Made by a program: the position numbers and the translations under genes
Shown here: in pieces, positions 1 to 64,000 of the stretch
Position numbering within the stretch: position 1 is the first letter of the stretch
Layout: each line of letters starts with the position of its first letter
Assembly: GCA_018263435.1 (NCBI GenBank)
Contig: JAANXD010000075.1
Span: forward strand, 1 to 64,000
DNA: 64,000 bases
Origin: Candidatus Scalindua arabica
Lineage (GTDB): Bacteria; Planctomycetota; Brocadiia; Brocadiales; Scalinduaceae
Direction of reading: 5' to 3'
Notes under the pieces: model-generated
Databases searched by the model: none
Seen by the model: the letters and a program-made list of their open reading frames with translations, nothing else
Told to the model about the DNA's origin: nothing

Positions 1-62
1 TGCCTACCATGCCTAAGGCAGACTCGCTGTGACGAGCCGGCAGGCAGGCGTCGGGCAGGCAC
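1..62. repeat. GC-rich intergenic repeat fragment
   Basis: A GC-rich stretch with several copies of the word ggcaggc stands out from the AT-rich DNA around it. Similar GC-rich words recur near 3630-3730. It looks like a dispersed intergenic repeat cut by the window edge. No function can be assigned. Confidence 0.35.
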
Positions 63-217
63 ATTAGTGACTCTTTCTTCATACCTTTATTTACTCTACC
101 CCAAACCACATATTAGCTTCTAATTCACCAGCCTCTTGTATACACATCTTGTCTTTATTAAATTTAACTGATATTATATAAACTGGTAAACATAATAGAA
201 TTCTAACCAATACTAAG

Positions 218-1213
218 ATGTCCAAAACATTAAAAATATTGTTATGTGCAGATGATGACGGAATAATGGTCGAGACCATAAAAAATGCTGTCAGTAATAA
301 AGGCTTTGATCAAAATATTGTTCTTGTTAGAGACCAACATGATACAGACACCATATCTAAAGAAATAGTTGGTGCCGATGTGGTATATCCGGACAAGGCT
401 GTGATTACCAGGGAAATGATCAAGAGTGCAAAGAAAGTTAGATTATTTCAGTGTGGAACCGGATACGATACGATAGACCTTGAAGCTGCCAGAGATAGAA
501 AAATTCCTGTCTGCAATATGCCCGGCATTACAGCTCAATCAGTTGCGGAGCATGCAATGTACCTTATGTTAGCATTAGCAAAGAATGACAGAGATTACAG
601 ACAGGAAATGAAGGATGGCAAATGGAATAGGGGGGTTAGTATTGAGCTTGCCGGAAAAACAGTTGGCTTAATAGGATTCGGCAATATTGCCAGGATAAAG
701 GCAAGGATCGCTCATAGTCTTGGGATGAAAGTGATAGCATGCAGGAAAAACAGGGAGAAAGGGAATGAGGGTCTCGATTTTGTAGATATAGTTGACTTTG
801 ATTATTTATTGGAGGAATCTGATATCGTTTCTATTCTTATTCCCTTAATAAAACAAGGTAGTTGCAGGACAGAAGGATTAATCGGAAAAAAAGAACTGGA
901 GAAGATCGGTGTGGCAGGGCTCGGATGGCTGATAAATACTTCCCGGGGTGGCATAATCGATGAGAAGGCATTGATCGAGTCATTAGGAAACAATGTTATC
1001 AGGAAAGCCGCCCTGGATGTGTATGAAACTGAACCTCTTCCAGAGCATAGTGAATTAAGAAGACTTCCGAATGTCGTACTTACTCCTCATATAGCCGGTG
1101 ATACGAAAGAAGCCCTGATTCTAAGGTACACCCTGATTGCAGAAAACTCAATAAAAGTCATGAATAATGAAAGGCCACGATATATAGTCAAAGAACTGCA
1201 AGGATTTATTTAA
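218..1213 (+). CDS. D-isomer-specific 2-hydroxyacid dehydrogenase (phosphoglycerate dehydrogenase-like)
   Basis: 331 residues, the usual length of single-domain-pair NAD-dependent D-2-hydroxyacid dehydrogenases. The family oxidises or reduces 2-hydroxy/2-keto acids in the cytoplasm. A Rossmann glycine motif (GLIGFGNIA, about residue 151) marks the cofactor domain. The catalytic triad is visible: Arg in NTSRGG, Glu in YETEPLP and His in LTPHIAG. The substrate cannot be read from sequence; SerA, glycerate or hydroxypyruvate reductase activities are all possible. There is no ACT domain, which argues against a regulated biosynthetic SerA. The ATG at 218 has only a weak upstream purine tract. The gene stands alone, followed directly by an insertion sequence. 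Confidence 0.85.
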   Translation: MSKTLKILLCADDDGIMVETIKNAVSNKGFDQNIVLVRDQHDTDTISKEIVGADVVYPDKAVITREMIKSAKKVRLFQCGTGYDTIDLEAARDRKIPVCNMPGITAQSVAEHAMYLMLALAKNDRDYRQEMKDGKWNRGVSIELAGKTVGLIGFGNIARIKARIAHSLGMKVIACRKNREKGNEGLDFVDIVDFDYLLEESDIVSILIPLIKQGSCRTEGLIGKKELEKIGVAGLGWLINTSRGGIIDEKALIESLGNNVIRKAALDVYETEPLPEHSELRRLPNVVLTPHIAGDTKEALILRYTLIAENSIKVMNNERPRYIVKELQGFI

Positions 1214-1274
1214 TTCTATTGCCTTATTAACGAGGCCATAAATAAGACTACCATTATGTTTTAATTATGATATA

Positions 1275-2309
1275 ATGGCGTCAATGAAAACAGATGGCCG
1301 CAAGATATCGATACAAGAAAAAGCTTTTATTAGACGCATATCAGTAAAGCGAGTGTTGGATGGTGAGAGGCCTTGCAATGTTACAGCAAGTTATGGTCTA
1401 AGCCCAAAGAGTATATTTCGTTGGCTCAAGAAAGCAAGGGAAGAAGGCATTGACAGCCTTGCACCTAAACCAAAACCGGGTCGAAGACGTAAATTAACGA
1501 TAAAAGAAGAACAAGAAGTCAAACGTTGGATAGTTGATAGGGATCCTCGCCAATACAATTTTGACTTTGGCCTTTGGACACGAGAAATCATTTCTGATTT
1601 GATTTGGGATCGCATTGGTATTAAATTGAGTGTCAACTCAGTAGGAAGGCTTTTACGTCGTCAGGGGTTAACACCTCAAAAACCTTTGCGACGAGCATAC
1701 GAACGTGATCCTAAAGCAATTAATAAATGGCTTAAAAGAGATTATACTTGTATTAGGAAGCGTGCAAAGCAAAGGAAAGCTGAAATATTCTGGTTGGACG
1801 AAGCATCGATACGGTCAGATGATCCTCTGCAACGAACATGGGGATTAAAAGGGAAAACACCAATTGTTCAAACAAGTGGACAAAGGCAATCAATTAATGC
1901 GATATCAGCATTATCCAATAAAGGAGGCTTCTGGTATATGGTTTATACCGGTCGTTTTAATGCAACCAAATTTGTTGAATGCCTTAAAAACTTTATGCGT
2001 TATAGACGTAAGCGTGTTTTTATAATCATGGATGGCCATCCGGTGCATAAAGCAAAAGCTATTAAAGAATACATTAAGGAACTCAAAGGTAGATTAGAAA
2101 TATATTTGCTTCCTCCTTACGCTCCAGATCTTAATCCTGATGAACTTGTTTGGTATCAAATGAGAAACATTGGTACTTCTAAGAAGCCGCTTTAAAAAGG
2201 GGAGTCATTAAAAAAGAGGGCCATACTTGATCTTGAATCTATCAAAAACAAAAAGAAGCTTATCCTGTCATTTTTCAAAAACGATAAAGTATCCTATGCT
2301 GCGGCTTAG
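1275..2309 (+). pseudogene. IS630-family transposase interrupted by an in-frame stop
   Basis: A DDE transposase of the IS630/Tc1-mariner group. It has an N-terminal helix-turn-helix (about residues 15-75), then the acidic triad in FWLDEASI, IIMDGHPVHK and the PPYAPDLNPDE box. The frame meets TAA at 2193-2195, just after the triad. The same frame then runs on through a typical IS630 tail (KGESLKRRAILDLESIKN, ending FFKNDKVSYAAA) to TAG at 2307-2309. One base change (for example AAA to TAA) explains the break. All triad residues precede the stop, but the C-terminal tail is lost, so the element is probably inactive. I could not identify convincing terminal inverted repeats. Confidence 0.85.
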
Positions 2310-2385
2310 GTAGTATGTACCAATGGCTGGTATTGAAAGAAAAGAAACTGAGTCAAATAGTTAATAGTGTGGCAGCTCATTATAG

Positions 2386-3570
2386 CTAGGCTTGTTGTTT
2401 CTTTAATTCGTCTTCATAGAGGGGTGACATTTGCCAGCATTTGTTAATTACCTTGGGAAGTGTCTCCAGGAAATAATCAACGTCTTCTTCCGAATTATCT
2501 TTTCCAAGACTGACGGTAATTGAGCCATGGCATACGTCTGGTGGTACTCCAATAGCTGTAAGTACATGAGATGCCTGTAGGTCAGGCGAGCTGCAGGCAG
2601 AACCGCTGGCGATAGCTATGCCATTGTAATTTAGGAACAGGACGAGTGATTCGCCTTCCGCAAAAGATATCCAGAAGCTTACATGCCCGGGAAGCCTTTG
2701 TGTCAAGTGTCCTGTAAAATGCAGGTATTTGACTGTATCAGGAAGTGCTTTTATGATTTTGTCACGAAGTGGAGTGAGGTGTTCTATCCTTGATGTCATC
2801 TCGGTTTTGGCAAGCTCAGCTGCCTTGCCCATTCCAACAATCGCCGGTATATTATCTGTACCCGGCCTCAGGCCGCCTTCCTGTGCGCCTCCTTTAATTA
2901 TGGAAACAATTTCAGTTCCTTCTTTTACATATAGGGCTGCAATGCCTTTTGGGCCGTAAAATGTGTGCGATGTCAGAGTTAATGAATCTGCGCCAAGTTT
3001 CTGAACGTCCACAGGTATAACTCCTGCCGTTGCAACGGCATCGGTATGGAATATAATACCCTTTTCCTTCGTTATCTTTCCTATTTCCTCTATAGGCTGG
3101 ATTACACCTATCTCATTATTTGCATGCATAATTGAAACAAGGAACGTATCCTTGTTTATGGATTTGGCAACATCTTCAGGGTCTATCAGGCCATCTTCGT
3201 TTACCTTTATATATGACACCCTGAAACCATCTTTCTCCAGTTCTCGTGCAGTGTATAAAATTGAGTAATGCTCAACTTCTGAAATAATTATGTGTTTTCC
3301 TCTGTCTCTGTTTGCGAGGGCTAAACCCCTTAAAGCCAGATTGTTTGCTTCACTTCCCGTAAAGGTAAAGATTATCTCTTCGGGTTTGGCATTAATCAGG
3401 TCAGCGACCTTTGCCCTTGACTCGTCGACAGCTTTTTTAGCCTTGAGTCCATATGAATGGAGGTGGGAAGATGGGTTACCAAAATTTTCTGTAAAAAAAG
3501 GTAACATTTCTTCTACTACTCTTGGATCAGTAGGTGTCGTAGACATGTGATCCATATAAACTTTTCTCAT
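2386..3570 (-). CDS. Cysteine desulfurase (NifS/IscS) homologue lacking the PLP-binding lysine
   Basis: 394 residues, full length for class V aminotransferase-fold cysteine desulfurases, which take sulfur from cysteine for Fe-S and thio-cofactor assembly. Visible family features are the N-terminal YMDHMSTTPTDP, TGSEANN, His101, HANNEIG (Asn152), Asp177, RPGTDN and the active-site Cys326 in GSACSSPD. Two PLP contacts deviate. The lysine of the usual SxHKxYGPKG box is Thr203 (SHTFYGPKG, codon ACA at 2962-2964), and the Gln expected in DAVQxAG is Ala180 (DAVATAG). AAA to ACA is one substitution, yet the rest of the frame is intact and conserved. An archaeal IscS (Archaeoglobus fulgidus) is known to lack this lysine, so the protein may still work in a modified way or have become a non-enzymatic partner. 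It lies at the end of a leftward run of thiol-redox genes. Confidence 0.88.
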   Translation of the reverse strand: MRKVYMDHMSTTPTDPRVVEEMLPFFTENFGNPSSHLHSYGLKAKKAVDESRAKVADLINAKPEEIIFTFTGSEANNLALRGLALANRDRGKHIIISEVEHYSILYTARELEKDGFRVSYIKVNEDGLIDPEDVAKSINKDTFLVSIMHANNEIGVIQPIEEIGKITKEKGIIFHTDAVATAGVIPVDVQKLGADSLTLTSHTFYGPKGIAALYVKEGTEIVSIIKGGAQEGGLRPGTDNIPAIVGMGKAAELAKTEMTSRIEHLTPLRDKIIKALPDTVKYLHFTGHLTQRLPGHVSFWISFAEGESLVLFLNYNGIAIASGSACSSPDLQASHVLTAIGVPPDVCHGSITVSLGKDNSEEDVDYFLETLPKVINKCWQMSPLYEDELKKQQA

Positions 3571-3629
3571 TGTAAGTTTCCCTTCTGTGATTTAAAATAA
3601 CTGTGGCAAAGTCAATCTCAAATAGCCTA

Positions 3630-3735
3630 GGCGTCCCGCCTCGGTGCAACCTACGGTCAGGCAGGCCGCCTGTGGCGCCCCTTGGGGTAGCTTATAGGTC
3701 CGACTCGGTCGGGATGCCTGACCTATATTATAATT
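3630..3735. repeat. GC-rich intergenic repeat with short inverted arms
   Basis: The spacer between the desulfurase homologue and the small desulforedoxin-like gene holds a GC-rich block. It contains ggcaggc words and the near-palindromic pair taggtccgactcggtc / gggatgcctgaccta. It resembles the block at the left window edge. It may fold in RNA and separate the two transcription units, but no U-run makes it a clear terminator. Confidence 0.4.
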
Positions 3736-3739
3736 TATG

Positions 3740-3859
3740 TTAGTCCTGTAAAGTCATTGGCTGCCCGCAACACTCTAAGGTGCCGGCGCCTCCTTCTTTT
3801 ACCTCAACTATTGCGCCACATATATCACATTCATAAACTTCATTGGCTTCAGTTGTCAT
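3740..3859 (-). CDS. Desulforedoxin-like mini-protein (39 aa)
   Basis: A 39-residue gene too short for most gene callers. It is preceded by a strong ribosome site (ggagg, seven bases before ATG at 3859). The product has the desulforedoxin/desulfoferrodoxin N-terminal iron-site pattern: YECDICG early and LECCGQPM late, giving CxxC...CC with a glycine-rich GGAGT turn between. Such domains bind one iron by four cysteines and act as small electron carriers or as the first domain of superoxide reductase. Here the superoxide-reductase domain is absent. It lies 28 bases after the CcdA-like gene on the same strand, so it is probably the last gene of the thioredoxin-CcdA operon. Confidence 0.8.
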
Positions 3860-3887
3860 CTTTTTTCCTCCATTTTTCTACTATTAA

Positions 3888-4595
3888 TTATACTAATAGT
3901 TTTCCTGCAGTTATCAGGAAATATTCTCCTGCTGCTATCATTAGCCAGCCAAAGAATTTCTTGATAATTATACTCCAATTTCCGGTCTTTGGCAGACTTG
4001 CCATCAAACCGGCAAACGTTCCAACAATTATTAAGAGTGTTCCCAGTCCTATAGAAAAAACAAAAAGTAAGCCTACACCGTAAGCAACATTTTGTTTCGC
4101 CGCAACATAAGTCAAGACAACACCAAGTACAGGCGCTGTGCATGGTGCGGCAACAGTTCCTGCAAGAAGTCCTACCAGAAATGCGCCGATGCGTCCTCCA
4201 GCTTTTTTGCCGGGTTGTCTGCTTGCTAAGAAAGAGGGAATTGGCAGTGTAAAGGCATCCAACATCGACAAGCCTAGAAAGATAAAGATATTGGCTACAA
4301 CAATGTAAAGTATGGGGTTTGTGCTGGCTGACCCAAAGAACTGTCCGGTCAAGGCCGCAAACGCTCCCAGTGCGGCATACGTAACTGCCATTCCTAATAC
4401 ATAAAAGAGAGAGAGGGAAAAGCCCTTCAGCTTGGAATCACCACTGCGGCCACCTATATAAGCGATCGTTATAGGTATCATCGGGTACACACATGGCGTA
4501 AAACTGGTGAGCACACCTCCCAGGAAAACCGCTATAAAAGCCAGAATAGGCGATGCAGCCAGGTATCCATCCAGGCCTTGTAGAAATCCATCCAT
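3888..4595 (-). CDS. ccdA: CcdA/DsbD-type thiol-disulfide transmembrane transporter
   Basis: 235 residues, almost all hydrophobic, matching the membrane domain of DsbD (CcdA family, six to eight helices). These proteins pass electrons from cytoplasmic thioredoxin across the inner membrane for cytochrome c maturation or disulfide reduction. The two redox cysteines sit in TPCVYPMIP (helix 1) and AAPCTAPVLG (helix 4), each in the classic proline-rich setting. There is no periplasmic alpha or gamma domain, so this is the short CcdA form. Thioredoxin lies 13 bases upstream and is the expected electron donor. The multiheme cytochrome encoded at 21.5-22.9 kb would need such a system. Confidence 0.9.
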   Translation of the reverse strand: MDGFLQGLDGYLAASPILAFIAVFLGGVLTSFTPCVYPMIPITIAYIGGRSGDSKLKGFSLSLFYVLGMAVTYAALGAFAALTGQFFGSASTNPILYIVVANIFIFLGLSMLDAFTLPIPSFLASRQPGKKAGGRIGAFLVGLLAGTVAAPCTAPVLGVVLTYVAAKQNVAYGVGLLFVFSIGLGTLLIIVGTFAGLMASLPKTGNWSIIIKKFFGWLMIAAGEYFLITAGKLLV

Positions 4596-4608
4596 ATTAT
4601 TTCCTTAA

Positions 4609-4938
4609 TTATAAAAGCACTTCAAGTTTTTGTTGAAGTTTACTCTTGCTTGTTACTCCCACCAAAGTTTCCTTTACTTCGCCATTGCTGAAGATTATGA
4701 GTGTGGGTACAGACATAACACCATATTTTACTGCGAGATCTTTGTTTTCTTCTACATCTATATCGACTTTTGCAAACTTGACCTTCCCATCAAATTCCTG
4801 AGCTAATTCACCCAGGATAGGAGTTTGCGTTTTGCATGGGCCACACCAATCTGCATAAAAGTCTACCAGGACGGGTGACCCAGCTTGAATGACAGATTGC
4901 TCAAAATCTTCGCTAGTTACTGCCGTTAAGTTTGACAT
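4609..4938 (-). CDS. trxA: Thioredoxin
   Basis: 109 residues with the canonical WCGPC active site (about residues 31-35) in the context VDFYADWCGPCKTQTPIL, the cis-proline in MSVPT and the terminal alpha-4 helix. It reduces disulfides in the cytoplasm and can feed electrons to the CcdA-like protein encoded next. There is no signal peptide. The ribosome site aaaggag lies upstream of ATG 4938, inside the end of the preceding small gene, which suggests tight coupling in one operon. Confidence 0.95.
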   Translation of the reverse strand: MSNLTAVTSEDFEQSVIQAGSPVLVDFYADWCGPCKTQTPILGELAQEFDGKVKFAKVDIDVEENKDLAVKYGVMSVPTLIIFSNGEVKETLVGVTSKSKLQQKLEVLL

Positions 4939-4940
4939 TC

Positions 4941-5087
4941 CTAAATATTCTCCTTTCTTAATGTTTTTGTCGATAGGTTGTCATCTTTAAGCTGAAAGTT
5001 GCCTTCCTTAAGAATATGATTTGGCAGACAACCTGCTGAAATGGCATACGCCAGAATACAAATCGTTCTAAATTGTATTCTTTTCAT
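4941..5087 (-). CDS. Small secreted or lipoprotein-like peptide, unknown function
   Basis: 48 residues from an ATG placed one base after the stop of the preceding gene (taaaatg), a layout typical of translational coupling. The N-terminus (MKRIQF then about 14 hydrophobic residues ending AISAGC) looks like a signal peptide with a weak lipobox. The rest is short and polar (LKEGNFQLKDDNLSTKTLRK). The stop falls two bases before thioredoxin. I recognise no family. It could be a fortuitous frame; spacing and the signal-like start are the only support. Confidence 0.4.
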   Translation of the reverse strand: MKRIQFRTICILAYAISAGCLPNHILKEGNFQLKDDNLSTKTLRKENI

Positions 5088-5088
5088 T

Positions 5089-5403
5089 TTATTCAGTAAT
5101 ACGGAAAAAGCAAGTAAAACTTGAGCTATATGAAGATAACTCATCTAAATTATCTATAGCAAATTCAAGAAACTCAGGATTGTCAATTTCATCAGTGAGT
5201 ATTTCCTTCTCTATCTTAAAGGAAGTATCAGCGTCTATCTCATCTTTATTAAACTTTCCTACACAATCAACTAACTTCTTTATACAATCCAGTGAGATTT
5301 GGTGAAAGTATGGTTTTGCTTTTGTCTTGAGCCAGTCGGTTTTGTTAACACACGATATTGTTTTCAAAGCATTTGGAATCATAAACCTTGTTGCGTTTTC
5401 CAC
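5089..5403 (-). CDS. Hypothetical protein, 104 aa
   Basis: A frame starting at GTG 5403 (an in-frame stop lies just upstream; a second possible start is the ATG at residue 8). The product is mixed charged and hydrophobic, acidic in the second half (DEIDADTSFKIEKEIL, then DNLDELSSYSSS), with no membrane segment and no motif I recognise. It heads the leftward thioredoxin-CcdA run and its stop is almost fused to the next start. A cytoplasmic protein of unknown function is the most that can be said. Confidence 0.45.
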   Translation of the reverse strand: MENATRFMIPNALKTISCVNKTDWLKTKAKPYFHQISLDCIKKLVDCVGKFNKDEIDADTSFKIEKEILTDEIDNPEFLEFAIDNLDELSSYSSSFTCFFRITE

Positions 5404-5512
5404 GGTTATGTTCTATATTCTGAAATACCATTGCCACAAGCCTGTCTAACTGTTGAGAAATGGAAGATTGCATAAACATTTTGTTTTTAATCACAATATA
5501 ACGAACTAGATT

Positions 5513-5857
5513 ATGAATAGAACAATTTGCTTAATTATCACTTCGCTTATTATTACTAATTTACTAGGCTGTAAAAACTTCTCATCCTCATATGTATATC
5601 AACCACCAAATAAAGCCAAATATGATTATGATAATGAGGTCTTCATTGACAGACCATTTTCGGTTGTTTGGGATGAACTTATTAAGCAGCTCTCAAAAAG
5701 CATTTTCGAAATTAATAACACTGAGAAAGCATCATCAGGAATTATTGATCTGTCATTTTCAACTGATACTCCAGAGGAATATGTGGACTGTGGAAGAACA
5801 ACATGGACTCATAAGAATAGGTCAGATAAAGAAGTACTCAGTCTTATTAAACAGTAA
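5513..5857 (+). CDS. Lipoprotein, probably 3'-truncated
   Basis: 114 residues beginning with a lipoprotein signal (MNRTICLIITSLIITNLLGC, Cys about residue 20). The body includes DRPFSVVWDELIKQL, then a beta-rich region ending near EEYVDCGR. The pattern of a VWD..I..L helix followed by INxS(F)S strands and YVDCG resembles a family of longer outer-membrane or periplasmic lipoproteins that I cannot name. Here the last ~20 residues look unrelated and the frame stops early. The downstream DNA is an island border with a tRNA fragment, so the 3' part was probably lost there. Function unknown. Confidence 0.5.
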   Translation: MNRTICLIITSLIITNLLGCKNFSSSYVYQPPNKAKYDYDNEVFIDRPFSVVWDELIKQLSKSIFEINNTEKASSGIIDLSFSTDTPEEYVDCGRTTWTHKNRSDKEVLSLIKQ

Positions 5858-5986
5858 ATATGCATGAAAAACCCATTTGTCCTCTTGGTTTTGATACTTA
5901 CCTGAGTATTATAATACGTAGTATTTCTACAATCTACAAGATTTCATATCAAACCTGTTAGAAGGTTGTTAGAATATTTCAATAAA

Positions 5987-6016
5987 AAAGGCCTAGAGGA
6001 AACCTCTAAGCCTTTT
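5987..6016 (-). terminator. Terminator-like hairpin beside the tRNA fragment
   Basis: Read on the minus strand, a 13-base arm (with one mismatch), a three-base loop and a T-rich tail follow the tRNA-fMet 3' fragment. The intact tRNA-fMet has a hairpin in the equivalent place, so this looks like the old tRNA terminator left at the left edge of the island. Confidence 0.6.
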
Positions 6017-6020
6017 AAAA

Positions 6021-6063
6021 TGGTAGCGGGGACAGGATTTGAACCTGCGACCTCCGATGAGCC
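6021..6063 (-). other. 3' fragment of tRNA-fMet (attL-like duplication)
   Basis: Bases 6021-6056 are identical to the last 36 bases of the intact tRNA-fMet at 7083-7159 (encoded CCA, acceptor 3' strand, T-arm and variable region). They are followed by atgagcc with four bases missing relative to the tRNA. The 5' half is absent, so this is not a tRNA gene. Duplication of a tRNA 3' end is the usual scar of integrase-mediated insertion. The intervening 1 kb holds a RelBE-like pair but no integrase. Confidence 0.8.
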
Positions 6064-6138
6064 ATATAAGAGGCATAACCTAAAATAAACAGGAATAAGT
6101 AAGACTTTATTATCAATAGCTTTAGGGCTGATCGGTAG

Positions 6139-6198
6139 TAAGGTCTTACTTGCTGTTTTCTGGTGTTTTCTTCTGTTTTGTTAGAAGATTGTTAGAAG
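6139..6198. repeat. 60-bp direct repeat, left copy
   Basis: Sixty bases starting taaggtcttacttgctgtt and ending gattgttagaag recur at 6975-7034 with one mismatch. The pair brackets the RelBE-like toxin-antitoxin genes. A shorter related piece (ttagaaggttgttagaa) also lies near 5958. Confidence 0.9.
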
Positions 6199-6354
6199 AA
6201 TTAGAACAAGTGATCCCTTTCATGTTCGGCACCCCTGTCCGTTTAGGCAGATTTGCGAGTCACCAGTCTCTTTTCTCTTGATTTTAATGAATACCTAAGT
6301 AATATTAGAAATGAATTGCAATATTATACAGACACACAATAAGGGGGGTATATA

Positions 6355-6555
6355 ATGCTTACTATACATAAGAAGGTTGTAAAAGATGTTAATGGAAATC
6401 CTATGGAAGTAATTATCCCGTGGGAGGAATATAAAAAAATTGAAGAATCATTAGGGCTTGATCTTTCTCAAGAAGCAATTGAAGATCTTAAGCAGGCAAA
6501 GATTGATAGAGATAATTCTAATAAAGATGCTTATATTGATCTAGAGTCAATTTAA
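6355..6555 (+). CDS. Antitoxin of RelBE-type module
   Basis: 66 residues. The beginning (VVKDVNGNPMEVIIPWEEYKKIEE) has the strand-helix form of Phd/RelB-like antitoxins, and the C-terminal half is charged and probably disordered until bound to toxin. An upstream aaggggggt purine run lies six to eight bases before ATG. The stop codon abuts the toxin ATG with no gap, the normal antitoxin-first order. Such antitoxins neutralise the toxin and repress their own promoter. Confidence 0.8.
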   Translation: MLTIHKKVVKDVNGNPMEVIIPWEEYKKIEESLGLDLSQEAIEDLKQAKIDRDNSNKDAYIDLESI

Positions 6556-6816
6556 ATGTTTAAAGTTATTGTCCACAAACGAGCTCTCAAATACCTGAAC
6601 AAACTCACTTCCCCTAAAAAAACCAAAATTAAAGAATTATTGACTGAACTTATCGATAATCCTATTCAGCATGAAGATGTAAAACCGATGCTTGGAGAAT
6701 GGAAAGGATATTACAGAATCCGAATGGGAAATATAAGATTGATATTCTGGGTTGATCAAGATAAGAAAATTATTTATGTAGATCATATCGGACCACGAGG
6801 GGATGTATATAAATAA
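6556..6816 (+). CDS. RelE/ParE-family toxin
   Basis: 86 residues with the RelE/ParE fold signature: an N-terminal strand (MFKVIVHKRALKYLNKL), paired helices, then GEWKGYYRIRMGNIRLIFWVD and the terminal strand IIYVDHIGPRGDVYK. The Arg-rich YRIR...R pattern suits ribosome-dependent mRNA cleavage as in RelE. The gene follows its antitoxin directly. The pair lies between 60-bp direct repeats and next to duplicated tRNA-fMet sequence, so it was probably acquired with that island. Confidence 0.88.
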   Translation: MFKVIVHKRALKYLNKLTSPKKTKIKELLTELIDNPIQHEDVKPMLGEWKGYYRIRMGNIRLIFWVDQDKKIIYVDHIGPRGDVYK

Positions 6817-6974
6817 ATTGATCCAGGTTTCTCTCATCAATAATATAGCTCTCTTTGAATGTTTACACAAAACATATTACACTACCTTTTTGTTTAGAAC
6901 ATTCGTTTTTTTGACATTCGGATATGTTTCGAATTTCGTGCTTCTGATTTCTGATTTTCCAGCTTGTCTGGGTG

Positions 6975-7034
6975 TAAGGTCTTACTTGCTGTTCTCTGGT
7001 GTTTTCTTCTGTTTTGTTAGAAGATTGTTAGAAG
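6975..7034. repeat. 60-bp direct repeat, right copy
   Basis: Second copy of the 60-base repeat at 6139-6198, with one mismatch. It lies just beyond the terminator hairpin of the intact tRNA-fMet. The two copies are 776 bases apart and enclose the toxin-antitoxin pair. Confidence 0.9.
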
Positions 7035-7043
7035 GTCACAAAA

Positions 7044-7076
7044 AAAAGGACTCAGAGCAAAGCCCTAAGTCCTTTT
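7044..7076 (-). terminator. Rho-independent terminator of tRNA-fMet
   Basis: On the minus strand, aaaaggact pairs with agtcctttt, with a weaker inner stem, followed by a run of eight T. It lies seven bases after the encoded CCA of tRNA-fMet, the expected position for its terminator. Confidence 0.8.
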
Positions 7077-7082
7077 GTAGTA

Positions 7083-7159
<77 letters not shown>

Positions 7160-7253
7160 TCTCATTTACTTAATATTATATCAGCAAACATAATCTGTCA
7201 AACAGAAATTTGATAAATTTACGTAATTTAGCTATTTCTGGAAAAGGTATTTA

Positions 7254-8969
7254 TTACATCCTCTCCGGTGCTTTGAGGCCGAGGATACTCAGGCCGTTCT
7301 TTATAACCTGTCTGATTGAATCAACCAACAATATCCTTGCCATCTTTAATTCAGTATCATCAATTAGAATCCTGTGATGCTGGTAGAATCTGTTAAACGT
7401 ACTGCACAGATCAAGCAGGTATTTGCTCAGTATTGATGGTTCACAATTTTGTGCAGAGCGTATTATGGTTAAAGGGAAAGACTCGAGTTTCTTGACTAAT
7501 AACAGTTCGTCATCTTCTTTAAATACGTCGTAATCTACTTCGTTTGTTACTGTTCCACCACACTTTCTTAACACACTGCACAACCTTGCATGAGTGTATT
7601 GAACGTATGGGCCTGTCTCGCCATCAAAGTTGAGGATTTCGTTCCAGTCGAACATTACATCCTTAACCCTTTTTGTGCTCAACTCCGAAAATATTATGGC
7701 GCCAATACCAACGTCATTTGCCACCTCTGCCTTATTCTCCAGATCAGCGTTCTTGCCATCTATAATTTCCTCTGCAATCTTACACGACTCCACTAACAAC
7801 TCTTCCAGCAAAACAACTTTGCCTTCTCTCGTAGACATCTTCCCCTGCTTGAACTTAACCAATCCGAAGTCTACGTGTATACAGTCACTCATCCATTCGT
7901 ATCCCATGAGTTCCAGTACTTTAAATAATTGCTTGAAGTGTAACCGCTGTTCGGAACCAACAACGTAGATCATCTTGTCAAAGTTATACTCCCGCTTCCT
8001 GTACTCGGCAGCACATATATCCCTGGTGGCATACAGGCTGGCATCATCCTTCTTCCTCAGTATACACGGCGGCATGTCATATTCTTCAAGGTTTACGATC
8101 AGGGCCTCCTCACTTACCTCTGACAGTCCGGCATCTTTGATTCTTTTAACTGTATCATTAAGCATATTGTTATAAAAGCTTTCACCCGCATACGAATCAA
8201 ACTTTATGCCTAATTTCTCATATACTCTTTCAAATTCTGACAAACTAATGTCCTTGAAATATTGCCATGTTTCTATTGCTTCCTCGTTTCCACCCTCCAG
8301 CTTCCGAAACCAATCCCTTGCTTCATCCTCCAGAGACGGATTGTCCTTGGCCTCCTTATGAAACCTGACATATAATTCATTAAGCTTGCTGATATCGAGC
8401 CCAGTCTCTTTTATAGAATCCTGGCCTTTTAGATCCGGACCCCATCTTTTAAAGGCAACGATTAATTGTCCAAATTGTGTACCCCAATCTCCCAGATGAT
8501 TTATGCCTACGCATTTATATCCAATGGTTTTGTATAGATTGTAAATCGCATTTCCGATTACTGCCGAACGGAGATGATGTACAGCCAGATGTTTTGCTAT
8601 GTTCGGTGAAGAGTAATCTATTACTGCCGTCTTTCCCGCACCCGAGTCAGAACTTCCATAAAAATCCGATTCAGTAAAGATCTCATCCAGGACTGTCTTG
8701 AAGATCATTTCCTTAGAGACATAAAAGTTTAGATATGGCCCTTGGGACTTAATGTCAGTTATTGAGTCGCTGATGGGCAGTTTTTGGGCAAGTTCGGCTG
8801 ATATTTTCCCGGGATTATTCTTTAATTGTTTTGCAACAGCAAAACATGGAAATGCAAAATCACCCATCTTTAAGTCAGGAGGAATCTCTATCAAACCCTT
8901 TATCTCTTCCTCTGACAGTGGAATTTCAGCCTTTAATAAATCTACTATGTTTTTAATGAAAATATCCAT
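7254..8969 (-). CDS. argS: Arginyl-tRNA synthetase
   Basis: 571 residues, typical for class I ArgRS, which charges tRNA-Arg in the cytoplasm. The N-terminal Add1 domain (residues 1-100) is followed by the HIGH-equivalent (KHLAVHHLRS in the context SSPNIAKHL), the KMSK-equivalent KMSTREGKVVLLEE, and the C-terminal DALR anticodon-binding domain starting near YTHARLCSVLRKCG. The length and start (MDIFIKNIVDLLK) match the family. It is transcribed away from the MFS gene and downstream of it, apparently as its own unit. Confidence 0.96.
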   Translation of the reverse strand: MDIFIKNIVDLLKAEIPLSEEEIKGLIEIPPDLKMGDFAFPCFAVAKQLKNNPGKISAELAQKLPISDSITDIKSQGPYLNFYVSKEMIFKTVLDEIFTESDFYGSSDSGAGKTAVIDYSSPNIAKHLAVHHLRSAVIGNAIYNLYKTIGYKCVGINHLGDWGTQFGQLIVAFKRWGPDLKGQDSIKETGLDISKLNELYVRFHKEAKDNPSLEDEARDWFRKLEGGNEEAIETWQYFKDISLSEFERVYEKLGIKFDSYAGESFYNNMLNDTVKRIKDAGLSEVSEEALIVNLEEYDMPPCILRKKDDASLYATRDICAAEYRKREYNFDKMIYVVGSEQRLHFKQLFKVLELMGYEWMSDCIHVDFGLVKFKQGKMSTREGKVVLLEELLVESCKIAEEIIDGKNADLENKAEVANDVGIGAIIFSELSTKRVKDVMFDWNEILNFDGETGPYVQYTHARLCSVLRKCGGTVTNEVDYDVFKEDDELLLVKKLESFPLTIIRSAQNCEPSILSKYLLDLCSTFNRFYQHHRILIDDTELKMARILLVDSIRQVIKNGLSILGLKAPERM

Positions 8970-9041
8970 TTTATTCCTGTTTGAATGTACTCTGGTATTG
9001 TAAATATTTATCCAGAGAATAGTAAACTATAAAACTCGAAA

Positions 9042-10235
9042 TTACAATTGCTTATTACTCTGTTGTTGAGTTGGATTATTAATATTTGGTAGCAGGAAAG
9101 CCAACAGTCCAGCTATGGGCGCCAGGTATGCAACAACCACTAACGACGTTTGCATGCTGTAATGATCTGCAATATTTCCGATTATGGGAAGCATAAGGCC
9201 TGCAGAGCCCCAGACAAGACCCATCGAAATGCCTGAAACGGAACTGGACATATCCGGCGGGCATAATTTCTGAACTATGAGTATGTTAATAGCAGATGCT
9301 GCAAATATAACCATACCGCTTACGCCTAATAATACAATAGAAAGGGTCCCGCTTGAATCTAAAAACCATAAAAGTAAAGGACTCGCAAAGATTGAGGAAC
9401 ATGCTATTACTATCTTCCTGTTTATTCTATCTGCCAGATATCCTCCTATCAAACCTCCAATGCTCCCACTAATCAGGAAAATAGATATAGCGATTCCGCT
9501 CTTCTGCATTGAAAATCCTTTTTCCGTAAAAAGTATAGACATAAAACTCATGAAGCTCGTAATGACGATTGACCGGGTAAACATTATCAGGAACATAATC
9601 CATAGTGGTCGCGAAGTTCTTGCAAAAAGTACTTTCAAGCCTGACAGACTTGCATTACTCTTACTGACAGGAATTCCCGGAAGTATCTTAATCAATATTA
9701 ATGCCAGGATTACTCCGGGTATAGACAATAACCATAACTTGCCAAATCCGTATAATGAAGCAATCAACGTAATAACATAAGGTGCTCCTGCCAGTCCAAT
9801 GCATCCAACCATAAGGAAGATAGACATCTGGAACGTGGATCTGTTCTGGCCTAAACCGGCTACAGTTGCAACGCCATTAGGATGAAAGGCCGCCACACCT
9901 GATGCTCCGATCATGAGCATTAAGACCAGTACAATGAAGTTTGGAGCAAGGCAAATGCTGCTCAAGAACAGTGCCGAACATAAGACACCAGCTACAACAA
10001 GAAAATGTTTCTTATTAAATCTGTCACCGAGAAAGCCGAATACAGGCTGCAGGATTGAGCCAAACACAGCCAATACTGTGGGTAATACAGACACCTGTGT
10101 TATTGTTAAATGGAGAGTGGTCTGAAAGTAAGACAGAAGTGGAATCAGGAAACCGGCATAGAAATCATTAAAGAGGTGGGCAAACGTTAACAGGACTATT
10201 GATGTAGATAGGAATCTACCATTGTTCTTTGTCAT
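9042..10235 (-). CDS. MFS transporter, fosmidomycin-resistance (Fsr)-like
   Basis: 397 residues with about twelve hydrophobic segments. The opening (LLTFAHLFNDFYAGFLIPLL), the loop-2 motif GFLGDRFNKKHFLV and GVAAFHPNG (helix 4-5) match the Fsr branch of the major facilitator superfamily: inner-membrane, proton-driven export of small molecules. The substrate is unknown. The first ~24 codons plus upstream DNA (10172-10258) are duplicated at 12170-12256, where they form the start of the protease gene. A HigBA locus lies directly upstream on the same strand. Confidence 0.85.
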   Translation of the reverse strand: MTKNNGRFLSTSIVLLTFAHLFNDFYAGFLIPLLSYFQTTLHLTITQVSVLPTVLAVFGSILQPVFGFLGDRFNKKHFLVVAGVLCSALFLSSICLAPNFIVLVLMLMIGASGVAAFHPNGVATVAGLGQNRSTFQMSIFLMVGCIGLAGAPYVITLIASLYGFGKLWLLSIPGVILALILIKILPGIPVSKSNASLSGLKVLFARTSRPLWIMFLIMFTRSIVITSFMSFMSILFTEKGFSMQKSGIAISIFLISGSIGGLIGGYLADRINRKIVIACSSIFASPLLLWFLDSSGTLSIVLLGVSGMVIFAASAINILIVQKLCPPDMSSSVSGISMGLVWGSAGLMLPIIGNIADHYSMQTSLVVVAYLAPIAGLLAFLLPNINNPTQQQSNKQL

Positions 10236-10258
10236 TAAACTTTTATATAAACACTCAT
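10172..10258. repeat. 87-bp direct repeat: MFS gene 5' end, original copy
   Basis: Eighty-seven bases covering the first ~21 codons of the MFS gene, its ATG and 23 bases upstream. They recur at 12170-12256 with about five mismatches and no gaps. Since it is part of an intact gene here, this is the parental copy. Confidence 0.9.
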
Positions 10259-10315
10259 CTCAGCTTGAGCGTCTTTTTAGAGGTTTCTCATATATCTACT
10301 TTCCCTGAGATTCAG

Positions 10316-10784
10316 GCAGGTACGCTGCTTTTATGTTTGTGAGTGGAGTAGTTGTGAGGAAAACGGTTTTACCCTCTCCCACTCTCTTGAGGTTTGTTCA
10401 GCCTGCCATAAATCGAAGTTTTTCTGCAAATTCAACCATAAGTCTGGAGTAGTATCGAAAGCACGAGAAAGGCGCAATGCCATATCAGTGGTGATAGCGC
10501 CTCTTTTATTAATAATCTTTGATAATGTTTTTCTGGAAACACCAAGGGTAGATGCCAACTCCGTTATGGTAATCGATAACGGTTTTAAATAATCTTCTTT
10601 AATAATTTCCCCAGGGTGTGTAGGTCGTCTTCTCATTCTTTTCATGATTGTACCTTTCAATGATAGTCGTCATAGTTGACAACGTAAGCGTTTCCACTAG
10701 AAAATTCAAAAAATACTCTCCAGTTTCCGGATACCTTCACTGCATATTGACCTTTTTTATCTCCTGTCAACTTGTGGAGGTTTG
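10316..10784. repeat. ~469-bp direct repeat with higA and the higB 3' part, first copy
   Basis: About 469 bases covering higA and the C-terminal half of higB are repeated at 12768-13235 with roughly 5 percent mismatch and one small indel. The first copy is intact. The second copy lost the 5' part of higB and has a stop in higA. Confidence 0.9.
10331..10660 (-). CDS. higA: HigA-type antitoxin (XRE/Cro helix-turn-helix)
   Basis: 109 residues with the HigA family start (RRRPTHPGEIIKEDYLKPL), a Cro/cI helix-turn-helix (ITELASTLGVSRKTLSKIIN, about residues 32-51) and the tail DTTPDLWLNLQKNFDLWQAE typical of HigA/VapI proteins. It binds HigB and represses the operon. The start overlaps the higB stop by four bases (ATGA), and the order toxin-then-antitoxin is the HigBA hallmark. 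The alternative start at residue 6 (MKRMRRRPTHPG) is equally likely. Confidence 0.9.
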   Translation of the reverse strand: MKGTIMKRMRRRPTHPGEIIKEDYLKPLSITITELASTLGVSRKTLSKIINKRGAITTDMALRLSRAFDTTPDLWLNLQKNFDLWQAEQTSREWERVKPFSSQLLHSQT

Positions 10785-10935
10785 AACTTGGATAATTCAT
10801 GTCTTTGATCACGTTTGCAGCATTAAGTCGGTCAAGAATTCTTTCAAGCCTATCTGTATGCTCCGGTTTTATACCTTTCTTTTTCCCAGTATAAAAAAAG
10901 TCCTCAAGGCCCTTATGCTGAAATGATTTGATCAC
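10657..10935 (-). CDS. higB: HigB toxin (RelE superfamily)
   Basis: 92 residues, full length for HigB. It shows MIKSFQHKGLEDFFYTGKKKG at the start, the helical KPEHTDRLERILDRLNAA, LHKLTGDKKGQYAVKVSGNWR and the terminal FEF...AYVVNYDDYH, all characteristic. HigB cleaves mRNA on the ribosome. It forms an operon with higA. A 5'-truncated copy persists at 13108-13235. Confidence 0.92.
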   Translation of the reverse strand: MIKSFQHKGLEDFFYTGKKKGIKPEHTDRLERILDRLNAANVIKDMNYPSSNLHKLTGDKKGQYAVKVSGNWRVFFEFSSGNAYVVNYDDYH

Positions 10936-11162
10936 GTGCTGATTGTAACCTTTCAGGTTGCATGTGTCAATTGGATTTATGTAATTTTCTATTTAAGGTA
11001 TGCCGATAGATTATATCTTAATGAGTGTAGGTTTCAAACAATACCAGTTAAGTCATAGGCAGACGTGACCCTTCTTCAAATGAATTGGGTGAGTTTTAGG
11101 AATCTCGCTTTAATATTTCAATGAAGGCGGGAAGCGGTAACCTCAGAATCAAAAAAACACCA

Positions 11163-12233
11163 TTAGGAACTTGGATCCACACCAAGGAAGGCCAGGATGG
11201 TCTTCCTTTCGACTTTGTCTGTGATGGCACCTGACTTAATCTTTTCAAGCAGAAACTCCTTGATTTTCGCTGCAGGCACGGCGTAGTTGAGATTCTTCCA
11301 TATTTCCGGACTATTCTCTTTGATCATGTTGTCTAAGGATTGAGAACTTTGCGCTATAGGGGTTTTGGGGGCTACCCCCCAGAGAAGACCAATGATATCC
11401 CCGGTATCCCGAGTAACGACTGGAGATCCGGAGTCGCCGTCAGAGGCATCGCATCCGACCGCAAAGGCCCAGGTGCCTGCTTTTTGACCCTTCTCATCCA
11501 GCCCATACTTAATCTTAAATTCATTATCTCCTGAAAAGACCTTACAATCCGAATCCCAGGTGCCCGCCATATCACTGTAGTGATTTTTGGCCCGGCCAAA
11601 TCCAACCGTCAAGAGCTTTTGATTCCTGGTGATTGGGTAGTCAAAACTAAAATTCTTTGCGACAGATTGTAGTATTTTTCGATCCCATTTGCTTTCCACA
11701 TTAATAGCAAAGAGTGCAAGATCGATCTCCAACCATGCACCAAATATTCGCCCAGAATTGAAACTTAGATCAAGAAACGGAAACTCTATTTCCTTATAAT
11801 CCTCTGGCTCATTAACTAACCGTATGTGGACATGGTAATTGGTTGCTATCAAGTGAAACCCATTAAACTGCCCCAGATAGAAACCTGTGCCTTTGGCGAC
11901 TTTAGCCGTCGCTTTGGCCGTCCGCCTGAGTACCTCAACAAACTCAAGCTTTTTGTTTCTGAGATCACTCCTGCCTAATACCTTTTTACTCCACTCATCT
12001 CCCACCCGGTAGGTCCAGTCAGCAACTTCGTCCTTAATGGCATCAAGGTCATCAGAGTCATCTATCTCTACCTCTTCATCTTCCTCTAATAAAGCATAAG
12101 AAGCAATAACTCGATTCTTCTCAAAAAGGTGCAATGGATGAAGTGTTTGTGCGGACATTGGCGTAGTGTAGAGGTGGGCAAACGTTAACAGGACTATTGA
12201 TGTAGATAGGAATCTACCATTATTCTTTAGCAT
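11163..12233 (-). CDS. Trypsin-like serine protease with an N-terminus captured from the MFS gene
   Basis: 356 residues. The body is a chymotrypsin-fold (S1-like) protease with catalytic His134 (ATNYHV), Asp171 (EIDLALFAI) and Ser268 (DGDSGSPVV), the same order as trypsin/HtrA. Residues 1-21 (MLKNNGRFLSTSIVLLTFAH plus L) are nearly identical to the MFS transporter start and come from the 87-bp duplicated segment; homology ends abruptly at YTTP. The native start was probably Met26 (MSAQTLHPLHLF, 12158). The added segment is hydrophobic and could now act as a membrane anchor or signal, though it lacks a clear cleavage site. The acidic stretch EEDEEVEIDDSDDLD follows. Substrate unknown. No PDZ domain is visible. 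Confidence 0.8.
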   Translation of the reverse strand: MLKNNGRFLSTSIVLLTFAHLYTTPMSAQTLHPLHLFEKNRVIASYALLEEDEEVEIDDSDDLDAIKDEVADWTYRVGDEWSKKVLGRSDLRNKKLEFVEVLRRTAKATAKVAKGTGFYLGQFNGFHLIATNYHVHIRLVNEPEDYKEIEFPFLDLSFNSGRIFGAWLEIDLALFAINVESKWDRKILQSVAKNFSFDYPITRNQKLLTVGFGRAKNHYSDMAGTWDSDCKVFSGDNEFKIKYGLDEKGQKAGTWAFAVGCDASDGDSGSPVVTRDTGDIIGLLWGVAPKTPIAQSSQSLDNMIKENSPEIWKNLNYAVPAAKIKEFLLEKIKSGAITDKVERKTILAFLGVDPSS

Positions 12234-12256
12234 TCAACTTTTATATAAACACTCAT
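12170..12256. repeat. 87-bp direct repeat: MFS gene 5' end, second copy
   Basis: Duplicate of 10172-10258, equal in length, with about five substitutions clustered near the start codon. It supplies the ATG, 21 codons and leader of the protease gene. Homology stops at cactcat on the outer side. Confidence 0.9.
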
Positions 12257-12416
12257 TTTTTATATTCAATAATGATTCTGAGATCAACGTTTTGTATAAG
12301 TTGCCACCACTTGTGCATATTCGTTAAAAAGAGGTTTAAAGCAGAAACCTTTAATAACGCTTAAACTGCAAATAATATTGTGGTTAACTTAATACGATTG
12401 TCAGCTTTCAATTATA

Positions 12417-12623
12417 TTACGTCATATCGGCTATTTTTTTGTCAGTCTTAATAAGTTTATTAACTATAGTCGATACATCTTCTTGCTTTTTTTCTGCAAT
12501 CTTTTCAACAAAAGAATAGGCTACTGAATCCAGGTATACAGGTATGTTAAGCTTTGCATTGGGTTTGTAGAATTTGCCACGTTCTCCTTTTGAGAAATCA
12601 TATTCATTGTTCATCGTTTTCAT
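12417..12623 (-). CDS. CopG/BrnA-like orphan antitoxin
   Basis: 68 residues. The sequence around KFYKPNAKLNIPVYLDSVAYSFVEKIAEKK followed by VSTIVNKLIKTDKK has the strand-helix-helix layout of ribbon-helix-helix antitoxins (CopG/BrnA type), with the usual N-terminal extension ending in a proline-rich strand. No toxin gene lies on either side: upstream is a short unrelated fragment and then the decayed HigBA copy. It is probably a solitary antitoxin left after toxin loss. Confidence 0.55.
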   Translation of the reverse strand: MKTMNNEYDFSKGERGKFYKPNAKLNIPVYLDSVAYSFVEKIAEKKQEDVSTIVNKLIKTDKKIADMT

Positions 12624-12856
12624 TATTTAAGTGAACAACAAGTATAAACTACCGATGCCTGATGAGTATGATAGCAAAAAGATTGTAGAATGGAAACCGG
12701 AAAAAATATTGAAAACACACGTAAATTGGTGGTCTATTATGAAGAAAAACAAAGGTGTAGAGGTTATGCAGGTACGCAGTTTTATATTTGCGAGTGGAGT
12801 AGTTGTGAGGAAAACGGTTTTACCTTCTCCCACTCTCTTGAGGTTTGTTCAGCCTG

Positions 12857-13111
12857 CTATAAATCGTAATTTTTCTGCAAATTCAACCATAAGTCAGGAG
12901 TGGTATCGAAAGCACGAGAAAGGCGCAATGCCATATCAGTGGTAATAGAGACTCTTTTATTAATAATCTTTGATAATGTTTTTCTGGAAACTCCAAGGAT
13001 AGATGCCAACTCCGTTATGGTAATCGATAACGGTTTTAAATAATTTTCTTTAATAATTATCCCAGGGTGTGTAGGTCGCCTTTTCATTCTTTTCATGATT
13101 GTACCTTTCAA
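12857..13111 (-). pseudogene. higA: Second HigA copy with premature stop
   Basis: 84 residues, nearly identical to the intact HigA at 10331-10660 through the helix-turn-helix, but ending at LQKNYDL because the Trp codon TGG became TAG. The last 25 residues of the first copy are missing. The DNA-binding part is intact, so it might still bind the higBA operator. Its partner toxin is truncated, so this is treated as a decayed duplicate. Confidence 0.85.
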
Positions 13112-13235
13112 TGATAGTCGTCATAGTTGACAACGTAAGCGTTTCCACCAGAAAATTCAAAAAATACCCTCCAGTTTCCGGTTACCTTCACTGCATATTG
13201 ACCTTTTTTATCTCCTGTCAACTTGTGGAGGTTTG
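13108..13235 (-). pseudogene. higB: HigB remnant, 5'-truncated
   Basis: On the minus strand this encodes the last ~41 residues of HigB (LHKLTGDKKGQYAVKV, then GNWRVFFEF and the NYDDYH end), matching the intact toxin with few changes. The start and first half are absent: homology ends at 13235, where unrelated sequence leads into the next gene. No start codon suits a functional protein. Confidence 0.88.
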
Positions 13236-13243
13236 CAAAAGAA

Positions 13244-13477
13244 TTATGCAGACTTTGAGTTGGCCTCTACCGGATCATAGTGCAACACCATGATCTGGTC
13301 TGGGCGTAAACCTACCGATTCGTAAGTACGTCCTTCGCGATCACAAAATTCAACTTCAAACGCTTTGCCCCCGGCAAGGATTTCAACTACAGTGCCTACT
13401 TGTCCATGCCACAGTTTGTATTCAGGCAGGTCAACCGTCAGCGCTACAATATCAAGTAATTTAATATTGTCTGTCAT
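13244..13477 (-). CDS. DUF4926 domain protein
   Basis: 77 residues with the DUF4926 pattern: KLLDIVALTVDLPEYKLWHGQVGTVVEI near the N-terminus and FEVEFCDREGRTY...LRPDQIMVLHY after it. The family forms small SH3-like barrels of unknown role, often found beside toxin-antitoxin loci or DUF6883-type genes. Here it sits between the decayed HigBA copy and a stop-interrupted membrane gene. A purine tract (aaaggtt) precedes the ATG. Confidence 0.75.
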   Translation of the reverse strand: MTDNIKLLDIVALTVDLPEYKLWHGQVGTVVEILAGGKAFEVEFCDREGRTYESVGLRPDQIMVLHYDPVEANSKSA

Positions 13478-13493
13478 TTCTAACCTTTCAGTT

Positions 13494-14039
13494 TCATAAA
13501 GGGTAACAACTGGTTAATCTCGGTGTATCCAATCCATGTTCAATAATCCACCCACTTCTAATCATTGCCTGCTTGCCATTCATATAAAATTGCTGATTAA
13601 ATTCCTTTTCCAAAATTGGGTCGCTGTAGCGAATTATTACGACAATAAATTTGGGAGGCATATTTTCCGAAAGATGGAGGTTGTCGTAATACCATGGAGT
13701 GGGTGAATTGTTCGGGATTTCATTTGAAATTGACAAATCAACTTTTGCCTCTGGTTACACTTCCAAGGCTTGATCAATAAAAAGAATTTTTCCAGAAACT
13801 GAAATTGCAGGGTTATGACCAGCATTTACGAATGTGATTTGAATTCTATAAGGAGGGCTGTTATCCATTTTTTTAATACCTGGGCTCGAAATTGTAAAAT
13901 ATGCTCTCTTTGACAGTCTTTCTATATTTGCTGAATCCCTTGATATTTTTACTGAGTATAATGCAGCAATAGCGGCTACCATAGCCGAAATTGTAGCGAT
14001 CGCCGCCCAAAATGTGCCACTTTTCAGTAATTCAATCAT
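13494..14039 (-). pseudogene. Small membrane protein gene with in-frame TAA
   Basis: Translation from ATG 14039 gives a membrane-anchored N-terminus (TFWAAIATISAMVAAIAALYSV, about residues 9-30) and a beta-rich soluble part. It stops at TAA (13755-13757) after ...IDQALEV. The same frame then continues with PEAKVDLSISNEIPNNS and onward to 13494, giving about 180 codons in all. Without the stop it would be one protein of the common 'one TM helix plus beta-sandwich' bacterial type, function unknown. Either two short products are made or the gene is dead. Confidence 0.7.
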
Positions 14040-14200
14040 TTTTTTTGCTCTAATCTTAAATATGAAAAACGAGATAAATTAACTATTGGAATTTCCATGT
14101 TTTCATTCTAATAAATTACATCATGGAAAACAAATCTGTAGGGATGCAGGGTTTTCATCAAGCACCAAGTATCAATGTATTAAAAACTAAAACAACAACT

Positions 14201-14337
14201 TATCTCAACCCCATCAACGACCTTACTTCTTTCATCGTTTCTCCAGCTATCATTCTGCATTTCTCAGCGCCGGTATTAAGGGTGTTTATTACGCTGTTGG
14301 GATTGTTGATTAATTCTAGACTCTTCTCTCTAATCGG
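14201..14337. repeat. 137-bp direct repeat: trpS 3' end, extra copy
   Basis: Equal in length to 15085-15221, the last 45 codons of trpS, with roughly 10-12 percent substitutions. On the minus strand it encodes a diverged tail ending in ...LR and its own stop. It is not connected to any synthetase body. Its outer end overlaps the last codons of the antitoxin gene at 14330. Confidence 0.92.
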
Positions 14338-14584
14338 TTTCTATTTCTAATTTTTCAGCGATATCATCAATTGGAATACTTTCTTTTTCCTTTGATCTTT
14401 CCCCAAGAAATGACATAAACTTTTCACTATTGCCCAGCTTTTCAACCTCTTTCTCGAAGTCGTCAGTTTCTTCTAATATGAAGCTTTTCCCATCTTTACC
14501 GTGTATAACTAAAGAATCAGATGAGGCCATAGCTAACAATTCTTCCAATGAATGTTTTTTTGTGTGTAAGTCTATTTTGATCAT
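14330..14584 (-). CDS. Antitoxin of a RelBE-like module, 3' end rebuilt at a repeat junction
   Basis: 84 residues, strongly acidic. The N-terminal part (LEELLAMASSDSLVIHGKDGKSFILEE) resembles Phd/YefM-like antitoxins, and the tail (GERSKEKESIPIDDIAEKLE) is charged. The start overlaps the stop of the upstream toxin frame (ATGA). The final codons (T, D, stop) lie inside the 137-bp trpS-derived repeat, so the natural 3' end was probably replaced when the repeat was joined here. The toxin upstream is frameshifted. Confidence 0.65.
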   Translation of the reverse strand: MIKIDLHTKKHSLEELLAMASSDSLVIHGKDGKSFILEETDDFEKEVEKLGNSEKFMSFLGERSKEKESIPIDDIAEKLEIETD

Positions 14585-14873
14585 ATTTGCACCTTCCTTC
14601 CTTGAATAAATAATTCATTGTGATCTTTATGTCCAATTGCAAGGACTTGAACTTTTTGTCCTTCAGCAACTTCGTAAAAAATACGATATTTGCCTATCTT
14701 TAATTCCCATGGAGCAACGGGATTTGAGCGAAGTTGTTTACGCTTTCTAGTTTCAATATTAGCATCAATTGTAAATATTTAAGAATAGCTTTAACAATTA
14801 TTCTCTGTTCAAATGTATCATAGTATACCAAATCATCATTAGCACTTTTCTTAATATCAATATTATATTTCAT
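14581..14873 (-). pseudogene. RelE-family toxin with a frameshift
   Basis: From ATG 14873 the frame gives MKYNIDIKKSANDDLVYYDT and KAILKYLQ, then leaves the family pattern. One base out, the sequence continues as IDANIETRKRKQLRSNPVAP, then WELKIGKYRIFYEV and QVLAIGHKDHNELFIQGRKV, a clear RelE C-terminal half ending at the antitoxin start. A one-base deletion near ttacaattgatgc accounts for this. The toxin is therefore inactive while its antitoxin frame stays open. Confidence 0.82.
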
Positions 14874-15000
14874 GAAAACGCAATATTAAACTAATCTGTG
14901 GAGAAGGGTGCAACAAAGAGTTTCCAATAAGTGCTAACAGATTATATTGTTAAAATCAAGATGGAAAGTTTATTTCCTTCGAATATCCAGTATCAATAGT

Positions 15001-15071
15001 GCATCATACGTGATGATGCGTATTAAGGCAGTGACACCCGCCCAACAGACTGGCGGACAGGCGGTCACTGC
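15001..15071. repeat. Two hairpins beyond trpS
   Basis: Two inverted repeats lie next to the trpS stop: gcatca/tgatgc (15001-15019) and gcagtgac/gtcactgc (15029-15071, with further GC pairing inside). They could form RNA hairpins at the end of the trpS transcript, but no T-run follows on the minus strand, so I do not call them a terminator. Confidence 0.5.
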
Positions 15072-15083
15072 ACTCCAAACAAT

Positions 15084-16061
15084 CTATCTCAACCCCATCA
15101 ACGACCGTACTTCTTTCATCGTTTCTCCGGCTATCTTTCTGCATTTCTCTGCACCGGTATTTAGGGTGTCTATTACACTGGCAGAGTTGTTAATTAATTC
15201 CAGGCTTTTCTCTCTGATCGGTGCAAGTGCTTCAACCATATTATTCCATAGAATCTTTTTGCAATCAACACAGCCTATCTCTGCGGTTCTGCACTCTTTG
15301 TTAATTTTATCTATCTCTGATTTCTTTGAAAAGTATTTATGCAAGGTAAAGATGTTACAAATCTCAGGGTTTCCGGGATCATCTCTTCTTTTCCTGTTTT
15401 CATCAGTTACGGCTCTCGATAGCTTTTTCCAGATAGCGTCAGGTTCTTCGATAAGAGAGATATAATTATTCATACTCTTGCTCATCTTATTCTTGCCGTC
15501 CAGTCCCATGATCCTGGGTGCATTTGAGAGAAGATGCTGCGGTTCAGGAAATAGATCTCCATATCTCGAGTTAAACTTTCTTGCTATTTCACGTGACAGT
15601 TCAATATGTTGAACTTGGTCATCACCAACAGGCACTGCGCAGCCTTTATACAAGAGGATATCGGCTGTTTGGAGCACGGGATAATCAAACAATCCTACAT
15701 TGACGTTCTTTTCGTTCTGTCCTGCCTTGTCCTTAAACTGAGTCATCCTCTCAAGATGTCCCATAGGTGTAAGAGTATTGAGTATCCATGTCAACTCCGT
15801 ATGTTCGGGGACTTGAGACTGTACGAATATAATGCAGCGATCAGGGTCTAAGCCAGCAGCAATGTTTGTAGCGGCGGCATTTATGATCCTCTTTTGCATC
15901 TCAGCAGGATCGTATTCAATCGTTATTGCATGGTAGTCTACAATTGAGAAGATACATTCGTATTTATCAAGCAGGCTGATCCAATTCTTGATTGCACCCA
16001 GATAGTTTCCGATATGGACTTCACCGCTCGGCTGAATACCGCTGAATAGTCGTTTTTTCAT
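15084..16061 (-). CDS. trpS: Tryptophanyl-tRNA synthetase
   Basis: Class I TrpRS, which charges tRNA-Trp. From MKKRLFSGIQPSGEVHIGNY it has 325 residues, the usual size. HIGN is the HIGH box and KMSKSMNNYISL the KMSKS box; LQTADILLYKGCAVPVGDDQ is the tryptophan/dimer region. The frame is open 12 codons further upstream (to 16097), but homologues begin at MKKxxFSG, so 16061 is preferred. The last 45 codons are duplicated at 14201-14337, flanking a toxin-antitoxin locus. Confidence 0.95.
   Translation of the reverse strand: MKKRLFSGIQPSGEVHIGNYLGAIKNWISLLDKYECIFSIVDYHAITIEYDPAEMQKRIINAAATNIAAGLDPDRCIIFVQSQVPEHTELTWILNTLTPMGHLERMTQFKDKAGQNEKNVNVGLFDYPVLQTADILLYKGCAVPVGDDQVQHIELSREIARKFNSRYGDLFPEPQHLLSNAPRIMGLDGKNKMSKSMNNYISLIEEPDAIWKKLSRAVTDENRKRRDDPGNPEICNIFTLHKYFSKKSEIDKINKECRTAEIGCVDCKKILWNNMVEALAPIREKSLELINNSASVIDTLNTGAEKCRKIAGETMKEVRSLMGLR
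15085..15221. repeat. 137-bp direct repeat: trpS 3' end, genuine copy
   Basis: The native 3' end of trpS, from its stop codon inward. The copy at 14201-14337 aligns without gaps. The two copies enclose the frameshifted toxin and its antitoxin. Confidence 0.92.
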
Positions 16062-16149
16062 TCTTAAGACACTAATTTCACGAATTTCCCCGGACAAAAG
16101 ACGCCGAGGACAAGCACTAAGAAAACGAATTTAAAAGATTAAAACAAAG

Positions 16150-16193
16150 GAGAGTCGTCTTCCCTCTGTGTTCTTAGTGGCTTTGTGTGATTA
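16150..16193. repeat. Dispersed intergenic word (gtgttcttagtggctttgtg)
   Basis: The phrase ctgtgttcttagtggctttgtg occurs here between trpS and dapL and again in similar form at 48258-48285 upstream of trmB (gtgttcttagtgactttgtg). A shorter relative lies at 16062-16085. Such words are common dispersed repeats in many bacterial genomes; no role is evident. Confidence 0.45.
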
Positions 16194-16201
16194 CTATAAT
16201 G

Positions 16202-17425
16202 TTATAAATTTTCCTGTAATCTTTTAACGGCTTCTTTGATGTCACTGGTTTTTCCAAATGCTGAAAACCTGACAAATCCTTCACCCGCTTTACCAAACCC
16301 TGCACCGGGTGTAGTGACAACATGTGCTTTAGTCAGGATGTTTTCAAAAACATCCCATGATTTTTTGCCGGGAAATGCTGCCCAAATGTAAGGAGAATTA
16401 ACTCCTCCAAATGTTTTTATACCTAACCCATCTAATCCGTCTTTGATAATTTTAGCGTTCTCCATGTAATAATTCACTTTTTCTCTTACTTCAGATAGTC
16501 CGGTTTCCGACAGGGCTGCGATTGCTCCCCATTGAGCAATATTTGATGAACCATTAAACAGTGTACCCATTACTCTCTGCCAGTCTTTGCCCACACTTAC
16601 TCCATCATCAAATTTCAGCTCTTTTGGGACAATTGTCCAGCCAAGCCTGACACCGGTAAATCCGGCAGGCTTTGACAGGGAACTGACCTCAATGGCACAC
16701 TCCCTGGCGCCTTCAATCTCGAAAATTGATCTTGGCAGGCCTTTTTCTTTAATAAATTCAGAATATGCAGCATCAAAGATGATTATTGAACTGTTCTTTT
16801 TTGCAAAATCGACCAGTTCTTTCAGCTGCTCTTTTGTTGCTACGGCGCCTGTAGGATTGTTAGGTGAGCATATATAAATCAAATCTGTTCTTTTTGCTGT
16901 TGATAAATCAGGAAAGAAATCATTCTCAGCAGTACATCTCATATACTCAATATCATTAAATTCTTCTGTGTCAGAATTGTATTCACCGGTTGCCCCGATC
17001 ATTACTGAGCCATCTACATATACCGGATACGCAGGATCCTGAACCGCAATTGACACATCACTGCCAAATAGGAAAAACAGTCTTCCGCAATCAGGTTTTG
17101 ATCCATCTGAAACAATTATCTCATCAGTACTTATAATACCGTTGTACCAATTCTTTGAGATTCTGGTTTTTAATTTGTCTAAAAACCCTTGAGCTTGTGC
17201 ATCATCATCATATCCAGTGTATCCTTCAGGTGTGCCAAGTTTTGTTACCTCTTTTTGAAGCCCTTCAACAATATGTGTGCTTAGGGGTTCGGTAGTATTC
17301 CCAATTCCAAGACTTATTAATTTAGCATCCGGCTCTTTTTCTAAAAGTGCTTTTTTACGTCTTCCAATTTCAGGAAACAGATATCCTGCCTGCAATTTTG
17401 CAATATTTTTATTTCTTTTTACCAT
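16202..17425 (-). CDS. dapL: LL-diaminopimelate aminotransferase
   Basis: 407 residues. DapL makes LL-diaminopimelate directly from tetrahydrodipicolinate and glutamate, a one-step route to lysine and cell-wall diaminopimelate known from plants, chlamydiae and some other bacteria. Visible features are GYLFPEIGRRK at the start, LGIGNTTEPLS, GYTGYDDDAQAQGF, SPNNPTGAV and the PLP lysine in SSLSKPAGFTGVRLGW (about residue 253). Aminotransferase class I fold throughout. It lies 28 bases downstream of the DAHP synthase gene, so amino-acid biosynthesis genes are paired here. Confidence 0.93.
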   Translation of the reverse strand: MVKRNKNIAKLQAGYLFPEIGRRKKALLEKEPDAKLISLGIGNTTEPLSTHIVEGLQKEVTKLGTPEGYTGYDDDAQAQGFLDKLKTRISKNWYNGIISTDEIIVSDGSKPDCGRLFFLFGSDVSIAVQDPAYPVYVDGSVMIGATGEYNSDTEEFNDIEYMRCTAENDFFPDLSTAKRTDLIYICSPNNPTGAVATKEQLKELVDFAKKNSSIIIFDAAYSEFIKEKGLPRSIFEIEGARECAIEVSSLSKPAGFTGVRLGWTIVPKELKFDDGVSVGKDWQRVMGTLFNGSSNIAQWGAIAALSETGLSEVREKVNYYMENAKIIKDGLDGLGIKTFGGVNSPYIWAAFPGKKSWDVFENILTKAHVVTTPGAGFGKAGEGFVRFSAFGKTSDIKEAVKRLQENL

Positions 17426-17453
17426 TAAATTCCCACCTATGTTTTAAAATTAT

Positions 17454-18467
17454 TTAAATGTCTCTTCCTACAGCTTTTGCTACTGCACCCGTTTCCTTCA
17501 TCAGGTTTTCAAAAGCGTCAGGTGTTATTGTCTGGGGACCGTCAACATATGACTTTTCAGGGTCTTGATGGACTTCCAATATCAATCCATCAGCGCCAAC
17601 TGCGATTGCACCCTTTGACATAGGGCACACAAGGTCACGCACACCGGTACCATGGCTGGGGTCTACAATTATTGGAAGATGTGTAAGCCGTTTCAATTCA
17701 GGAACGATACTCAATGACAGGGTAAACCTGGTATGTGTCTCGAATGTCCTTATTCCCCTTTCACATAAAATAACGTTAGGGTTGCCATGTGAAAGTATAT
17801 ATTCACCTGCAAGTAGAAACTCATCTAAAGTGGCAGACATACCTCTTTTTAAAATTACAGGTTTCTTGCACTCACCCACTGCCTGCAAAAGCAGGAAGTT
17901 AGCCATATTTCTTGTTCCTATCTGCAACACATCCGCATAGCTGCTTACCAGCTCTATATGCTCCGGGCTGAGTATTTCCGTGACTACAGCCAGTCCTGTA
18001 GCCTCCCTGGCCTTAGCCAGATACTCGAGTCCCTTCTCTCCAAGTCCCTGGAAGGAATAAGGGCTGGTTCTTGGTTTATAAGCTCCTCCTCTGAGCGCAA
18101 TAGCTCCTGCTTTCTTTACTCTCTCTGCAATATAATTAATTTGATCCTGATCTTCTACCGCACAAGGCCCGGCGATCACGCCTATCTTATTGCCTCCAAG
18201 TACCTGATCATTTATCTTAACTTCAGTATCGGATTCTTTTGCTTCACGACTTGCTATCTTATATGGAGTTAAGATTGGGACAGCCTTTTCCACACCCGGT
18301 ATCGAATCCCAATAGTCTGGTGAGATAACACGTTCATCACCAATTACAGCAATTACTTTCCTGTTGGTACCTTCCAGCAGTATAGCTTTACAACCAACCT
18401 CCTCAACCTTTTCAACTGCATGGTCAATCTCACCCTTATCAGCAGTTGGTTTCATTACAATTATCAT
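17454..18467 (-). CDS. aroF: 3-deoxy-7-phosphoheptulonate (DAHP) synthase, AroF/AroA(Q)-like
   Basis: 337 residues. It condenses phosphoenolpyruvate and erythrose 4-phosphate in the first step of the shikimate pathway. An N-terminal ferredoxin-like regulatory domain (residues 1-70, starting MIIVMKPTA) precedes the KDPGS/DAHPS TIM barrel with GPCAVED, RGGAYKPRTSPYSFQGLG, QIGTRNM, LKRGMSAT, DPSHGTG and the metal-binding ...LEVH. This is the Thermotoga/Bacillus type of DAHP synthase (family AroI-beta), whose N-domain is usually the feedback site. It is probably cotranscribed with dapL. Confidence 0.94.
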   Translation of the reverse strand: MIIVMKPTADKGEIDHAVEKVEEVGCKAILLEGTNRKVIAVIGDERVISPDYWDSIPGVEKAVPILTPYKIASREAKESDTEVKINDQVLGGNKIGVIAGPCAVEDQDQINYIAERVKKAGAIALRGGAYKPRTSPYSFQGLGEKGLEYLAKAREATGLAVVTEILSPEHIELVSSYADVLQIGTRNMANFLLLQAVGECKKPVILKRGMSATLDEFLLAGEYILSHGNPNVILCERGIRTFETHTRFTLSLSIVPELKRLTHLPIIVDPSHGTGVRDLVCPMSKGAIAVGADGLILEVHQDPEKSYVDGPQTITPDAFENLMKETGAVAKAVGRDI

Positions 18468-18658
18468 AAATGCACCTCATATTCGCGGTATAGCCGCAGT
18501 CAAGTTAGAAGTGACTAAAGTGAACTAAAATGCCTAAAGTTAATGTAGTATGATTTTTCTTTTGGCCTACTTCAAGGCTTAATTGCTTTTACTTCTTATA
18601 ACAAACAAAAAAGTTTCCATCAGTGAAATCTGCGTAATCTGTGGTTTCTGTCTTTAAC

Positions 18659-19804
18659 TTAATTACCGATTGCATACAAATGGTTATCGTTTGAACCGAA
18701 GTATATTGTTCCATCCGGGCCTATTAAAGGTGATGATTCGATCCAGCCCTCGGTTTGATAACTCCACTTAAGCTCTCCTTTTGAGTCTATGGCATAGAGA
18801 GTTCCATCGCTCGAACCTATGTAAACGGTTCCTTCTGAATCCACGGCCGGTGATGACTCAATCCATCCGTAGGTCTTGAAGCTCCATTTAAGTGTGCAGT
18901 TGGCATTTATTGCGTATACCTCCTTGTTGTAAGAACCAAAATACACAGTTCCATCACTATCTACTGCCGGTGAGGACTGAACGGTCTTTCCTGTATTGAC
19001 TCTCCATTTTATTTTGCCATCCGGATTGAATGCATACATAATGCCGTTTTCCGATCCGACATAAACAACTCCATTCTTATCTACAGCAGGAGAAGAAAAA
19101 GACTGATAAACATTACTGCCAATTCTCAGATTCCACCTTAATGTTCCATCGCTATTTAATGCACAAATAATACCTTTGCTTATAAGAAAATAAATGCTTC
19201 CGTCATCTCCGATTGATGGTGAAGAACTTATAGAGCTGTAAATCTTGCTCTTATAATTCCACTTCAGGTTTCCATTTAAATTCGTCGCATACAGATTGCC
19301 ATCTGCCGAACCGAAATAAATAGTGTTGTCTTTCCCTATAGTAGGTGATGAATAAATCTCACCATCTGTTTCAAAAACCCATTTGAGACTGCCATCCGAA
19401 CTTATTGCATAAAGTTTTTTATCTCTTGAACCAACGTATATTTTACCATCAGGCCCTATGGCGGGGGATGAGGTCACTTCACCTCCCGTCTGAAAAGTCC
19501 ATACGAGCTTACCCTCAGAGCTGACTGCATAGAGCTTCCCATCTACCGAACCAAAATATATTGTTCCATCCAGGCCAATTGCAGGTGATGACGTAATCCT
19601 TTTTTCAACTTCAAACTTCCACTTAAGTTTGTTTGTCTGTGCTCCCTTAAAAGGGCTGACCCCGGTGTGTCTCAAATCATGTCGAAACATCTGCCATGGA
19701 GAGTCGGCCGAGTTTGCAATAGAAAAGTGTACTCCAAAACCAGCAACTAAAACAAATGTAGCCAATAAAACAGTAAATATTCTTAAGAATGTCTTTTTAT
19801 ACAT
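18659..19804 (-). CDS. Secreted PQQ-like beta-propeller repeat protein
   Basis: 381 residues. A signal peptide (MYKKTFLRIFTVLLATFVLV, cleavage near residue 31) is followed by PWQMFRHDLRHTGVSPF, the opening of many PQQ-repeat proteins. About eight ~39-residue blades follow, each of the form W.F.T.G.I.SSPAIG.DGTIYFGS.DG.LYA. No catalytic residues of quinoprotein dehydrogenases are present, so it is probably a periplasmic or surface scaffold rather than an enzyme. A decayed paralogue lies directly upstream. Function is otherwise unknown. Confidence 0.88.
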   Translation of the reverse strand: MYKKTFLRIFTVLLATFVLVAGFGVHFSIANSADSPWQMFRHDLRHTGVSPFKGAQTNKLKWKFEVEKRITSSPAIGLDGTIYFGSVDGKLYAVSSEGKLVWTFQTGGEVTSSPAIGPDGKIYVGSRDKKLYAISSDGSLKWVFETDGEIYSSPTIGKDNTIYFGSADGNLYATNLNGNLKWNYKSKIYSSISSSPSIGDDGSIYFLISKGIICALNSDGTLRWNLRIGSNVYQSFSSPAVDKNGVVYVGSENGIMYAFNPDGKIKWRVNTGKTVQSSPAVDSDGTVYFGSYNKEVYAINANCTLKWSFKTYGWIESSPAVDSEGTVYIGSSDGTLYAIDSKGELKWSYQTEGWIESSPLIGPDGTIYFGSNDNHLYAIGN

Positions 19805-19834
19805 AATTGTTCACTGAAAATAGAATTTCACTCC

Positions 19835-20365
19835 TTATTTCTCTCCAATAGCGTAAACATTACCATCACTTGAGCCAAAATATATAGTCCTGTCCAGTCC
19901 TATCGTTGGCGAAGATCTTATTACGCCACCGGTCTTAAAGCTCCATAAGAACGTTCCATCAGGACTTAATGCATAAAGCTTTTTATCCCTGGATCCGAAA
20001 TAAATGTTCCCATCAGAATCAATTGCCGGAGATGATGTTATAACGCCATTAGTCTTGAAAGTCCATTTCAAAATCCCAACAGGATTAAGTGCATAAAGAC
20101 TACCGTCATTGGAGCCAAAGTAAATATTCCCATCTTTGCTGACGGCCGGTGAAGAATCAATCCATTTTTTCGTCTGAAAATACCACTTTTGTTTACCATC
20201 AGGGTTTAAAGCATATAGCCTGCCGTCATTACTTCCTTGATAAATCGTACCGTCAGGTCCAATTGCCGGAGTTGAGAATATCTTGCTTCCAACATCATAA
20301 GACCACTTAAGTGTGCCTCCAGGTTTAATTGCGTAAAGTCTCTTGTCCTGAGAGCTGATGGTCTT
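19835..20365 (-). pseudogene. 5'-truncated paralogue of the beta-propeller gene
   Basis: The frame is open from 20365 (a TAG lies just beyond) to the stop at 19835 and encodes four blades of the same repeat (for example LYAIKPGGTLKWSYDV, WIDSSPAVSKDGNIYFGS, LYALSPDGTFLWSFKTGG). There is no signal peptide and no normal start; only internal TTG/ATG codons exist. The 5' part has evidently been lost at the junction with the divergent DUF1573 promoter. It lies 30 bases before the intact paralogue, so the two arose by tandem duplication. Confidence 0.78.
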
Positions 20366-20381
20366 CTATGCTTAAACTGAG

Positions 20382-20410
20382 TTGTTTTGATTTGTTTCAT
20401 CTGTTATAAT
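20382..20410 (+). promoter_or_regulatory. Sigma-70-type promoter of the DUF1573 gene (possibly leaderless)
   Basis: TTGTTT (20382-20387), a 17-base spacer and a perfect TATAAT (20405-20410). The start codon ATG begins at 20418, seven bases after the -10 box, exactly where transcription should start. No Shine-Dalgarno sequence lies in between. The mRNA may therefore be leaderless. Confidence 0.6.
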
Positions 20411-20417
20411 TTTTAGA

Positions 20418-21470
20418 ATGAATAAACCGTACTTCACAACAATCTTACTATTCATGGTTACAGTCTGTCAATTCATTATGTACGTTGAATTGCAAGGTGC
20501 AGAAGCTGTTCCTGGTAATGATAAAGATTCTGACATTAATGTCTCTGCGCAAGGTCCGGCAATCTTTTTCGAGAAGCCGGACTTTAATTTTGGCAAGATT
20601 TTCAAAGGTCAAAAGATTGAGCATATTTATGAGTTTGAAAATCGTGGCAAGGATGTCCTGAATATTGGAAAGGTAAAGCCATCCTGCGGATGTACAGCCG
20701 CAATATTAACCAATAATACTATTCCTCCCGGTGAAACAGGAGCGATCAAGGCCACATTTAATTCCAGTACTTTATCAGGAAATGTAACTAAAAGTATATC
20801 CGTTATAAGCAATGATCCTGAGCATCCCAGCTACAAATTATCGATTTCCGGCGAAATTATTGAAGAAGTAAGCATCAAACCGAAGAATATTGATTTTGGT
20901 TCAGTTCCGCTTGGTGAAAAGAGAAACAAAACAGTTACAATTAAATCACAAACCACACCTGATTTTAAGATAAAAAAGATTATATCGTCCAAACCATTTA
21001 TAAATGTCTCAATGGCAGAAGAGAAAGATGGTGAATATGTTATAAGTATAGCATTAGAGCATAATCCTGAGATTGGAAGATTCAGTGGTGGGATATACCT
21101 TGAAACTAACAGTCAGAGGCAAAAAAAGGTTACTATACCGTTTTTTGGAGAGATGGTAGGTGATATTACCACTTACCCCAAGAAAATCTATTACGGCTTT
21201 GTTACTAAAGGAAAGGAGTTAACTCACAAACTTTTCGTTAAGATTAACAAAGACAACATAAAGATATTAGACATTAAGACCTCTCCTGATTATGTCAGTG
21301 CTGAAATTGTTGAAGAAGGCGAAAAAGATGATCACCACTACTTAATCGAAGTGACATTACATGCAGAAGCTATTGCTGGAAAGATTGGCGGGTTATTAGA
21401 GCTTCATACAAATAGTATGATTCAACCTGTTGTAATAATTCCTTTAATGGGAGAAATAGAGGAAGGTTAA
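20418..21470 (+). CDS. DUF1573 / Ig-like repeat protein, exported
   Basis: 350 residues with an N-terminal signal (hydrophobic residues 5-20). The first domain (about 50-150) is DUF1573: FGKIFKGQKIEHIYEFENRG, then the signature KPSCGCTAA and an IPPGETG turn. Two further Ig-like domains follow (starting near SIKPKNIDFGSVPLG and TTYPKKIYYGFVTKG). DUF1573 proteins are extracytoplasmic beta-sandwiches of unknown biochemical role. It lies 54 bases upstream of a multiheme cytochrome, probably in the same operon, hinting at a partner role in periplasmic electron transfer or its assembly. Confidence 0.85.
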   Translation: MNKPYFTTILLFMVTVCQFIMYVELQGAEAVPGNDKDSDINVSAQGPAIFFEKPDFNFGKIFKGQKIEHIYEFENRGKDVLNIGKVKPSCGCTAAILTNNTIPPGETGAIKATFNSSTLSGNVTKSISVISNDPEHPSYKLSISGEIIEEVSIKPKNIDFGSVPLGEKRNKTVTIKSQTTPDFKIKKIISSKPFINVSMAEEKDGEYVISIALEHNPEIGRFSGGIYLETNSQRQKKVTIPFFGEMVGDITTYPKKIYYGFVTKGKELTHKLFVKINKDNIKILDIKTSPDYVSAEIVEEGEKDDHHYLIEVTLHAEAIAGKIGGLLELHTNSMIQPVVIIPLMGEIEEG

Positions 21471-21524
21471 ATATTAAATACCGGTACTGCAAATCTTTCA
21501 TAACCGCATGCAGGGAAGCTTATA

Positions 21525-22943
21525 ATGATAAGGATTATCATTCAGTATTCAGTTCTTAAAACATTAATAATTGTTTTTGTGTTGCTGGTTTTATCAAATC
21601 AGAATAATGACATGCTTTATGGAAATGAAACCGGTAAAAACCTGAATGAAACATCTGAAGATGCAATAAACATCATCTTTACCGGTGAGGAGAATGGCTA
21701 TTTAGAACCCTGTGGTTGTTCTGAAAAAGAGCTTGGCGGGCTTTCGAAACGACACTCATTAATTAATCTTCTGCGAGAAAAAGATGCAAACTGGATACTC
21801 TTGAGCCTTGGAGACATTCCCGGCAAAGTCGGCAGGCAAGACGAAATCAAAATGGAAACGGCACTAAAGGCATTAGGTCGGATGGGTTACGCTGCACATA
21901 ATATTGGCGAAAAAGATATCAGCATGGGCCTTGATTTGTTAGGCTATCTGTCACAGATAAGCAGTGTTGATTTTGTTTCGAGTAATATCGTTAATCCTGG
22001 TCCACAGATTCTCAGAATAAAGCCTTATATTGTAAAAGAGATAAAGATCAAAGGGGCAACACGTAAGGTTGGTATCCTGGGTATTGTATCGCCAGAACTT
22101 ATTGATAATGGCTATCAGAAAATTGAGGTTGTTGATCCCATTGAGTCGCTTGAACCTTTAATAAGCAAACTAATTGATAAGACAGATCTCTTGATATTGC
22201 TTTCTCACGCAGAAATTGGGGATTCTATAAAGATTGCAGAAAACTATCCGGAATTCGACTTAATCATCTCAGGCCATGGAATTGATGAGCCAGGCCTCCA
22301 TATTGCAAAAGTAAAGGATACATACGTAATCCCGGTAGGTGAAAAGGGTAAATATCTGGGAACAATTACTATGCAGCCAGAATTCAGCCGGACAGATGAG
22401 GACAGGCCTTCTACTAATAGTAATCTGCCCTCTGTTGAAATAATATCATTAGATGAAAGATTTGGGGATTCGACAGAAATAAAGATGCTGTTAAAGATTT
22501 ATCAGCAAAGACTCAGAGACGAAGAATTGCTGACGCAGGTTTTTAAGACTGAACTGCCTTCAAACCTGTCTTTTATCGGTAATGATGATTGCGCAGCCTG
22601 TCACAATAAAATCTTTAAGCACTGGAAAGAAACTGGCCACGCCTCAGCATATGAGACGTTAGTGAAGGCTGAACACGAGTACGACCCCGAATGTATAGAG
22701 TGTCACGTTATTGGATTGAATTACTTCACAGGTTTTGAAACTATAGAATCAACACCGGAGTTGAAAGGGGTCGGCTGTGAAAGCTGTCATGGCCCTGGAA
22801 GTGCTCACAAAGAGACACAATCAAAAGATTATGGTAAAATAGATGCGGTTGATTGTACGACCTGCCATGAAAATGAACATAGCCCCAGCTTCGAGTTTAA
22901 TGAGTACTGGCAGCAAATAATACATCCTCTGGAAGAGAAATGA
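21525..22943 (+). CDS. Metallophosphoesterase-like domain fused to tetraheme cytochrome c554-type domain
   Basis: 472 residues. After a signal or membrane segment (residues 8-26), residues 45-290 resemble the 5'-nucleotidase/UshA N-domain (ILLSLGDIPG, LILLSHAEIGD, DLIISGHG), in the branch with an EPCGCSEKELGGLSKR box. Residues 345-460 carry four CxxCH heme sites (CAACH, CIECH, CESCH, CTTCH) in a cytochrome c554-like arrangement (KHWKETGHASAYETL; GVGCESCHGPGSAHK). It is likely a periplasmic electron carrier or oxidoreductase; the nucleotidase metal ligands seem incomplete, so that domain may be structural. A ribosome site agggaag precedes the ATG. The DUF1573 gene is upstream. Heme attachment would require the Ccd/Trx machinery. 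Confidence 0.85.
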   Translation: MIRIIIQYSVLKTLIIVFVLLVLSNQNNDMLYGNETGKNLNETSEDAINIIFTGEENGYLEPCGCSEKELGGLSKRHSLINLLREKDANWILLSLGDIPGKVGRQDEIKMETALKALGRMGYAAHNIGEKDISMGLDLLGYLSQISSVDFVSSNIVNPGPQILRIKPYIVKEIKIKGATRKVGILGIVSPELIDNGYQKIEVVDPIESLEPLISKLIDKTDLLILLSHAEIGDSIKIAENYPEFDLIISGHGIDEPGLHIAKVKDTYVIPVGEKGKYLGTITMQPEFSRTDEDRPSTNSNLPSVEIISLDERFGDSTEIKMLLKIYQQRLRDEELLTQVFKTELPSNLSFIGNDDCAACHNKIFKHWKETGHASAYETLVKAEHEYDPECIECHVIGLNYFTGFETIESTPELKGVGCESCHGPGSAHKETQSKDYGKIDAVDCTTCHENEHSPSFEFNEYWQQIIHPLEEK

Positions 22944-23010
22944 AGGGGAAGGTAATTTGAAATATATATCAGCAACTAATTTTTCAGGACAAAATTATTC
23001 ATTGTCCAAC

Positions 23011-24474
23011 TTATTCTTTTTCCAACACAGATTTAAATAATTCAACATATTTACGTGCACTTTTATTCCATGACCAATCCTGTTTCATGGCATTTTTCCT
23101 GAGGGCATTCCATTTTGTCTTTGACTTATATAATTCTAACGCCCTGCCTATGGTAAAGAGGAGTTCGGTGGCAAAACAGCCCTTCATCGTGAATCCGGTG
23201 GCGGTTCCGTTCTTGAGATTTTCATCATCTGCATCGATAATAGTATCTGCCAACCCTCCAGTTTCACGTACCACTGGAATAGTGCCATATCTTAAACTAT
23301 ACATCTGACTCAAGCCGCAAGGTTCATATTTTGACGGCATCAGGAAAATATCTGCACCTGCTTCGATCTGATGTGCAAGTTGATTATCAAACATTATGTT
23401 TACAGAGAGCTTCTCCTTATACCTGAGTGCTGCTCCCTTAAGCATTTGATGATATTTCTCATCTCCGATACCAAGTATGACAAGTTGAAGGTCTCTTTTC
23501 ATTAATTCATCCATAATTACTATCAAAAGGTCAATCCCCTTTTGCTCAGCCAGACGGCTGATCATACCAAGAAGCGGCGCTTTTGATTGAGGAAGATTAA
23601 GGATTTTTCGCAGGCGCTTTTTGCAAAATATCTTGCCGCGCAAATCCTCAGAACTGTATTTGTGAGATATAAACTTACCATTTTCCGGAGACCACTGACT
23701 ATAATCAACACCATTGATTATTCCATAAAGCTTGTTTTCGTGCTCTTTGAGCACACCCTCAAGCCCGCATCCAAACTCAACGGTTTTGATCTCTTCTGAA
23801 TACTTTTTTGAAACGGTTGTTATAATATCGGAAAATACCATTCCTCCTTTAAGAAAATTGATTTTTCCCCAATGTTCAAGTTGTAACGGGTTAAATAATG
23901 ACTGGTCTATTCCGGTAAGTTTCATATCTTCGTGCTGAAACAACCCTTGATATGCAAGGTTATGTATGGTCAGGACTGTTTTTATGGATGAAAGGATTTT
24001 TTCGTGAGCATACAATGTCTTCAGATAAACGGGTATTAAGGCTGTTTGCCAGTCATGGCAATGAATCACATCTATTGACAGCCCCAGTTTTTTAATTACT
24101 TCCAGTACAGCTCTTGAAAGAAAAATAAAACGTTCGACATTGTCCGGATAATCTCCGAATTCTGTTCCGTAAAGCGCATCTCTATCATAATATTCATCAC
24201 GTTGTATGAAATATACCGCAATATTCTTTGAACCGGGGTGAACACTTTTCCATAAATATCCTGTGCAAACAACATCACCAACCGGAATATCAAAAGTGAT
24301 ATCCATAAGCTTTATATCTAGACCCGATTTCCTTACCGACTTATAAAGTGGAATGAACATTGATACTTCCTGTTTAGCTTTTTCAAGGTGTAAGGGTAGT
24401 GTGCCCACAACGTCAGCGAGACCGCCGGTTTTTGCGTATGGAATTATTTCAGCTGATATTTCTGCTATCTTCAT
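23011..24474 (-). CDS. glgA: Glycogen synthase (ADP-glucose type)
   Basis: 487 residues, GT5 family. It extends alpha-1,4-glucan from ADP-glucose. The signature KTGGLADVVG lies at residues 15-24 and the second nucleotide-binding region is SKYEPCGLSQMYSLRYGTIPVVRETGG (near residue 375); HDWQTALIP and a GMISRLAEQKGIDL box are also present. It heads the downstream end of a leftward glycogen cluster. With glgC (35.9 kb) and glgB (30.4 kb) it completes the classical synthesis pathway. Confidence 0.96.
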   Translation of the reverse strand: MKIAEISAEIIPYAKTGGLADVVGTLPLHLEKAKQEVSMFIPLYKSVRKSGLDIKLMDITFDIPVGDVVCTGYLWKSVHPGSKNIAVYFIQRDEYYDRDALYGTEFGDYPDNVERFIFLSRAVLEVIKKLGLSIDVIHCHDWQTALIPVYLKTLYAHEKILSSIKTVLTIHNLAYQGLFQHEDMKLTGIDQSLFNPLQLEHWGKINFLKGGMVFSDIITTVSKKYSEEIKTVEFGCGLEGVLKEHENKLYGIINGVDYSQWSPENGKFISHKYSSEDLRGKIFCKKRLRKILNLPQSKAPLLGMISRLAEQKGIDLLIVIMDELMKRDLQLVILGIGDEKYHQMLKGAALRYKEKLSVNIMFDNQLAHQIEAGADIFLMPSKYEPCGLSQMYSLRYGTIPVVRETGGLADTIIDADDENLKNGTATGFTMKGCFATELLFTIGRALELYKSKTKWNALRKNAMKQDWSWNKSARKYVELFKSVLEKE

Positions 24475-24555
24475 TTTTTGCTTAAAGCAAAGCTTTTAAT
24501 ACATTGACGCTCCCAGGCAGAGCTTAGAATCGAGAGGATCGCTCAACATAAACTT

Positions 24556-26268
24556 CTATCTTATATATGCCTCTGTAACATATCTCAGCATCATTCTATG
24601 CGTGTTAAAGTAGTAGGCATTTTTACCAATTGCATTCTTCATCATACTTATCCATTTGTTTCTATCTTGATAGAAGGTCGGGATTATTACTTCTTCGAGT
24701 TTTCTGTAAAGATCGCTTGTGTCTATCTCATTAGCGTTCTCATCAGGCACAACCTCTGTTGACTCAGGACCTATAGACCAGCCGGTATATCCTTCTATGT
24801 GCCCTTCGATCCACCACCCGTCAAGAACACTAAAATTCAGAACTCCATTGTGTGCGGCCTTCATGCCGCTCGTTCCTGATGCTTCAAGCGGCCTCATAGG
24901 GGTGTTCAGCCAGACATCTACACCAGATACTATCTTCAGGGCAGTCTCCATATTATAATTATTTATAAAAGCAATGTTTATCTTGCCTTTCAGCTTATGT
25001 GAAAATGAAAATATATCTTCTATAAGTTTTTTGCCTCCTTCATCCTTTGGATGTGCCTTTCCTGCATAAATTACCTGAATCTTACCGGATGCAATTTTCT
25101 CAAGCTTATTAATATCAGTAAATAACAGGGATGCTCTTTTGTACGTGGCAAATCTTCTTGCAAATCCTATCGTAAGCGTTTCATAATCCATGTTCAAATC
25201 ATGGGTAGAGTTTACATAATCAATAAGTATTTTTTTTGCTTCTAAATGTGCGTTCCAAAGCTCCATTGGTGGAACCGCATCAACTCTCACAAACAGTTCC
25301 GGTTCGTTTGCCCAGCCCGGTAAGTATTTATCAAATAATCGCTTAAAACTGTCACACGTCCAGGTATAAGAATGTACACCATTTGTTATTGAGTTTATTT
25401 TATAACCTGGAAACATATTCTGAGATACCTCTCCGTGTTTTTTGGCAACCCCATTCACATCATTACTCAGATTTAAGGCAAGAAGCGTCATATTCAAATG
25501 TTCTTCCCCTGCAAGACTGCGAATAACATTCTCCGGGAAATAATCACCAATAACATTCCTGTAAAGGTCATAAGAAAACTTATCATGCCCTGCTTCAACC
25601 GGCGTGTGTGTAGTAAACACACACAACTCTTTAACGGTTTTAAAATTCCACACGGATGACTCGTCCCACACTTCCTCTAAATTACTCTTAAACTGATGTA
25701 AAAGCTCAAGTGTTAAAAATGCTGCGTGTCCTTCATTCATGTGATATTTCTTAATCTTAAATCCAAGTGTCTTTAACATTCTAACACCACCTATCCCGAG
25801 AATTACTTCCTGCTTGATTCTGTAATTATCGTCTCTGCCATAGAGATGATAAGTTAATTCCATGTCTTCCTCACTATTTTCAGGCAAATTAGTATCAAGA
25901 AATAACACGGGAATTTTACCACCCCTGGGACTCTTGACAAAGTAAACCCATGCCTGAATATATACCTTCCTGCCTTCAATTGTAACGTCCACCTTTTCCG
26001 GTGCCATTTTCATCGATTCGGAGGGGCCCCATATTGCAGGTGATTCTATCTGTCTTCCCTGATCATCTATGTCCTGTTTAAAATACCCTTTATGGTATAT
26101 TAATGTTACTGCAACGAGAGGGAGATTTAAATCCGCACTTGATTTAATAGTGTCTCCGGCAAGTATACCCAATCCACCACTGAATGTGGGTATCTCGTCT
26201 CTAAGACCAATTTCCATAGAGAAATAAGCTATCTTAGACCCATTTTTGTATTTTTCTAATATTGACAA
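24556..26268 (-). CDS. glgP: Alpha-glucan (glycogen/maltodextrin) phosphorylase
   Basis: 570 residues, the short GT35 form (about 550-570 residues) found in many bacteria and archaea. It releases glucose 1-phosphate from glucan ends. The start (AYFSMEIGLRDEIPTFSGGLG) and YHMNEGHAAFLTLELL are typical, and the PLP-binding region EASGTSGMKAAHNGVLNFS (near residue 465) contains the cofactor lysine. It lies between glgA and malQ on the same strand and supplies the degradation branch of the cluster. Confidence 0.94.
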   Translation of the reverse strand: MSILEKYKNGSKIAYFSMEIGLRDEIPTFSGGLGILAGDTIKSSADLNLPLVAVTLIYHKGYFKQDIDDQGRQIESPAIWGPSESMKMAPEKVDVTIEGRKVYIQAWVYFVKSPRGGKIPVLFLDTNLPENSEEDMELTYHLYGRDDNYRIKQEVILGIGGVRMLKTLGFKIKKYHMNEGHAAFLTLELLHQFKSNLEEVWDESSVWNFKTVKELCVFTTHTPVEAGHDKFSYDLYRNVIGDYFPENVIRSLAGEEHLNMTLLALNLSNDVNGVAKKHGEVSQNMFPGYKINSITNGVHSYTWTCDSFKRLFDKYLPGWANEPELFVRVDAVPPMELWNAHLEAKKILIDYVNSTHDLNMDYETLTIGFARRFATYKRASLLFTDINKLEKIASGKIQVIYAGKAHPKDEGGKKLIEDIFSFSHKLKGKINIAFINNYNMETALKIVSGVDVWLNTPMRPLEASGTSGMKAAHNGVLNFSVLDGWWIEGHIEGYTGWSIGPESTEVVPDENANEIDTSDLYRKLEEVIIPTFYQDRNKWISMMKNAIGKNAYYFNTHRMMLRYVTEAYIR

Positions 26269-26479
26269 AAATTAGTTCCTTTCAGCCTGCCCGAAAGTCA
26301 TGGTTCAGTGCTTACTGTGAAATGCCTGCACATGGTTGCATCTGGGCGGCGCTATGTACTAAAATGTATAAAACCATGTTTTTCTAAACTTATCGAAAAT
26401 AAATTCGAAATTTGATATTCGGATTTTTGATTACCGGCTCTGCTACTCTATGTTTGTCTGTGTATATCTGTGTCCAAAA

Positions 26480-27979
26480 TTATCCCCTTCCATAAATCCT
26501 GGTCATATCGGAAAGTCTTTTTTTTATAGAAGGAGATAATCTCTCCGGTACGAGCCTCCATCTCCAATTCCCCTTAGTGCTTGCAGGTAGATTTGTCCTG
26601 GCTTTTTCTCCCAGTCCAAGAATATCCTGCATAGGTATGATAACCATATTTGCGACAGAACTCATAACAAGTTTAATAAGTTCCCAGTGTATTTCTTTCT
26701 CTGTGACCTTACGTCCTATATATTCAAAAACCCTTTTTTTGTCTTCAGCGCTTGTTTCTTTCTTAAACCAGCCCTTAATCGTGTTATTATCGTGCGTTCC
26801 TGTATAAGCTACACAGTTTTTTATATAGTTGTGAGGTGCATAAGGATTGGTTGAGAGGTCTTCTCCAAACGCAAAAAGCAGTACTTTCATACCAGGAAAA
26901 CCAAATAGATCCATAGTTTCTCTTACATCAGGAGTAATAACTCCAAGGTCCTCTACAATGATCGGAAGATGATGAAAATGTTCCAGAAGGGTATTAAAGA
27001 AATCCTTTGCAGGTGCTTCTTTCCATCTTCCATTTGTTGCTACCTTTTCATTTGCCTGTATTTTCCAGTAACCAACAAATCCTCTAAAGTGATCTAGCCT
27101 GAACATATGAAAGAAATTAAGATTTTGTTCTATACGTCTTATCCACCACAAATACTTAGTTTCTTTAAGAACTTCCCAATCATAAACTGGATGTCCCCAC
27201 AACTGGCCTGTAGAGCTGAAGTAATCCGGTGGCACCCCTGCAACAAAAGCAGGTTTTTTTTCTTCATTCAACTTGAATATCTCTGGATTTGCCCATACAT
27301 CAGAGCTGTCATAATTCACATAAATAGGTAAATCTCCAATTATACTTACATTCCTGCTATCACAGTAATTTTTAAGCGAATTCCACTGTTGGAAGAATAT
27401 AAATTGGAGAAACTTTTCCATTAATATCGTTTCCCACAATCTTTCCTTCCACTCTTTTATCGTTCCTTCCCTTCTATCCCTCAGTTCTACCGTCCACTTG
27501 CCCCAGTCAACCTTATTAAAATGTTTTTTTATGGAAATAAACAGACTATAATCATCCAGCCAATGGAGGTTCTCATTACAAAATCTATTAAAGTCATGAT
27601 ATTCCGCTAAGTTGTCTTTGTTTTTCTCGAAAGCAATTCCAAAAATCTTCTCTTTATACTTAGTAACGGCTCTATAATCAACCCTTTCCTTAGGAAATGC
27701 TGGATGGACTTCTATGTCAGACTTAAAAAGAATTCCATTTTCCACCATTAAGTCCGGGCTTATCAAAAGAGTATTTCCGGCATAGGCTGAAAAGCTACTG
27801 TAAGGAGAGTTTCCATATACAGCACATGTCTGGTTTAATGGAAGTATCTGCCAGAAACTTTGGTTGGTCTCTGCAAGGAAATCTACAAATCTATAAGCCT
27901 CTGTTCCAATATCCCCAATGCCGTATGGCGATGGAAGGGATGTAATATGAAGAAGTATCCCACTCCCTCTTTTTCCCAC
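26480..27979 (-). CDS. malQ: 4-alpha-glucanotransferase (amylomaltase)
   Basis: 499 residues, GH77. It moves alpha-1,4-glucan segments between chains, completing maltodextrin turnover. Visible family features are SGILLHITSLPSPYGIGDIG at the start, GDLPIYVNYDSSDVWANP (near residue 215), FRLDHFRGFVGYW (catalytic Asp), VEDLGVITPDV (general acid Glu) and TGTHDNNTIKGW. A 210-bp spacer separates it from glgP; GH57 lies 13 bases upstream on the same strand. Confidence 0.95.
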   Translation of the reverse strand: MGKRGSGILLHITSLPSPYGIGDIGTEAYRFVDFLAETNQSFWQILPLNQTCAVYGNSPYSSFSAYAGNTLLISPDLMVENGILFKSDIEVHPAFPKERVDYRAVTKYKEKIFGIAFEKNKDNLAEYHDFNRFCNENLHWLDDYSLFISIKKHFNKVDWGKWTVELRDRREGTIKEWKERLWETILMEKFLQFIFFQQWNSLKNYCDSRNVSIIGDLPIYVNYDSSDVWANPEIFKLNEEKKPAFVAGVPPDYFSSTGQLWGHPVYDWEVLKETKYLWWIRRIEQNLNFFHMFRLDHFRGFVGYWKIQANEKVATNGRWKEAPAKDFFNTLLEHFHHLPIIVEDLGVITPDVRETMDLFGFPGMKVLLFAFGEDLSTNPYAPHNYIKNCVAYTGTHDNNTIKGWFKKETSAEDKKRVFEYIGRKVTEKEIHWELIKLVMSSVANMVIIPMQDILGLGEKARTNLPASTKGNWRWRLVPERLSPSIKKRLSDMTRIYGRG

Positions 27980-27992
27980 TTTTCCTCCTTAA

Positions 27993-30416
27993 TTATACTT
28001 TTATATTCAAGTAATAGCCCAGTTTAAGAAAACTTTCAACCCACCGCTTTGCAGATTTATCTCCTTTTTCAGCCTTTTCTTTCATTATATTGTAAAAATC
28101 TTTGCCTACTAAAAAATAATTATTCTGAGCCTTCCAAAGGTCAAGTGATAAAGATAAAGGTTTTAATACCTCTAAGGTCTTGTCAATCTTTTCGAAGAGC
28201 CGTATATCTTCCGGCTGCTGATACAGCCTTTCCATTAATAAATTTAACCATGAGCTCGCTACAAATTCAATCGTTGTTGTGTCAATCTTAACAGGCCATC
28301 TTCTGGTTTCATCTATCAATTTTTTAAGATTTTCTATTTCTAAATCCTCTTTTTCGAAGATTCGCTTCATATCGGTATTTAGTACATATTCAGCCGCAGC
28401 AGAAAAAGGCCTTGGTATTGGTATATGTAGACTATGGAAATAATTCATAATAGCATAGTTATCTTCGTATATATTACGGTAAGATGTTTCAACATCTTCA
28501 TATCTTGATTTAAGTATCAGATTTAAGACCTTCCTCTGTTCATCTTTAAATAGATGCCAAATAGAATAGATGTTGTTTTCAAAGTGTTTATCCATAAGCC
28601 TTACCATTGCGGGAACATCGCCTTTTTCAAATGCCTGTTTAATACCATTCTGCATGTCCAGAAACTCTTTATCACCCTTAAATTCTTTGACGCCTCCATT
28701 AATATTATGGTCTCCAAGATGGAGCACAGCAAAGACAATTGTCTTTGCATCCCATGTTATTCCAGAGGTAATATTTACTTTTCCAACAGTAAGTGTAAGT
28801 CTTCCAGCCTTCACTTTGCCGCATAAGGCGCTCTTTGCAGTATAATGAAACGTTTTTATCTCTTCCTCCGGACATTTTTCGAAGATGGATGATATGCTAT
28901 AATGCGCCCCTACCCTAAGGAGGTCGCTTCTGGTCGGTTTTACAAATGACTCGTAAACCTTTGCGGCGTTTTCAAATGTGTTACTTGGTGCCTTTTCTAA
29001 ATATTTTATATACTCTGAATCAATAGACACGTCCTGTAGTTCTTCTGCAAATTGAATAACTCTCAATGCGTACTGCATTATTTGCTTGGCTTCGATACCG
29101 GCGATTTCATCAAAGAACCAGCCGCAGCTTGTATACATCAACAGGGCATTTCTCTGCATCTCAAGAAGCTTTAAAGCCCTTATCTTTTCTTTCTTTGAGA
29201 GTTTATTAATAGCATGTTTTCTTAAGAAGGATTCAACATTCTTAAATGACCTGTCAAGTATAACCTCAATATATTCATTTCTTACATTCCATGGGTCTTT
29301 AAAATATTCAGAAGCTTCGCTCTTATAAATGGGAATGGCCTCATCCCTCAGCCAGTCCATCGCTTCTCTCAAGGGTCTCCTCCAGGTTTGAGTCCATCCC
29401 GGATTTATTCCCGAATTGCAGCCGCAATCATCCTCCCATCTCCCTATCCCATGTACGCAGCTCCAGGATGAGTTTTCAACAATTTCGACTATATGAGTTG
29501 GGGGATGTTTCTCAAGGTACTCTCCGTAGTTCGTTATCTTTGCCAGATTCTTGGATTCGATATAATGCAGGCAATATGAGAGGGCCATATCCCCAAAACG
29601 CTTGTGGTGGCCAAATGTCTCACCGTCAGTCGCAATATGGACAATCCTGGGATGGCCATCTACATCACTAAATGCAGAAACCAATCTTTTGGCAAACGCC
29701 TCTCCGTCATTCAACAATTTTCCGAAGGATACTTCCTGCGCAATCTGACCGTTATAGAAGAAAAGGTTGATTGATTTTCCAGAGGGTAGGCGGCAGAGAT
29801 AGGCCATGGCAGGATCTATCTTTTCTCCAGTCGCGTCAATCCAGTTCTCTGAATCGTCTATCCTCTTAACTCTCTTTGCCTGTCTCTGAGAAAGAATAGT
29901 ATACTTTATTCCCATGGTTGCCAGCACCTCAAGGGTCTCTATATCCACAGCAGTCTCAGGGAGCCACATCCCTTCAGGGTATCTGTTAAACCTCTTTTGA
30001 AAATCCTTTATTCCCCACGCTACCTGAGTATATTTGTCATTTTTATTTGCGAGAGGCAGTATCATATGGTTGTATGCCTGTGCTATGGCGGAACCGTGTC
30101 CGGAAAAATTTTCCATACTTAATCTGTCCGCATCAAGAATTACCTTGTAAATATCGGGGTTTTGTCTCTCTATCCATGATAATAAGGTTGGGCCAAAATC
30201 AAAATTTATTTTAGTATACGTATTAGTTATCCCTATTATCCTATTCTCTGAGTCGAGTATACGAGAAGCCGTATTTGGTGCGTAACACTCTGCAGCGATC
30301 CTTTCATTCCAGTCATGATAAGGGTACGCCGACTCCTGAAATTCAATCTCTTCAAGCCATGGGTTTTCTCTTGGCGGCTGGTAAAAGTGTCCATGTATGC
30401 AGATATATTTATTCAT
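27993..30416 (-). CDS. Glycoside hydrolase family 57 with DUF3536 C-domain
   Basis: 807 residues. The N-terminal GH57 barrel is clear: ICIHGHFYQPPRENPWLE at residues 4-21, catalytic nucleophile in MWLPETAVD, and acid/base region IATDGETFGHHKRFGD. The C-terminal half is the DUF3536 helical domain (for example EEIKTFHYTAKSALCGKVKA). GH57 enzymes act on alpha-glucans as amylases, branching enzymes or 4-alpha-glucanotransferases. With a GH13 glgB encoded next door, an amylase or debranching role is more likely than branching, but sequence alone cannot tell. The stop of glgB is two bases from its start. Confidence 0.9.
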   Translation of the reverse strand: MNKYICIHGHFYQPPRENPWLEEIEFQESAYPYHDWNERIAAECYAPNTASRILDSENRIIGITNTYTKINFDFGPTLLSWIERQNPDIYKVILDADRLSMENFSGHGSAIAQAYNHMILPLANKNDKYTQVAWGIKDFQKRFNRYPEGMWLPETAVDIETLEVLATMGIKYTILSQRQAKRVKRIDDSENWIDATGEKIDPAMAYLCRLPSGKSINLFFYNGQIAQEVSFGKLLNDGEAFAKRLVSAFSDVDGHPRIVHIATDGETFGHHKRFGDMALSYCLHYIESKNLAKITNYGEYLEKHPPTHIVEIVENSSWSCVHGIGRWEDDCGCNSGINPGWTQTWRRPLREAMDWLRDEAIPIYKSEASEYFKDPWNVRNEYIEVILDRSFKNVESFLRKHAINKLSKKEKIRALKLLEMQRNALLMYTSCGWFFDEIAGIEAKQIMQYALRVIQFAEELQDVSIDSEYIKYLEKAPSNTFENAAKVYESFVKPTRSDLLRVGAHYSISSIFEKCPEEEIKTFHYTAKSALCGKVKAGRLTLTVGKVNITSGITWDAKTIVFAVLHLGDHNINGGVKEFKGDKEFLDMQNGIKQAFEKGDVPAMVRLMDKHFENNIYSIWHLFKDEQRKVLNLILKSRYEDVETSYRNIYEDNYAIMNYFHSLHIPIPRPFSAAAEYVLNTDMKRIFEKEDLEIENLKKLIDETRRWPVKIDTTTIEFVASSWLNLLMERLYQQPEDIRLFEKIDKTLEVLKPLSLSLDLWKAQNNYFLVGKDFYNIMKEKAEKGDKSAKRWVESFLKLGYYLNIKV

Positions 30417-30418
30417 AT

Positions 30419-32356
30419 TTAGTCAGAATTTTTGAAGAATAAAACACTCAAAGGTGGCAAAGTCAGAGAAATAGAATGTTTTCTTCCGTGTACAGGTTTT
30501 GCTGAAGCTTCAACACCTCTGGAATTACCACAGCCACTTCCGCCATATATCTCTGCATCGCTGTTTAAAATCTCTCTCCAAAAGCCTTCCTGCAGCACTC
30601 CTACCTTGTAGTTGTGTCTTGGAACAGGAGTGAAATTGCAGACAATAAGAATAATTTTGTCAGTGTCCTTATCCTTTCTTATAAAGCTTATTATGCTATG
30701 TTCCCAGTCATTAGAGTCTATCCATTCAAAACCGTCTGCAGAGAAATCTAAGCTGTATATTGCAGACTCAGTTCTGTAAAGATGATTCAGGTCTTTAACC
30801 CACTTTTGCATCCCCTGGTGAAAGGGATATTGCAGAACGTGCCATTCCAGACTTTCATCATGGTTCCATTCTTTCCATTGCGCAAATTCTCCTCCCATGA
30901 ACAGGAGTTTTTTCCCCGGGTGGCCATACATATACCCAAATAATAGTCTCAGATTTGCATATCTCTGCCATTCGTCACCCGGCATCTTACCTATAAGCGA
31001 CCCTTTGCCATGAACTACTTCATCGTGGGAAAGAGGAAGAAGGAAATTTTCTGTAAATGCATACCATATGCTGAAAGTAAGCTCACCGTGATGGGATTTC
31101 CTGTAAACAGGATCTTTTGAGAAATATTTTAACGTATCGTGCATCCATCCCATATTCCATTTCATGCCAAAACCAAGACCTCCGATATCGGTCGGCTTTG
31201 ATACCATTGGCCATGCAGTTGACTCTTCTGCTATCGTCTGAACGTCAGGATGAGAAACGTAGACAGCTTTATTTAAGTCCCTTATGAAGCTTATGGCATC
31301 TAAATCTTCTCTTCCTCCGTATTTATTCGGTATCCATTCCCCTTCTTTTCTTGCGTAGTCAAGGTAAAGCATAGACGCAACTGCATCGACTCTGATAGCA
31401 TCAATATGATATTTATCAAGCCAGAAAAGTGCGCTGCTTATAAGAAAGGCACGCACCTCGTTCCTGCTATAGTTAAAAATATAGCTATTCCACTCAGGAT
31501 GAAACCCTCTCTTTGGATCGGCATGTTCATAGAGATATGTTCCGTCAAAAAAGGCAAGCCCGTGTTCGTCAGATGGAAAGTGTGACGGTACCCAATCCAG
31601 TATAACACCAATCCCATTTTGATGAAGATGATCAACCAGGTACATAAAATCCTGAGGAGTTCCATACCTGCTGGTTGGAGCAAAGTAGCCTACGGTCTGA
31701 TACCCCCATGAACCATAAAACGGATGTTCAGTAATTGGCAACAACTCAACATGCGTGAAGCCCATCTCCTTAACATAATCTGCAAGATAATGAGCCATTT
31801 CTCTATAAGCAAGAAACTTATTACCATCCTCAAGTGTCCGCCGCCATGAGCCAGGATGCACTTCATATACAGAAAAAGGTGCATTAAGAGAATTGTGTTT
31901 ATGTCTATTTGTCATCCATTCACTATCGTTCCATTCATAATCGAGATCCCATACCACAGAGGCAGTTTTAGGGGGTTGTTCCCAATAAGAAGCAAACGGG
32001 TCACCCTTGTCAGCTTTATAATTGCTGTATCTGGAATGTATGTGGTATTTATAAATATCTCCATTTTTAATACCGGGAATGAACCCCTCCCATACGCCGG
32101 ATCCGTCTTCCCTTGCCTTAAGCAGATGAGAGTTCTTGTTCCATTCATTAAAATCTCCTGTAACAGAGACATTTTCTGCATTTGGTGCCCATAAAGCAAA
32201 CACAGCTCCGCTCTCTTTACCAGTGATCATTATATGCGCACCAAATTTGTCATATAATCTATGGTGGTTTCCCTCCTTGAAAAGATATATGTCATGATCC
32301 GTAATAAAGTTAACATTATGGATTACGCCTTCTATCAGGTTTTCTCTATCGTTCAT
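30419..32356 (-). CDS. glgB: 1,4-alpha-glucan branching enzyme (GH13)
   Basis: 645 residues, GH13_9 type. An N-terminal CBM48 domain ([20 protein letters not shown]) leads to the barrel with [11 protein letters not shown], the nucleophile region [26 protein letters not shown] and [15 protein letters not shown], all diagnostic for GlgB. The C-terminal all-beta domain ends in [10 protein letters not shown]. It makes alpha-1,6 branches in glycogen. It starts the leftward operon glgB-GH57-malQ-glgP-glgA and is divergent from galT. Confidence 0.96.
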
Positions 32357-32610
32357 TGTTGCCAGTATACTGCAAAGATTTTACTTTCTGTTAATAAAAT
32401 TCTTAATTGTAATTATACATCGAATTCCATATTATACATAAATCCAGGAATTCTTGGATATTAAAATCCAGAAATTCTACTTCACAAGCATTTGTTACTT
32501 TGCAAACTACTTCAAAATATATTATACTACTGTCTAAAAATATAATAAAGTCATTCTAAACACCTTTGATTTCATGAAGGATGAAGTTTTAATGAGTTTT
32601 GGAGAAATAA
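32357..32610. other. Divergent intergenic region of the glycogen cluster
   Basis: A 254-base AT-rich spacer between glgB (leftward) and galT (rightward). It must carry the promoters of both units. The only strong match I see is the rightward promoter at 32500-32528. No open frame or RNA gene is apparent. Confidence 0.6.
32500..32528 (+). promoter_or_regulatory. Promoter upstream of galT
   Basis: TTGCAA (32500-32505), a 17-base spacer and TATACT (32523-32528), close to the sigma-70 consensus. The galT start is at 32611 with a ggag ribosome site, giving a leader of about 75 bases. It would drive galT, the histidine kinase, the response regulator and possibly glgC. Confidence 0.55.
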
Positions 32611-33606
32611 ATGCCTGAATTAAGAAGGGAGCCTGTTTCCGGACGTTGGGTAATTATTGCCACTGAAAGGGCTGCAAGGCCAACGGATTTCCAGACCAAC
32701 CATCATCAACCCGTAAAAAACAGCTTCTGTCCTTTCTGCGAAGGTAATGAAGATAAGACGCCACCGGAAATCATGGCGTATAGAGGAAACGGGTCAAAAG
32801 CAGATTCCAGTGGCTGGAGGGTCAGGGTTGTGCCAAATAAGTTCCCGGCATTAAGGACGGAAGGAGAACAAAACATACATGGAGAAGGTATATATGAAAT
32901 GATGAATGGTATTGGAGTACACGAAGTCATAATTGAGAGTCCCAAACATGTCGTGTCCTTAACTGAACTTGGTAATGGAAATGTTGAAGACGTTTTGCGG
33001 AGTTATAGAGACCGCTTGATTGAAATAAAAAAGGACAAAAGATTTGTCTACGGATTGTTGTTTAAAAATGTTGGAGTTGCGGCAGGTGCATCTCTTGAAC
33101 ATACTCACTCACAATTGATTGCGACGCCAATTGTACCACAACTGGTTGAAAATGAGATGGAGCGGGCAGAAGCATTCTTTAATAATAGCAGCAAATGTAT
33201 CTTTTGTGACATGATACAGCAAGAAATTGCTGTGGGGAAAAGAATAGTTACCTCAACAGAGAAATTTATTTCATTTACGCCATTTGCTTCCAGATTTCCT
33301 TTTGAGACGTGGATTCTCCCTAAAAAACACGAAACCCACTTTGAAAACCTGCAAAAGTTCGAGATAGACGAATTGGCAAATGTTTTAAAAAACACGTTAG
33401 CCAAGTTAGAATCTGCTCTGGATTTTCCACCATATAACTTTATAATTCATAGTACCCCCTTTAACATACAAAAGTCAGAATATTTCCATTGGCACATAGA
33501 AATAATACCAAGACTCACGAACATAGCAGGATTTGAATGGGGGACGGGATTTTATATTAATCCAATGCCTCCGGAAGAAGCTGCTGAAATCCTGAGAAAA
33601 AAATGA
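32611..33606 (+). CDS. galT: Galactose-1-phosphate uridylyltransferase (HIT superfamily)
   Basis: 331 residues. GalT exchanges UMP between UDP-glucose and galactose 1-phosphate; related bacterial enzymes use ADP. The zinc-site start CPFCEGNEDKTP (about residue 42), VRVVPNKFPAL, the second metal-site region HTHSQLIATP and the catalytic HWHIEIIPR (HxH, near residue 293) are visible. Its position beside glucan genes suggests work in hexose-phosphate and nucleotide-sugar exchange; an ADP-sugar phosphorylase activity is an alternative. Its stop overlaps the next gene by four bases. Confidence 0.9.
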   Translation: MPELRREPVSGRWVIIATERAARPTDFQTNHHQPVKNSFCPFCEGNEDKTPPEIMAYRGNGSKADSSGWRVRVVPNKFPALRTEGEQNIHGEGIYEMMNGIGVHEVIIESPKHVVSLTELGNGNVEDVLRSYRDRLIEIKKDKRFVYGLLFKNVGVAAGASLEHTHSQLIATPIVPQLVENEMERAEAFFNNSSKCIFCDMIQQEIAVGKRIVTSTEKFISFTPFASRFPFETWILPKKHETHFENLQKFEIDELANVLKNTLAKLESALDFPPYNFIIHSTPFNIQKSEYFHWHIEIIPRLTNIAGFEWGTGFYINPMPPEEAAEILRKK

Positions 33607-35516
33607 GTAAAAGACAGGCAACTTATTATCCGAAGGAAGTAATAGACAAAATCAGAAATGTATTAAATAAATCCAAGGGTATGGTACTTGATGAAGATTT
33701 ATTAAATACCGTAGAAAATATATGTCAAGGTGTCGAATCTAACCTGAAGAGAAAGAAGTCCAAGGCTTCTGAATTAGCCAGAAATATTATCAAAGAAGGC
33801 GAATCAAAGAATTTAGGAGAACAAATACAAGAGGAAAGAGAGATATTCGGTAACATAATGGAGGTTATCGGGACGGGTTTATGCCTGCTTGATAAGGATT
33901 CAAAAGTTGTCTGGGCGAATGATACTTTGAAAGAGTGGTTGGACTTGAAAGAATCACCTGTTGGAAACCACTGTTCTAACATTTATCAATGTGATGTTGC
34001 CGGGACTGATAAATGTCCGGCTGTCAGGGTCTTTAAAGGAGAGGAAGGCCACTTGCCTGAATCATGGGTAACAACTACAAAGACTGAAAAGAGAATGCAC
34101 ATTCAACACATTGCCATACCCATGACCAACAAAGAGGGTGTCTTGGAAAATGTTCTGCTGTTGACTGTTGATGTGACTAAAAGTGAAAAACTGGTGCATA
34201 GACTCTTACTGTTGCAGCAGTTTGGAGAAATTACCCAGGGAACTCTTCATCTTGACAAACTACTTCACTTGATTTTAACGTGCATAACTGCTGACTACTC
34301 GTTTGGATTTAACAGGGCAATGCTTTTCCTGATTAATCAGGAGCTTGATGTCTTAAACGGGAAATTGGCGATAGGGCCATCCTCTCTGGAAGAGGCTACA
34401 CAAATCCAGGCAGAAATGTCAAGTAAGCATGATTCCCTCAGAGACATAATTGATAGATTGGATTATAGTCATAATATTGATACACCTTTTAATACTATGA
34501 CGAAGCTTATGGTATACCCATTAACGGATACGAGAGAAGTTGTCGTATCTTGCGCTAAAGGGAAAAAACCCATAATCATCAAAGATGCTGACAATGACCC
34601 GCGTGTAACAGAAGAATTTAGAAAATCTTTAGGTGCTAGTGAATTTGTCTGTGTTCCTTTGATAGCAAAGAATGAAACAATTGGTGTTATAGTCGCAGAT
34701 AACGTCTATACAGTTGAAAGAATATCGGAGGACCGTGTCAATACTCTGACAATGTTCGTCAACCAGGCTGCGCTGGCTATAGAAAATGCTGAAACTTACA
34801 AAAGGCTAGAAGACAAAATAAACCAGCTTACAGAAATACAAGAGAGGCTTATTCGTTCAGAAAAGCTGGCTGCAATAGGTTCGATGTCATCATATGTCGC
34901 GCATGAGATTAGAAATCCACTGGTAACTATCGGTGGCTTTGCCAAAACACTTTCTCGTTTTACATTTACAGATTCGAAAATAAAGACTAATATTGACATA
35001 ATCATAGAAGAAGTAAAACGTTTAGAGGAAATACTTAATAATATTACAGATTTTGGTAAGCCATCTACACTGGAAAAGGTTGATACGCAAATATGCAAGA
35101 TCATGGAAGACACATGCATGTTGATGGAGAATTATTTCCAGGAGAAACAGATAAAATTACATAAAAGATTTGAAGAGGACATACCTGAAATATCTGTTGA
35201 TCCTGCACAAATAAAGCAAGTTTTCCTTAATATAATAATGAATGCGGTAGAGTCAATGCCCGATGGTGGTGACCTCGATGTAATAATTAAATCTGTATAT
35301 AAATCAATAGAAATAGATATTATTGATACCGGCAAAAGTATACCACAGAGAGTATTGCAAAATATTTTTGATCCATTCTTTACAACAAAACCGAGCGGTA
35401 CAGGTGTGGGCCTGCCTGTAAGCCTGAAGATTATTGAAGATCATGGCGGTAATATAGATGTCAAAAGCAAGCATGGAAAAGGTACAAGAATGTCACTGAC
35501 ATTACCAATTAAATAA
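33603..35516 (+). CDS. PAS-GAF sensor histidine kinase
   Basis: 637 residues, no membrane segment, so a cytoplasmic sensor. It has an N-terminal helical part, a PAS domain (about 80-180: LCLLDKDSKVVWANDTLKEW) and a GAF domain (about 205-395). The HisKA dimerisation helix carries the phospho-acceptor His in YVAHEIRNPLVT (near 433), and the ATPase domain has an N box (NIIMNAVESMPDGG), G1 (DIIDTGKSIPQ, where the usual GxG is altered to GKS) and G2 (GTGVGLPVS). Cysteines in the PAS domain (HCSNIYQCDVAGTDKCP) might bind a metal or heme. The ATGA overlap with galT shows coupling, and the response regulator follows by 14 bases. A role in controlling glycogen metabolism is an inference from position. 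Confidence 0.9.
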   Translation: MSKRQATYYPKEVIDKIRNVLNKSKGMVLDEDLLNTVENICQGVESNLKRKKSKASELARNIIKEGESKNLGEQIQEEREIFGNIMEVIGTGLCLLDKDSKVVWANDTLKEWLDLKESPVGNHCSNIYQCDVAGTDKCPAVRVFKGEEGHLPESWVTTTKTEKRMHIQHIAIPMTNKEGVLENVLLLTVDVTKSEKLVHRLLLLQQFGEITQGTLHLDKLLHLILTCITADYSFGFNRAMLFLINQELDVLNGKLAIGPSSLEEATQIQAEMSSKHDSLRDIIDRLDYSHNIDTPFNTMTKLMVYPLTDTREVVVSCAKGKKPIIIKDADNDPRVTEEFRKSLGASEFVCVPLIAKNETIGVIVADNVYTVERISEDRVNTLTMFVNQAALAIENAETYKRLEDKINQLTEIQERLIRSEKLAAIGSMSSYVAHEIRNPLVTIGGFAKTLSRFTFTDSKIKTNIDIIIEEVKRLEEILNNITDFGKPSTLEKVDTQICKIMEDTCMLMENYFQEKQIKLHKRFEEDIPEISVDPAQIKQVFLNIIMNAVESMPDGGDLDVIIKSVYKSIEIDIIDTGKSIPQRVLQNIFDPFFTTKPSGTGVGLPVSLKIIEDHGGNIDVKSKHGKGTRMSLTLPIK

Positions 35517-35529
35517 CAGAAAGGAATTT

Positions 35530-35904
35530 GTGGCGATGACAACTATCCTCCTTGTAGAAGACGACAAAAACCAGAAGTTGCTTTACGAACAGGAACTAAG
35601 GCATGAAGGTTATGAAGTTGTGACTGCTTCTAATGGTAAAGAGGCCCTGGAAAAAGTACAAGAAAATTTACCGGACATTGTCATAATGGACATAAATATG
35701 CCAAAGATGGATGGTATTGAGGCAATGGGCAAGATATTAGGTAAAAACAAGGAGATTCCGGTTATCATCAACACTGCTTATAGCAATTATAAAGACAGTT
35801 TTATGTCATGGGCGGCGGATGCATATATAGTTAAAACCTCAGATTTGTCAGAATTAAAAGAGAAAATAAAGGAAGTGTTGGCAAAAAAAAGTAAGGATTC
35901 CTGA
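35530..35904 (+). CDS. Single-domain response regulator (CheY-like)
   Basis: 124 residues consisting only of a receiver domain: acidic pocket VEDDKNQ, phospho-acceptor Asp in IVIMDINMPKMDG (about residue 55), the Thr in INTAYS and the Lys of IVKTSDLSEL (about 105). There is no output domain, so it must act by protein-protein contact. It is the cognate partner of the kinase encoded upstream. The GTG at 35530 and the ATG two codons later are both possible starts; aagga precedes them. Confidence 0.92.
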   Translation: MAMTTILLVEDDKNQKLLYEQELRHEGYEVVTASNGKEALEKVQENLPDIVIMDINMPKMDGIEAMGKILGKNKEIPVIINTAYSNYKDSFMSWAADAYIVKTSDLSELKEKIKEVLAKKSKDS

Positions 35905-35996
35905 GCTAACGTAAATAAGTCATTATTATAAAGTTTTTCCGGAATCTAAACCAGACACCAAGGCCTGATAACAAAGAAATATTTGAGTATAAAGAC

Positions 35997-37238
35997 ATGC
36001 CTTTAAATAACACACAAGCACTTGATAAAATACTTACCATAATCCTTGCAGGAGGTCAGGGAGAAAGATTGTATCCACTGACAAAAGACAGGGCTAAGCC
36101 TGCTGTACCTTTCGGAGGAATATACAGGATTATAGACTTTACGTTAAGTAATTGCCTGAATTCCGGATTACGCAAGATAGTAGTCCTGACACAATACAAA
36201 TCATTTTCTCTCGATAAACATTTGAGACTTGGATGGAATATTTTTAATAACGAATTAAATGAGTACATAGAGCAGATACCTCCCCAGCAAAGGATCAGCG
36301 ATCAGTGGTATCAGGGAACTGCAGATGCTGTTTACCAGAATATATACACACTTGAAAAAGAGCAGCCTGAAATGGTCTTGATACTCTCCGGAGACCATAT
36401 TTATAAAATGGATTACAGAAGTATGGCTATCTTTCATCAGCAAAACAGGGCCGACCTTACAGTTGCATGTATGGAAGTTCCACTGGATGAAAGCAAAAGA
36501 TTCGGAGTGGTAAAAACAGATAAAGAAAATAGAATTGTCGGATTCCATGAAAAACCTTTTGAGCCAATACCCTCTCCAAATAACCCTGAAGCTTCACTGG
36601 TTTCAATGGGAATATATTTATTTAATACCACAACCCTGGTTAAGGCAGTAATAGATGACGCCAAACAGGACACAAATCATGATTTTGGAAAGAACATAAT
36701 ACCTGAAATGATACATTCAAAAAGAGTATATGCATACCCATTTGCAGATGGGACCAATAATAACCCAAGCTACTGGCGTGATATAGGTACTCTGGATGCT
36801 TACTGGGAGGCGAATATGGATCTCGTGCAAGAGTCACCGGAATTTAATCTTTACGACAAAGATTGGCCAATCCGCACTCATCAGGAACAGAACCCGCCTG
36901 CAAAAACAACTTTTAAGAAAACCATTCCTGAAGGACGAACTGACATGATCCTGAATTCTATTGTTTCCGGAGGATGTATTATCAGTGGTGCAAAGGTAGA
37001 AGGATGCATATTGTCACCTGACGTCAGAGTAGACACTAATTCCGAAATTTACGATTCAATTATAATGGAGAGTGTCAGGATAGGTAAGAATGTAAAGATC
37101 AAAAAGGCTATAATAGACAAATCGGTAAATATTCCTGACTACATGAGCATCGGTTACAACAGGGAAGAAGACTCCAAACACTTTACTGTAACCGATAGCG
37201 GTATAACAGTCGTGCGCAAAGAAATGCATCTGATATAA
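35997..37238 (+). CDS. glgC: Glucose-1-phosphate adenylyltransferase
   Basis: 413 residues. It makes ADP-glucose, the committed step for glycogen. The nucleotidyltransferase core shows LAGGQGERLYPLTKDRAKPA, the substrate region DQWYQGTADAVYQNI, GDHIYKMDY and WRDIGTLDAYWEAN, followed by a left-handed beta-helix with hexapeptide repeats (SIVSGGCIISGAKVEGCIL). Length and motifs are those of bacterial GlgC. Its stop codon abuts the stop of the convergent DUF2088 gene. Confidence 0.96.
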   Translation: MPLNNTQALDKILTIILAGGQGERLYPLTKDRAKPAVPFGGIYRIIDFTLSNCLNSGLRKIVVLTQYKSFSLDKHLRLGWNIFNNELNEYIEQIPPQQRISDQWYQGTADAVYQNIYTLEKEQPEMVLILSGDHIYKMDYRSMAIFHQQNRADLTVACMEVPLDESKRFGVVKTDKENRIVGFHEKPFEPIPSPNNPEASLVSMGIYLFNTTTLVKAVIDDAKQDTNHDFGKNIIPEMIHSKRVYAYPFADGTNNNPSYWRDIGTLDAYWEANMDLVQESPEFNLYDKDWPIRTHQEQNPPAKTTFKKTIPEGRTDMILNSIVSGGCIISGAKVEGCILSPDVRVDTNSEIYDSIIMESVRIGKNVKIKKAIIDKSVNIPDYMSIGYNREEDSKHFTVTDSGITVVRKEMHLI

Positions 37239-38510
37239 TTAACCCCACATATCGAAGAGTGGAAGATTACCGGAAGAATCAAAGGTAATCTCTCTGGCAG
37301 AGGATGTTTGCTCAAAATTATCGCGCCCATTTAAATCATCAAGATACCCCTCGGACACAATAACTTTTTCTAAATCCAGGGTGCTCTTTATCCAGACAAT
37401 CTTCATGTCATCAGGATTTTCAATACTGCATGTTGATCCTGCCGCTTCTATGGCATCTTTGTCGCATTCAAAAGTTATTGGAATTTTTGCCCCTTCTGGC
37501 CGGAGGGCCGTAACACAATTTATATACGTTTCCTGAAAGTTAATCTTGTTCACTAATTTTTGTGTAGTGAAATCTGCCAGTCCAATACCACAAGCATTGC
37601 CGTGTGAATTTGGAGTCAGATCACGCACAAATATTCTTGATATTCCCGCACCTTCATTTGGGGCTTTACTCGAATTCTCGTCTTTGTGTTCAATAATATT
37701 TGTATCCATACCAGTGCCGCTTATATCCTTGCCCATATTGTCAATAATCAGCAAATCTATATTCCTGAAGGGTAGCTTTGCCATTAGTTCAGAAGATTTC
37801 TTTTTGAGTACGGGTTCCTTCTTGATGATATCCTCTCCCCTCATCGCACTGATATCTGCAACCTTGCCATATGCATTCTCAATTATCGCTAATCCAAACA
37901 AAACAGATAGCTTTGACAAAACGAACGGAAGGGCGGATTCAACTATCAGATCAAAAGTATTCTTCATTATAGCCCTATGGTATGCCCTGGCACCAACATC
38001 CTTGCCAAGTCCAACCAGTAACATTTTTATCAACCCGCTTTCTACCTCACCTGCAAAACGCGTATGCGGCTTTATTCTGTTAATCGCTATAACGTGATCT
38101 GCGTTAATAACATTTTTATCAATGTAAACAGGAATACCGTTGTTGCTTTCTCCAATTTTAACAACATCCATAGTGGCTTTTATTGGTACTCCCATCTTCT
38201 TTTCTGTTATACCATACCCTTCTAATACTTTAAGTTGGCCACTGACTGTGGCTCCTCCATGACTACCCATAGCCGGTATTATGAATGGCTTCCCCTGCAA
38301 CTTGATTAATTCATCAATAACTGTTCTGGTAATCACATTTATATCTGTAATACCACGACTACCGGCAGTTATTGCGATACTGTCACCGGGTTTAATCTGT
38401 TTCTGCAGCTTCAGGTTGGCTATTTCCGTTTTGATTTTTCCGTTTACATCTTCTATCGAATAAGATGGAAATCTCTGTTTGATTTGAATTAATTTGTGGC
38501 TGTTAATCAA
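37239..38510 (-). CDS. DUF2088 / LarA-like protein
   Basis: 423 residues from TTG 38510, chosen because an aaaggag ribosome site lies eight bases upstream and homology begins at INSHKLIQIKQRFP; the frame is open to 38648, but that extension is repeat-derived DNA. The N-terminal region (PGDSIAITAGSRGITDIN, VIPAMGSHGGAT-like PAMGSHGGAT, IKPHTRFAGEVESGLIKMLLVGLGK) matches DUF2088, the fold shared with the nickel-pincer lactate racemase LarA. Whether it is a racemase is unknown; the LarBCE maturation genes are not in the window. Confidence 0.82.
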   Translation of the reverse strand: MINSHKLIQIKQRFPSYSIEDVNGKIKTEIANLKLQKQIKPGDSIAITAGSRGITDINVITRTVIDELIKLQGKPFIIPAMGSHGGATVSGQLKVLEGYGITEKKMGVPIKATMDVVKIGESNNGIPVYIDKNVINADHVIAINRIKPHTRFAGEVESGLIKMLLVGLGKDVGARAYHRAIMKNTFDLIVESALPFVLSKLSVLFGLAIIENAYGKVADISAMRGEDIIKKEPVLKKKSSELMAKLPFRNIDLLIIDNMGKDISGTGMDTNIIEHKDENSSKAPNEGAGISRIFVRDLTPNSHGNACGIGLADFTTQKLVNKINFQETYINCVTALRPEGAKIPITFECDKDAIEAAGSTCSIENPDDMKIVWIKSTLDLEKVIVSEGYLDDLNGRDNFEQTSSAREITFDSSGNLPLFDMWG

Positions 38511-38795
38511 ACTTCTCACTCCTTTAATTTGTATTGTCAGGCTAATTTTAATTAACACCTTCGGCGGACTATGATTGTTAACTGTACCCCGCTTAGAGGG
38601 GTGTAGCGGAATGGCTTCAGCCTTCCACGTCCACAGGCTCACTGACAAAAAGATGGTTATACGGAAGTTTAAATTGACATTGAATCCGTTGTGTGTGGAG
38701 GTTTGAAAACCTCCGCTACTGACATAATAAAAGGCTAAAGCCTTAAAATGGAAATGGTTATTCTGTGACGGGGAGAGCAGACAATTCAGACATTC
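38511..38795. other. Intergenic region with palindromic repeat debris
   Basis: The spacer between the DUF502 and DUF2088 genes contains gtagcggaatggcttcagcc (38602 onward) and a hairpin ggaggttt/aaacctcc flanked by gctac (38694-38718). The latter is the same family as the palindrome at 55401-55459. The piece aaaggctaaagcctt forms another small hairpin. No gene is visible. Confidence 0.55.
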
Positions 38796-39485
38796 CTACT
38801 CTTCCTGCGCCTCACTTGTCAACTTACTTTTGAAGAGTTTCAAGTGTTCCGGTACCAATATTCCACCTGAAATAATCAACTTCATTCCTTCCTCTATATC
38901 CATGTCGGTTTCAACAATATCGTCCTCTGGAAGGTAAATCAGAAAGCCTGAAGTAGGATTTGGAGTCGTTGGAACAAATATACTTGTTAGTTCTGTTCCG
39001 TCTTTTGTCTTTATGTTTCCGGTGACAAATGCAAATGCCTTCATGCCGACTCTCGGATATTCAACTAAAACCACACGTTTAAAAGATTGTCTACCTGGGA
39101 GACTGATAATCTCAACCAATTTTTTCGAGGATGTATATATATTTTTAATAATGGGAGTCTTGTTCAGGATTGCTTCGAAAAAATTTAAGATTAGTTTTCC
39201 AAAGAAATTGGTAGCTACAACGCCTATAAAATAAAGAGCAAAGAAGGTAAGTACAAATGCAACTGACGTGACAACAAACTCATCAACTGTACTATTTGGA
39301 TGAGCAACTCCCAGAAAAATGAATATCTTTTTTACTACAGGAGAGAGGATTCCTCCTATTAAACCGAACAAAAACTTTATTATAATAAATGTGATAAAAA
39401 TCGGGAAAACAACAAGAAGGCCTGTAACCAATTTCCTTCTAATGTTCTTCCTGAAATCACTAGTGTAAAGTTTCCCTGTCTTCAT
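38796..39485 (-). CDS. DUF502 family membrane protein
   Basis: 229 residues. Two transmembrane helices (about 18-40 and 65-90) and a soluble C-terminal domain with the family boxes LNKTPIIKNIYTSSKKLVE, VVLVEYPRVGMKAFAFVTG and FVPTTPNPTSGFLIYLPEDD. DUF502 proteins occur in bacteria and plants (LIKE-COV) as membrane proteins of uncertain function, perhaps in trafficking. It lies 27 bases downstream of the IspH-UbiA fusion gene on the same strand. Confidence 0.9.
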   Translation of the reverse strand: MKTGKLYTSDFRKNIRRKLVTGLLVVFPIFITFIIIKFLFGLIGGILSPVVKKIFIFLGVAHPNSTVDEFVVTSVAFVLTFFALYFIGVVATNFFGKLILNFFEAILNKTPIIKNIYTSSKKLVEIISLPGRQSFKRVVLVEYPRVGMKAFAFVTGNIKTKDGTELTSIFVPTTPNPTSGFLIYLPEDDIVETDMDIEEGMKLIISGGILVPEHLKLFKSKLTSEAQEE

Positions 39486-39512
39486 ATAAAATAATTCCGA
39501 AAACTTAAGATA

Positions 39513-41258
39513 TTAGATTACAAAAATCTGCCAGATTACTACCATTATACTGGCAAGGATAAAATTAAAATCTGTAATACTTTCACAGATTAATCCACCA
39601 GGCATACGTCGTATGTGGTAGAGATACAAATACCCACTAGCATAGAGAACACATGGGATAAGGTAGTATGAGAATTCCGAAGTCCAGCCTGCCATGGGGC
39701 TTATAATCAATAATATTGTTAATAATATTGAGATTGCAACCAAAATTGCTTTCGTGTTTTCTTTTCCTATTGCTATCGGTATCGTCTCCTTGCCAATTAT
39801 TCTATCACCCTGAACGTCCTTTACATCAAGTAATACTGTCCTTATAAAGGCCATGCTGAAGGTAAGTGCTAATACTACAGGAAGCGCTGACAATGATGAC
39901 GTTGCTGCTCCCAGGAAAGGAATTAAACCTGTACTCACAGCCCATGTTATGCTTATAAATATCTCCTTCGAGCCTGGAATCTGTGCCAAACTTCGATATC
40001 GAATAAAACGTGAAAACTCTTTTGGAATGATAGAAACCCTGTATGCTATTCCAAATAAAGTTGCAAAAAACACACAGAAAAATACATCTATGCTAACCGT
40101 GAATGCTAGAATAAAAGAGGTGATTGCCGTAGTAATACTCAGAACTATAAAAAAGGCTTGAAATTCCTTAAATAGTTTCACCCTGGATGGTTCGCTCAGG
40201 GCAGCGGCCTCTTTGTCTGCAAAATGGTTTAAAACATACATTGAAAACAGAAACAGTGTTGAGATTGCACAGTATTTAATCCTGGGATCAATACCGAGTA
40301 GAACAGCGCTTGAGTAGCTGAAACTTGCGGCGCCAATTCCAATGTACATAAAACTGCCAATTAAGATTGAAATTGCCTTTTCAGCAAATAATCGTATTTT
40401 TCTTATCTTTTTACCTTTAAAATTCTGTACTTTATCGACAACTCTCTGAAGTAGCCAGTTAGGAGTTGAAGCGCCGGCTGTCACACCAATCACGTTGTAA
40501 TCTACAAGTTTTCTTAACTCCAGTTCATCTTCTGTCTCTACCAGGAACGTAGGCGTGCCTCTATCTACAGAGATTTGAACCAACCTGTTTGTATTAGCAC
40601 TGCCTCTGCCGCCAACGACAATCATTGCATCTACCTCTTCGCTCAGATTTATTACTTCTTCCTGTCGTCTTGATGTAGAGCTGCAGATCGTATCAAACAC
40701 CTCGTGGTCTCCATATCTTTGCTTAAGCTTCTCTACCGTTAATGCATAAGTATTCATATCCTGTGTCGTCTGGGCAACAACACAAATCTTCTCTATGTCA
40801 GGCAGACCGGACACGTCCTCCGGTGACGAGATCACATAACCATTGCCTTCGGTATATCCAAGTAGTCCTATCACTTCAGCATGTCCTTCATCGCCTACTA
40901 TAATAGTAGAGTATCCTTTCTTTGCGTGTTCCTCTATAATTAATTGTACTCGTTTCACACGAGGGCAGGTTGCATCGCAAACCTCCGCTCCTGATGCTTC
41001 AAGCTCCTGCCTTCTTTTGGGTGTAATACCATGTGCCCTTATGACTACCGTACTTTTGGTCAGGTCAGTATCTTCATTAAGAGTTCTTATCCCCTTACTC
41101 TCTAGTTTTTCAAGTACTTGAGGGTTATGTATTAGTGGCCCTTCTGTGTAGACAGTGCCGTCATCTCTCTGCCTTTTATTTGCAGCATCAAGGACATTGT
41201 CCATGGCCTTGCGCACACCCATACAAAAGCCTGCTGTTTTCGCAACTATAACTCGCAT
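39513..41258 (-). CDS. ispH: IspH (HMBPP reductase) fused to a UbiA-type prenyltransferase
   Basis: 581 residues. Residues 1-280 are complete IspH/LytB, the [4Fe-4S] enzyme that makes IPP and DMAPP in the MEP pathway: Cys in AGFCMGV, Cys in DATCPRV, Cys in DTICSSTSRRQ, plus HGITP, VVAQTTQ, the SANTNRL variant of SxN and TAGASTP. Residues ~295-581 are a polytopic UbiA-like domain with about eight helices, NHFADKEA (NxxxD) as first acidic motif and LDVKDVQGD (DxxDxxxD) as second. The reading frame is continuous through the linker FKGKKIRKIRLFAEKA. UbiA enzymes attach isoprenoid chains to aromatic or other acceptors, so the fusion would couple isoprenoid precursor supply to a prenyl transfer step at the membrane. 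The acceptor is unknown. Confidence 0.9.
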   Translation of the reverse strand: MRVIVAKTAGFCMGVRKAMDNVLDAANKRQRDDGTVYTEGPLIHNPQVLEKLESKGIRTLNEDTDLTKSTVVIRAHGITPKRRQELEASGAEVCDATCPRVKRVQLIIEEHAKKGYSTIIVGDEGHAEVIGLLGYTEGNGYVISSPEDVSGLPDIEKICVVAQTTQDMNTYALTVEKLKQRYGDHEVFDTICSSTSRRQEEVINLSEEVDAMIVVGGRGSANTNRLVQISVDRGTPTFLVETEDELELRKLVDYNVIGVTAGASTPNWLLQRVVDKVQNFKGKKIRKIRLFAEKAISILIGSFMYIGIGAASFSYSSAVLLGIDPRIKYCAISTLFLFSMYVLNHFADKEAAALSEPSRVKLFKEFQAFFIVLSITTAITSFILAFTVSIDVFFCVFFATLFGIAYRVSIIPKEFSRFIRYRSLAQIPGSKEIFISITWAVSTGLIPFLGAATSSLSALPVVLALTFSMAFIRTVLLDVKDVQGDRIIGKETIPIAIGKENTKAILVAISILLTILLIISPMAGWTSEFSYYLIPCVLYASGYLYLYHIRRMPGGLICESITDFNFILASIMVVIWQIFVI

Positions 41259-41364
41259 TTTTAACCATTCCTATACTTACATGTAGGGCCAGCATATCCG
41301 GTCAATCCACGTATATAAAAATATACTGTACATAATATTGTCATATTATCACCATACAATTTTC

Positions 41365-41393
41365 TTGTCAAAGAAATTCAGATTTGATAAGAT
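41365..41393 (+). promoter_or_regulatory. Promoter upstream of the nitroreductase
   Basis: TTGTCA (41365-41370), a 17-base spacer and TAAGAT (41388-41393). The gene begins at 41464 with an aaggag ribosome site, so the leader would be about 65 bases. The region is shared with the divergent IspH-UbiA gene. Confidence 0.45.
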
Positions 41394-41463
41394 TTTGCTG
41401 TGGAAAATATAATAATTCTGGCTCGACCGAACATATCAGCTAAAAATATAAGGAGCGCATAAC

Positions 41464-41970
41464 ATGGAATTTTATGAAGTAATAAGCAATAGGAGAAGCG
41501 TAAGGGCTTATAAAAAAGATCCTGTGGAAGACAGTAAACTTAACCGAATCCTGAATGCCGCACGGCTCGCACCAACTGCCGCAAACAGGCAGCCATACTC
41601 TCTTATCGTAGTAAAGGATGAAGATACCAGGCGGAAACTTAAAGATGCCTATTCGCAGGAATGGTTTTATACTGCTCCTGTAATTGTATGTGCATGTGCA
41701 TTACCTGATGATGCCTGGAAAAGAAATGATGGGAAGGGGTATGTTGATGTTGACGTAGCAATAGCAATGGATCATTTAGTACTCGCTGCTTCTGCCGAAG
41801 GGCTTGGTACTTGCTGGATAGCAGCTTTTAAACCAGAAGTAGTAAGGGAAGTATTAAACATACCTGATAATATGGAACCCCTGGTCTTAACACCATTGGG
41901 CTACCCTGAGACCATTCCTGAGCCAACTTTTCGAAAACCACTTGAAGAAATGGTAAGAGAAATCACGTGA
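41464..41970 (+). CDS. Nitroreductase-family FMN protein
   Basis: 168 residues with the FMN-binding start SNRRSVRAYKKDPVED (Arg pair), AARLAPTAANRQPYSLIVV and GLGTCWIAAF. The family reduces nitro groups, quinones or enones with NAD(P)H; the short form with a truncated middle is common in anaerobes. The real substrate is unknown. A good ribosome site (aaggagcgcataac) precedes the ATG. No operon partner is evident. Confidence 0.9.
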   Translation: MEFYEVISNRRSVRAYKKDPVEDSKLNRILNAARLAPTAANRQPYSLIVVKDEDTRRKLKDAYSQEWFYTAPVIVCACALPDDAWKRNDGKGYVDVDVAIAMDHLVLAASAEGLGTCWIAAFKPEVVREVLNIPDNMEPLVLTPLGYPETIPEPTFRKPLEEMVREIT

Positions 41971-42153
41971 ATTTACTACCATTATTCATGCCATATACAG
42001 TTCCACACTTCAGTGGAAATACATTGTATTATCTGTCATTCCCATGGTTTTGCCAACATGGTAATCAAACAGGGAAATCTAAATTCCACATAATTCCTGG
42101 TGCCCCAGATGGTCTTGAATGTTTAACCTGCTAACTTGTTTAAGGTATAAAAG

Positions 42154-43344
42154 ATGACAACGATTGCAATATCACGTTGTGATGATTATGGATTAGAGAA
42201 AGTCAGTGCTGCTACTAAAAGGTGTATGAGCCTGATTGGCAACATTGAAACCATTGTAAAGCCCGGAATGAAGGTGTTGTTGAAACTGAACCTTCTTTCT
42301 GCCTCGTTGGGGCCGGAAAGGGCGGTTAATACACACCCTGGCGTCATCAGGGCGCTAGTTGACATATTTATGGAAGATTATGGGTGCGAGGTCTACATTG
42401 GAGATTCTTGTGGCAGCCTCAGGACAGGTTCAACAGATAAGGCTTTCAGGGTTACGCAAATAGACAAGATAGCAGAAGAGACTGGAGCCATTATCGTAAA
42501 CTTTGACAAGGATGAAGCGCTTGACATAACAAATAACAATGCTGCAATCTTAAAAGAGTTTAAGATTGCAAACACTGTTAGATCAGTAGATGTCGTAGTG
42601 AATGTTCCGAAACTGAAAACACATGGTTTAACAAGATATACAGGAGCAATTAAGAATATGTTCGGTTCCATCCCAGCAAATGGAAAGAAGAATGTGCATC
42701 TTCTGGCGCCAAAGAACAGATCAATGGCTCAGGCATTGGTTGATGTTTTTGAGATGGTACAACCACAGATCACTGTAATGGATGCAGTTATCGGGATGGA
42801 GGGTAACGGTCCTAATGCCGGAGATCCGAGAAAAGTAGGATTGATTATTGCTGGTTTTGATGGTGTTGCGTTAGATGCAGTGGCCAGTACAATTATCGGC
42901 TTTGATCCCATGAAAGTACCTATAATAAGGTATGCTCACGAAAGAAGGCTGGGTACTGCGGATATGAATAAGATCGATGTTTCAGGTGAAGAAATCAGCA
43001 AGGTTACAGTAGCCGATTTTAAAAAGCCTTCCAGCTCTGCACAGGACTTTGCGTCTAACTACATACCTGACTTTCTTCTTGCAAAATTGTTTGATAATAG
43101 CTGTTCATCTGTATCTTCAGTATATGAGCCGAATTGTACAAGATGTTATGAATGTATCCGAAATTGTCCGGCCAAAGCGATGTCTGCTCCAGATGGCAGG
43201 GTGATCGTTGACGAGGATAAATGTATTGGATGTTTTTGCTGTGATGAGGTGTGCAATTACAAGGCGATTGTGATGAAACGCACATTTCTTGGCAGGGCTT
43301 TCTTGAAAATGGCAGTGTTCCTTGGCGTAGAAAGATTGCAGTAG
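42154..43344 (+). CDS. DUF362 protein with C-terminal 2x[4Fe-4S] ferredoxin domain
   Basis: 396 residues. Residues 1-310 are DUF362 (KPGMKVLLKLNLL, GDSCGSLRTGSTDKAF, VPKLKTHGLTRYTGAIKNMFG). Residues ~320-375 hold two ferredoxin clusters: CTRCYECIRNCPAKA and CIGCFCCDEVCNYKAI. Such fusions are widespread in anaerobes; the DUF362 part has been linked to iron-sulfur-dependent redox proteins, but its reaction is unresolved. It is probably cytoplasmic; no signal peptide is seen. Confidence 0.88.
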   Translation: MTTIAISRCDDYGLEKVSAATKRCMSLIGNIETIVKPGMKVLLKLNLLSASLGPERAVNTHPGVIRALVDIFMEDYGCEVYIGDSCGSLRTGSTDKAFRVTQIDKIAEETGAIIVNFDKDEALDITNNNAAILKEFKIANTVRSVDVVVNVPKLKTHGLTRYTGAIKNMFGSIPANGKKNVHLLAPKNRSMAQALVDVFEMVQPQITVMDAVIGMEGNGPNAGDPRKVGLIIAGFDGVALDAVASTIIGFDPMKVPIIRYAHERRLGTADMNKIDVSGEEISKVTVADFKKPSSSAQDFASNYIPDFLLAKLFDNSCSSVSSVYEPNCTRCYECIRNCPAKAMSAPDGRVIVDEDKCIGCFCCDEVCNYKAIVMKRTFLGRAFLKMAVFLGVERLQ

Positions 43345-43397
43345 GGGTCTATTATGCTGTAGCCTCCCGCCTGTGAGGGCGTTTAAATCAAGTTCAA

Positions 43398-43829
43398 TCA
43401 ACGGGAAGAAACCGTTACAAAGCAAAAAGTGATTGCTATCATTTTACTAAATACTACTACAAATTTAATGGGGATTTTGCAGTCCTTAAGCTTAGCTACA
43501 AATGAATAAGTTTTATATGAAACTTCACGTCCATCCTTAGTTTTGTGTTTAACATATTTTACCTTATGCCAATAATGTTTTTTGATGAGGGTAACGAGCT
43601 CATCTGGTTTGACCATACAATGTGTTTTCTTTACAGGATGGTGCATGAAGATATTTCTATTAGATTTAATTTCAGAGAAAAAGGTTTTCTCTTTGCTGTG
43701 AATGTGTTCTAGGTATTTTGTTGATGCGTACCAGGAGTCAAAGGTAATACCGGAGATGTCTAAGGCTTCTACTGCTTTATCGAAGAGTTCAATTGCTATT
43801 TGTATTTTATCTTTACAATCTTTATCCAA
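43398..43829 (-). pseudogene. Transposase fragment (IS4/IS701-like DDE)
   Basis: 143 residues of the middle to late part of a DDE transposase: GITFDSWYASTKYLEHI (second acidic residue region), FFSEIKSNRNIF, then KTYSFVAKLKDCKIPIKFVVVF. The N-terminal third and the C-terminal third with the catalytic Glu are missing. An IS630-like piece begins at its upstream end, so the fragment was cut by a later insertion. Confidence 0.65.
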
Positions 43830-43879
43830 TCATTACGATTCTATCGGCAAAAGGATGCCTGGCGGCGCCTACATTAATT

Positions 43880-44650
43880 TTTGGTACACATCTCAGAAAG
43901 CACTGCAAAGAACAAGGACATCCATGTCTGGAATTAATTGGCAAAGGCAGACTTAACAGCATTCTTTCAAAAAGTAATATCAAACCTCATAAAGTCAGTT
44001 ACTATCTGGAGAATCGCGATCCCGAATTTGACGAAAAAATGGCGAATGTCCTTTGTGTTTATAAGGAAGTCGCTCTGCAAAATGCCTCTGAATCTCCACA
44101 AAAACAAGTAACTATTTCATATGATGAAAAACCTGGCATTCAGGCAATAAAAAACATAGCCGCTGATCTTTTACCTCTTCCTGGAAAATATTCTACGCTA
44201 AGTCGCGACTATGAATATAAACGTTTATGTACAGTATCGTTACTAGCCGGTATTGATTTGCATTCCGGTAATGTCATTCCACTTGTACGAAATCGACATC
44301 GGAGTAAAGAATTTATAGAATTTCTCACTGAATTAGATAACAGTTATCCAAAGTCTTGAAAAATCAGGCTCGTTCTGGATAACCACTCAGCACATACGTC
44401 AAAAGAAACCATGAAATATTTGAAGGCAAATCCAGATCGATTTGAATTTGTTTTTACGCCAAAGCATGGCTCTTGGTTAAATATGATTGAAATATTTTTT
44501 AGTAAAATTGCCAGGTCATTTTTAAGACATATTAGAGTATGCTCGAAAGACGAACTCGTTGAGCGTATCTACCGGGGTATCAGTCAAATAAATGAAGAAC
44601 CCGTTATTTTCAAATGGCGTTATAAAATGGATGAAATTACAGTTGCCTGA
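43880..44650 (+). pseudogene. IS630-family transposase, 5'-truncated and interrupted by TGA
   Basis: The frame carries the IS630 pattern HPCLELIGKG...KPHKVSYYLENRDPEFDEKM, ISYDEKPGIQAI, then a TGA (44357-44359) after NSYPKS. It continues in the same frame as KIRLVLDNHSAHTSKET and FTPKHGSWLNMIEIFFSKIARSFL to TGA near 44650. The N-terminal helix-turn-helix is missing. Thus at least two defects: a lost start and an internal stop. It differs in sequence from the IS630 copy at 1275-2309. Confidence 0.8.
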
Positions 44651-44875
44651 TTCATACTATATTATTTATGGAACATACTACTAGTAGATGCTGGGTAGAC
44701 CCGCTTTACAGGTCGGCTGATTAACACAACGAGGAGGCCAAGTCTGTTAATGGTTTAAACAGTGAAGTCTAGCTTTAAAGTCAAAGAGTAGATTGAAACT
44801 GCCTGTATATAATAAGTTGTTTGTACTTTGAACTAATGTACACATTCCAAACTCTAAACAGAAAGGGGGATTACA

Positions 44876-45238
44876 ATGATAGAGATTATGTCAGAGACTG
44901 AAGGAAAGGTTCTTGTTGTAAAAGCAACAGAAAAACTTACATACGGGGACTATGAAGAGGTCTTTATACCAAAGCTTAACCAAATGATAGAGGAGTATGG
45001 GAAAATAAGGGTAGTAATGTATCTGGCTGAAGACTTTATTGGATGGGAAGTTGAAGCTGCATGGGACGATGCAAAGTTTGGGCTGGAACATAGAAACGAT
45101 TTTGAGAAGATTGCCGTAGTTGGTGGTCCGAAATGGGTGGAATGGGTTACAAGACTAAGTGCATACTTCATAGCAGGCCATGTCAAGCCCTACGAAATTG
45201 GTGACCTTCAAGCCGCCATTTCATGGGTTAAAGAGTAA
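44876..45238 (+). CDS. SpoIIAA-like (STAS-fold) protein
   Basis: 120 residues matching the SpoIIAA-like family: LVVKATEKLTYGDYEEVFIPKL, IRVVMYLAEDFIGWEVEAAWDDAKFGL, then FEKIAVVGGPKW...ITxxSAYF and a C-terminal EIGDLQAAISWVKE. The family has a STAS/CRAL-TRIO-like fold, is cytoplasmic or membrane-associated, and may bind lipids or act as an anti-anti-sigma-type switch; no phosphorylatable Ser in the SpoIIAA position is obvious. The ribosome site gaaaggggg is strong. A chemoreceptor gene follows 66 bases downstream. Confidence 0.85.
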   Translation: MIEIMSETEGKVLVVKATEKLTYGDYEEVFIPKLNQMIEEYGKIRVVMYLAEDFIGWEVEAAWDDAKFGLEHRNDFEKIAVVGGPKWVEWVTRLSAYFIAGHVKPYEIGDLQAAISWVKE

Positions 45239-45304
45239 CCTGACAAGGCGCTGGAGCAATACAGGAGTTAATAATTATTAAGAGGGAGGAGGTATAATAT
45301 AATT

Positions 45305-47425
45305 ATGAAGGGGAATAAGTCTAGAAGTGGAGGTATTTCCGGTCTTGCAAGGATGGGAGTAAACAAATTATTGCTCCTGGGTTTTGGAGTGCCGATAGTT
45401 GCGTCAGTTGTGGTCGGTTTGGTAGCCTGGATAAGTCTTACCGGTATTACGACAAATGTTGAAGAGATTACAGAGAATGCGCAACTTGTAAATGATGGCA
45501 TGGTGGAGGTAGCCGGCAATACAAAAAAGGCCTCCGATGACACGGAAGTAATGGTAAATGAAGCAGGGGCAATGGTAAACGACGCAAAAGCCATGGTTAA
45601 AAACGTGGAGGAAAAAGTATTACTTAATGTAAAAACAACCTCTGATGGTATAGGCCTGATTGGAGATTCCCTGGGAAAAATCGTGGAGAAAATAGGAAGC
45701 TCAACAGAATCAGCCACGAAGGCCAGTGATAACATGGTAAAGATGGTTGATGCTTTGTATGAGATCGAAGGTGCTTCAACCGATATTTCAAACGATATAG
45801 AATTGAAGATTAATCCGGCAGTCGAGTCAAGCGTGAAGGGTATAGGCAGAATCGAAAAGTCCTTCAAAAAGATTGTGAAGAATTTTACAGAACTGACTGA
45901 AAGGGACGGTATCGACGTGCACACCATGATTCTCGAGTCCCAGGCACTGCTGGAATCTATAAACCGGGTGTCCCTGCCCCTGGTTCTATCCGTAAAGGAA
46001 AATATTAAGACCAGCTCGAAGGAGTTAAAAATTGTCGAGGAATCCCTAAATGATTTTTCAGCTGAAGTGGGCTATTTTACTTCAGATACGGAAGATGCAA
46101 AGAAAAGTATGACAGCAATGGCAAGCGAGCTGGTAGAGAATAAGAATGAAATAGAGCAGAAATTCCTGCCGTTAGTTAATGAAGTAAAGGCCAATACCCA
46201 GGCGGGAAAAGCCCAGATGCTGGCAATGGTGAAGACACTGGAAGGCCTCGGCTTAAAGCTTGAGGGTTTTAACTCACAGCTTATAGAGTTCGGCTCAGGG
46301 TTTGGCTTATTTGTCAAAAAGACAGAGGAGGCATCCGGGGTATCTAAAGCGATAAAAGAAGAAGCATTAGGTGCATCCGGGAACGCTAAGGCTACTAAAA
46401 CTATAATGCTTGTGATTATTGTCAGCATTGTTCTTGCGCTTATCGGACTTTCAATTGTTATACGCAACGCTATAAGCAAACCAATAAAAACAGTCGTAGA
46501 ATTTTTAGACAGCGCTTCAGAACAGGTAACATCAGCTTCAATACAAATATCAGAATCCAGCCAGTCGTTGGCACAAGGTGCTTCAGAGCAGGCGTCTTCA
46601 CTTGAAGAGACCTCGGCATCAATGGAAGAAATGTCGTCAGTAACCAAGCAAAATGCCAATAATGCTGAAGAGGCGGCCAATCTGGTAAATATGTGTAGTG
46701 GTGCTGCAGAAAATGGCAATAAGATTGTAGGGGAAATGAACAATTCAATGGAGGAGATTAATATCAGCAGTAAGAAAATAGCAGAGATTACAAAAGTAAT
46801 AGATGGTATTGCATTTCAGACTAATCTGCTGGCGCTAAACGCGGCAGTGGAGGCTGCACGAGCGGGTGAACATGGTAAGGGATTCGCTGTGGTGGCAGAA
46901 GAAGTGCGCAACCTGGCTCAAAGGAGTGCTACTGCGGCAAAGGACACTACCGTCTTGATTGAAGATAGTGTTAATAAGGCTGGAAATGGAGTCGAGCTTG
47001 CAGCTAAGTGTGGAGAGGCTTTGAAGGATATTGTAAAGAATGTCATGAAGGCCAAAGAACTGACGAATGGTATAACTACTGCATCTACCGAGCAATCAGA
47101 AGGGATAAACCAGGTGAGTAATGCGGTGCAACAGATGGACCAGGTTACGCAGCAAAATGCGGCAAGTGCGGAAGAAACAGCATCTACAAGTGAGGAGTTG
47201 TCGGTTCAGGCTCAAAACCTGAAAGATCAAGTCGAGATGTTGTCCTCACATGTTGGAATTAAAGAAAAGAAATCGTTGGATGACAACAGGAGTAATGAAC
47301 AGCTGCTGGAAACCAGCGATGTAGAAGATCATGGTAACGGTAACGGCAATGGTACGACAGAACCTGAGGCGTTAATGTCGCCGAATGAAAACAGGATAGT
47401 GGAACATAACGAAGAAGACGTGTAG
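45305..47425 (+). CDS. Methyl-accepting chemotaxis protein
   Basis: 706 residues. TM1 ([20 protein letters not shown], about 19-38), a long helical extracytoplasmic region (40-355), TM2 ([20 protein letters not shown], near 368-387), a short HAMP-like stretch ([16 protein letters not shown]), then the signalling coiled coil with the hairpin tip [20 protein letters not shown] and [19 protein letters not shown]. Methylation-type Gln/Glu pairs flank the tip. It senses an unknown stimulus and controls CheA. Two alanine/serine-rich repeats in the sensor region suggest an extended four-helix bundle. The ribosome site gggaggaggt is strong. It ends in an asparagine/glycine-rich tail (HGNGNGNG). Confidence 0.93.
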
Positions 47426-47439
47426 GATTTAAGGAGATT

Positions 47440-47596
47440 CCCGCCTGGCAGCAGGCTGTGTCATAATTGTCATCCCGAATTCATTTCGGGATCTCTTAAG
47501 TTGCTAAGTCGTTGTGAACATTAGATCCTGAAACAAGTTCAGAAGATGACAAATTGGGAGTTTTTGCTATTGTGACACAGTCTGCAGAGCGGCGGG
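47440..47596. repeat. MITE-like imperfect inverted repeat
   Basis: Arms cccgcctggcagcaggctgtg... (from 47440) and its imperfect complement ending gcggcggg (47590-47596) enclose the dispersed word catcccgaattcatttcggg, itself a small palindrome (47471-47490). No coding frame. It resembles non-autonomous repeat elements and lies between two genes without breaking either. Confidence 0.5.
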
Positions 47597-47605
47597 CAGG
47601 CTGAC

Positions 47606-47646
47606 AGGCAGGGAGGAGTTATGAAATTCTTTCCTGCCTTTTTTTT
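47606..47646 (+). terminator. Rho-independent terminator
   Basis: aggcagg (47606-47612) pairs with cctgcct (47633-47639), followed directly by eight T. It ends transcription from the chemoreceptor gene and stands just before the convergent small gene at 47654. Confidence 0.75.
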
Positions 47647-47653
47647 ATCTGTA

Positions 47654-47899
47654 TTATGTCCTCGGCGTCTTTTGTTCGGAGAGATCTGTTTTCTTTATGG
47701 TTCTCTTATTAATATTTCTTTCTATCTGCTCCAGCGAGCGGCCTGAGAGAACCTGCCTCATAGCCCAGAAACGAGGACTCTGGAATTTGTGGGTTTTGGC
47801 CCTCTCGATTAATGATTGAAACAGCCTGGCCTTTTCATCCTTTTCTGTCGCGCTGAGCGTATTTAAATACGCGGTTAACTTTCCTGGAAATTTTTCCAT
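47654..47899 (-). CDS. Hypothetical protein, 81 aa
   Basis: 81 residues, basic and helical (DEKARLFQSLIERAKTHKF, then FWAMRQVLSGRSLEQIERNI). No family recognised. Neither signal nor membrane segment. It is the terminal gene of a short leftward pair with the membrane orphan at 47960 and stops against a terminator. Confidence 0.5.
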   Translation of the reverse strand: MEKFPGKLTAYLNTLSATEKDEKARLFQSLIERAKTHKFQSPRFWAMRQVLSGRSLEQIERNINKRTIKKTDLSEQKTPRT

Positions 47900-47959
47900 T
47901 GTCGTACAATATTCCTTAGGTAATCAGTCATTAGTTAATAAGTTTGCGTTCCGTTCTTA

Positions 47960-48199
47960 CTATTGCCTGAGTGCAATATAAAGAAGTAAGAGTATTATAA
48001 CAACGATATTAATTGTGAGGATTATCGCGAGTTGTGACAGCGGTTCCGAAAATGATAGAAGCCCGGCAAGCAAGGATTGTGAAGTTTGATTAATCTTCCA
48101 GTAAGCGTATCCATCAACCACTACCAAAGGTAAGATAATGAATTTTACGAATGTTTTGAATGCGGTACGTTTAATACCTCGTCTTCTTATTGCAGCCAT
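47960..48199 (-). CDS. Hypothetical membrane protein, 79 aa
   Basis: 79 residues with a basic N-terminus (RRRGIKRTAFKTF) and two likely membrane helices (FVKFIILPLVVVDGYAYW; LAIILTINIVVIILLLLYIAL). Unknown function. Its position 90 bases downstream of trmB on the same strand suggests cotranscription. Confidence 0.5.
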   Translation of the reverse strand: MAAIRRRGIKRTAFKTFVKFIILPLVVVDGYAYWKINQTSQSLLAGLLSFSEPLSQLAIILTINIVVIILLLLYIALRQ

Positions 48200-48257
48200 A
48201 ATCTTAATCCCTTAATCAGTATTTATCTGCGTAGATCAGTGTCCCACTGTCTTTCCT

Positions 48258-48285
48258 TTTGTGTTCTTAGTGACTTTGTGTGATT
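48258..48285. repeat. Dispersed intergenic word, second copy
   Basis: Copy of the word also present at 16150-16193 (gtgttcttagtg-ctttgtg). It lies between trmB and the membrane orphan. Function unknown. Confidence 0.4.
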
Positions 48286-48289
48286 ATCG

Positions 48290-48964
48290 TTATATTGCGA
48301 GTGAAAATCGCACGTATTTGATCACACGATTATCGGCAAGATGTCTTTTCTCATAATTTGTCTTGATGTAAAGATCTTCATGTAGCCTTTCATCATCATA
48401 AACATCATCGATCTTTTCTTCAATTACACATCTGTTTTCTATTAATGATTTGAGACTGAAATCGAAAAGGGGATTTGAATCTGTTTTAAGGTGGATTGAT
48501 GCTCCCTCTTTTATCACATGCTTATAGACAGCCAGATATCGGGTAGCGGTGAGTCTTTTTCTAATCTTGCCATTTTTTAGAAATGGATCAGGAAAGGTTA
48601 TCCATATTTCATCGATTTCACCTTCAGAGAAATAGTGAGCAAGATTTAGAATCTCTATGCGAAGGAAAGCTACGTTAGTAAGGCCACGCTTCTGAGCTTC
48701 AACACATCCGGTCCACAGGCGTGAACCCTTCATATCAACACCAATAAAATTCCTGTCAGCGTATTTTTCTGCAAGAGCCAGGGTATAAGCACCTTTGCCG
48801 CACGCTAACTCCAGGCTGATTGGGTTGCTGTTCTTGAAATGGTCTTCCGCCCAGGTTCCATAATACCTGAAGTCATCATGTTCCGGTTGATCGGTAAATT
48901 GTATGATATTCTCGAAATTTCCAAGTTCAGCGATCTTTTGCAGTTTGTATCTTCTCACAGTCAC
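48290..48964 (-). CDS. trmB: tRNA (guanine-N7-)-methyltransferase
   Basis: 224 residues. TrmB methylates G46 of tRNAs with S-adenosylmethionine. The Rossmann motif LELACGKGAYTLALAEKY, the second region NFIGVDMKGSRLWTGC, ...NVAFLRIEI and the substrate box IWITFPDPFLKNGKIRKRLT are present (the standard wording is TFPDPWPKxxHxKRR; the HK of the box is shortened). Normal length. Confidence 0.9.
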   Translation of the reverse strand: MTVRRYKLQKIAELGNFENIIQFTDQPEHDDFRYYGTWAEDHFKNSNPISLELACGKGAYTLALAEKYADRNFIGVDMKGSRLWTGCVEAQKRGLTNVAFLRIEILNLAHYFSEGEIDEIWITFPDPFLKNGKIRKRLTATRYLAVYKHVIKEGASIHLKTDSNPLFDFSLKSLIENRCVIEEKIDDVYDDERLHEDLYIKTNYEKRHLADNRVIKYVRFSLAI

Positions 48965-49158
48965 ATCTCCGATAAGAGTGTTACCTCATTATCCTAATCT
49001 GAGCAAACAATAACTGGAAATTGTGTTCTATTATTTCTGGCTATTATGATATAATACGAATTAATATGGCATTTGCAAATGGAATAAGACACAAATGGAA
49101 TAAGGCTTGATATTCGCTTAGATGTTGAAATTTTGAAAAGTATCGGAGGAATGTAGTT

Positions 49159-50084
49159 ATGTTTAAAACCATTGACGGGAAGGCATTGTCTGATGAAATT
49201 AAGGTAAAAGTAAAGAATGATGTAAAAAAAATTAATGAGAATGGTATTGATGTTGGTCTTGCACTCATACTCACCGGTGATGATCCGGCATCAAAACAGT
49301 ATTTCAATGCAATTCTGAAAGCTGCCAAAAAGGTTGGGATAAATGTATATGAACATATTTTATCTCCAACCGTATCCATTAATGAAATTTTGAATCTGGT
49401 CAATTCTATAAATCATGATGAAAGAATGAATGGTCTTTTAGTCATTTTTCCTTTACCTCACAGGATTAATGCAAGAAGAGTTGTAAATGCTATTACACCT
49501 TCAAAGGACATAGATGGTTTGGGGGCGGTATCTGTAGGGAGGTTGGCTGCCGAAGAGTCTACATTTCAACTATACCATGATGAATTACATGCAACATTAA
49601 CTGATGAAAGGCGTATATTAAATGTTGCTAATTTCCTCCCATGTACTCCATTTGGTGTTATCAGGTTACTTAAATATTCTGGAGTTACTCTAAAAGGTAA
49701 AAATGCAGTGGTTATCGGGAAGAGCCTTGCTACCGGTAAGCCTCTTGCTTTAATGTTGCTTGCTAAAGAAGCAACCGTAACCGTATGCCATAAAGCAACA
49801 CAGGACTCGGATTTCATTTAAAGAAAGCTGATATTATCTGTTCAGCCACAGGAGTAAGAAACATTATTAAAGGGGATATGATAAATGATGGAGCTATAGT
49901 TGTTGATATAGGAGTCAGTGTGTTAGATGATGGTACAATTGTTGGAGATGTTGATTTTGAATCTGTTTCTAAAAAAGCGTCTATGATTACACCGGTCCCC
50001 GGCGGTGTTGGGCCTGTTACTATAGCTATGCTGTTAGAGAATACAGTAAGATCTGCACAAAGGAGTGAACTGCTTATAGCCTAA
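49159..50084 (+). pseudogene. folD: folD, split by a one-base frameshift as sequenced
   Basis: Bifunctional methylenetetrahydrofolate dehydrogenase/cyclohydrolase. The first part (49159-49821, 220 residues) has ILTGDDPASKQYF (Lys of the active site equivalent), LPLPxH-like FPLPHRI, PSKDIDG, PCTPFGVIRLL and VVIGKSLATGKPLALML; it stops at TAA 49819-49821. One base out, the sequence continues from 49815 as HLKKADIICSATG, VVDIGV and ITPVPGGVGPVTIAMLLENT to 50084. Restoring one T in the gattt tract near 49811-49814 gives one normal-length FolD. Either a sequencing/assembly error, a young pseudogene, or two fragments. A strong RBS (ggagg) precedes the start. FolD is normally needed for one-carbon metabolism, which makes an artefact plausible. 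Confidence 0.85.
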
Positions 50085-50114
50085 TTTTGTTTCAAGATTT
50101 CTGGCTGATAGTGA

Positions 50115-50873
50115 CTAAGCTGATCTAACGATTATACCTCTTTCAGCCAGATAATCCTTTACATCAGAGACTTCGTATTCTTTAAAGTGGAATATAGAGG
50201 CGGCTAAGGCTGCATCTGCCTTGCCTGTAGTAAATACATCATAAAAGTGTTCAAGCTTTCCTGCACCGCCGGAAGCAATAACTGGTATTTCCAGATTCTC
50301 TGAAATTGATTTTGTAAGTTCCAGATCAAATCCGTCCTTGGTACCATCGCAATCCATACTCGTAAGGAGTATTTCACCGGCGCCTCTTGATTCTACTTCT
50401 CTTGCCCATTCAATAGCGTCTTTGCCGGTAGGGGTGCGTCCTCCATTTATAAATACTCCCCATCCATCATCTTCTCTTTTGGCATCAATGGCTACTACGA
50501 TGCATTGACTGCCAAAACGCCTTGATACCTTGTTTACAAAATCAGGATCTTTTACGGCGGTAGTATTTATGGATACTTTGTCTGTGCCGGCATTCAAGAG
50601 GTCCCTGATGTCTTCAATAGTGCGAATCCCACCGCCAACCGTAAGCGGCATGAAAACTTCTTCTGCCGTATGCTTGACTACATCGAGAATAATATTTCTT
50701 TTTTCATGTGAAGCTGTAATGTCGAGAAAGACCAGTTCATCTGCACATTGCTTATCATATAACTCTGCAATCTCAACGGGGTCACCGGAGTCCCTTAATT
50801 CCAGGAATCTTGTTCCTTTGACCACTCTGCCATCTTTAACATCAAGACAGGGTATAATGCGTTTTGCTAACAT
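50115..50873 (-). CDS. hisF: Imidazole glycerol phosphate synthase subunit HisF
   Basis: 252 residues, TIM barrel cyclase of histidine synthesis. The start [41 protein letters not shown]-like [21 protein letters not shown]-like [17 protein letters not shown] and [12 protein letters not shown] are all present, with catalytic Asp at residues 11 and about 129. It follows thiG by 11 bases, so histidine and thiamine genes share this operon. Confidence 0.96.
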
Positions 50874-50884
50874 ATGTGTTCTGT

Positions 50885-51655
50885 TTAAAAATCCTTTAAA
50901 GGGCTGCTGGCATTAGCATATAATTTCTTGGGAATCCTGCCTGATAAATATGCCAGACGGCCTGACTCACATGCCAGCTTCATTGCCCTGGCCATTTTAA
51001 CCGGCTCTTTTGCCTGAGCGATACCGGTATTCAACAAGACACCCTCACAGCCAAGTTCCATGGCAACTGTTACATCAGAGGCGGTACCTACGCCTGCATC
51101 AACTATAATGGGTACACTTAATGTTTCGAGAATGATTCTTATATTGTTCGGGTTTAGAATTCCCTGGCCGGAACCTATCGGAGCTCCCGCAGGCATAACG
51201 CTGGTTGCACCTGCATCTTGGAGTCGTTTAGCTGCTATCGGATCATCAGAGGTGTAAACAAGGACGGTAAAGCCTTCTTTGACCAGCGTCTCAGTGGCTT
51301 TTAACGTATCAACAGGGTCTGGCAGCAGGGTGTTCTTGTCACCCAGTACTTCCAGTTTAATTAAGTCTGAAATACCCATTTCCCTGGCCAGTAGTGCAGT
51401 CCTGACAGCCTCATCGGCTGAATAACACCCGGCAGTATTAGGTAGTATCGTATATTTGTCTTTATCAATATGGTCGAGTAGTGATTCTCCCGGTTTGCCG
51501 CCAATGTTTGCGCGCCTGACAGCTACGGTGATGACCTCTGAACCACTGGCCGCCAGGGCTTCCTTCATTATGTCAAAGGTTTGATATTTTCCCGTACCAA
51601 CAAATAACCTGGAGTTAAACTCATATTTACCAAGTTTAAGAACTGTATCTTCCAT
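50885..51655 (-). CDS. thiG: Thiazole synthase
   Basis: 257 residues. ThiG builds the thiazole ring of thiamine from DXP, dehydroglycine (or glycine-derived imine) and ThiS thiocarboxylate. The start [65 protein letters not shown] and [19 protein letters not shown] are family-typical. The ATG at 51655 is chosen because it lies one base after the thiS stop with an RBS (ggcggagg) overlapping the thiS end; an upstream in-frame ATG at 51673 would overlap thiS. Confidence 0.95.
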
Positions 51656-51656
51656 T

Positions 51657-51857
51657 TCATCCTCCGCCAACAAAGGTAACTATCTCCAGACTATCATTTT
51701 CCTGCAGAATTTCTTCATTAAATTGTTTACGAGGAACTATTTTATGATTTAATTCTACTGCAATGTATCTATTATCAATATCTAGACTTTCCAATAGTTT
51801 AGATATAGAGGTTTCTGTCGGACATTCTTTGTTTTTACCGTTTACGTTAATTTGCAT
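51657..51857 (-). CDS. thiS: ThiS sulfur-carrier protein
   Basis: 66 residues, ubiquitin-fold sulfur carrier ending in the diagnostic Gly-Gly (VTFVGGG). [13 protein letters not shown] and [11 protein letters not shown] match the family start. The terminal Gly is thiocarboxylated by ThiF using sulfur from a cysteine desulfurase. thiF is not in the window. It is coupled to thiG. No TPP riboswitch precedes it: only 16 bases separate it from the flavoprotein gene upstream. Confidence 0.93.
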
Positions 51858-51873
51858 TAGTTAAAATTCTTCT

Positions 51874-54195
51874 TTACACAGTACAGCTTTTAAGTTCTCT
51901 TCCCATTACATAATTGTCTATTGCTACTGCCGCCTTCTTACCGGCGCCCATTGCGAGGATTACAGTTGCTGCCCCAGTAACTATATCGCCACCCGCAAAT
52001 ACACCTTTCTTTGATGTTAATCCGCTTTCTTCGTCTGCGACTATGTTGCCTCTCCTGTTAGTCTTTAAACCGGGTGTTGTAGTGGGTACTAGTGGATTAG
52101 GACCGTTACCTATGGCTACAATTACGCATTCGACATCCAGGACAGTTTCAGTACCCTCGATAGGAATTGGACGTCGCCTGCCTGATTCATCAGGTTCTCC
52201 TAATCTCATCTTTATACATTCCAGACCTTTTACCCATCCATTTTCATCACCTATAATCCTGATAGGATTCATCAAATATTTGAACTCCAGGCCTTCCTGT
52301 TGACCATGATGAACCTCCTCTATTCTGGCAGGCATCTCTGTTCTTGACCTACGATAGACAACATAAACGTGCTCTCCACCAAGACGTAAGGCGGTTCTGG
52401 CCGAGTCCATAGCCACGTTCCCGGCTCCCAGTACGGCAACCCTCTTTCTTCTCAATATAGGTGTTTCGTATTCCGGATCATATGCCTTCATTAAATTTAC
52501 CCTGGTCAGGTATTCATTGGCTGAATATACACCGTTGAGATTCTCTCCCGGTATCTGCATAAACATTGGCAGGCCGGCTCCGGTGCCCAGGAAAACAGCG
52601 CCAAAGCCATCATTCAAAAGTTCGTCCACAGTCTCAGTCTTTCCGATAATAGAATTAAGTTCAATCTTTACTCCCAGTTTTTTTAGATAATCTATCTCAG
52701 ATTCTACTATAGATTTTGGTAAACGAAATTCCGGTATCCCGTAGATCAATACGCCTCCGGCTTTATGCAATGTCTCAAAGATAGTTACATCATGCCCTTT
52801 TTTTGCCAGGTCCCCGGCTACTGTAAGACCGGCAGGGCCGGATCCAACAACGGCAATCTTGTGACCTGTTTTCTCGGGTATTTCCGGAATGAATATATCA
52901 CCATGTTCTCTTTCGTAATCCGCTACAAACCGTTCCAGACTGCCTATAGATACAGGATTACCTTTCTTGCCAACTACACAGACCTTTTCACACTGGTCTT
53001 CCTGAGGACATACCCTGCCGCAGACTGCGGGAAGGCCGTTCGTTTCCTTTATCTTACGGGCTGCACCAATATAATCACCCTCGCCTATTAGCTTAATAAA
53101 TGCTGGTATGTCTATATTAACAGGACATCCTTCAAAACATAATGGTTTTTTACATTGAAGACATCTAGTGGCCTCTCTCTGCGCCTGTTCAACAGAATAC
53201 CCAAATGGAACCTCTTTGAAATTCTTTTTTCTTGTTTCAGAGTCTTGTTGTGGCATTATCTGCCTTGGAACTTTTGGTTTCTTTCCAAATTCTAATAAAA
53301 CAGGTTGACTCGAAAGCTCTTCTTCTACTATTTTATAAGTTTTGGCTTTTTCTTCCTCCATACTACACGGTTCTGCTTGAGTGTCTTTCAGGCTTTCCTC
53401 TTTATCGGTATCATTATAAACCTTTAACCTTTTCATCAATGTGTCAAAGTCAACCTCATGGCCATCAAACTCGGGGCCGTCTACACAGGCGAATTTTGTC
53501 TTACCGCCTACTTCTACACGGCATGCACCGCACATTCCGGTTGCGTCAACCATAATGGGATTAAGGCTTACTATTGTCTTTATCTTATATGGTTTTGTTA
53601 CCTTACATACGGCTCCCATAAGCGGTACGGGGCCAACGGCAAATACAATGTCGACTTTTTTCTTGTTATCAATCATCTCCTGGAGTATTTGTGTAGGAAA
53701 GCCGTGGAATCCCTTGGATCCGTCGTCAGTAGCAATCAATAATTCGTTACTGATTTCATGCAGTCTATCCTCCATCAGCAGCAAACTCTCATTTCGTGCG
53801 CTTATGATGGAAATTACGTTGTTTCCGGCTTCATGCAGGGCCTCTGTTATTGGCATTGCCAGAGCAATGCCCAGGCCGCCGCCGATGCATACTGCTGTCC
53901 CGAAATTTTCAATATGAGTAGGATGTCCTAATGGGCCTAAAATATCCCTTATACAATCTCCCACTTCTAAGGCAGCTAATTGTTTGGTTGTGTGACCAAC
54001 AGCCTGAAAAACTATGTCAATAGTACCTTTATCCCTGTCAGAGCCGGCAATTGTCAGCGGTACCCTCTCGCCTTTTTCGTCGGTTATCAATACAATAAAC
54101 TGACCTGCCATTCTCTTGGCGGCAATCTTTGGCGCGTCAACCGTTATGGAATAAATTGATTCAGCAATTTTTTCTTTTTTAATTATTTTATACAT
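51874..54195 (-). CDS. Fused NfnB-NfnA-type NAD(P)H flavoprotein (sulfide dehydrogenase/GltD-like)
   Basis: 773 residues. Residues 1-280 form a ferredoxin:NADP reductase-like unit (FAD and NAD sites; CGACRVEVGGKTKFACVDGPEFDGHEVDF holds a [2Fe-2S] motif), as in SudB/NfnA. Residues ~310-773 resemble the glutamate synthase small subunit (GltD/SudA/NfnB): two [4Fe-4S] motifs (CLQCKKPLCFEGCP and CGRVCPQEDQCEKVC), FAD box IAVVGSGPAGLT and NAD box VAVLGAGNVAMD. In Pyrococcus and clostridia the two halves are separate subunits of NADH-dependent ferredoxin:NADP oxidoreductase (Nfn) that bifurcates electrons. A single fused chain is an unusual architecture. Its place ahead of thiSG-hisF suggests an operon rather than a functional link. 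Confidence 0.88.
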   Translation of the reverse strand: MYKIIKKEKIAESIYSITVDAPKIAAKRMAGQFIVLITDEKGERVPLTIAGSDRDKGTIDIVFQAVGHTTKQLAALEVGDCIRDILGPLGHPTHIENFGTAVCIGGGLGIALAMPITEALHEAGNNVISIISARNESLLLMEDRLHEISNELLIATDDGSKGFHGFPTQILQEMIDNKKKVDIVFAVGPVPLMGAVCKVTKPYKIKTIVSLNPIMVDATGMCGACRVEVGGKTKFACVDGPEFDGHEVDFDTLMKRLKVYNDTDKEESLKDTQAEPCSMEEEKAKTYKIVEEELSSQPVLLEFGKKPKVPRQIMPQQDSETRKKNFKEVPFGYSVEQAQREATRCLQCKKPLCFEGCPVNIDIPAFIKLIGEGDYIGAARKIKETNGLPAVCGRVCPQEDQCEKVCVVGKKGNPVSIGSLERFVADYEREHGDIFIPEIPEKTGHKIAVVGSGPAGLTVAGDLAKKGHDVTIFETLHKAGGVLIYGIPEFRLPKSIVESEIDYLKKLGVKIELNSIIGKTETVDELLNDGFGAVFLGTGAGLPMFMQIPGENLNGVYSANEYLTRVNLMKAYDPEYETPILRRKRVAVLGAGNVAMDSARTALRLGGEHVYVVYRRSRTEMPARIEEVHHGQQEGLEFKYLMNPIRIIGDENGWVKGLECIKMRLGEPDESGRRRPIPIEGTETVLDVECVIVAIGNGPNPLVPTTTPGLKTNRRGNIVADEESGLTSKKGVFAGGDIVTGAATVILAMGAGKKAAVAIDNYVMGRELKSCTV

Positions 54196-54638
54196 AGATT
54201 ATTTCTTTAGCTTTATACATGTACTGTTTCGGTATAAAATCAGCTCTGGCAAGTAAAAGAATTGCCGCCTGGCTCTTTTTACCAAGGTGGTACATGTCAT
54301 TGTGCAATCATGATACCAACACCAATGAAAAAGTGAAACAACTCCTCTATTTTTCAAGCATATTCCTAAGTATTATTAAACATTGAAGATAGAAAAATGT
54401 TTACAAGTTTTTGGGTTTTAATCTTGTGTTTAATACCTGAAAATATCAGACAAAATGTCAATTACTTAACCATGCAACAGCTTTTTTATCGACATAGTTC
54501 CTTATCCACTTTAAAATCTTACCCTTGATTTTGCAAGTTAAAATTCATAGTAAAAAGAGATTTTGACAAGCTTTGAACGCTTATATATAATCCGCGCGAG
54601 TCTGGATTTAAAAAGAGCATAAAAAACACAAAAACAGG
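54196..54638. other. 443-bp non-coding region with a strong promoter
   Basis: AT-rich intergenic DNA between the divergent flavoprotein and UDG genes. The only recognisable element is the promoter at 54563-54591. No tRNA, ORF with codon character or repeat was seen. Confidence 0.6.
54563..54591 (+). promoter_or_regulatory. Consensus sigma-70 promoter of the UDG gene
   Basis: A perfect TTGACA (54563-54568), a 17-base spacer and a perfect TATAAT (54586-54591). Transcription should begin near 54598, about 40 bases before the uracil-DNA glycosylase start at 54639. This is the strongest promoter match seen in the window. Confidence 0.85.
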
Positions 54639-55367
54639 ATGAGTTCATCGTCTAAATCAACCAGGATACAGAAAACAAACGCTGAGATATTGTCGCTGCT
54701 TGACGGTCTTTCTGATAAAGTTGATTTAGAAAGGAAATTTGGCGCAGATTACCTGCCGCTAGCTCCAATTGATACCCAGAACGAAAGGAAAACGGACGAA
54801 TTGAGTAAAACAGAGAAGACTAAAGCACTTAGTAAATTAGAAAAACAGGTAAAGAAATGTACAAAATGTGGGTTATGTGAAGGCAGGACGAATGTAGTCT
54901 TTGGGGTCGGTGACCCTGATGCAGACCTTATGTTTGTTGGGGAGGCGCCGGGCTATTATGAGGATGTACAGGGAGAACCATTTGTCGGCAGGGCCGGACA
55001 GCTTTTAACCAAGATTATAGAATCAATAGGTTTGAAGAGGGAGGAGGTATATATTGCCAATATCCTGAAGTGCCGTCCACCGGAGAACAGGAATCCCAAT
55101 GCTAAGGAAATAGTTCTATGTACCCCGCATTTGATTAAACAAATTGAGATAATACGCCCAAAGGTAATATGCGCATTGGGAACATTTGCCGCACAGACAT
55201 TGCTGGATACAAAGGAGGCTATCGGTAAACTGCGCGGGAAATTCTTTGAATATCAAGGCACAAAATTCCTGCCTACCTATCATCCCGCATATCTGCTGAG
55301 AAATCCCAATGATAAGAAAAAAGTCTGGTCTGATATAAAGAAAGTACGTGATTACTTAAAGAAATGA
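54639..55367 (+). CDS. Uracil-DNA glycosylase family 4 ([4Fe-4S])
   Basis: 242 residues. Residues 1-75 are a charged extension; the core begins at KKCTKCGLCEGRTNVVFGVG (Cys ligands). Motif A is GEAPGYYEDVQGEPFVGRAGQLL, NILKCRPPENRNP carries a further Fe-S ligand, and motif B is PTYHPAYLLRNP. It removes uracil from DNA to prevent C-to-T mutation. The N-terminal tail is variable in this family. It is transcribed from the consensus promoter at 54563-54591. Confidence 0.93.
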   Translation: MSSSSKSTRIQKTNAEILSLLDGLSDKVDLERKFGADYLPLAPIDTQNERKTDELSKTEKTKALSKLEKQVKKCTKCGLCEGRTNVVFGVGDPDADLMFVGEAPGYYEDVQGEPFVGRAGQLLTKIIESIGLKREEVYIANILKCRPPENRNPNAKEIVLCTPHLIKQIEIIRPKVICALGTFAAQTLLDTKEAIGKLRGKFFEYQGTKFLPTYHPAYLLRNPNDKKKVWSDIKKVRDYLKK

Positions 55368-55400
55368 TTCAGCCACGAAGCCTGAGCCTAAATGATTAAC

Positions 55401-55459
55401 GTAGCGGAGGTCTTTGGACCTCCACTCCGTGGAAGTGGAAACCTGAAGGTTTCCGCTAC
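55401..55459. repeat. Palindromic element supplying the mnmE stop
   Basis: Fifty-nine bases with ends gtagcgga/tccgctac (55401-55408 and 55452-55459) and inner arms ggaggtc/gacctcc and ggaagtgg...aacctgaaggtttcc. It can fold into hairpins on either strand. Its right end lies inside the mnmE frame: ttgTAGcgg supplies the stop codon. Related pieces occur at 38602-38620 and 38694-38718. Confidence 0.75.
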
Positions 55460-56787
55460 AACTGAGAATCAACAATACAGTCCAAAAGATTTTGTTTTAT
55501 ATCATTTAACAGATTCGAGTCATTCTTTATTCCTTCGGCCGTTTGAATGCATTTCTCAGAAAATAGCAAGGCTCTTGATATATATTCCTGCTGACGTTTG
55601 GTGAAGATTATGGGCTTTCCAGGTGTGTATTCTATGAACTCCTTAAATTCGGAGATCAGGCTCTCTTCAAGTGTTGAAATGCCGTCGCCATTCAAGGCGG
55701 ATATCTGACATATCGGTTCAAACGTATCTCCAATAAGTGTTGACAGGTTTAGTTTACACGGCAGGTCTGCCTTGTTTATTACTGGAAATATGGATACCTT
55801 GTGGGAGTTGTCTGCTTTATGCAGATCAAGTTTTTCAATAAATTCAATCAACTCGTTGTCTTCTCTTTCTGCAGGTTTAGAATTGTCGAACACAATGATT
55901 ATTTTATCTGCTTCACTTAACTGTTTCTTGCTTTCCAGGACGCCGAGCATTTCTACCTCGTGATCTGTATCTCTGATACCGGCCGTATCAATTATTGTGA
56001 ATGGCATACCGTCGAATGAAATCAACTCGTCGACGGCGTCTCTTGTCGTTCCCGGTTCTTTATGAGTAATTGATCTGTCTTCTTTCAGGAGTTCATTAAT
56101 TAGCGTGGATTTGCCTGCGTTGGGTTTGCCGGTAATAATCAGTTTCTGAGGCGACGTGATTGCACAGCCGAAGACAGCGGTTCTCACTGTTTCTCTTAGC
56201 TGGTTATTGATATGGTTTAACAGCTCTCCTGTATTATCGCATTTTTCTATCTCTCCGATTATTTTATTTACAATAGAGCTTAATGCACCGTTATATTGGT
56301 CCAGGAGGACTTTTGCGCCTAATCTTGTTTTTGCTTTGGGTATTTCTAATAGCGCTTCTCCCTGAATAAGGTCAATCTTATTGTTTGTGAGAGAGCGATT
56401 AGCAAGCTCTTTCCAGTGAACCTCCTTTGCTCCTGCAGCTACAACGCATTCAAGTGTCTTCTTTACTGCCCGGATGCCGCCGTGACAATTAACCTCGACC
56501 AAATCTTCTCCAGTAAAACTGTCTTGCTCCCTCAGTACGTTTACGATTACCTCGTCAACTGGTGAACCGTTTGAACAAATATCACCGTAGTAAAGTCTCT
56601 TTGACTCTGCATTCCTCAAGTTTTTCAATTTCTTTCCCTTGAATACCGTGTTTACTATTCTCAGTGAGTCCGGCCCTGATACCTGTATCACACCTATTCC
56701 TCCTTCTCCAATAGGAGTGGTAATAGATGCGATTGTTTTATTTTTCATCATATTATTATTTTCGAAGCTTGCCAGACTTGCAGTCAT
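55456..56787 (-). CDS. mnmE: MnmE/TrmE-like tRNA-modification GTPase with lost C-terminus
   Basis: 443 residues; homologues start at ASITTPIGEGGIGVIQVSGP (about residue 20), so a later ATG (MMKNKTIASITTPIG, residue 13 or 14) is likely. The N-terminal formyl-THF-binding fold, P-loop GKPNAGKST (near 224), DTAGIRDTDHEVE, VINKADLP and SALNGDGI show a Ras-like G domain. MnmE acts with MnmG on wobble uridines. Deviations: the KRAF-type region reads ANRSL, and the helical domain is short. The protein ends at CIVDSQL, where about 20 residues and the conserved terminal C(I/L)GK with the functional Cys would follow. The stop codon is supplied by the palindromic element at 55401-55459. Modification activity is therefore doubtful, though the GTPase core looks intact. 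Confidence 0.85.
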   Translation of the reverse strand: MTASLASFENNNMMKNKTIASITTPIGEGGIGVIQVSGPDSLRIVNTVFKGKKLKNLRNAESKRLYYGDICSNGSPVDEVIVNVLREQDSFTGEDLVEVNCHGGIRAVKKTLECVVAAGAKEVHWKELANRSLTNNKIDLIQGEALLEIPKAKTRLGAKVLLDQYNGALSSIVNKIIGEIEKCDNTGELLNHINNQLRETVRTAVFGCAITSPQKLIITGKPNAGKSTLINELLKEDRSITHKEPGTTRDAVDELISFDGMPFTIIDTAGIRDTDHEVEMLGVLESKKQLSEADKIIIVFDNSKPAEREDNELIEFIEKLDLHKADNSHKVSIFPVINKADLPCKLNLSTLIGDTFEPICQISALNGDGISTLEESLISEFKEFIEYTPGKPIIFTKRQQEYISRALLFSEKCIQTAEGIKNDSNLLNDIKQNLLDCIVDSQL

Positions 56788-56863
56788 TCAGGCGTGTAAG
56801 ATTGAACTAGCGTAGACAAATGGTAGTAGGCAAAAGGAGGTAATTGTATGTTGAATTGCAGTG

Positions 56864-57244
56864 TTAGGCCAATAATACATGTTTTCCATATTGTATCAAA
56901 GTGTCATCATGGGTTAATAAACGCATGGGCTCAACGATGCTCTGAGCTATTAACATTCGGTCAAATGGATCCTTATGGTGGTCGGGTAAGTTTGAAACCT
57001 GGCAGGCGTGATTAATTGTAATATTCAATACGCTAATCCCACTACTTTTGATTGATTCCAGGAATTCATCCATATCTATTTGTATCCTTCCCAATGATTT
57101 CTTAATTGCAATTTCCCACGCATTGACAGTACTCATAAAAATATCATTAGCAGTATTTCCGATAATGTTTACAGCGGCATCAGATAATCTTCTATCATCC
57201 TTCAGCCACCACAAGAGAATATGCGTATCTAATAATATTCTCAT
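56864..57244 (-). CDS. vapC: VapC-type PIN-domain toxin
   Basis: 126 residues with the PIN acidic residues: LLDTHILLWWLKD (Asp6), NAWEIAIKKSLG (Glu, near 43), HHKDPFDRMLIAQS (Asp, near 94). RNA-cleaving toxin of the VapC group that usually cuts tRNA or rRNA. The antitoxin gene precedes it by 14 bases on the same strand. The ATG at 57244 has a ggagg site (aggagg) upstream. The pair sits between mnmE and argJ. Confidence 0.9.
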   Translation of the reverse strand: MRILLDTHILLWWLKDDRRLSDAAVNIIGNTANDIFMSTVNAWEIAIKKSLGRIQIDMDEFLESIKSSGISVLNITINHACQVSNLPDHHKDPFDRMLIAQSIVEPMRLLTHDDTLIQYGKHVLLA

Positions 57245-57258
57245 TATTAATTCCTCCT

Positions 57259-57498
57259 TTATTTATGAAAGGATTGAATAACACCATCAGGTAAAGGGTC
57301 TTCAAAGTTATTACTAATCTTTATTTTTCCTTTCATAAGTCCTCGAAGCCGCTTAACCTGCTTATCATTAAAAGGGACTAATTTGGCCTTAGGTTTGCCT
57401 GATTTAGCTATTACAATTTCTTTTTCTGTGCCATTTGCTATTTCATCAATGAGGCGAGATAAATGTGTCTTTGCCTGGTGGACATTAACCTGTGACAT
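57259..57498 (-). CDS. Phd/YefM-family antitoxin
   Basis: 79 residues: VNVHQAKTHLSRLIDEIANG followed by TEKEIVIAKSGKPKAKLVPF is the Phd/YefM signature; a basic linker (KQVKRLRGLMKGK) and a flexible end follow, which bind the toxin. Expected to repress its own operon. It pairs with the PIN toxin downstream. No direct repeats were found around this module, unlike the other TA loci. Confidence 0.9.
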   Translation of the reverse strand: MSQVNVHQAKTHLSRLIDEIANGTEKEIVIAKSGKPKAKLVPFNDKQVKRLRGLMKGKIKISNNFEDPLPDGVIQSFHK

Positions 57499-57680
57499 GC
57501 TGAGTCTCCTATAGTTTGCCGGAATTTAAAAGACTTAGTTTAGCTTAGTCTTATTGATTTGTCAAACTTTTTTAATCTATTATAAAATGGTATTCTTGGT
57601 TTTGGAAAGGATTAACGGTTAGGCTAGTTATATACGGATCAGGAATCGTTCAACCAGGTGAGAAGTTACTAAAAAAAGTT

Positions 57681-58898
57681 TCATGTATGGTAGTCCGCGT
57701 TGATACTTACGTATTCTTTTGATAGATCACACGTCCAGAGCGTAGAGCTTTTATTACCAATTCCAAGGTGTAGTTGAATCGTGATCTCATTCTTCTTCAT
57801 TTCACTGAGTAATTTCTTTGGGAGGGGCGTTACCGGTAAACCTTTCCTGTATATCGTTATTTTGTTAACAGACAGTTTTAGTTTGGATTCGTCAAGAATA
57901 ACTCCTGAATAGCCGGCGGCAGAGACGATACGTCCCCAATTGGGATCTTCTCCATTAATGGCGGTCTTTACTAACATTGATTCCGCTATTGTCCGTGCAA
58001 TCTTCTCTGCATCTGATATTGATTTAGCCTCGTTTATCTCAACCTGAATAAATTTTGTTGCACCTTCACCATCCTTTATGATTGCCTTTGCCATGTGCAT
58101 GGTTACATAATCCAGTGCCTTCTGGAAGAGTGCAAGGTCGGTACTTCTTGATGATGTTATATTGCGGTTGTGCGCCATTCCGTTTGCAAGTATGGCAACC
58201 ATATCACTTGTACTCATATGGCCGTCTACGGTGATTTGGTTAAAAGAGGTCTCTACAGACTTTTTGATGCAGGATTTCAAGGTGTTTAAAGAGATTGCGG
58301 CGTCAGTAGTAATGAAGCAGAACATGGTAGCCATTTTTGGAGAGATCATGCCGGAACCTTTGGCTGTTGCACCTATGGCAACCTCCTTGCCTCCTATTTT
58401 TGTTTTAACGGCAATTTGTTTGGGTACGGTGTCAGTTGTTATTATGGCCTTTGCAATGTTTATTGAATGTGTCTCATTACTTCCTAAACGTGCAGAGGAT
58501 TTGCTTATGCCGGATTTTATCTTTGCCATTGGAAGGTGATGTCCGATTATGCCAGTAGAGGCGACTATAACTTCATTCGATTTGATGTTAAGGTGTCCGG
58601 AAGTAAGTTGTGCCATTGTCTCCGCATCCTTATAGCCCTTCTTACCTGTACATGCATTGGCATTTCCACTGTTTACCACTATGGCATGTGCCGTGCCGTT
58701 TGCTACTACCTTCTTGCTGTATTTGATTGGTGCGGCGACTATCTGGTTTGTGGTAAAGAGCGCTGCGGCCTTGCATGGCTGTTCAGAGAAGATGATACCG
58801 ATGTCGTGGTTTTTGATACTTCTCTTTAAACCACAATGTACAGAACCTGCTTTGAAACCCTTTGGAGCAATAACTCCTTTGCGGATTGTCTTGATCAT
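57681..58898 (-). CDS. argJ: Bifunctional ornithine acetyltransferase / N-acetylglutamate synthase
   Basis: 405 residues from ATG 58898; an in-frame ATG at 58976 would overlap the upstream gene, and homologues begin with IRKGVIAPKGFKAG. ArgJ transfers the acetyl group from N-acetylornithine to glutamate, closing the arginine cycle, and is matured by self-cleavage before the Thr of KMATMFCF. GSGMISPKMATM, SFNQITVDGHMSTSD and GEDPNWGRIVSAAGYSG are visible. It follows the arginine decarboxylase gene by 22 bases. Confidence 0.94.
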   Translation of the reverse strand: MIKTIRKGVIAPKGFKAGSVHCGLKRSIKNHDIGIIFSEQPCKAAALFTTNQIVAAPIKYSKKVVANGTAHAIVVNSGNANACTGKKGYKDAETMAQLTSGHLNIKSNEVIVASTGIIGHHLPMAKIKSGISKSSARLGSNETHSINIAKAIITTDTVPKQIAVKTKIGGKEVAIGATAKGSGMISPKMATMFCFITTDAAISLNTLKSCIKKSVETSFNQITVDGHMSTSDMVAILANGMAHNRNITSSRSTDLALFQKALDYVTMHMAKAIIKDGEGATKFIQVEINEAKSISDAEKIARTIAESMLVKTAINGEDPNWGRIVSAAGYSGVILDESKLKLSVNKITIYRKGLPVTPLPKKLLSEMKKNEITIQLHLGIGNKSSTLWTCDLSKEYVSINADYHT

Positions 58899-58920
58899 AG
58901 CATGAAAATAAACATTAGAT

Positions 58921-59469
58921 TTAAGGTAGGAAGACTGCGGCGGATACAACCGTAGACCACAAGCCTTTTTTATCACCCTTTGCAGATTGGGTAGTGTTTC
59001 TGGACTTTACTATTTTACCACTCATTCGGTATATTTCTTTACGTTCGTCGTAATTCTTCTCCGGATCGAATTCAACGCCTTGCGTACTGGCAAGCATTGA
59101 TGCTGCCAGGTCTTCCGCATAATCACCGGATATTTCGTCTGTTTCACCATATGCATGATGTTCACTCAGGTATCCGTAATGATTAGGTTCGGCAGGTACT
59201 GCCAAACCAACTGATGCCGATATCATTCTATTTGGTTCATTGGTCGAATTAGTACTCATTACACAGAATACTATCTGGCCGGGTTGTATAAGTTTAAAAC
59301 CTTGCGACTTTGGGATGATCTTACAATTTGGCGGAAAGATGCTTGACACACTGACCAGATTGCATTTTTCTATACCGGCTTTTCGCAGGGCAAGTTCCAG
59401 AGACTGCAACTTCTCTTTATGCTTGCCTACTCCTTTTGTGAAGAAAACTTTCTTTGGTACTAATTGCAT
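58921..59469 (-). CDS. Pyruvoyl-dependent arginine decarboxylase
   Basis: 182 residues of the PvlArgDC family. The proenzyme cleaves itself at a Ser-Ser bond in [16 protein letters not shown] (about residues 39-54), forming the pyruvoyl cofactor on the large chain. [39 protein letters not shown] and [12 protein letters not shown] are typical. It makes agmatine from arginine, the first step to polyamines. Its partner in the operon is argJ, which makes arginine precursors. Confidence 0.93.
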
Positions 59470-59601
59470 TTTTATATATTATTTCAAATTTACCTACTGC
59501 TTTTAACGATAGAAATGATTTGGTCTGGAACGCTTAAAAATCAAGAATGCTACAATATAATTTTGTTTATTGAATCTGTCAAAAGAATTTTCCTTATAAG
59601 A

Positions 59602-59907
59602 TTACTTTCTTAATTTTTTGCCAAGTTTCCTTTCCACAGATTTAACCTTACCAGAGATTCTACCTGTCCTGCCCTTACTATCATCTATTGTGATAGTGGT
59701 TAATACGCGGTCTGAGTCTTTAAGAATCTTATTGTGACATTTCTTGATGAGTTTAAATATATTACCCCAGTCACCCTCTAATATGGTACCCATGGAATGT
59801 AGTTTGTATTTTATCCCGCTTTCGCTGACGATCTTTAATACTTCTGCTACCTGTGTGCTCAAACTGCTCCCCTTGCCTATCGGCACAATACTGAAGTTAA
59901 CTACCAT
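59602..59907 (-). CDS. MTH1187/YkoF-type thiamine-binding protein (DUF77)
   Basis: 101 residues, full length. VVNFSIVPIGKGSSLSTQVAEVLKIV, YKLHSMGTILEGDWGNIFKLIKKCH and DDSKGRTGRISGKVKSVERKLG define the MTH1187 family, ferredoxin-like dimers that bind thiamine or its hydroxymethylpyrimidine part. Biological role unclear (storage, delivery). It precedes the arginine genes on the same strand but with a 132-base gap. Confidence 0.9.
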   Translation of the reverse strand: MVVNFSIVPIGKGSSLSTQVAEVLKIVSESGIKYKLHSMGTILEGDWGNIFKLIKKCHNKILKDSDRVLTTITIDDSKGRTGRISGKVKSVERKLGKKLRK

Positions 59908-59998
59908 TTGTCATCTCCTTTTTTAATAAAATATTGAATTGTTTAGAAACGTATTTGACTTTTGTCTGTATGGGATTAGAATAGTTTTCTGTTTTAAA

Positions 59999-60082
59999 GC
60001 GGAAGTGGCGGAGTTGGCAGACGCGCTAGGTTGAGGGCCTAGTCCTCGCAAGGGGGTGGGGGTTCGAATCCCCCCTTCCGCA
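59999..60082 (+). tRNA. tRNA-Leu (GAG)
   Basis: 84 bases, class II with a long variable arm. Acceptor GCGGAAG/CTTCCGC, D-arm with GGCGGAGTTGGCAGACGC, anticodon stem CTAGG/CCTAG around TTGAGGG (anticodon GAG), variable hairpin tcctcgcaaggggg, T-arm GGGGGTTCGAATCCCCC. CCA is not encoded. Reads CUC/CUU. Confidence 0.95.
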
Positions 60083-60150
60083 TTTAATCAAATCTATTAT
60101 ACCTGAGACTTACGACTTATTACATACAAAAATACCGTCACCACACGTTA

Positions 60151-60346
60151 ATAGGGACAGCGACTATTTTTTTTTGGTGGACCCGCTTCGAATAGCCAGT
60201 GCCGAGATAAGTATCTCTTTATAAAACAGTCGCTGTCCCTCATCTAATTAGGGACAGCGCCTATTTAACAGGACTTCCCCAAATTTTTTTAAGGAGATGC
60301 TATTTGGTAGAGCATCACCATAAAAAATTGGGGGAACTCCTGTTAA
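60151..60346. repeat. Two adjacent inverted-repeat elements
   Basis: First element: gggacagcgact (60154-60165) and agtcgctgtccc (60228-60239), with a third half-copy gggacagcg at 60251. Second: ttaacaggacttccccaaattttttta (60265-60291) with its near-complement at 60321-60346, enclosing a small hairpin gatgct/agcatc. The gggacagcgact words are of the REP-like type often associated with TnpA-Y1 transposases, but no such transposase is in the window. The whole 380-bp stretch from tRNA-Leu to the BrnT-like gene has no gene. Confidence 0.65.
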
Positions 60347-60465
60347 AGTTTCCTCTTGATTCTAGTTTCTAGACTCATTATTATAAATCTCAGAATTTCT
60401 ACAATTCACCAAGTTGTCATATCCTGAAGGGTTTTATAGAATAAAGATATTATTTATGATAAATA

Positions 60466-60756
60466 ATGGAACCGATTAATGTTCGATTTTATATTGATCC
60501 TGAAGCTAGAAGACCTCACATCTATAATCATGGAGTCAAAGAAAGTGAAGTCAAAGATATTCTATCAAAACCTGGAGAAGACCGTGTTGGAAAAGAAGGA
60601 TCGAGAGTGGCTTTAGGGCAAACAAGAGCAGGAAGATATTTAAGAGTTATTTATGTTCCTGATCCAGAACCCAATAGTGTGTTTGTAATTACTGCATATG
60701 AATTAAAAGGAAAACCATTAATAGCGTATCGTAGACGAAGGAGAAGAAAAAAATGA
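60466..60756 (+). CDS. BrnT/DUF4258-like toxin
   Basis: 96 residues. NVRFYIDPEARRPHIYNHGVKESEVKDIL, GEDRVGKEGSRVALGQTRAGRYLRVIYVPD and VFVITAYELKGKPLIAYRRR are arranged as in small RelE-like toxins of the BrnT/DUF4258 group (histidine early, Arg-rich end). The stop overlaps the start of the following short gene by four bases. Exact family is inferred; ribonuclease activity is expected. Confidence 0.7.
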   Translation: MEPINVRFYIDPEARRPHIYNHGVKESEVKDILSKPGEDRVGKEGSRVALGQTRAGRYLRVIYVPDPEPNSVFVITAYELKGKPLIAYRRRRRRKK

Positions 60757-60950
60757 AAAAAAATAAATTTCCTAAAGGGTGGGATGAAAAAAGAGTGCAA
60801 AAGGTGTTAGCTCATTATGAATTACAGTCTGAAGAAGAAGCTGTCGCAGAGGACGAAGCAGCTTATGAAGATAAAAAACAGACTTTCATAGAAATTCCGA
60901 ATGAGCTTTTGCCTGAGATAAGGGAGTTAATTGCTCATCGCCATCATTAA
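60753..60950 (+). CDS. Putative antitoxin partner
   Basis: 65 residues: a basic start (KKNKFPKGWDEKRVQKVLAHYE), acidic middle (EEEAVAEDEAAYEDKKQT) and short end. Small acidic proteins coupled to BrnT/DUF4258 toxins by overlap are common antitoxins. Its TAA (60948-60950) overlaps the convergent cobA-hemD stop by four bases. Confidence 0.6.
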   Translation: MKKNKFPKGWDEKRVQKVLAHYELQSEEEAVAEDEAAYEDKKQTFIEIPNELLPEIRELIAHRHH

Positions 60951-62461
60951 CTCATTCCTTCTACTATTGCCTTTACCAGTCCTGGAATTGTATATTCATC
61001 GGCCTTTATAGAGACTTTAATATCCATCCCTTCTGCAGTTTCAGTTGTTATTGGCCCTATACTTGCAAACTGGACGTTCTCTTTAAAAGCGGTTAAGTTG
61101 TCTTCTCCAACGATCTTCGCAAAATTCCTCACAGTTGAAGAACTTGTGAAGGTCACAATGTCAATTGTTCCATCCTTTAGTTTATCAAGAACGGTATCGT
61201 CTCCGTTAGTTGCAGCAACTGTTTTATAGGCGACTATATCTGCAATATCTGCACCCATCTTCTGTAGTTCTTCGGGGAGGTAGCTTCGTGCGATGTCAGC
61301 TCGCGGCATCAGGATTCGCTTCCCTTTAAGGTCTTCGATTTCCTTAAGTGTCTCAACCACACTTTCAGCAACATATTTTGGCGGCTGGCAGTCTACTTTA
61401 ATGTGAAATCCCTTTATCCTCTCTGTTGTTGCAGGGCCTATGGAACATATCTTTACTCCTTTAAGATCTCTGACATCTCTGCCAAGTTCAGATAATCTGT
61501 GAAAGAAACAGTCGACACCATTCACACTGGTGAAGATAATCCAGTCAGTGGACTCTAGCTTCCTTATTTCGTTGTCCAGTGGGGTGAAATCATCAGGGCT
61601 GGTTATGCTTATGGTTGGGAATTCCAGGACGTTTGCGCCGAGATCGGTTAGTTGTTCTGAAAACTCACTTGCCTGGTCTCTGGAGCGGGTGACCACTACG
61701 GTTTTGCCGAAAAGAGGTCTTGATTCAAACCAGTTAAGATGTTCTCTGAGGTTTACGACCTCTCCTACGATGGTGATGGCAGGAGGCTTTATCTCTTTTG
61801 CCTGTTCTACTATATTTGCAAGTGTGCCCGTTACAGTCTTTTGCTCAGTAGTGGTTCCCCATCTGATTACAGCAACAGGTGTATCTTCAGAACGGCCGTA
61901 TTTGATAAGATTGTCAACTATATTTGGAAGATTTTTAATTCCCATATAGAATGTCAATGTACCTAAGCCGGTACTCAGCTTTTCCCAGTCAATATCGCTT
62001 TGGTCTTTTGTTGGATCCTCATGTCCGGTGATAAGCCCGAAAGTAGATGTACAGGTACGATGTGTTACAGGTATGCCGGCATAATTAGGCGTAGCAATAG
62101 CTGCCGTTATACCGGGGACTACTTCAAAGGGTATATTGTTTTCTTTTAATACGAGTGCCTCTTCTCCTCCTCTGCCAAAGACGTATGGATCTCCGCCTTT
62201 CAGCCTGGTTACAATCTTGTTTTCCATAGCCTTGTCTACTAGCAGTTGATTAATGTCTTCCTGTTCCATTGTATGCTGATTCCCTTTTTTCCCGACATAT
62301 ATTATTTCCGCATCGTCTCTGGCATTTTTTAACAGAGAATAATTAACAAGGTAGTCGTAGACGATGACATTGGCTTTTTTTATACACTCAAGCCCTTTTA
62401 CTGTAATTAAACCCGGGTCACCGGGGCCTGATCCTACAAGGTAAACGATTTTATTTTTCAT
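60947..62461 (-). CDS. cobA: Fused uroporphyrinogen-III C-methyltransferase / uroporphyrinogen-III synthase
   Basis: 504 residues. Residues 1-245 are CobA/SUMT: VYLVGSGPGDPGLITVKGLE, YDYLVNYSLL, VTRLKGGDPYVFGRGGEE, VPGITAAIATPNYAGIPVTHR and STFGLITGHEDP. Residues 250-504 are HemD: VVVTRSRDQASEFSEQL, IFTSVNGVDCFFHRL and VTFTSSSTVRNF. The fusion makes uroporphyrinogen III and methylates it to precorrin-2, giving siroheme, heme d1 or cobalamin. Such a fusion is common in clostridia and some planctomycetes. Confidence 0.94.
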   Translation of the reverse strand: MKNKIVYLVGSGPGDPGLITVKGLECIKKANVIVYDYLVNYSLLKNARDDAEIIYVGKKGNQHTMEQEDINQLLVDKAMENKIVTRLKGGDPYVFGRGGEEALVLKENNIPFEVVPGITAAIATPNYAGIPVTHRTCTSTFGLITGHEDPTKDQSDIDWEKLSTGLGTLTFYMGIKNLPNIVDNLIKYGRSEDTPVAVIRWGTTTEQKTVTGTLANIVEQAKEIKPPAITIVGEVVNLREHLNWFESRPLFGKTVVVTRSRDQASEFSEQLTDLGANVLEFPTISITSPDDFTPLDNEIRKLESTDWIIFTSVNGVDCFFHRLSELGRDVRDLKGVKICSIGPATTERIKGFHIKVDCQPPKYVAESVVETLKEIEDLKGKRILMPRADIARSYLPEELQKMGADIADIVAYKTVAATNGDDTVLDKLKDGTIDIVTFTSSSTVRNFAKIVGEDNLTAFKENVQFASIGPITTETAEGMDIKVSIKADEYTIPGLVKAIVEGMS

Positions 62462-62488
62462 TGTTCTCTGCCATTTCTTTGTTTCAGG

Positions 62489-64000
62489 TTATAGTTTATT
62501 CTTTATTCTTTGCATTGCTTCATTTACATATTCTCTCACTTCGTTGTTTCTCTGCAGACTTTTATTCAATGGCTTAATGTCGGTAAGGATTTTGTTTTTA
62601 ATATCTTCCTTATGTGCCATCATGACAAGAATCTTGGTAATATCTCTTTGCAGTCCACTGTCGATTAGGTATGCTAATCTGTCCTTTGAAACCTTTATCC
62701 GCTCGCTAATCTTTTTGTCATCTTTTTCAGATGTCCATCTTTGTGTCGCAGTTAGCATATCGTAATATGTGTCAAAAAATAATTCGTTCAAATCACTATC
62801 TGAGACAACAAACCGATCTTTTGAAATTCTCAACTGATTGTTGGTTTCTATGTCTTTATTTCCAAATGCCCATTTAGGTTCTGTGAACTGCATCTCTCTT
62901 TTTGCTAATTCGACAAGAAGGTTTTCCAAAGTACTATGTGTGACTGCAAACCGGTCTTTTGAAACTTTCAGTCTATTATTAATCATTCTCTCCTCTTTTG
63001 CAAATGCCCATTTAAGCACTGAGTATTGCATCTCTCTTTTGTTAAAAACGATAAGCAGTTTGTCCAAAATAGTCAGCTGATGATTTAATATTGATATCTT
63101 ATCGTAAATAACTTCATCACTTTCGTCCTGTTCTGTAAGTGCACGTTCAAGTGCAGAGACTGCCTTGTCTCCTCCAATCCTGCCCATGGCCCAGACAGCC
63201 GCCATTCTTACTTCAAAGTCTTCGTCTATAAGTGCCCAAGAAAGAGGTACAACTCCTTTCTTGCTCCCAATCCATCCTAATACTATTGCCAATCTTCTGC
63301 GCTCATTTCTCCATGCACCCCTGAGCGTTGTAAGCAGGTGTGGGGTTACAGGATCTCCTATTCCTACGAAGGCCCAGATGGCCCTTTTTCCCCCTGCTTT
63401 ACCCAGCGATGAAACAAGAGCCCTTAATCCTTCATCTCCCATTCTTGCTAATGCCCAGGCTGCTCTATCGCGTGCCCATGAAGCTTCGTATCCTCCACCA
63501 GAATTTAAGATAGACTTAAGTTTCGTTATGGCCCTTTTATCTTCTGTTCCTGCAAGGGCAGCCGCACAAGCTCCTTTGACCATCCAGTTACCATCGTCAA
63601 GCGCTTGTATAAGGGTATAGATAGAATCTGTACTTGCTATATTACCAATCGCCCTTGCTGCATCATACCTGACTAAAGAAGTGTTTTCTCTGCTGACTAA
63701 AGAAGGCTTTTCTCTGTTCAGCAGTATTTCATGTAAGGCGGGAAGCGCCTGCTTGTCTCCAATCATTTTAAGTGCCTGTATAATTTCCCTCTTCAGGTCT
63801 GAATCTGCCGTTTCTAAAAGTTTTATTAGTGGCTCTACTGCACTTTTACTCTTGATAAGACCCAATGCCCACACGATATTCTGTTGGACCAGCTTGGCAG
63901 GGAGCAGGTTTCCCTTTTCTTTTCTGTCATTTTTTCCAAAGGAAAAAAGACTTTTAATTTTAGGAAAGGATCGTTTAAGATGTTTTTTGTAAGTTAAAAG
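62489..64000 (-). CDS. HEAT-repeat protein, 5' end outside the window
   Basis: The frame is open from the right edge (64000) to the stop at 62489; GTG at 63874 is only an internal codon, and upstream residues (LLTYKKHLKRSFPKIKS, then LLPAKLVQQNIVWALGLI) continue without a stop. HEAT/PBS-lyase-type repeats (for example MWALGLIKSKSAVEPLIKLL; ARAIGNIASTDSIYTLIQAL; RDRAAWALARMGDEGLRAL) fill the first ~250 residues, then a helical region with two related blocks (VSKDRFAVTHSTLENLL; ISKDRFVVSDSDLNELF). Such proteins are scaffolds for protein-protein contact. Gene cut by the window. Confidence 0.85.
   Translation of the reverse strand, partial: LLTYKKHLKRSFPKIKSLFSFGKNDRKEKGNLLPAKLVQQNIVWALGLIKSKSAVEPLIKLLETADSDLKREIIQALKMIGDKQALPALHEILLNREKPSLVSRENTSLVRYDAARAIGNIASTDSIYTLIQALDDGNWMVKGACAAALAGTEDKRAITKLKSILNSGGGYEASWARDRAAWALARMGDEGLRALVSSLGKAGGKRAIWAFVGIGDPVTPHLLTTLRGAWRNERRRLAIVLGWIGSKKGVVPLSWALIDEDFEVRMAAVWAMGRIGGDKAVSALERALTEQDESDEVIYDKISILNHQLTILDKLLIVFNKREMQYSVLKWAFAKEERMINNRLKVSKDRFAVTHSTLENLLVELAKREMQFTEPKWAFGNKDIETNNQLRISKDRFVVSDSDLNELFFDTYYDMLTATQRWTSEKDDKKISERIKVSKDRLAYLIDSGLQRDITKILVMMAHKEDIKNKILTDIKPLNKSLQRNNEVREYVNEAMQRIKNKL

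Follow-up and report, generated by a model that had tools for sequence, protein, structure and literature searches.

The gene considered here lies on the minus strand of the window, the 64,000-nucleotide stretch of DNA that was analyzed, in the anammox bacterium Candidatus Scalindua. It occupies 2386..3570 and encodes a 394-residue protein that the initial annotation had described as a NifS/IscS homologue, a description confirmed by the open reading frame, by profile matches including PF00266 (aminotransferase class V, 269.6 bits) and by a predicted IscS fold. The AlphaFold2 model has a mean pLDDT of 90.8 and matches IscS structures with TM-scores of 0.91–0.95, the best being NFS1, E. coli IscS and Archaeoglobus fulgidus IscS; the nearest solved structures include both the wild type and the D199K mutant of the A. 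fulgidus protein. The IscS-type C-terminus is retained. Scores against the equivalog models fall below their cut-offs, at 485.5 bits for NifS (TIGR03402, cut-off 530.75) and 406.5 bits for IscS (TIGR02006, cut-off 643.2). Measured against a type I cysteine desulfurase, the protein therefore has the fold, the sequence relationship and the loop cysteine, and lacks the PLP-binding lysine, the carboxylate-binding arginine and an equivalog-level score.

The gene order in Scalindua is trx-ccdA-desulforedoxin-iscS, all read from the minus strand in the window. The thioredoxin gene (4609..4938) and ccdA, which encodes a CcdA/DsbD transmembrane domain protein (DsbD_TM, 3888..4595), were identified by profile and Pfam matches, and a 39-residue desulforedoxin-like open reading frame (CxxC...CC) lies at 3740..3859. 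It precedes the iscS gene in 12/12 Scalindua loci with that flank, and all three neighbors are thus as first proposed. One other genus of the family has trx directly before the gene and no ccdA. Neither iscU nor tusA is adjacent to the gene in Scalindua. The segment between the desulforedoxin reading frame and iscS (3571–3740) is GC-rich and inverted-repeat-like, is absent from the same gap in loci L117, L122 and L123, and looks like a small inserted repeat. On the other strand, an IS630-family transposase gene (1275–2195) adjoins iscS.

The residue changes center on the cofactor and substrate sites. Codon 203, read on the minus strand from 2964 to 2962, is ACA, one base from AAA, and places Thr at the site of the PLP-binding lysine, while codon 180 (3031..3033) is GCA and places Ala at the site of the PLP-contacting Gln; both substitutions had been noted from the sequence, and both were verified by codon reading and comparison with congeners or homologues. 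The accompanying claim that the rest of the enzyme is conserved holds for His101, Asp177, Arg235 and the loop cysteine Cys326 (SGSACSS, 2593..2595), which sits in a low-confidence, mobile loop of the model (residues 325–330). It does not hold for two further positions: codon 352 (2515..2517) is ACC, giving Thr in place of the substrate-carboxylate Arg, and codon 103 (3262..3264) encodes Ser in place of Ala, as is typical of lysine-less homologues. Arg352 aligns with Arg371 of a Thermococcus cysteine desulfurase, if a 20-residue offset to the chain numbering is taken to be a tag. That arginine holds the carboxylate of the substrate (PMC5426080), and distant type II enzymes have Arg at this position too.

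The substitution at residue 203 is a fixed feature of the gene. In the alignment with close homologues that had been called for, Thr203 is encoded by ACA in all 10 congeneric coding sequences compared, and the residue is Ser in two other genera, Pro in a third and Ala in a related family, so that Thr is common to the congeners and lysine is missing from the other genera examined. Pairs of Scalindua sequences give dN/dS values of 0.023–0.066, with no internal stops. The gene is under strong purifying selection, and since independent genomes agree, stops are absent and dN/dS is this low, sequencing error and private mutation are both rejected as explanations of Thr203. Besides this T203 member, Scalindua carries a second lysine-less protein, with Gln at 203, and an IscS that has the lysine. 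The Q203 protein, 57% identical to the first, is encoded in the window's own genome at G000:C47:22329-23486, after a uvrD-like helicase gene, and occurs in several congeners as well. The same genome holds a truncated, 220-residue IscS-like reading frame without the lysine region (G000:C77:23408-23956).

We then compared the protein with a homologue set of 216 distinct sequences, taken from the relatives or found by searching outward from other members (208 after removal of contained fragments). The lysine is missing in 84 of the 208. A position-by-position comparison of these lysine-less proteins (73 and 11 from two clades) with 104 lysine-bearing ones found only a handful of positions that separate the groups, and the clear ones, Gln180, His202, Lys203, Arg352 and Ala103, are PLP or substrate positions; weaker shifts occur at 11, 96, 286 and 321. 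Residue 203 varies among T, S, P, A, Q and D and is non-Lys in 84/84 lysine-less proteins. Gln180 accompanies Lys203 in 122 of 123 cases and is nearly always replaced by Ala when the lysine is absent, and His202 is variable and often lost. Position 352 is Arg in every lysine-bearing homologue (104/104) and in none of the lysine-less ones, which have mostly Leu, Thr or Val, and position 103 is Ser in 97% and 100% of the two lysine-less clades as against Ala in 92/104 lysine-bearing proteins. No lysine-less homologue that covers Cys326, His101 or Asp177 has a different residue there, and Arg235 is likewise invariant. The residues required for desulfuration have therefore been removed, while the cysteine that handles sulfur has been retained.

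In a tree computed without the trait columns, the bacterial lysine-less proteins (32 representatives, including the Scalindua gene) form one clade with support of 99/99. It spans anammox Planctomycetota, Nitrospirota, Nitrospinae, Aerophobetes, WOR-3 and Desulfobacterales. An Asp203 group, to which A. fulgidus IscS-2 belongs along with some Desulfobacterales genes, forms a separate clade among archaeal lysine-bearing proteins (100/99), and none of 200 bootstrap trees unites the two. A single loss shared with A. fulgidus is thus disfavored by the tree, though the AU test rejects it only marginally (p = 0.041). Both clades changed the same residues, losing Lys203 and Arg352, replacing Gln180 mostly by Ala and Ala103 by Ser, and the resemblance to A. 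fulgidus IscS is probably convergent, reflecting two independent losses. At loci L315 and L318, in relatives of the Desulfobacterales genome G045, the lysine-less IscS has Asp180 and an altered loop (STRSACAAG), and IscU is encoded upstream, not downstream.

The gene neighborhoods of the lysine-less proteins often include genes for sulfur carriers and Fe-S assembly. Among loci that were gathered by similarity and are not a random sample, tusA lies within 3 kb of 44/70 lysine-less genes as compared with 1/109 lysine-bearing genes, the single exception being the divergent neighbor of a tusA-dsrE-iscS(D203) cluster. The corresponding Fisher test (p = 2.6e-22) takes no account of kinship, and we place no weight on it: because the lysine was lost only about two independent times, the linkage represents two events rather than dozens, and two contrasts across independent losses put statistical significance out of reach. 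Nearby iscU genes were found at 57/82 lysine-less and 47/113 lysine-bearing loci, counts that still include a few duplicate loci, and Rrf2 regulators and DsrE-like proteins recur beside the lysine-less genes. Within the Scalindua subclade, the sister family f3 and one Nitrospinae genome show an iscS-iscU arrangement. A Uma2-like gene, named by eye, stands between iscS and iscU in several genomes of family f5 (L142, L137, L138, L139, L140). Co-divergence with IscU was sought by tree, for which the 134 alignment columns are too short, and a check of the TusA-binding face of E. coli (W45, E49, D52) did not discriminate, since most lysine-bearing relatives lack W45 as well.

The same partners can be followed at the level of genomes. 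Across the order, the TusA of the clade occurs in 27/30 genomes with a lysine-less IscS versus 1/9 without, and in that one genome iscU-tusA lies at a contig end. The window's own genome encodes, elsewhere (G000:C17), a TusA that is 65% identical to that of the clade. Most congeners have a lone iscU, with a product of 128–130 residues, away from the lysine-less gene, and NifU_N matches were obtained in 11/12 congeners, the exception being genome G008, which is 79% complete. A profile search of the window's own genome found no NifU_N protein. Given that 11 of 12 congeners have such matches, the missing IscU probably reflects an assembly gap, that is, lost sequence and not biology.

What does an IscS without its catalytic residues do? 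In A. fulgidus, an IscS without the lysine shows no desulfurase activity and contributes its cysteine as a ligand of the IscU [2Fe-2S] cluster (PMC7585200). With this precedent and the loss of Lys203, Gln180 and Arg352, the Scalindua protein is very probably not a cysteine desulfurase. We favor, with somewhat better than even confidence, a former IscS that now serves IscU in sulfur relay, as a cysteine-ligand partner, or both. Partnership with IscU in Fe-S assembly, including binding to it, is the likelier part of this proposal. The initial annotation had pointed to an archaeal IscS without the lysine, a comparison that stands, since the lysine-less state of A. fulgidus IscS is documented (PMC7585200) and this protein is among the nearest structures. 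It had also suggested either a sulfur-carrier or scaffold role or activity by another mechanism; the former survives, and the latter is disfavored because Arg352 and the PLP-contacting Gln are lost along with the lysine. A caution is that the pocket may still be able to bind PLP, PMP or another ligand, as the PLP-ring contacts Asp177 and His101 are invariant.

TusA and DsrE are carriers of sulfane sulfur. Because TusA does this and is the most specific neighbor of the clade, we tentatively propose, at slightly less than even odds, that it is the sulfur donor and that sulfur flows from it to the lysine-less protein. TusA, in some lineages together with a DsrE-like protein, would hand sulfane sulfur to Cys326, from which it would pass to IscU; alternatively, sulfur could enter as sulfide. 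Electrons or iron could come, in Scalindua, from the thioredoxin, CcdA and desulforedoxin encoded next to the gene.

Sulfide is the main rival to TusA as the source, and in other systems it suffices chemically. In its full form this alternative gives the protein a purely structural or ligand role, in which an (IscS-IscU)2 platform offers Cys326 as a cluster ligand, free sulfide is used with no persulfide, and the link to TusA belongs to other sulfur chemistry. We regard this as unlikely, though it is the strongest of the competing explanations: such a role has been proposed for A. fulgidus IscS (PMC7585200), in E. coli without iscS, IscU can assemble clusters from sulfide alone (PMC13015791), and SMS uses sulfide (PMC12192291), but the linkage to tusA and dsrE is left unexplained. 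Less probable still is a different PLP- or PMP-dependent enzyme that works without the lysine on a substrate other than an amino acid. Some DegT-family PMP enzymes do work without it, and the invariant Asp177, His101 and Arg235 and the fixed Ser103 indicate a pocket under selection; however, the loss extends to Gln180, Arg352 and frequently His202, the residue at 203 differs among members, and the loop cysteine is invariant even though such chemistry could dispense with it. An active desulfurase that uses another lysine or free PLP is highly improbable, for although Lys208 (YGPKG) is close by, many members of the clade have another residue there, ordinary desulfurases carry this lysine too, and the carboxylate-binding arginine is absent. 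Finally, a decaying paralogue or a sequence error, to which the second lysine-less paralogue and the lysine-bearing IscS of the same genome might lend some plausibility, has practically no standing, being refuted by concordant independent genomes, dN/dS of 0.02–0.07 and the absence of stops.

Taken more broadly, the relay or ligand role we favor may belong to a widespread branch of the ISC system that is free of desulfurase. At least two IscS lineages would have given up PLP and cysteine chemistry through shared substitutions and become a persulfide relay or ligand between TusA(-DsrE) and IscU, so that anaerobes could use sulfide or sulfane sulfur in place of cysteine to make their Fe-S clusters; Scalindua would have a pair of these proteins, one of them linked to thioredoxin, CcdA and desulforedoxin. 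We put this forward as a possibility with the odds somewhat against it. Lysine-less IscS had earlier been described from two archaea and could pass as a curiosity, and it now appears as a conserved bacterial clade. Our literature search, with most subscription papers outside its scope, returned no description of this clade or of its linkage to tusA. With its common residue signature and its tusA and iscU gene partners, the clade makes a testable case that IscU-based Fe-S assembly has an entry route independent of cysteine, and it suggests a functional misassignment wherever these lysine-less genes have been labeled 'cysteine desulfurase' automatically. Restoring the lysine alone would be an unfair test, because Gln180 and Arg352 are missing too.

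Among known systems, the closest is A. fulgidus IscS-2 (4EB5, 4EB7, 4HVK; D199K mutant 4R5F), in which the lysine is likewise lost (to Asp), the Gln site is Ala, the Arg352 site is Leu and the loop cysteine is kept. It has IscU as its partner, and its relatives encode tusA, dsrE and iscU next door. It differs from the Scalindua protein in having Asp, not Thr, at residue 203 and in belonging to a separate clade, and the Scalindua gene sits with trx-ccdA-desulforedoxin rather than with iscU. Methanosarcina acetivorans IscS1 (MA0808), also lysine-less and with an iscU neighbor (PMC7585200), is similar by description and is archaeal. Cysteine desulfurases of the NifS/IscS type, such as E. coli IscS, T. 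maritima NifS, NFS1 and MisS, share the fold, the loop cysteine, His101 and Asp177, and the solved ones are about 34–41% identical to the Scalindua protein in the structure search, but they keep the Lys, the Gln and Arg352, all three of which it lacks. The TusA/DsrE relays, gene partners of the lysine-less clade, would operate in the opposite sense: IscS of E. coli passes sulfur to TusA (PMC2854127), whereas in the route proposed here TusA would give it.
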